Virus record (IMG/VR): IMGVR_UViG_3300031656_000048 | Coordinates: 1 to 20,261 of that record | Strand: one strand, 5' to 3' | Length of the DNA stretch: 20,261 bases | From: a virus | Shown here: positions 1 through 20,261 of the stretch, in pieces | Layout: the number at the start of each line of letters is the position of its first letter | How positions within the stretch are numbered: position 1 is the first letter of the stretch | Translations under genes and position numbers: made by a program | Notes under the pieces: model-generated | Databases searched by the model: none | The model's input: only the letters and a program-made list of their open reading frames with translations | Told to the model about the DNA's origin: nothing

Positions 1-134
1 CCTTCTATGAACATAGAATGGTCTCTGTTTACTATTTCTTGAGCAGTTTGTTTATCTACCATAGTAGATATTGAGTACTGCTTAGTATTACCTTCTATTC
101 CTTTATTACTGATAAATCTTATTAATACAGTCAT
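1..134 (-). CDS. Partial small hypothetical protein, 3' end outside window
   Basis: An open frame on the minus strand starts at an ATG at 134-132 and is still open at the window edge after 44 codons. It begins MTVLIRFISNKGIEG and continues with a polar stretch containing DKQTAQEIVN. I do not recognise a family. It follows the 109-residue gene on the same strand after a 58-base gap that holds a hairpin terminator. It may therefore be read by partial read-through or from its own promoter. The leader is A/T-rich with no Shine-Dalgarno sequence, as for most genes here. The intact frame and the position in a same-strand series make it likely to be real, but only the N-terminus can be seen. Confidence 0.6.
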   Translation of the reverse strand, partial: MTVLIRFISNKGIEGNTKQYSISTMVDKQTAQEIVNRDHSMFIE

Positions 135-158
135 AATGTTAAATTTAAATGATTATTA

Positions 159-186
159 AAGAGAGGAGTTGTTATACTCCCCTCTT
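159..186 (-). terminator. Hairpin terminator after the leftward 109-residue gene
   Basis: The arms 159-169 (AAGAGAGGAGT) and 176-186 (ACTCCCCTCTT) pair over 11 positions with a single A-C mismatch, around a 6-base loop. The hairpin begins 7 bases beyond the stop codon of the leftward gene. Read on the minus strand it is followed by only a short T run (CTTTAATAATC). It is probably an intrinsic terminator, perhaps a leaky one because the T tract is weak. Confidence 0.6.
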
Positions 187-192
187 GTTTAA

Positions 193-522
193 TTATACTG
201 CTTCTACCCACACTAAAGTAGTTGGCTCTTTAGTCTCAATGTCCAGCACAAAGTTGTCTGTCATTCTAAAGCCTGCCAATTCATCACCCACATTATAAGC
301 CTTTTGAATAGCTTTAATTGTTGGATGGTCAGCCTTCATAGTAGAATTTGTTTCTGGGTCTACTAAACTCAATATTCCAAATACTATATTAGACTGTGTG
401 CGTGTTGCAACTTTCATTCCTGCCAAGGTTCCTCCCTTGTTAGACAATGGTGATGATGATACTATCACTGTTGCAGTGTTTCTTGCACTGTTGATGTTCA
501 CTTTTCTAAAAAATACACTCAT
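193..522 (-). CDS. Conserved-looking small hypothetical protein (109 aa), leftward block
   Basis: This is a complete 109-residue frame from the ATG at 522-520 to TAA at 195-193. The protein looks beta-rich and soluble: it begins MSVFFRKVNIN, has a Ser/Thr-rich hydrophobic stretch near residues 15-25, and ends with alternating hydrophobic residues (LVWVEAV). No signal peptide, membrane span or cysteine is visible. It is the first gene leftward of a divergent control region and is closed by a hairpin, so it may be strongly transcribed on its own. I do not recognise the family. The size and position would suit a small DNA-binding or early phage protein, but that is only a guess. Confidence 0.8.
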   Translation of the reverse strand: MSVFFRKVNINSARNTATVIVSSSPLSNKGGTLAGMKVATRTQSNIVFGILSLVDPETNSTMKADHPTIKAIQKAYNVGDELAGFRMTDNFVLDIETKEPTTLVWVEAV

Positions 523-559
523 GATAAAATTAAATTAAATTACGAGGAAGCTACCTACG

Positions 560-590
560 GGGGTACCCCTATCTCAAAAATTTGATGGGG
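560..590. promoter_or_regulatory. G/C-rich dyad cluster in the divergent intergenic region
   Basis: In otherwise A/T-rich DNA, 560-569 is the perfect 10-bp palindrome GGGGTACCCC. The same C run (566-569) plus ATC (571-573) can instead pair with GATGGGG (584-590) around a 10-base loop, with one bulged T. The two pairings share bases and exclude one another. The site lies 38-68 bases upstream of the leftward gene and would be in its leader if transcription starts to the right of it. It could be an operator, a leader regulator or part of a replication signal; the sequence does not decide. Confidence 0.4.
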
Positions 591-673
591 AGCAAAACCA
601 TAGTACATCTCACCTATGCCATACACATTATTTTTTGGTATATAAAAAATTTTCAGGGTCCCGTTATTTATAA

Positions 674-706
674 TTGTCATTACTGGATATATAATTCGTA
701 TATTTG
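674..706 (+). promoter_or_regulatory. Bacteroidota-type promoter for the rightward block
   Basis: TATATTTG at 699-706 matches the Bacteroidota -7 consensus TAnnTTTG exactly. A TTG at 674-676 lies 22 bases upstream, close to the usual -33 spacing. Transcription would start near 711-714. That excludes the GTG at 709 as a start codon and leaves a short leader to the ATG at 727 or 739. Confidence 0.55.
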
Positions 707-738
707 TTGTGTGGGTATATTCACTAATGATAAAGACT

Positions 739-1050
739 ATGGATAATTATAATGATGATGAAGAGGGAATGGACCCATTGGATGAGATTAAACAATTGGA
801 GTTAGAGGAGTTACTTGTTGAGGAGGCCTTTGATAATTCTTATAGGTTGTTGATAGAGAGTATCTCTTTTGAGGACTTGTTGGGTAGTAATACTAAGCGT
901 GATATTAGTACGTTGTTGATATATGATCCAGATGAAGGGCCTGAGCTTGATGAGCTGGAGGCAATGTTGGATTACTATATTGATGATGAGGAGTATGAGC
1001 GTTGTGCTAAGATAAGGGATATTATTGATGAGATGTTCCCAATAGTTTAA
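739..1050 (+). CDS. Small highly acidic protein with UVR-like C-terminal helix pair
   Basis: From ATG 739 the product is 103 residues, very rich in Asp and Glu. Residues about 69-99 (ELDELEAMLDYYIDDEEY, then ERCAKIRDIID) resemble the UVR motif, a helical hairpin known from UvrB/UvrC and McsA/Clp-type proteins, in which a charged helix is followed by an xAxxxRDxI helix. The remainder is unrecognised. I chose 739 because the promoter at 674-706 makes the GTG at 709 untranscribed; ATG 727 is an alternative adding four residues. Codon use is odd: 16 of 18 Glu codons are GAG and Leu is mostly TTG, whereas the packaging and head genes favour GAA and TTA. This hints at separate origin. Possible roles include a protein-interaction adaptor or DNA mimic; neither is shown. 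Confidence 0.75.
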   Translation: MDNYNDDEEGMDPLDEIKQLELEELLVEEAFDNSYRLLIESISFEDLLGSNTKRDISTLLIYDPDEGPELDELEAMLDYYIDDEEYERCAKIRDIIDEMFPIV

Positions 1051-1067
1051 ATAAAAAATAATAGTAT

Positions 1068-1499
1068 ATGATTAGAAAGTATTTTAAAAAAATAAAAGAA
1101 ACGTTACTGTACTTTGACTTTCAACCGTTGTTGTTTTTTTGGGTAGTTAGTGATATACTAAATAATCAAGTGCTATGGACTACATTAGATTATTGGACTA
1201 AGGAAGGTCAGCCATATACCTATTGGCTTTATTTTTCATATCTTATAGGTAGTGTGGGAATGATTTTATTTTTACATAATAGTAAGTGGTTATCCAGGTT
1301 TGTTGGGTATCATTTAATTTTAACATTATTTGCAACTATTAGGTATGTGGTTAATATTTATCAAACGATAGGTACAGAACCATTAACACTAGTTGATATT
1401 AAAAACTTAGCAATAACATTTTGGTATGCATTCATGTGGGCTTGGATATTATTTAAATTGAAACGTGAAATGCTTAATAAATCAATGAGATATGAATGA
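1068..1499 (+). CDS. Four-helix membrane protein, candidate holin
   Basis: This 143-residue protein has four hydrophobic segments, roughly residues 20-36, 51-70, 79-98 and 111-130, and a basic N-terminus (RKYFKKIK), which favours a cytoplasmic N-terminus. The C-terminus is short and basic. Its stop overlaps the start of the next gene by 8 bases (ATGAATGA), a sign of translational coupling to the membrane-anchored coiled-coil protein, with an endolysin about 1 kb downstream. That neighbourhood makes a holin or antiholin role plausible. No holin family signature is recognisable, and an unrelated membrane protein acting on the host envelope is possible. Trp and aromatic content is high. Confidence 0.8.
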   Translation: MIRKYFKKIKETLLYFDFQPLLFFWVVSDILNNQVLWTTLDYWTKEGQPYTYWLYFSYLIGSVGMILFLHNSKWLSRFVGYHLILTLFATIRYVVNIYQTIGTEPLTLVDIKNLAITFWYAFMWAWILFKLKREMLNKSMRYE

Positions 1500-1779
1500 G
1501 AATTTAATTACAGTAATAATAACAGCAATAACAGTATTGGGTGGAGCAGGAGCCTGGAAGTTCTATGAATTTATTATTCGTAATAAAGCATTGAAGAATA
1601 AAGAGAACCTTGCTGAACAGAATATATACAGAGAAGATCTTAAGCAAAGGGTTGAGAAGTTAGAGACAGATAAAGATGTATGTAACGGAAGTCTATTAGA
1701 AATGAGTGTTGAACTAGCTTCAATTAAAGTAAGAATAGAATTTGTGGAGAAGGAGAATGATAGATTAAAGTATAGATAA
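1492..1779 (+). CDS. Membrane-anchored coiled-coil protein (spanin- or holin-like)
   Basis: This 95-residue protein has one N-terminal membrane segment (about residues 5-29, LITVIITAITVLGGAGAW) followed by a long charged helix predicted as coiled coil from about 33 to 93 (KQRVEKLETDKD region). That architecture is typical of inner-membrane spanins and of single-span holin-like proteins often seen near endolysins in Bacteroidota phages. It overlaps the preceding four-helix protein by 8 bases and lies upstream of the amidase. No outer-membrane spanin lipoprotein with a lipobox is seen nearby, so the spanin assignment is incomplete. A holin role is an alternative. A single Cys (residue 64) sits in the coiled coil. 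Confidence 0.82.
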   Translation: MNENLITVIITAITVLGGAGAWKFYEFIIRNKALKNKENLAEQNIYREDLKQRVEKLETDKDVCNGSLLEMSVELASIKVRIEFVEKENDRLKYR

Positions 1780-1797
1780 TGTAATTTATGTTATAAT

Positions 1798-1804
1798 GAG
1801 GGAG
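1798..1804 (+). promoter_or_regulatory. Shine-Dalgarno-like site GAGGGAG
   Basis: GAGGGAG lies 7 bases upstream of ATG 1812. Other genes in the window have A/T-rich leaders with no such site, so this one is unusual. It supports the start at 1812 over the out-of-frame ATG at 1807. Confidence 0.45.
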
Positions 1805-1811
1805 TAATGTT

Positions 1812-2057
1812 ATGAAAGAACAAGAGATAATTGATTTAGGATTTGTTAAGGAATGTGTATCAGAGGAGGAATCTGGTGCAAATGCATTTTATTATTATTA
1901 TTATAAGATTGGAAATATTGGATTTATATCCAATTGCAATGATACCGTTTCTAACGGTTCGTGGAATATTGAAATACTTGAAGGGGGTATCATGTTTCAT
2001 GATATTATTGAACTGGAGATCGTTATAAACCTTTTTATAAAAAATAAAATTCCATAA
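1812..2057 (+). CDS. Small hypothetical protein with poly-Tyr run (81 aa)
   Basis: This is an 81-residue soluble protein with no family that I can name. It has a run of five Tyr encoded by a TAT repeat (about 1886-1902), which is a simple-sequence tract prone to slippage, then a likely beta-rich centre (IGFISNCNDTV) and a hydrophobic helical C-terminus (HDIIELEIVINLFI). An overlapping frame at 1843-2028 reads through the same bases, but this frame has the better start context and a more balanced composition. It is the only gene here with a convincing Shine-Dalgarno-like site. It lies between the putative lysis membrane proteins and the next promoter, so it is probably the last gene of the first transcript. 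Confidence 0.68.
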   Translation: MKEQEIIDLGFVKECVSEEESGANAFYYYYYKIGNIGFISNCNDTVSNGSWNIEILEGGIMFHDIIELEIVINLFIKNKIP

Positions 2058-2076
2058 AAAAGTGATTAAACTTTAT

Positions 2077-2104
2077 TTAGTTAAACTAATTATATATATA
2101 TTTG
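2077..2104 (+). promoter_or_regulatory. Bacteroidota-type promoter with overlapping dyad
   Basis: TATATTTG at 2097-2104 is an exact match to TAnnTTTG. A perfect 13-base dyad, TTAGTTAAACTAA (2077-2089), occupies the spacer region upstream. A clear -33 TTG is missing. The gene start at 2130 lies 25 bases downstream, so this may begin the long tightly packed transcript that runs toward the packaging genes. Confidence 0.45.
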
Positions 2105-2129
2105 TATAACAATAACTTAAATAAAGAAT

Positions 2130-2429
2130 ATGAAAGATCAAAAAATAGTACCAATCTTAGATGAGAAACCGGAACTTACTAAGGAAGAGCTTAATGCTAG
2201 AAGAGAAGAAATAACTGCATTTTATAAAGACAACATTAAGCACTTGGAAATTCAAGCTGAGTATGAAATGTTATTAGCTACTATTGAAAAGGCTAGAGCA
2301 GAGAGAATGCAGGCTCAAATGTTTATGGCTCAACAACATGTTGATCAAAAAGAGGGTGGTGTAGCACCAGACTCAGAAGAAGCAGTTGCTTTTAAACAAG
2401 CTATGGAAGCTGCAGCCTCTAAACTTTAA
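2130..2429 (+). CDS. Small alpha-helical hypothetical protein (99 aa)
   Basis: This 99-residue, Glu/Lys/Ala/Met-rich protein is expected to be almost entirely helical. A long amphipathic helix runs from about residue 17 to 70 (KEELNARREEITAFYKD, later EKARAERMQAQMFMAQQ), followed by a Gly/Asp break and an Ala-rich tail ending AMEAAASKL. No enzyme motif, membrane segment or cysteine is present. It is the first gene after the promoter at 2097 and lies 15 bases before the endolysin. Small helical proteins like this are common near phage lysis and structural genes, but I cannot assign a function. Confidence 0.78.
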   Translation: MKDQKIVPILDEKPELTKEELNARREEITAFYKDNIKHLEIQAEYEMLLATIEKARAERMQAQMFMAQQHVDQKEGGVAPDSEEAVAFKQAMEAAASKL

Positions 2430-2444
2430 TCTAAACTCATCACT

Positions 2445-3362
2445 ATGTTAATTAAAAGGGGGGACAAAAGTCTCAATGTAAAACACCTTCAACAGAAACT
2501 ACACTTGAAAGAGGATGGTATGTTCGGTAGAGATACTGAGAAGGCAGTTATTAAATATCAACTTTCTAATAATCTAGCGGTTACTGGAATTGTTGAGAGT
2601 GAAATGTGGGTATTATTATTTAATAAACCATACACTGATGATTGGGGTATTGATGAGGATACAGATGGAGAAGATCAGTATTATACAACAAACTATGATC
2701 AAATAATTCATAAGTATTTTTTACCTAAAGATGAGTATATCAATGGGCCAATTAAAAATGAATATATTTTTCTACACCATACTGCAGGATGGCATAATCC
2801 ATACAAGACAATAGATAGTTGGGGTAGAGATACACGTGGAAGAATTGCCACTGAATTTGTATTAGGCGGCAGAGATCATAGGAATGGGGAAGATAAGTAT
2901 GATGGTGTAATGGTTCAGGCTTTCCCAGAGGGTGGTCAAGGATGGCACTTAGGAAGAACTCATTCCGGATGGATGAACAGACATTCTGTTGGTTTAGAGA
3001 TGTGTTCTTTTGGTTACTTAACATCTGATAATAAAACTTATACAGGAAGTGAAGTAGCTGCTAAAGAGGTGTTTAAATTAAAGGAAGAGTTTAAAGGTCA
3101 TTTAAAATACCATAAGTATTCTGAAAAGCAATTAAAAGAAACTGAAAAGTGGATTAGATACATTGGTGAAAGAGATGGTATTGATGTTAGAATTGGATTA
3201 AAACAATTCATTCAAAAACATGGTCCAACTAAAGGATTTGGATTTCACATGGAAGCTGCACAAGGTAAGGTAAAAGGATTATTAACCCATACCAACGTAA
3301 GACTAGATAAATCAGATTGTTACCCTGATCCAGACTTTGTTGATATGATATTAAGTTTATAA
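2445..3362 (+). CDS. Endolysin: PG-binding domain plus N-acetylmuramoyl-L-alanine amidase
   Basis: This 305-residue enzyme should cut the bond between N-acetylmuramic acid and L-alanine in peptidoglycan for lysis. Residues about 3-60 form a PG_binding_1-type domain (LNVKHLQQKL, then DGMFGRDTEKAVIKYQ). After an acidic linker (residues 65-85) comes an Amidase_2/PGRP-type catalytic domain from about 105. The expected zinc ligands are visible: HHTAG (His111/His112), His282 in LLTHTNVR, and the Asp291/Cys292 pair in KSDCYPDP. There is no signal peptide, so release needs a holin; candidates lie at 1068-1779. The domain order is the reverse of many lysins that put the binding domain at the C-terminus, but is not rare. 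Start follows 15 bases after the previous gene. Confidence 0.93.
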   Translation: MLIKRGDKSLNVKHLQQKLHLKEDGMFGRDTEKAVIKYQLSNNLAVTGIVESEMWVLLFNKPYTDDWGIDEDTDGEDQYYTTNYDQIIHKYFLPKDEYINGPIKNEYIFLHHTAGWHNPYKTIDSWGRDTRGRIATEFVLGGRDHRNGEDKYDGVMVQAFPEGGQGWHLGRTHSGWMNRHSVGLEMCSFGYLTSDNKTYTGSEVAAKEVFKLKEEFKGHLKYHKYSEKQLKETEKWIRYIGERDGIDVRIGLKQFIQKHGPTKGFGFHMEAAQGKVKGLLTHTNVRLDKSDCYPDPDFVDMILSL

Positions 3363-3364
3363 TA

Positions 3365-3736
3365 ATGGCAATAGTAAATAGAGTAGAATTAAAAATGAGA
3401 GTTGGTCTTAATGAAACTATTAAGTATCAAATATTAACGTTTTGCTTCTTTAAAAATATATTAATAAGTAATTCTGATTTAAAGTTTTTAGCTGCATTAG
3501 CTAAGAACCCAAATATTGAGATTTCTAAATTCTGTATTTTATTAACAGAACTAAATGTATTTAAAAGTTCTCAGTCTGCAAGAAATGCTATTTCAAAAGC
3601 AGAGAAGAAAGGGTTGATTGTTAAAAAGAACGGTCTTAAGAAAACCATTACATTAAATGCTGACTTAAATGTTCAGTCAACTGGTGTAGTATTATTAGAC
3701 TATAAAATTTTAGGAAATGAACCCAAAGAAGCATAA
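3365..3736 (+). CDS. Winged-helix-like DNA-binding protein (123 aa)
   Basis: Residues about 35-98 look like a winged helix: a first helix with SDLKFLAALAK, a likely recognition helix in SSQSARNAISKAEKKG, then a wing-like strand pair (LIVKKNGLKKTITLN). The protein is basic in that region and ends in an acidic tail. It begins 3 bases after the endolysin stop and overlaps the HU/IHF-like gene by 20 bases, so the two are probably translated together. A role in regulating late genes or in DNA handling during packaging is plausible from context. The fold call rests on motif resemblance only. Confidence 0.8.
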   Translation: MAIVNRVELKMRVGLNETIKYQILTFCFFKNILISNSDLKFLAALAKNPNIEISKFCILLTELNVFKSSQSARNAISKAEKKGLIVKKNGLKKTITLNADLNVQSTGVVLLDYKILGNEPKEA

Positions 3737-4079
3737 GGAATTTAAGAAAGGATTAGCAGAAGAAGTTGGAGTTCATCCACAAGTAGTGGATGACTTCATC
3801 AGCTTCTATTATTCTAAATTACGAAAGAGCTTATCCACACTGGCTTTTCCAAGAATTAATGTTGAGGGTATAGGTACCTTTGAGTTGAGGAAAGCAAAGT
3901 TAGCTTTGGGAATAAAGAAGAATAAAAGTATATTAGGTAACATTGCAAAAAGAACCTATAATGGTTATGCTAAAAGTGAATCCATACAGGAGAATATAAC
4001 TCAAATGGAATCAGCAATGATTCAGATGGAATCTGATATATTAAAAAGAAAAGATTTTAAAACTAAAAAAAATGAGTAA
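3717..4079 (+). CDS. HU/IHF-like DNA-bending protein, atypical
   Basis: The first 60 residues resemble the HU/IHF family: an N-terminal helical hairpin (AEEVGVHPQVVDDFISFYYSK) followed by a beta strand and the GIGTFELR motif at 51-58, equivalent to the conserved GFGTF. The usual basic beta arm with its RNP tip and the FKPGKALK end are missing. Residues 62-120 are instead Lys/Met-rich and helical. HU/IHF-like proteins are known in crAss-like phages close to head genes and may bend DNA for packaging or transcription. The altered C-terminal half raises the possibility of a structural role. It overlaps the upstream gene by 20 bases and the downstream gene by 8. Confidence 0.78.
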   Translation: MNPKKHKEFKKGLAEEVGVHPQVVDDFISFYYSKLRKSLSTLAFPRINVEGIGTFELRKAKLALGIKKNKSILGNIAKRTYNGYAKSESIQENITQMESAMIQMESDILKRKDFKTKKNE

Positions 4080-4404
4080 ACCTTGGAAGAAATATTTAGA
4101 TGCCTTTAACAATCTAGACAAGATAACGGAAGGAATAAAAAACAATATGTTTAAAAGAGATCATATTGAAGCAATATTCACAGATAGATATCAAGTCTGT
4201 ACTGAGTGTCCGCTTTTAGATCTTAAAGGAACTAGTTGTTTAGCGCCAGGAACTCAACCTTGTTGTTCTGATTGTGGATGTAGTTTAGACTACAAGCTAA
4301 GATCATTATCTTCTGAATGTCCTAAAGGATATTGGCCAGCAATTGTATCTGAGGATGTTGAGGGTTTAATTAATAAACAAATTAAAGATGGAGAAGGAAA
4401 TTAA
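4072..4404 (+). CDS. Cysteine-rich putative zinc-binding protein (110 aa)
   Basis: This 110-residue protein has eight Cys in its central part: a CTEC pair (43, 46), Cys56, a CCSDCGC cluster (64, 65, 68, 70) and Cys83 before PKGYW. The spacing suggests one or two zinc-ribbon-like sites. The N-terminus is a basic amphipathic helix (WKKYLDAFNNLDKITEGIK) and the C-terminus an acidic helix. Similar small CxxC/CGCS/CPxGxW proteins occur in Bacteroidota phages, without known function as far as I know. It overlaps the preceding HU/IHF-like gene by 8 bases (ATGAGTAA), so it is translated in the same series. Confidence 0.82.
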   Translation: MSKPWKKYLDAFNNLDKITEGIKNNMFKRDHIEAIFTDRYQVCTECPLLDLKGTSCLAPGTQPCCSDCGCSLDYKLRSLSSECPKGYWPAIVSEDVEGLINKQIKDGEGN

Positions 4405-4489
4405 GATAAATTATATATATAATACATATAACACACTTATAATTACTAATAAAGAAGATCAATACTGGTATTCTACAATAACCAACTAA
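4388..4489 (+). CDS. Probable 33-residue small protein ahead of the nuclease
   Basis: An ATG at 4388, inside the last codons of the zinc-binding protein, opens a 33-codon frame that ends at TAA 4487-4489, one base before the nuclease ATG at 4491. The product begins MEKEIKINYIYN and ends DQYWYSTITN, with balanced protein-like composition rather than the low-complexity text expected of A/T-rich spacer. Overlapping its neighbour by 17 bases and stopping exactly at the next start is the pattern of a coupled gene. Without it, this would be an 86-base gap in a tightly packed cluster. It is short, so chance remains possible. Confidence 0.45.
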   Translation: MEKEIKINYIYNTYNTLIITNKEDQYWYSTITN

Positions 4490-4490
4490 C

Positions 4491-5303
4491 ATGGCAATAA
4501 TATTTAAAGAAGAGGGGCACATTTATGAAAGTAATGATCAAGATAAGATTGATTGGACTAGTGTTACTTCATTTATAGGAATGTTCAAACCTAAGTTTGA
4601 TAGAGAAGGTCAAGCAAAGAAGTCTTCTAAGAACAAACGCTCCAAGTGGCATGGTATGACACAAAAAGAAATACTTGATGCTTGGGATAATGAAACAACG
4701 CGCGCAATAAAGCTTGGTAACTGGTATCATAACCAAAGAGAAGCTGATATGTTAGACTTTGAAACCATTGAGCGTAATGGAACTGAAGTACCAATTATCA
4801 AACCTGATATTGATGTAGATGGTGTGAAATATGCGCCTAAACAAAAGCTTGAAGAGGGTGTATATCCAGAACATATGGTATATCTAAAGTCTATGGCTTT
4901 ATGTGGTCAAGCAGATTTAGTTGAAGTAGTTGATGGGTATATTAACATCCATGATTATAAAACAAATAAGGAAATTAAAGAAAAGGGTTATACCAATTGG
5001 GAAGGTATTACTAATAAATTATATAAGCCTGTTAATCACTTAGATGACTGTAATATCAAGCATTATAATCTACAATTGAGTATTTATGCGTATATTATTA
5101 AGAAGCATAACCCCAAATTAAAGATTGGTAAGTTAACAATACAACATGTTAAGTTTGAAACAGTGGGTGAAGATTCAAACGGATATCCAATTAGTAAAAT
5201 ACTAAATGGTGAACCTGTTTTAAAGGAAGTAAAGATATATGAACTACCATATTTAAAAGATGAAGTTTCTTCTCTTATGATGTGGTTAAAAGACAAACAA
5301 TAA
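4491..5303 (+). CDS. PD-(D/E)XK nuclease, RecB/Cas4-like
   Basis: This 270-residue protein carries the ordered motifs of the RecB/Cas4-type PD-(D/E)XK fold: Gly76-x3-His80 (GNWYH), GQAD with Asp142, a catalytic DYKT with Asp155 and Lys157, and the downstream helix motif with Gln195 (YNLQLSIYAY). These residues would bind a divalent metal and cut DNA. The frame follows the small ORF by one base and precedes the next gene by one base. PD-(D/E)XK nucleases occur near the packaging genes of crAss-like phages, so a role in trimming or resolving DNA before packaging is possible. Host DNA breakdown or recombination are alternatives. No iron-sulphur Cys cluster is present. Confidence 0.9.
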   Translation: MAIIFKEEGHIYESNDQDKIDWTSVTSFIGMFKPKFDREGQAKKSSKNKRSKWHGMTQKEILDAWDNETTRAIKLGNWYHNQREADMLDFETIERNGTEVPIIKPDIDVDGVKYAPKQKLEEGVYPEHMVYLKSMALCGQADLVEVVDGYINIHDYKTNKEIKEKGYTNWEGITNKLYKPVNHLDDCNIKHYNLQLSIYAYIIKKHNPKLKIGKLTIQHVKFETVGEDSNGYPISKILNGEPVLKEVKIYELPYLKDEVSSLMMWLKDKQ

Positions 5304-5304
5304 T

Positions 5305-5823
5305 ATGATAGTTAGATTATTTGACATACAAAACAATAAAGTTATACCAACAGAACACTGTCACACATTACCGTTCTTAAAAGTATTAATGACTAACTAT
5401 CCAGATACATACATGCAAGTGTATCAGTACATATTTTATATGAGCTGTCCTAATCCAGATCTCAATCCATTCTTTAACTTACCTGAGTATGAAAAGGAAG
5501 ATATAATCATTGAGGAGGTTGGCTTAGAAGAGTCTACTGAAGATGGTAAGATTAGATATGCATTAGAAATGTGTAAGAAGATGTACGAGACACCTACTTA
5601 CAGAGCGTATGTGGGGATTAAAGCTATGCTTGATAGATTAGCTAAATATATGGAAGTTACGGCCATAGAACACGGTAGAGACGGTAATATAAACTCTATG
5701 ATTAATGTTGCTGCAAAGTTTGATGCAATTAGACAATCTTATAAGGGTACATTCACTGATATGAAACAAGAACAAGAAAGTTCAGTACGTGGAGGAGCCG
5801 GATTGGCATATGATCAACTATAA
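5305..5823 (+). CDS. Conserved-looking packaging-module protein, possible small terminase
   Basis: This is a 172-residue acidic protein with no motif I can name. Residues 1-60 contain several hydrophobic helices (LPFLKVLMTNYPDTYMQVYQYI). An acidic linker follows (KEDIIIEEVGLEEST), then a helical C-terminal half (YALEMCKKMYETPTYRAY to FDAIRQSYKG) and a glycine-rich tail (VRGGAGLAYDQL). It is one gene away from TerL, joined to the GroES-like gene by a 1-base TAATG overlap. Genes in this place and size range often encode the small terminase subunit, and the helical oligomer-like make-up would fit. No helix-turn-helix is obvious, so the call remains inference. Confidence 0.75.
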   Translation: MIVRLFDIQNNKVIPTEHCHTLPFLKVLMTNYPDTYMQVYQYIFYMSCPNPDLNPFFNLPEYEKEDIIIEEVGLEESTEDGKIRYALEMCKKMYETPTYRAYVGIKAMLDRLAKYMEVTAIEHGRDGNINSMINVAAKFDAIRQSYKGTFTDMKQEQESSVRGGAGLAYDQL

Positions 5824-6188
5824 TGAATGATAAAGAAAAAGACTCATGGCATTTTTGCTACTGGGATGAACCAATATTTAATAATAAACCAAAAACAAAA
5901 AAGATGATTGAAAAAGTAACACCAACAGGAAAGAAAGTATTGATTAAACAAAAGAAACGTAAAACAAAAACTGCATCAGGATTATTTTTACCTGAGATTG
6001 CTCAGAAGAATGAATGCAAGGGAGTTGTAATAGCAAAAGGACAATCGGTGGAGGAGATTAAAGTAGGTGATGTTGTTCAATATACAGAACACTGTTTACC
6101 AACTACTATGCAGCATGATGGTGAAGATCACTTGCTTATTCAAGAGGGAGATATATTTGCAATTATAACTGAAACAGAAAATGTATAA
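5823..6188 (+). CDS. Phage GroES-like co-chaperonin
   Basis: Residues about 34-118 match the Cpn10/GroES pattern: PTGKKVLIKQ (GroES has a DRVIVK-type strand), then a mobile-loop-like segment KRKTKTASGLFLPE, GVVIAKG, VGDVVQY, a variable roof region, and LLIQEGDIFAII near the C-terminus. The LFL at 54-56 stands where GroES has its hydrophobic IVL tripeptide that docks on GroEL. An aromatic, charged N-terminal extension of about 33 residues is not found in GroES. Phage co-chaperonins such as T4 gp31 adapt host GroEL for capsid folding, and this gene lies between the possible small terminase and TerL, upstream of the capsid gene. It overlaps TerL by 8 bases (ATGTATAA). Confidence 0.88.
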   Translation: MNDKEKDSWHFCYWDEPIFNNKPKTKKMIEKVTPTGKKVLIKQKKRKTKTASGLFLPEIAQKNECKGVVIAKGQSVEEIKVGDVVQYTEHCLPTTMQHDGEDHLLIQEGDIFAIITETENV

Positions 6189-8367
6189 AACGGTCCCTAC
6201 ATACAACAATGGTGTGTGGGAGACTACTGAATTCATAGATAAGTCTGACTTTGTTACATACATTCTAAGTGTATTTAGCGAGCCAGGCCTTTATGGGTTT
6301 ACAGCTGTATCACACATATTCAATGAAGAAGCTAAACGCTTTAATAAACAAGGTTTCTATTGTGATAGTCCATTTAGATCAAAAGATTTTACTGCATATT
6401 GGGAAGACCAGAAGAATAAATGTAGAGAAGGTGTCATATATAATGATGGTAATAAAAGCTTTTTTTTAACCAGAGATTATTACATGTGGTTAAACTTCCT
6501 ACCAATCTTTGATAAAGAAGAAAAGAAGTATGGCTTTGCAAAGGTAAGAGATGCTCAGTATCACATGGCATTGTATGAATTATTAGCAGAGTTAAATAAT
6601 AAACATTCAGCAATACTAAAGAAACGTCAGATAGCATCTTCATACTTTCATATGGCAAAACTCCTTAACACCTATTGGTTTGAAGAGGGAAGTATATGTA
6701 AGATTGGTGCATCATTGAAGGATTATATTAATGATAAGGGTTCTTGGAAATTCTTAGATGAATATAAGACATTTTTAAATGAACATACAGCATGGTATAG
6801 ACCTTGTAATCCTGAAAAGGTATTACTATGGCAACAACAAATTGAAGTTAAGATAAATAGTAGAAAGACAGCAAGGGGATTAAAATCTAAAATACAAGGG
6901 GCTTCTTTTGAGAAGAATGCAACGGCAGGTGTTGGTGGTCCGTGTACATACTTCTTCCATGAGGAAGCAGGTATTGCACCAAAGATGTCTGATACATATG
7001 AGTACTTACGTCCAGCAATGTCTTCAGGTATGATGACTACAGGGATGTTTATTGCAGCAGGATCTGTTGGTGATTTACAACAATGTAATCCATTGAAGGA
7101 AATGATCTTAAATCCTAAAGCAAATGATATATATTCTGTTGAAACTAACCTAATGGATAAGGATGGTACTATTGGAATGGCAGGTTTGTTTATTCCGGAG
7201 CAATGGTCAATGCCTCCATTCATAGATACATATGGTAATTCAATGGTGGAAGAAGCAGTGGAAGCAATCATTGAAGAAAGAGCTGGTTGGAAGAATGAAT
7301 TAAATGGAGAACAATTCCAGTTAAGAATTTCTCAAAAGCCAATGAATATTGGTGAAGCTTTTGCATATAGAAAAGAATCTATATTCCCACAGGGTATATT
7401 ATCAAGACAGAAAAAAAGAATTGAAGAGAAAGAATATCCATATGAACTTATTGAGTTAGATAGGGATGAAAAAGGAATATCTGCAAAGAGAACAAATAAA
7501 CTTCCAATCACTAAGTTCCCAGTAGATAAGAAACAAGTAGATAAGACTGGAACAATAGTAGTATGGGAAAGACCAGTTAAGAGTCCTCAGTTTGGTGCAT
7601 ACTATGCATCAATTGATCCTGTATCAGAAGGTAAGACAACAACATCTGATTCATTATGTAGTATTTTTGTATACAAGAATGCAACTGAAGTAACCAGGAC
7701 TACTCTATCAGGAGATGTTGAGCAGTTCATTGAGAAAGATAAGATAGTAGCAGCATGGTGTGGTAGATTTGATGATATCAATAAAACACATGAGAGATTA
7801 GAGTTGATTATAGAGTGGTATAATGCATGGACATTGGTGGAGAATAATATTTCTTTATTTATACAGCATATGATTGCAAGAAAGAAACAAAGATATTTAG
7901 TTCCTAAACAACAGATACTATTTTTAAAAGATTTAGGTTCTAATAGAACTGTTTATCAAGAATATGGATGGAAGAATACGGGTACTCTATTTAAGAGTCA
8001 TTTGATTTCTTATGCCATAGAATTCTTAAGAGAGGTTATAGATGAGGAAACTGATGTTAACGGTGTTGTAACAAATCAGACATTTGGTGTTGAAAGAGTA
8101 CCTGATCCTATGCTTATAACTGAGATGCTTGCATACTATCCGGGATTAAACGTTGATAGGTTAGTTGCGTTTGGAGCTTTAATTGCTTTTGTTAAAATAC
8201 AACAATCTAATAGAGGATATTCAAAAAGACGTGAATCAGAGGGTAAATCCTTGGAGAATTCAGAAAAAATAAGTAAATTAAAGTATAGCCCCTTTAAAAA
8301 TATAGGGCGTTCATCAAAGTCTGATGGTAATAGACCACGTAGGTCAGGATTTAAAAATTACAAATAG
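6181..8367 (+). CDS. Terminase large subunit (TerL)
   Basis: This 728-residue packaging motor has an N-terminal ATPase and a C-terminal RNase H-like nuclease. The Walker B with catalytic Glu is clear (TYFFHEEAG, about 256-264). The adenine-side/Walker A-like segment is unusual, KKRQIASSYF at 147-156, with no GxGK(S/T). The nuclease motifs are visible: Asp479 in YASIDPVSEG, Glu554 in LVENN, and a late Asp at 659 in VDRLVAFG. The C-terminal tail (after about 675) is basic and probably disordered, a common place for portal or DNA contact. At 728 residues it is longer than many TerL proteins, as in crAss-like phages. It lies directly upstream of the portal gene, 22 bases apart, and starts in an 8-base overlap with the GroES-like gene. 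Confidence 0.95.
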   Translation: MYKTVPTYNNGVWETTEFIDKSDFVTYILSVFSEPGLYGFTAVSHIFNEEAKRFNKQGFYCDSPFRSKDFTAYWEDQKNKCREGVIYNDGNKSFFLTRDYYMWLNFLPIFDKEEKKYGFAKVRDAQYHMALYELLAELNNKHSAILKKRQIASSYFHMAKLLNTYWFEEGSICKIGASLKDYINDKGSWKFLDEYKTFLNEHTAWYRPCNPEKVLLWQQQIEVKINSRKTARGLKSKIQGASFEKNATAGVGGPCTYFFHEEAGIAPKMSDTYEYLRPAMSSGMMTTGMFIAAGSVGDLQQCNPLKEMILNPKANDIYSVETNLMDKDGTIGMAGLFIPEQWSMPPFIDTYGNSMVEEAVEAIIEERAGWKNELNGEQFQLRISQKPMNIGEAFAYRKESIFPQGILSRQKKRIEEKEYPYELIELDRDEKGISAKRTNKLPITKFPVDKKQVDKTGTIVVWERPVKSPQFGAYYASIDPVSEGKTTTSDSLCSIFVYKNATEVTRTTLSGDVEQFIEKDKIVAAWCGRFDDINKTHERLELIIEWYNAWTLVENNISLFIQHMIARKKQRYLVPKQQILFLKDLGSNRTVYQEYGWKNTGTLFKSHLISYAIEFLREVIDEETDVNGVVTNQTFGVERVPDPMLITEMLAYYPGLNVDRLVAFGALIAFVKIQQSNRGYSKRRESEGKSLENSEKISKLKYSPFKNIGRSSKSDGNRPRRSGFKNYK

Positions 8368-8389
8368 ATTTAACTAAATAAAATACATA

Positions 8390-11134
8390 ATGAGAGTGTT
8401 AAACGCAATGCAGTTAAAAAATGGAGCTAAAGCTAAGGATGGTCCAACATATTCAAGCTTAACTCAACCAGTACAGTTTTTACCTTATTCAGAAAAGACT
8501 GATGATTGGGCTGCATGGAATTTAGATTGGTTAGAAACACAAGGGGTAGAATTCTTGAGATCTAATGCAAGAAGGCTTTTGAAAAATTACAAGTTGGCTA
8601 AAGGTGTAATTGATAAGTCGGATTACATTGTTGAAGAAGACAATGATTACAAAGATCTTATGGATGTTTTAACAAAGGAGAATGATTCAGCGTTAGAACT
8701 TAAATTTTATCCTATTATACCAAATGTAATTAATGTATTAAGTGGTGAGTTTACAAAAAGATATAATAAGATACAGTTTAGAGCTGTAGATGATAAGTCT
8801 TATAATGAAATGCTTGAACAAAAGTCTACTCAAATTGAAGAGTCTTTATTAGCTGATGCTGAAAGAAGTATGATTGAGAAAATGATTGAAGCAGGAATGG
8901 ATCCAGCTTCTGAAGAAGCTCAACAACAACTATCACCAGATAATTTAAAAACACTTCCTGAAATAGAAGACTATTTTAGTAAGTCATATAGAAGTAGTAT
9001 TGAAGAGTGGGCAACTCACCAATTAAATGTGGATGAGGAAAGATTCAAAATGCAAGAGCTTGAAGAACGCGGGTTCAGAGATATGCTTATTGCAGATAGA
9101 GAATTTTGGCATTTTAGAATGTTAGAAGATGATTATGATGTAGAGTTATGGAATCCAGTATTAACATTCTATCAAAAATCTCCAGATCAAAGATATATAT
9201 CAGATTCAAATTACGTAGGTAAGGTGGATCTTATGACTGTATCAGATGTTGTAGATAAGTATGGATATTTAATGGCTGAAAAACAACTATCATCGTTACA
9301 AAGAATATACCCAGCAAAATCAGCACAGTATCAAGTTAATGGTTACCAGAATGATGGTTCTTATTATGATGCTACAAGATCACATGACTGGAATACAAAT
9401 GCTCCAGGTTTAGCATATAGACAATACACAAGTAATTTAGCAGCAGACCCTTCAAGAGGTGGGGATATATTATCACAAATACTTTCTCAAAGTGAAGACT
9501 TAGAGCAGTGGGGTGATGGTAACTTAATGAGAGTTGCTACAATATATTGGAAGACTCAAAGAAAAGTTGGTCATTTAACTAAGATAGAATTTGATGGTGA
9601 GGTAACTCAAGAGATCATTGATGAATCATTTAAAGTAACTGAGAAACCAGTTTATGATACTTCAATTTTCAAGAACAAATCTAAAGATACTTTATTACAA
9701 GGTGAACATATTGAATGGATATGGATTAATGAAACATGGGGTGGAGTTAAGATAGGACCAAACACACCTGCTACATGGCAATCATCTGCAGATAACGGAC
9801 TTAACCCTATATACTTAGGTATCAATAGAGAAAAGCCAGGTAGATTACCATTCCAATTTAAAGGTGAGAATTCTTTATATGGATGTAAATTACCAGTGGA
9901 AGGAAGAGTATATTCAGATAGAAACACAAGATCTACTTCATTAGTAGATTTAATGAAGGCATACCAAGTAGGTTACAATATGGTTAATAATCAGATTGCT
10001 GACATCCTTATAGATGAATTAGGTACAGTAATTATGTTTGATCAAAATGCTTTACCACGTCACTCTATGGGTGAAGATTGGGGGAAGAACAATTATGCTA
10101 AAGCGTATACAGCAATGAAAGATTTTTCTATGCTTCCTTTAGATACTTCAATAACTAATACAGAGAACGCAACTAACTTTAATCATTATCAAACTCTTAA
10201 TATGGAGCAGACTAATAGATTGATGAGTAGAATTTCATTAGCAAATCACTTTAAACAAGAATGTTTTGATTCTATTGGAATTAACCCTCAACGTTTAGGT
10301 GGTGCAGTATCTGCAGAAACAGCAACAGGTGTTGTTAATGCTATGCAACAATCATATGCACAAACAGAGATATACTTTGTACAACATTCTGATCACTTGA
10401 TGCCAAGAGTTCACCAAATGAGAACTGATTTAGCACAGTATTATAATAGTAGTAATCCTAGTGTAAGATTATCATACATCTCTACAGAGGCTCAGAAGGT
10501 TAATTTTACAATGAATGGAACTGATCTATTACTTAGAGATTTTAATGTCTTTGCCACTACTAAAACTAACCATAGAGCAATCTTAGAACAGTTGAAACAA
10601 ATGGCAGTAACAAATAATACTACGGGAGCATCTATATATGAGCTTGGTAATATTGTTAAAGCTGATTCTATATCTGAAGTAACAGATATCTTAAGAGATT
10701 CTGAAACAAGAATGGAACAACAAAGAGAGCAAGAAATGCAACAACAACGTCAAATGCAAGAACAACAACTTCAAGCTAAGGCGCAAGAAGAGCAACAGAA
10801 ATTACAATCTGAAATGCAGGAGAATGCTAAGGATAGACAAAATAACATCACTATAGCAGAAATTAAAGCTGCTGGGTTTGGTTCTGCAGTTGATATAAAT
10901 CAAAATAAGGAGTCTGACTATAAAGACGCCATGAAGGATATTAAGGAAACTTCTCAATATAGAGAACAAACTAATCTGAAGCGTGATGAGATGGCTGTTA
11001 AAGGAACAATGGAATCTGAAAGACTTCAGGTTGAAAGAGAGAAAATAGCAGCAACAAGAGACGCTTCTAGTAAGAGTTTGCAGGTTGCAAGAGAAAATAA
11101 AAACAAATATGATGATAAATCTTCTAAAAAATAA
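8390..11134 (+). CDS. Portal protein, large P22-like type
   Basis: At 914 residues, placed between TerL and the scaffold/capsid genes, this is the head portal that forms the DNA channel at one capsid vertex. The N-terminal region has a conserved-looking wing/stem segment (KFYPIIPNVINVLSGEF, about 104-120), and the central region contains long helical segments with many Trp and Tyr residues. From about 774 onward it is a Gln/Glu-rich helix (MEQQREQEMQQQRQMQEQ) followed by charged helices to the Lys-rich end. That is consistent with the long helical barrel of P22-type portals that reaches into the capsid. Identification rests on position, size and this architecture; I cannot name a catalytic motif because portals have none. 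Confidence 0.85.
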   Translation: MRVLNAMQLKNGAKAKDGPTYSSLTQPVQFLPYSEKTDDWAAWNLDWLETQGVEFLRSNARRLLKNYKLAKGVIDKSDYIVEEDNDYKDLMDVLTKENDSALELKFYPIIPNVINVLSGEFTKRYNKIQFRAVDDKSYNEMLEQKSTQIEESLLADAERSMIEKMIEAGMDPASEEAQQQLSPDNLKTLPEIEDYFSKSYRSSIEEWATHQLNVDEERFKMQELEERGFRDMLIADREFWHFRMLEDDYDVELWNPVLTFYQKSPDQRYISDSNYVGKVDLMTVSDVVDKYGYLMAEKQLSSLQRIYPAKSAQYQVNGYQNDGSYYDATRSHDWNTNAPGLAYRQYTSNLAADPSRGGDILSQILSQSEDLEQWGDGNLMRVATIYWKTQRKVGHLTKIEFDGEVTQEIIDESFKVTEKPVYDTSIFKNKSKDTLLQGEHIEWIWINETWGGVKIGPNTPATWQSSADNGLNPIYLGINREKPGRLPFQFKGENSLYGCKLPVEGRVYSDRNTRSTSLVDLMKAYQVGYNMVNNQIADILIDELGTVIMFDQNALPRHSMGEDWGKNNYAKAYTAMKDFSMLPLDTSITNTENATNFNHYQTLNMEQTNRLMSRISLANHFKQECFDSIGINPQRLGGAVSAETATGVVNAMQQSYAQTEIYFVQHSDHLMPRVHQMRTDLAQYYNSSNPSVRLSYISTEAQKVNFTMNGTDLLLRDFNVFATTKTNHRAILEQLKQMAVTNNTTGASIYELGNIVKADSISEVTDILRDSETRMEQQREQEMQQQRQMQEQQLQAKAQEEQQKLQSEMQENAKDRQNNITIAEIKAAGFGSAVDINQNKESDYKDAMKDIKETSQYREQTNLKRDEMAVKGTMESERLQVEREKIAATRDASSKSLQVARENKNKYDDKSSKK

Positions 11135-11171
11135 TGTAGAAGAAAAGTAACGTTAGCCATATACTGCTAAA

Positions 11172-11187
11172 AACTTTATATAAAGTT
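11172..11187. repeat. 16-bp perfect palindrome in portal-scaffold spacer
   Basis: AACTTTATATAAAGTT is a perfect 16-bp palindrome in the 144-base spacer between the portal and scaffold-like genes. A second dyad, TAATG-8-CATTA, lies at about 11203-11220. With no T run and no loop, the first is a poor terminator and looks more like a protein binding site. Confidence 0.4.
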
Positions 11188-11232
11188 AAAATATTATAAG
11201 TTTAATGTGATGGATCATTACAGAACTTTTAT

Positions 11233-11239
11233 TATATTG
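11233..11239 (+). promoter_or_regulatory. Promoter-like TATATTG upstream of scaffold/capsid genes
   Basis: TATATTG lies 39 bases before the ATG of the scaffold-like gene. The same 7-mer occurs in the spacers before 16278 and 17889. It is one T short of the Bacteroidota -7 TAnnTTTG, and no -33 TTG is present. It is weak evidence for a promoter that would add capsid transcripts. Confidence 0.3.
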
Positions 11240-11278
11240 TATATGTAAGCACAATTAAATATTAAAACCAACAATATT

Positions 11279-12562
11279 ATGAATACAAACGATACAACCG
11301 TGGATAGCAAGGTAGAAACATTAGATATAAACTTAGATGAGATCTTTAACGGAGCTCCAAGTGGAGGTGATATGACATTACCTGATGAAACTGCAAGTAA
11401 AAAAAATATTTTATCAGGTTTAAATGAGAAAGCAGATTTTTCATTTTCAGATCATGATGAAGATGGTGTTGATGACTTAAGTAAGAAAGACCCTATATCA
11501 GATACTGGTGTAGAAGGTGATGCTATAGTTGATGCACCAGTAGGAGAAAATGCTGATAGCATTCTTGATTCTTTAGATGCAGAACCTGCAGAAGATGAAG
11601 ATAAGCCAGGAAAAAGAGGTAGAAAATCTATATCTGGTATTTCAGATGTATTTGACAAGTTAGTTAAATCTGATAAAATTGTACCATTTGATGATGATAA
11701 ATCATTTGATGATTATACAGCTAAAGATTGGGAAGAATTAATTGAAGCTAACCTAGAAGAAAGAGGAAATCAAGTAAGACGTGAAACTCCTAAACAGTTT
11801 TTTGCAAGTTTACCTGAAGAATTACAAATTGCTGCTAGATATGTAGCAGATGGAGGACAAGATTTAAAAGGATTATTTAATACTTTAGGTAGTGTTGAAG
11901 AAACTAAATCACTTAGTCTTAAATCTGAATCAGATCAAGAAACAATTATTAAAGAATATTTAGGTGCTACAGGTTATGGAACTTCAGATGAAATAGATGA
12001 AGAGATAGAAATCTGGAAAGATTTAGGAAAATTAGAAAAGCAAGCTGCTAAGTTTAAACCTAAGTTAGATAAGATGCAAGAGAAAATTGTTGGTAAGAAA
12101 CTTGAAGAACAAGATTTAAAAAGAAAACAACAAGAGAATGCATCAAAGCAATATATGTCAAATGTATATGAGACCCTTAAAGAAGGTAACTTAGGTGACA
12201 TAAAAGTAGATAGAAAAACACAAGCCATGTTATATAATGGTTTAGTGCAACCAAGTTACCCATCTGTTAGTGGAAAGAACACAAACTTATTAGGGCATCT
12301 TTTAGAAAAGTATCAGTTTGTAGAACCAAACTATACATTAATTTCTGAAGCATTATGGTTATTGCAGGATCCAGCAGGATATAAAGCAAAGATCATGGAT
12401 AAAGGAGCACAAGAAAGTGTTGAAAAAACAGTTAGAAAATTAAAAACCGCAGCTGCCAATAACAGTTCTGCATCATTGGGAATTCAAGAAGACGAAGGCT
12501 CAAAAAGAAAACCAGCAGGCAAGAAATTACAGAGATCAGGTAATATTTTCAAAAGGATTTAA
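11279..12562 (+). CDS. Putative capsid scaffolding protein
   Basis: This 427-residue protein sits directly between the portal and major capsid genes, the normal place for a scaffold. It has a long acidic, probably disordered N-terminus (residues 1-110, many Asp/Glu/Ser/Gly). A basic patch follows (GKRGRKS near 113), then helical segments with coiled-coil character (about 240-300, KLEKQAAKFKPKLDKM). It ends in a strongly basic tail (KRKPAGKKLQRSG). Scaffolds commonly use a basic helical C-terminus to hold the capsid protein. No protease motif (Ser/His or ClpP-like) is visible, so it does not look like a protease-scaffold fusion. The capsid gene follows after 41 bases without a terminator, so both are probably on one transcript. 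Confidence 0.72.
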   Translation: MNTNDTTVDSKVETLDINLDEIFNGAPSGGDMTLPDETASKKNILSGLNEKADFSFSDHDEDGVDDLSKKDPISDTGVEGDAIVDAPVGENADSILDSLDAEPAEDEDKPGKRGRKSISGISDVFDKLVKSDKIVPFDDDKSFDDYTAKDWEELIEANLEERGNQVRRETPKQFFASLPEELQIAARYVADGGQDLKGLFNTLGSVEETKSLSLKSESDQETIIKEYLGATGYGTSDEIDEEIEIWKDLGKLEKQAAKFKPKLDKMQEKIVGKKLEEQDLKRKQQENASKQYMSNVYETLKEGNLGDIKVDRKTQAMLYNGLVQPSYPSVSGKNTNLLGHLLEKYQFVEPNYTLISEALWLLQDPAGYKAKIMDKGAQESVEKTVRKLKTAAANNSSASLGIQEDEGSKRKPAGKKLQRSGNIFKRI

Positions 12563-12603
12563 CAATCAAAAATATAAATAGTATAAACAAAAACAAGTAA
12601 ATT

Positions 12604-14223
12604 ATGAGCACTCCAGTATTAAACAATGGAATTTTCTTAAGAGACACAAGCTACAAGGCTAGCTCTCATGTTGATTCTTACCATCTTACTCAGATGTTAG
12701 GTTCTTCGGAACCTATGGATATGGGACCAGTTGATTTATGGGCAATGACCCAAAAGGTAGAAATGCCTTTATATCAAATGGCATCATTCGGTGGAAAGAA
12801 CACAATCATGGTAGATAATGCCCGTGGTGAGTACAAATGGCAAACGCCAATTGCACAAGATCTTCCATATATCATTGCAGACATTGAGCCTGCAAACGAT
12901 AATAAAGGTGTAGATGGTACTACATTTAAAATTAAAATTTCTAAAAGAACATTTGGTCATGGTGATATTATCACTTATGATAAATACAATGGATTAGAAC
13001 TTTACATTACAGCAGATGATATCATCCCAGCTGGTGACGGTTTTATCTACACAGTTCAATTAGTAAATAACAACAACTTAGCAATCTTAGAAAATAAGTA
13101 TTTAGCTAAAGGTACAAAATTCTTCAGAAAAGGTTCTGCAAGAGGTGAGTACGGAGAAAGATTCTCTGATATTGAAACAGGTTCTGGTTTCCGTGAATTC
13201 TACAACTTTGTAGGTGGAGCAGAAGCACACGTTCACTATTCAATCTCTTCAAGAGCAGATTTAATGATCAAAGGTGGTTTAAACGCTGATGGTACTGTAC
13301 CTGTTACTGAGATCTGGAGAAACTTTAACACAGACGCAAATAACCCATCAGTAGCAAGTATTGAAGGTTTAGTTGCAAACATGGGTAAAGCTGGTGCAAA
13401 AGAAGCATTTGAAAGCGGATCTCTTACAAGAACATTTATCACAAACATGGAAGCGGCACACTTATCTAAGATTGCTACTGATATTGAAACTTACCTTATG
13501 TGGGGTAAAGGTGGTAGAATTAAACAAGATGGACCGGATGACATTAGATTATCTGTAGGTTTATGGGCACAATTAGACAACTCATTCAAAAGAGTTTATA
13601 ATAAGTCTTCATTCACTTTAGATATGTTCAAGTCTGAATTATACAACTTCTACCAAGGTAAGGTTGAATTTAAAGGGCCAGATCCTCAAAGATCTCTTGT
13701 TGTACAAACAGGTATTGCAGGAATGCAATTAATCAATAAAGCTATTGCTGATGAAGTATATGGTTCTGGATTAGTTCAAAATGCATCTGATATTGGAGCT
13801 GTTAAAGGTTCAGGTATGGATTTAGATTATGGTTTTGCTTACACAAGCTTCACTATTCCTTTCTTAGCTAACGTTAAGTTTGTATTGAATCCTGCATTTG
13901 ATAACTTAAACACTAATGATATTGAAAATCCATTAATTGATGGTCGTCCATTAAGTTCATTTAGTTTCATCATCTTTGATGTTACTGACGAAGGAAATGA
14001 CAACATCCATTTATTAAAATTATCTTGGGATAACCAATTAAAATGGTTCTACCAAAATGGTACTATGGATTACATGGGAAGAACTCAAGGGTTTGCTTCT
14101 ACTGGAAACTTCAATGGTTATAGAGTTATGATGACTCAAACTATGCCAGCTATCTGGGTGAAAGATCCAACTAAAGTTCTTAAAATTGTAATGAGAAATC
14201 CAATCACTGGAGGATCATTCTAA
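12604..14223 (+). CDS. Major capsid protein (HK97-fold expected)
   Basis: This 539-residue protein follows the scaffold-like gene and is closed by the strongest terminator in the window. It has the make-up of a crAss-like capsid protein: an N-arm (MSTPVLNNGIFLRD), an early conserved segment MGPVDLWAMTQKVEMP, a glycine-rich E-loop-like region (GSARGEYGERFSD, around 178-190), and a C-terminal segment with TMPAIWVKDPTKVLKIVM. There are no Cys residues. Codon use leans to AAC, TTC, TAC and CGT more than in the neighbouring genes, as expected for a very abundant protein. The HK97 fold is inferred from place, length and general knowledge of tailed phages; no prohead protease is seen in the window. 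Confidence 0.85.
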   Translation: MSTPVLNNGIFLRDTSYKASSHVDSYHLTQMLGSSEPMDMGPVDLWAMTQKVEMPLYQMASFGGKNTIMVDNARGEYKWQTPIAQDLPYIIADIEPANDNKGVDGTTFKIKISKRTFGHGDIITYDKYNGLELYITADDIIPAGDGFIYTVQLVNNNNLAILENKYLAKGTKFFRKGSARGEYGERFSDIETGSGFREFYNFVGGAEAHVHYSISSRADLMIKGGLNADGTVPVTEIWRNFNTDANNPSVASIEGLVANMGKAGAKEAFESGSLTRTFITNMEAAHLSKIATDIETYLMWGKGGRIKQDGPDDIRLSVGLWAQLDNSFKRVYNKSSFTLDMFKSELYNFYQGKVEFKGPDPQRSLVVQTGIAGMQLINKAIADEVYGSGLVQNASDIGAVKGSGMDLDYGFAYTSFTIPFLANVKFVLNPAFDNLNTNDIENPLIDGRPLSSFSFIIFDVTDEGNDNIHLLKLSWDNQLKWFYQNGTMDYMGRTQGFASTGNFNGYRVMMTQTMPAIWVKDPTKVLKIVMRNPITGGSF

Positions 14224-14239
14224 GGATAAGTAATTAAAC

Positions 14240-14267
14240 AGGGGAGGATCAAACCTCCCCTTTTTTT
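14240..14267 (+). terminator. Strong intrinsic terminator after the capsid gene
   Basis: AGGGGAGG (14240-14247) pairs perfectly with CCTCCCCT (14254-14261) around the 6-base loop ATCAAA, followed by seven T (14261-14267). It starts 17 bases after the capsid stop codon. It should end the portal/scaffold/capsid transcript. Confidence 0.92.
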
Positions 14268-14308
14268 AATCTTTTAAAAATTGTTATTGATGTATAATCA
14301 AAAACTTC

Positions 14309-14328
14309 AGCAAGAGTAAAATCTTGCT
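14309..14328 (+). repeat. Second stem-loop downstream of the capsid terminator
   Basis: AGCAAGA (14309-14315) pairs with TCTTGCT (14322-14328) around GTAAAA. Only a short TT follows, so it is a weak terminator. It could act as a back-up stop or an RNA processing or stabilising element. Confidence 0.4.
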
Positions 14329-14352
14329 TTAGAAATTATTAATATATAAACT

Positions 14353-14382
14353 GTACATACTTCATAAAAATATGTACCTTTG
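14353..14382 (+). promoter_or_regulatory. Promoter with overlapping inverted repeat
   Basis: TACCTTTG at 14375-14382 matches TAnnTTTG. A perfect inverted repeat, GTACATA (14353-14359) and TATGTAC (14371-14377) with an 11-base spacer, fills the space between the -33 and -7 positions and covers the first bases of the -7 box. No -33 TTG is seen. The layout looks like a promoter with an operator for the gene at 14421, which needs its own promoter after the strong terminator at 14240. Confidence 0.5.
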
Positions 14383-14420
14383 ATTAAGCAGAGTTATTAA
14401 TTTTAAAAACCAAAAAAACA

Positions 14421-15437
14421 ATGAGCGATTACACAATTGTAGAAAAGTATCAACAAGGAAAAAGTGCAACTATTGCAGTGCGCCCTTATTTCACTTCAGG
14501 AAAAGAGAACATGGGCTTAGAGTCATATGGATTATCTTTACATGATGGAGTGTTTCATGAAGAAAGTTTAGCATGTTTAGAAATGAACGGTGTTAAAAGG
14601 TACGTAACAGGACTAAATGAGTTTGCTCCTGAAGTAAAGATGCTTTCTAAAGAGAAAAAGAAAGCAAAGATTGCTGAAATTAGAAAAGTAGTTTCACAAT
14701 TAGAAGCTGAATTAGCAGCTAATGTAGTTGATCCAAGTGATAAAGAGTTTTGGAACAAATTAACTATCATGAAGCCAGATAATTCTAAGTTCTGGGATAG
14801 AATAAGTTTAAGATGTGGTAATGATCCTGTATTTTTAGATCCAGATAAAGATCCTTATGACTTAATTAAATTGCATGCTATTAATGCAGGAGGGTTCTCT
14901 ATTGTTGCTAAATCATTAAGATCAGCAAAGGAGTCAAATAATCCACCTAAATTCTTTTTAGATACTGTAGAAGAAAGTTTAAGTACAAGAACAGAATTAA
15001 GTAAATTAAAAAATAAATCATTAGTTCAGTTACAAAAACTATATGATTCAAATGTAACTAAATTAATGTATGTTGCTAAAATCTGTGATACAGATAGTGT
15101 ACAATATGTTAAGTCTACACCTAATGATATCTTATATGAAAATATGGATAATTATATTAATGGGTTTGGTACTGAGTCTTCAAAGAAAAGAGCTGCAAGT
15201 CAGTTTTTAGAAGCATCTCAATTAGACATGGAAGAATTAAAAATAAGAGCTCTTATAAAAGATGCTTTATACTATAGATTCATTACAACTAAAGCAGGAG
15301 GTTGGATTGAACCAATTGATAGCGGTGTTAGACTTGGAAAGACTCCTTCAGAATGTTTAGAGTTCATGAAGAATCCTGAAAATGAAGAAACGTTGATGGC
15401 TATTTTAGATAAAGTTGAACCTTACTGGGCATCATAA
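14421..15437 (+). CDS. Virion-module protein of unknown function (338 aa)
   Basis: This 338-residue soluble protein has no domain I can name. Residues 1-70 look beta-rich (TIVEKYQQGKSATIAVRPY). A Lys/Glu helix at about 73-95 (KMLSKEKKKAKIAEIRKVV) may be coiled coil, and the remainder is helical with a conserved-looking segment WDRISLRCGNDPVFLDPDK. Near the C-terminus the text TTKAGGWIEPIDSGVRLG suggests a beta hairpin. It is the first gene after the capsid terminator and is followed after 11 bases by the probable connector, so a head-completion or structural role is likely by position. It starts after an A-rich leader (AAAAACCAAAAAAACA). Confidence 0.8.
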   Translation: MSDYTIVEKYQQGKSATIAVRPYFTSGKENMGLESYGLSLHDGVFHEESLACLEMNGVKRYVTGLNEFAPEVKMLSKEKKKAKIAEIRKVVSQLEAELAANVVDPSDKEFWNKLTIMKPDNSKFWDRISLRCGNDPVFLDPDKDPYDLIKLHAINAGGFSIVAKSLRSAKESNNPPKFFLDTVEESLSTRTELSKLKNKSLVQLQKLYDSNVTKLMYVAKICDTDSVQYVKSTPNDILYENMDNYINGFGTESSKKRAASQFLEASQLDMEELKIRALIKDALYYRFITTKAGGWIEPIDSGVRLGKTPSECLEFMKNPENEETLMAILDKVEPYWAS

Positions 15438-15448
15438 AAATATAAAAA

Positions 15449-16153
15449 ATGAATAACAATACCCTTTTAATTAAGTTAAAACAGAGATTGAATAAACTTG
15501 ATAGCCAGGATTATGATAATATAGAATGCTGGCAATTTGTTGAAGCATTTAATAAGACTCAACTTGAATGGTGTAGAAGAAATCTACATGGGGGTAATAT
15601 GTACAAAGAAGGTGATGAGTTGTCAAAAAGAAGAATTGATGATTTACAACCTTTACTGATTGAATTATCTTTAACAGGTACATCAACAGATACGTATTTT
15701 GAAACTAACAATTTTCCGGTAGATACATACTTGGAATATAAACGTGTTAGTACAGATGCAAAATCTGAATGTTGTCCTGCTAGAACTATGATGGTTTATT
15801 TATCAGAAGAAGCAAATGTTCCACTAATACTCAGAGATCCGTTGAAAAATCCGGACTTTGAGTGGGGGGAAACATTCTGTACAATGTTAAACAATACAAT
15901 TAGAATATACAGAAATGTTGACTTCTCTATAGTTAATCCAGTATTAACTTATTATAGAAAGCCAGTATACATTGAAGTTCTAAACTGTACTGATCCGTAT
16001 ACAGGAGCTGTATCTACAGTAGATATTCCTTGTGAGTTTAAGGATGATGTTGTAGAGTTAATGTTAGACGATACTGTATCTTTAATTGCAGGTGATATAG
16101 AAAGTATGTATCAGCAGCAAAGAGGACAGGCATCAGCAGAAAGAAATAATTAA
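15449..16153 (+). CDS. Probable head-tail connector (ring/adaptor) protein
   Basis: This 234-residue protein has an N-terminal helical part (LLIKLKQRLNKLDSQDYDN, IECWQFVEAFNKTQLEWC) with a conserved-looking SKRRIDDLQPLL segment. A beta-rich middle follows (FPVDTYLEYKRVSTDAKSECCP) and a C-terminal helix (EFKDDVVELMLDD, AGDIESMYQQQRG). Helix bundle plus beta sandwich, together with its place two genes after the capsid gene, fits the adaptor/ring proteins that stack below the portal in P22-like and crAss-like phages. This is pattern recognition of a Bacteroidota phage family rather than a motif-level proof. Cys113 and Cys114 are adjacent. Confidence 0.78.
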   Translation: MNNNTLLIKLKQRLNKLDSQDYDNIECWQFVEAFNKTQLEWCRRNLHGGNMYKEGDELSKRRIDDLQPLLIELSLTGTSTDTYFETNNFPVDTYLEYKRVSTDAKSECCPARTMMVYLSEEANVPLILRDPLKNPDFEWGETFCTMLNNTIRIYRNVDFSIVNPVLTYYRKPVYIEVLNCTDPYTGAVSTVDIPCEFKDDVVELMLDDTVSLIAGDIESMYQQQRGQASAERNN

Positions 16154-16177
16154 ATTTCAGTATTAGCAATTTATTGT

Positions 16178-16206
16178 GTATATTGATAACGTAACAATAA
16201 TGTTAC
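16178..16206 (+). promoter_or_regulatory. Promoter-like TATATTG followed by a 17-base dyad
   Basis: TATATTG (16178-16184) is followed, where transcription would start, by the perfect dyad GTAACAATAATTGTTAC (16190-16206; 8-base arms around one A). The dyad could be an operator, or a short hairpin at the 5' end of the messenger for the 493-residue protein. No -33 TTG is visible. Confidence 0.45.
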
Positions 16207-16243
16207 ACGCAGAGTAAACTGTTTAAATCATTATATATAACCC

Positions 16244-16263
16244 GTGGGGGTAATGGTCTCCAC
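16244..16263 (+). promoter_or_regulatory. Stem-loop in the leader of the 493-residue virion gene
   Basis: GTGGGG (16244-16249) pairs with CTCCAC (16258-16263), with one G-U pair, around an 8-base loop. It ends 14 bases before ATG 16278 and is the only G/C-rich patch in this leader. A leader hairpin can protect the messenger or gate ribosome access; either is inference. Confidence 0.4.
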
Positions 16264-16277
16264 ACAAATTATAAATT

Positions 16278-17759
16278 ATGGCATATTTTAATAATGCGTT
16301 TTTTAAAACGTTTGTAGCATCATCAGGTGAAGTAACTGGTAATGTTTCAACTGCAGCATTAACTGCAGGAAAATTAGGATTAGTAGTAGATTCAAACTGG
16401 AAGACAATTGCTGTTCCAGGTGGAACTGTACCTGCTAACTCTTTAGCTTATTTAGTACAAGGTAGTTTTTACACAAAAGATACTATTGGAAACAACCCAG
16501 GACATGGAGGATACCAAGAGTCAGTAAAATCTAAAGGAATTAATCCAAAATATATCTCAAGAGTTTGGGAAGTTGAAGCATTAGCTGCTGTACAAGCAAC
16601 TGCAACGTTATCGTTAGGTGCTGAATGTACTCCATGTGGAACTACACAATTCATGAGAATGGATGTTAAAGGTTCTCCAGCATTACGTTTCTTAAATCAC
16701 AATGCTTATGCAATTGGTGATTCTGCAAACATTTGTTGTGTTGATGATCAAGAATACTTGGATCCAGCATTAGTGTTAGCTACTATGGCAAACATGACAT
16801 TAGCTAATCCATTAATCAAACCATTTGTTGCTGAAGCAGATCTTAATGGTGTTGCTACAAGTACTATACTTGCTGCAGGAACAGGTTATGCTGTTGCTTC
16901 AGACTTAACTACTACTGTTGCTCCAGCTGGAGGTTCTGGTGTTTTAATAAACATCCTTACTGTTGATGGTGCAGGTGAAATATTAACATATTCTATTGCT
17001 AATGTAGGAACTGGATATGCTGCAGGAGATGTAATTACTGTTGTACAATCAGGTGGTGCCGCTGGTACTATCACTATTGATACTGTATCTGAAGGTGGTT
17101 TAATCGTATCTGTTACAGATGCTGCTGGACAAGTTGTTCAAAGCGTATACACTGTTGCACAAGCAATGGGAACTGCTGCTTCTGGTAACTATGTTGCTTC
17201 ATTAACTCCAAATGCTGCTGCTGCTACTGTTAGCGCAACTATAACTTGGGTTGGTGCTTATGTAGATACTAAATTTGGTAACTGTTCATTTGATACTAGA
17301 GATCACTTTAACGCTGAACCAGTTGAAATTATTGCAACTGTTTTAGATGAAACTGGTAATCCATGTAACGATTGTGGTACTGCTACAAGAACTCCAGGTT
17401 CAATGGAGCAAACACAAGGTGAAGAAGTAATTAGAGCTTTAATTTTATCTGAAAGATACCGTCAATCTCCTTATAACCAAGGAAATGCTGACAGTGCTAG
17501 AATTAGAGAAATTGAAATGTCTGATGAATTAGTTGGTGCAGTAGATAGAAATGCTACTTATAAAGCATACTATGTACAACACGTTGTTCCAAGATTTAAC
17601 AACCCATCAAGTACTTTTGACAATGATCAATATGTTTACCAAATTTTTGTTAAAGATACTGATACAGCTGCAAAAACTGCTGTTGATGCAATTGTATTAA
17701 AATTAGTAACATTAGCAAATGCTGCTGGAAATAACATCGCTGTAGAAACTATTCTATAA
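16278..17759 (+). CDS. Virion structural protein with inserted Gly-rich beta domain
   Basis: This 493-residue protein lies in the head/tail block, has its own promoter-like region and ends at a strong terminator, so it is probably abundant. The N-terminal part (about 1-185) is beta-rich with CTPC at 117-120 and adjacent Cys153/154. Residues about 188-272 form a Gly/Ala/Thr/Val-rich segment with two GTGY motifs (201-204, 244-247) and GGSG/GGAAG turns. It resembles the small beta domains found in phage fibre and decoration proteins and seems inserted into the host protein. The C-terminal part resumes with TKFGNCSFDTRDHF, a NPCNDC motif and a long helix ending DAIVLKLVTLANAAG. It could be an auxiliary capsid, decoration or tail-tube-like protein; I cannot decide. 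Confidence 0.82.
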   Translation: MAYFNNAFFKTFVASSGEVTGNVSTAALTAGKLGLVVDSNWKTIAVPGGTVPANSLAYLVQGSFYTKDTIGNNPGHGGYQESVKSKGINPKYISRVWEVEALAAVQATATLSLGAECTPCGTTQFMRMDVKGSPALRFLNHNAYAIGDSANICCVDDQEYLDPALVLATMANMTLANPLIKPFVAEADLNGVATSTILAAGTGYAVASDLTTTVAPAGGSGVLINILTVDGAGEILTYSIANVGTGYAAGDVITVVQSGGAAGTITIDTVSEGGLIVSVTDAAGQVVQSVYTVAQAMGTAASGNYVASLTPNAAAATVSATITWVGAYVDTKFGNCSFDTRDHFNAEPVEIIATVLDETGNPCNDCGTATRTPGSMEQTQGEEVIRALILSERYRQSPYNQGNADSARIREIEMSDELVGAVDRNATYKAYYVQHVVPRFNNPSSTFDNDQYVYQIFVKDTDTAAKTAVDAIVLKLVTLANAAGNNIAVETIL

Positions 17760-17798
17760 GCAAATGTTTTTATAAAAGCATAAGTTTTTAAATAAATT

Positions 17799-17828
17799 AG
17801 AGCAGGGGTTAAACTTCCTGCTCTTTTT
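17799..17828 (+). terminator. Strong intrinsic terminator after the 493-residue gene
   Basis: AGAGCAGG (17799-17806) pairs perfectly with CCTGCTCT (17817-17824) around a 10-base loop that may close further by G-U pairs, followed by a T run to 17828. It lies 39 bases after the stop codon. Confidence 0.9.
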
Positions 17829-17853
17829 ATTTTATATATTCTGGTTTTTTTTG

Positions 17854-17860
17854 TATATTG
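17854..17860 (+). promoter_or_regulatory. Promoter-like TATATTG upstream of the 191-residue gene
   Basis: TATATTG, preceded by a run of T, lies 28 bases before ATG 17889 and just after a strong terminator, so a promoter is needed near here. The same 7-mer occurs in two other spacers of this block. It deviates from TAnnTTTG and lacks a -33 TTG. Confidence 0.35.
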
Positions 17861-17888
17861 TCTATATAGAGCAATAAAGCATTAAGTC

Positions 17889-18464
17889 ATGGCAGATAAA
17901 CATATATTAAGTTTAGAAACACCCACAGTATCAAACTGTGAATTATTATGTATTAAAGATACAAGTCAATATGCTGCAGGTTTAGCAGTAGATTGTGAGG
18001 AATTATTAATAACTCTTCCGGGTTATTCTGTTCCTGTTTTAATAAAAGTTGATAAAGATTTTGATATGTGCTTGACAGCATGTACACTTGCTTTACAAAA
18101 AACGGAATGTGGTTCAGTGCAACAAGCACTACCAGATGGTATCTACATTATTAGATATAGTGTATCACCTAATAGTAAAGTTTTTGTAGAGTATAATCAT
18201 TTAAGAGTAACTACTTTACTTACAAGCTATTATCAAGCATTATGTGATTTAAATGTTCAAGCATGCCAGCCAGAAACAACTAAACAGGATTTATTAAATG
18301 AGTTAAATTTTATTAGAACTCTTATTGATGCTGCAGTTGCTAATGTTGAGTACTGCCAATCAGCAGCACAAGGTATGCAACTTTATACATACGCAAAACA
18401 AAGATTAGGAAAAATACACTGCCCTTCAGGTAACTGCGGAGGTAGTAATCCATACATAATTTAA
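17889..18464 (+). CDS. Cysteine-rich two-part virion-type protein (191 aa)
   Basis: This 191-residue protein has a beta-rich N-terminal part (about 1-108; LAVDCEELLITLPGYSVPV, then DGIYIIRYSVSPNSKVFVEY), which could be Ig-like. A helical C-terminal part follows (about 108-175; TSYYQALCDLNVQAC and DLLNELNFIRTLIDAAV). It has 11 Cys spread through both parts, including a final HCPSGNC before a Gly-rich tail. No signal peptide is seen, so the Cys may bind metal or stay reduced. It starts a new unit after the terminator at 17799 and is followed at 11 and 2 bases by two further genes. Position between virion proteins and a fibre gene suggests an appendage or connector component, but I do not recognise a family with a known role. 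Confidence 0.78.
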   Translation: MADKHILSLETPTVSNCELLCIKDTSQYAAGLAVDCEELLITLPGYSVPVLIKVDKDFDMCLTACTLALQKTECGSVQQALPDGIYIIRYSVSPNSKVFVEYNHLRVTTLLTSYYQALCDLNVQACQPETTKQDLLNELNFIRTLIDAAVANVEYCQSAAQGMQLYTYAKQRLGKIHCPSGNCGGSNPYII

Positions 18465-18474
18465 AACTAAAAAT

Positions 18475-18666
18475 ATGAATTGTTCTCAATGCAATAAACC
18501 TTTCACATGTGGTTGTCAAAAACACAGTGTTGGAAATGGTGTGATTATACATAAAACATGTGTAAATGCTTATAATAATGCAAAAGGTTTAGCTGCACAA
18601 CCAGAACCGAGCAATTTAAACTTAGAATTGGCAAAGCAACAAATTAAAGATTTAAGAAATAACTAA
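18475..18666 (+). CDS. Small zinc-finger-like protein (63 aa)
   Basis: This is a 63-residue protein. The first 30 residues carry CxxC (Cys3, Cys6), CxC (Cys12, Cys14), His17, His26 and Cys29, enough ligands for one or two zinc sites. A Gly/Asn turn and a Pro-containing linker lead to a C-terminal charged helix (LELAKQQIKDLRNN). Similar short CGCQK-type proteins appear in Bacteroidota phages beside tail or fibre genes, without known function as far as I know. It fits exactly between its neighbours (10 bases upstream, 1 base downstream), which supports that it is real and co-translated. It might be a small assembly factor, a DNA-binding protein or a minor virion part. Confidence 0.78.
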   Translation: MNCSQCNKPFTCGCQKHSVGNGVIIHKTCVNAYNNAKGLAAQPEPSNLNLELAKQQIKDLRNN

Positions 18667-18667
18667 A

Positions 18668-19204
18668 ATGGCTATAGCAAAAAGATCCAATAGTGTATAT
18701 ACATCAGAATTAGCTTTAAATAAAAGAGTTGGTATTGAGAAAGAGTTTGCCCAACAAGCTTTTACTGTATTTAGAGAAATTAAATTTGGGATTACACCAT
18801 GTTGTTTTGTTAACTATGAGGACTCTGTTGCTTCACATTTTATATCAGAATGGAAGCATAGTTCAAGTAACAAAACAGTGATTGGTACAAATGTAGCAGG
18901 TGTATTTATAGAGCCATTGGCAACTGTAAATGATGCAGCAAGTGCGTCTTGCCCTACATCGCCAAGTAATGTATGTACAATAATAGAATTAGATTCTCTA
19001 ATAAATGGAGGAAGTACTTATACACATTGCTTTAACTCACCATTACAGGTGGTTACAATTACACATAACTTAGGTAAATTTCCATCTGTTACAATTGTAG
19101 ATGGAAACAATCAGATAGTTACTGGCCAAGTAGATTATATGAATAGCAACGTAATACAAGTAACATTTAGCATACCTTTTTCTGGATGTGCTTTCTTAAA
19201 TTAA
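18668..19204 (+). CDS. Virion appendage protein with fibre-type C-terminal beta domain
   Basis: This is a 178-residue protein. The N-terminal part (1-60) is helical (VYTSELALNKRVGIEKEF). The middle is Ser/Asn-rich with two Cys pairs. Residues about 126-178 form a beta domain seen widely at the ends of phage structural proteins: VTITHNLGKFPSVTIVD, then VTGQVDYMNSNVIQVTFS and a final SGCAFLN. That domain usually marks a tail or head appendage protein. The gene begins one base after the zinc-finger-like gene and is followed by the large fibre gene after a 39-base repeat-rich spacer. It is probably a fibre-associated or baseplate-like component. The domain match is to a sequence pattern I remember, not to a computed profile. 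Confidence 0.8.
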   Translation: MAIAKRSNSVYTSELALNKRVGIEKEFAQQAFTVFREIKFGITPCCFVNYEDSVASHFISEWKHSSSNKTVIGTNVAGVFIEPLATVNDAASASCPTSPSNVCTIIELDSLINGGSTYTHCFNSPLQVVTITHNLGKFPSVTIVDGNNQIVTGQVDYMNSNVIQVTFSIPFSGCAFLN

Positions 19205-19234
19205 ATAAATAAACAATAAATAAACAATAAATAA
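19204..19234 (+). repeat. 11-bp tandem repeat before the fibre gene
   Basis: AATAAATAAAC occurs at 19204-19214 and 19215-19225, with a third partial copy AATAAATAA at 19226-19234. It fills almost the whole spacer before ATG 19244. The A-rich unstructured leader resembles Bacteroidota translation starts; the copy number could vary by slippage. Confidence 0.75.
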
Positions 19235-19243
19235 TATAATATA

Positions 19244-20261
19244 ATGATACAATATCTATCAGGAATAAACGTAGTAGGAAACATTGACTTAAACAGCAAT
19301 GAATTAAAAAAGGTTGTTATAGACAACTTAGCAACTGATCCAACAGGTGCAGAAGGAAGGATATATTTTAATACGGTAACGGATAAATTAAAACTATATG
19401 CAAATGGTGCATGGGTGGATTTTCAAACTGGAGCAGATGGTGATACAACGTATGATCTTTCAGGTGTTGGTTCATCTAATGGAACGGCTGGTGTAAGATT
19501 ATCAGGTTCAGATTCAACTACGGATGATGTAATCATCCAAGGTGCTGGACATATTCTTGTAACTAGAAGTGGAAATACTCTTACAGTAACAGGTAATGAT
19601 ACAACAATAGGTACAGTAACAAGTGTAACTGCAGGGGCAGGATTAACTCAAACTGGAACATCAACTGTTAATCCTACAATCTTAATAGATTATACAGCAT
19701 CAGGGATTATTGCAGATGCAACAGCTATGAGTGGTGTAGTACAAACAAGTGATACATTATTGTTAGGTGATGTTAGTGCATCAGGAGCCGTAAAAAGAAC
19801 TACAGTTGGCAATATACCATTAAACGTATTAGGAGCTCCTACAACTGATCTGAGCATCAATACTCACAAGTTAACTAATGTAGTTGATCCAACAGCAGCA
19901 CAAGACGCTGCAACTAAGAATTATGTAGATGCATCTGTTGCAGGTTCAGGAGCATTAATCTATCAAGGTGGTTATAATGCTGCTACAAATACACCAAATC
20001 TTGATTCAGTTCCAACAGGAACAATCAATAAAGGTTTTACATATACTGTAACTGTAGATGGTACGTTCTTTTCAGAACAAGTTAGAGTAGGTGATTTACT
20101 TATTGCTGAATCTAATACACCAACATCATTGGCAGATTGGACTACTGTTCAAAATAATATTGATTTAGCTTCTACAACTGTAGTAGGTATTGCTTCATTC
20201 AGTCCTACTAATTTTGCTGTATCAGCAGCAGGTGAAGTAACGGTTAAAAACGGAGGTATTA
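19244..20261 (+). CDS. Phage fibre protein, N-terminal part (3' end outside window)
   Basis: The frame opens at ATG 19244 and is still open at the window edge after 339 codons. The composition is Gly/Thr/Ser/Val/Asn-rich with few charged residues and no Cys, typical of trimeric fibres. Residues 1-60 carry a motif common at the start of phage fibres (GAEGRIYFNTVTDKLKLYAN). Residues 203-229 hold the tail-fibre repeat INTHKLTNVVDP then AAQDAATKNYVD, a known trimeric fibre element. Between them are many short beta repeats (GTVTSVTAGAGLTQTG). The rest would include the host-binding tip. Whether it belongs to the tail or decorates the head (both occur in crAss-like phages) cannot be told from this part. 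Confidence 0.88.
   Translation, partial: MIQYLSGINVVGNIDLNSNELKKVVIDNLATDPTGAEGRIYFNTVTDKLKLYANGAWVDFQTGADGDTTYDLSGVGSSNGTAGVRLSGSDSTTDDVIIQGAGHILVTRSGNTLTVTGNDTTIGTVTSVTAGAGLTQTGTSTVNPTILIDYTASGIIADATAMSGVVQTSDTLLLGDVSASGAVKRTTVGNIPLNVLGAPTTDLSINTHKLTNVVDPTAAQDAATKNYVDASVAGSGALIYQGGYNAATNTPNLDSVPTGTINKGFTYTVTVDGTFFSEQVRVGDLLIAESNTPTSLADWTTVQNNIDLASTTVVGIASFSPTNFAVSAAGEVTVKNGGI

Follow-up and report, generated by a model that had tools for sequence, protein, structure and literature searches.

The open reading frame (ORF) at 5823-6188 (plus strand, 121 codons, no internal stop) of a viral DNA stretch of 20,261 nucleotides, referred to here as the window, probably represents two genes: a phage GroES gene that starts at the ATG at 5904 and a gene for a small WHFCYWDE-containing peptide that starts at 5823, joined by a one-base deletion. 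What looks like a domain extension would then be an overlapping gene fused via the loss of a single base, which makes the locus an annotation trap.

A GroES gene among the packaging genes

Residues 31-115 of the ORF are a genuine Cpn10/GroES domain. The match to Pfam PF00166 (E 1.5e-15; score 57.4 bits, cut-off 21.1 bits) spans positions 1-93 of the 93 in the profile, the PHROG 3188 family 'co-chaperonin GroES' was matched at 3.5e-19, and the PDB sequence matches of the ORF are Cpn20, Cpn10 and GroES. An AF2 model of the gene proper (94 aa from M28; 5904..6188, plus strand), predicted from an alignment of the 94-aa form to 25 relatives, had a mean pLDDT of 80.8, and all 29 of its PDB matches at E <= 0.001 were Cpn10/GroES-type chains, with Z scores of 11.8 to 8wuc, 10.8 to 1aon, 9.3 to the gp31 chain in 2cgt and 8.2 to 1g31. 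Since both the Pfam and PHROG profiles and the predicted-structure matches point to it, the identification is secure, and the Cpn10 identity proposed in the preliminary description agrees with profile search and with fold prediction against Cpn10 and T4 gp31. The same description had noted an LFL tripeptide in a mobile-loop-like segment and a C-terminal LLIQEGDIFAII; the latter was found as stated, and the former lies at residues 54-56 (5982..5990, plus strand) within GLFLP, with equivalents in the alignments across the family, where sequence alone makes it a predicted docking site.

The closest comparison with a cellular protein was made with the GroES of Parabacteroides distasonis (L235; PF00166), which shares the Cpn10 fold, a mobile loop with a hydrophobic triplet and a similar length at 35% identity. 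The alignments show the roof segment KGQSVEEIK (6036..6062, plus strand) to be shortened in the phage protein, by 4 residues relative to Parabacteroides GroES and with an 8-residue gap relative to Thermus Cpn10. In contrast to bacterial GroES, the phage family has its own QY[TA][ED]H..P..M.H segment, and its gene is flanked by terminase genes, with no groEL directly downstream.

Upstream of GroES lies a gene for a 172-aa protein (5305..5823, plus strand) that has no Pfam or PHROG family and whose length and place 5' of GroES and TerL are unchanged in the relatives. Downstream, the TerL gene (6181..8367, plus strand; PHROG 6681, 1.9e-62) overlaps the end of GroES by 8 nt and is followed by a portal gene (PHROG 6547, 9.5e-92) and by a major capsid protein gene that matches the Crassvirus family PF23898 (3.1e-29). 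Capsid, portal and TerL are all of crassvirus type, which identifies the phage as crAss-like (Crassvirales), and because its TerL is merely 25-28% identical to those of crAss and Flavobacterium phages the lineage is a deep one. Across the 80 relative loci that came from the first IMG/VR scan, and within the reach of each contig, the genes follow one order: exonuclease, 172-aa protein, (micro-ORF), GroES, TerL, portal, putative scaffold, capsid. Profile, fold and this synteny bear out the earlier proposal of a phage GroES in the packaging cluster; its placement between a possible small terminase and TerL stands as regards position, from which the label 'small terminase' for the 172-aa protein is also taken. 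The deep crAss-like lineage is one from environmental viromes, with GroES among its terminase genes and, in the majority of its largest contigs, a GroEL located elsewhere. Among the other genes of the window, an N-acetylmuramoyl-L-alanine amidase with a peptidoglycan-binding domain (2445-3362) is a likely endolysin.

Reading frames upstream of GroES

The preliminary description had read the aromatic N-terminal part of the ORF as a 33-residue extension of GroES with a specialised role. Since the start codon of Cpn10 is M28, the 'extension' amounts to 27 residues, and by reading frames and pS/pN these correspond to the head of a separate overlapping micro-ORF (5823..5903, plus strand) that is in frame with GroES in this lineage only. 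The micro-ORF begins at 5823, where the putative small terminase gene ends, so that the two overlap. Among the 59 distinct homologous sequences that contain both a WHFCYWDE ORF and GroES, 58 have the WHFCYWDEP micro-ORF (24-65 codons) in a frame different from that of GroES; the GroES frame is +1 relative to the micro-ORF in every one of them and 0 in the window lineage alone. The distance from the motif to PVG is 67, 70, 73, 88, 91 or 100 nt in the relatives, always 1 modulo 3, as against 69 nt in the window lineage, and a translated match of the 121-aa ORF to the relatives must switch frame. The relatives have their own GroES ATG (M-x-x-x-V-x-P-V-G and variants), which the window retains at 5904. 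Just 5' of it lies an A-rich run (5889..5903, plus strand), the probable site of a one-base loss: when the window and L001 are set against L045 and others, the window is one base short in this run, and the loss of a single base before the GroES ATG appears to have fused the two frames in the window lineage. An assembly error was considered and rejected, as the same fused haplotype occurs in three further assemblies (L001, L002 and L148), though these may all be one population because they are at least 99.99% identical.

In these phages, gene starts are marked by lowered synonymous change over the first eight codons, which reaches 0.37 of expectation in the 172-aa protein, 0.52 in TerL, 0.44 in the portal and 0.31 in the scaffold. 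Counted from its own ATG, GroES shows 0.32 over codons 1-8 and 1.11 over codons 9-24, where the micro-ORF overlaps it in most relatives. We accordingly discarded the idea of a functional overprinted micro-ORF tail, since codons 9-24 carry no synonymous constraint and the pattern over codons 1-8 is that of the other starts. Of the 20 bases preceding ATG 5904, 15 are A, compared with 7 of the 20 ahead of ATG 5823. In L008 and L049 the head of the micro-ORF is missing with GroES intact, and in L005 a stop interrupts the micro-ORF ahead of the GroES ATG. On the strength of the start-type constraint, the A-rich upstream bases and these three cases, GroES is best regarded as an independent gene with its own start across the family, and the window lineage seems still to use the M28 start.

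A genuine N-terminally extended GroES, whose 27-residue aromatic arm would bind a packaging or capsid partner, is accordingly very improbable: the ORF of the window is open across both parts with the motif intact, which means that a fusion can be made in this lineage, but the two parts lie in different frames in nearly all distinct sequences, GroES persists in L008 and L049 without the micro-ORF head, the start-type constraint is located at the GroES ATG, and the motif also occurs in a phage contig (L103) without Cpn10. An integral N-terminal arm of GroES was rejected on the basis of the reading frames. More consistent with the evidence is the reading of two genes, in which the WHFCYWDE gene would yield a small peptide, predicted to be unfolded, and in which the window lineage would probably make the 121-aa fusion alongside normal GroES because the deletion in the A-run joins the micro-ORF to GroES.

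The WHFCYWDE micro-ORF and its register

Across 27 distinct blocks, the codons of the WHFCYWDE motif (5847..5870, plus strand) have a pS of 0.81 and a pN of 0.013, a pattern absent from the other two frames, and in the alignment FCYWDE is invariant among 13 members of 47-65 aa. Judged by this codon pattern, the micro-ORF is to be taken as a real and strongly conserved coding sequence. The motif pattern is present in 97 IMG/VR stretches; it was found in none of the species genomes of the bacterial and archaeal collection, a short-peptide tblastn with a 24-aa query, a weak search, gave no micro-ORF in the phage collection, and no motif variant whose first codon starts with A, C or G was found. 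The two members scanned have no Pfam or PHROG family, and structure prediction gave no secondary structure (pLDDT 61.5). Outside the family, a small ORF with WHFCYWDEPKW lies at L103:3506-3685 (minus strand) in an unrelated phage, where it overlaps a sigma-factor gene at that gene's end and is followed by an 80-aa ORF; the 62-kb contig has no Cpn10 or Cpn60 match. We tentatively consider, at somewhat less than even odds, that the micro-ORF encodes an undescribed phage microprotein, short and mostly unfolded, whose aromatic-acidic motif would bind one conserved host or phage target, which is held in a fixed register over the phage GroES start and which also occurs beside a sigma factor in an unrelated phage. 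A literature search found no description of the WHFCYWDE micro-ORF or of the gene order seen here. That the micro-ORF is instead a leader tuning GroES translation, with a peptide that has no role of its own, would fit its small size, its overlap with the GroES start and its unconstrained tail; we regard this as unlikely, as the motif is conserved as protein and is found apart from GroES in L103.

Among relatives L205-L228, most of those without the micro-ORF have an empty slot or other small ORFs in its place, and in L222 and L224 a micro-ORF variant starts within the preceding gene. The ORFs that fill this slot, downstream of the putative small terminase and upstream of GroES, include L208:4504-4989, L228:4538-4996 and L219:4838-5026; they are of a Gly-rich type of 152-161 aa and a Cys2-His2-like type of 62 aa, with no Pfam match. 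In the close relatives of the window GroES is undamaged, but the micro-ORF is lost (L008, L049), stopped (L005) or changed in frame (L203 and the window itself), and the motif is altered in L168, L187 and L045. From these sequences it appears to be decaying around the window, and the fusion is most simply seen as one of such accidents.

On a tree built from the 172-aa protein plus GroES, Fitch counting gave 15 changes in length or presence; register or presence is altered in 7 of these. That the +1 register is so strictly conserved is unaccounted for by two independent genes. Programmed +1 frameshifting, by which the relatives would produce a minority of peptide-armed lids and the window a hard-wired fusion, would account for it, with support that extends no further: the register is kept over all six motif-to-PVG distances and in the divergent members L318 and L229, and is broken in the window and L203 only. 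Against such frameshifting, inspection of the junctions by eye revealed no slippery site common to them, stops lie 1-3 codons ahead of the GroES ATG in several lineages, the L005 stop likewise precedes that ATG, and constraint is no greater than at an ordinary start. It was rejected on account of the missing common slippery site and the nearby stops, and we hold it to be highly unlikely.

Partner chaperonin and related phage systems

Five relatives have contigs of 107 kb or more, and in four of them a full-length GroEL was found. A single GroEL is present in each of three contigs of 114.1, 114.8 and 107.4 kb (PF00118, E about 1e-76 to 1e-78); a 115.6-kb contig that was located via its GroEL has GroES together with the micro-ORF, and fragments of 45.6 kb and 47.1 kb each encode GroEL as well. 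The GroEL proteins of this cluster have 539-546 aa and share 61-65% identity with Parabacteroides GroEL; those nucleotide-site and apical motifs that were inspected are conserved, and where a relative has both genes, GroEL lies tens of kilobases from GroES. For L229 (114.7 kb, GroES present) the genome yielded no phage-type GroEL, nor was any GroEL found in the 77-82-kb contigs that lack the micro-ORF or have its variant, and the 20-kb record of the window is an incomplete genome in which a GroEL encoded elsewhere in the phage would not show. L229 itself (WLWP01000004.1, 114,697 bp) was binned with a Pseudomonadales MAG and has GroES and an FCYWDE micro-ORF in the +1 register; it is probably a mis-binned phage genome.

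The preliminary description had likened the protein to T4 gp31, which is also phage-encoded with the same fold and works with the GroEL of the host; the absence of a long roof loop may be a further shared feature. The fold stands, and a co-chaperonin of the gp31 type that turns the host's GroEL to the folding of the phage's capsid protein would suit a phage GroES beside head genes, its short roof, and the relatives (L229 and those of 77-82 kb) for which GroEL was not found. The proposed retargeting is nevertheless weakened, because most of the largest relatives have a GroEL of their own, the roof is only slightly shortened, and the mobile loop is of normal length, aligning to Parabacteroides GroES without insertion, whereas gp31 lacks the roof loops and has a mobile loop of 22 residues compared with 16 in GroES (PMC6318259). 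Roof loss was dismissed as a sign of a gp31-like enlarged cage, as a Bacteroidota GroES is short there too. We regard the gp31 mode as less likely than not. The GroEL genes with conserved motifs suggest that most of the large relatives sampled encode a GroEL-GroES pair themselves, and because GroEL is found in four of the five relatives whose contigs reach 107 kb, reliance on such a pair is no less likely than the use of host GroEL in the manner of gp31.

The 94-aa GroES is predicted to cap a GroEL ring via its GLFLP mobile loop, and in most large relatives that ring can be the phage's own. Because the gene sits with those for terminase, portal and capsid, GroES is presumably produced while structural proteins fold; the capsid protein is a plausible client of GroES, and capsid or other large structural proteins are likely clients of the chaperonin pair. 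We infer the partner ring, the client protein, the timing and the production of both forms of GroES.

GroEL/GroES analogues are reportedly common among viruses of the Southern Ocean (PMC8407431), a virioplankton chaperonin survey of 2017 is cited in PMC7185714, and PMC11348598 mentions GroEL or GroES in the neighbourhoods of phage polymerases. The group of Bacteroides phage DAC16 likewise has a short-roof phage GroES (34% identity) together with a phage GroEL; the two genes are adjacent in DAC16, in contrast to their wide separation in the relatives studied here. The neighbouring GroES and GroEL genes of DAC16 (L161:5007-6906) are annotated as hypothetical proteins. Within the present family, a DUF932 protein (L231:353-1276) adjoins the phage GroEL, and similar ORFs lie beside GroEL in L230 and L232.
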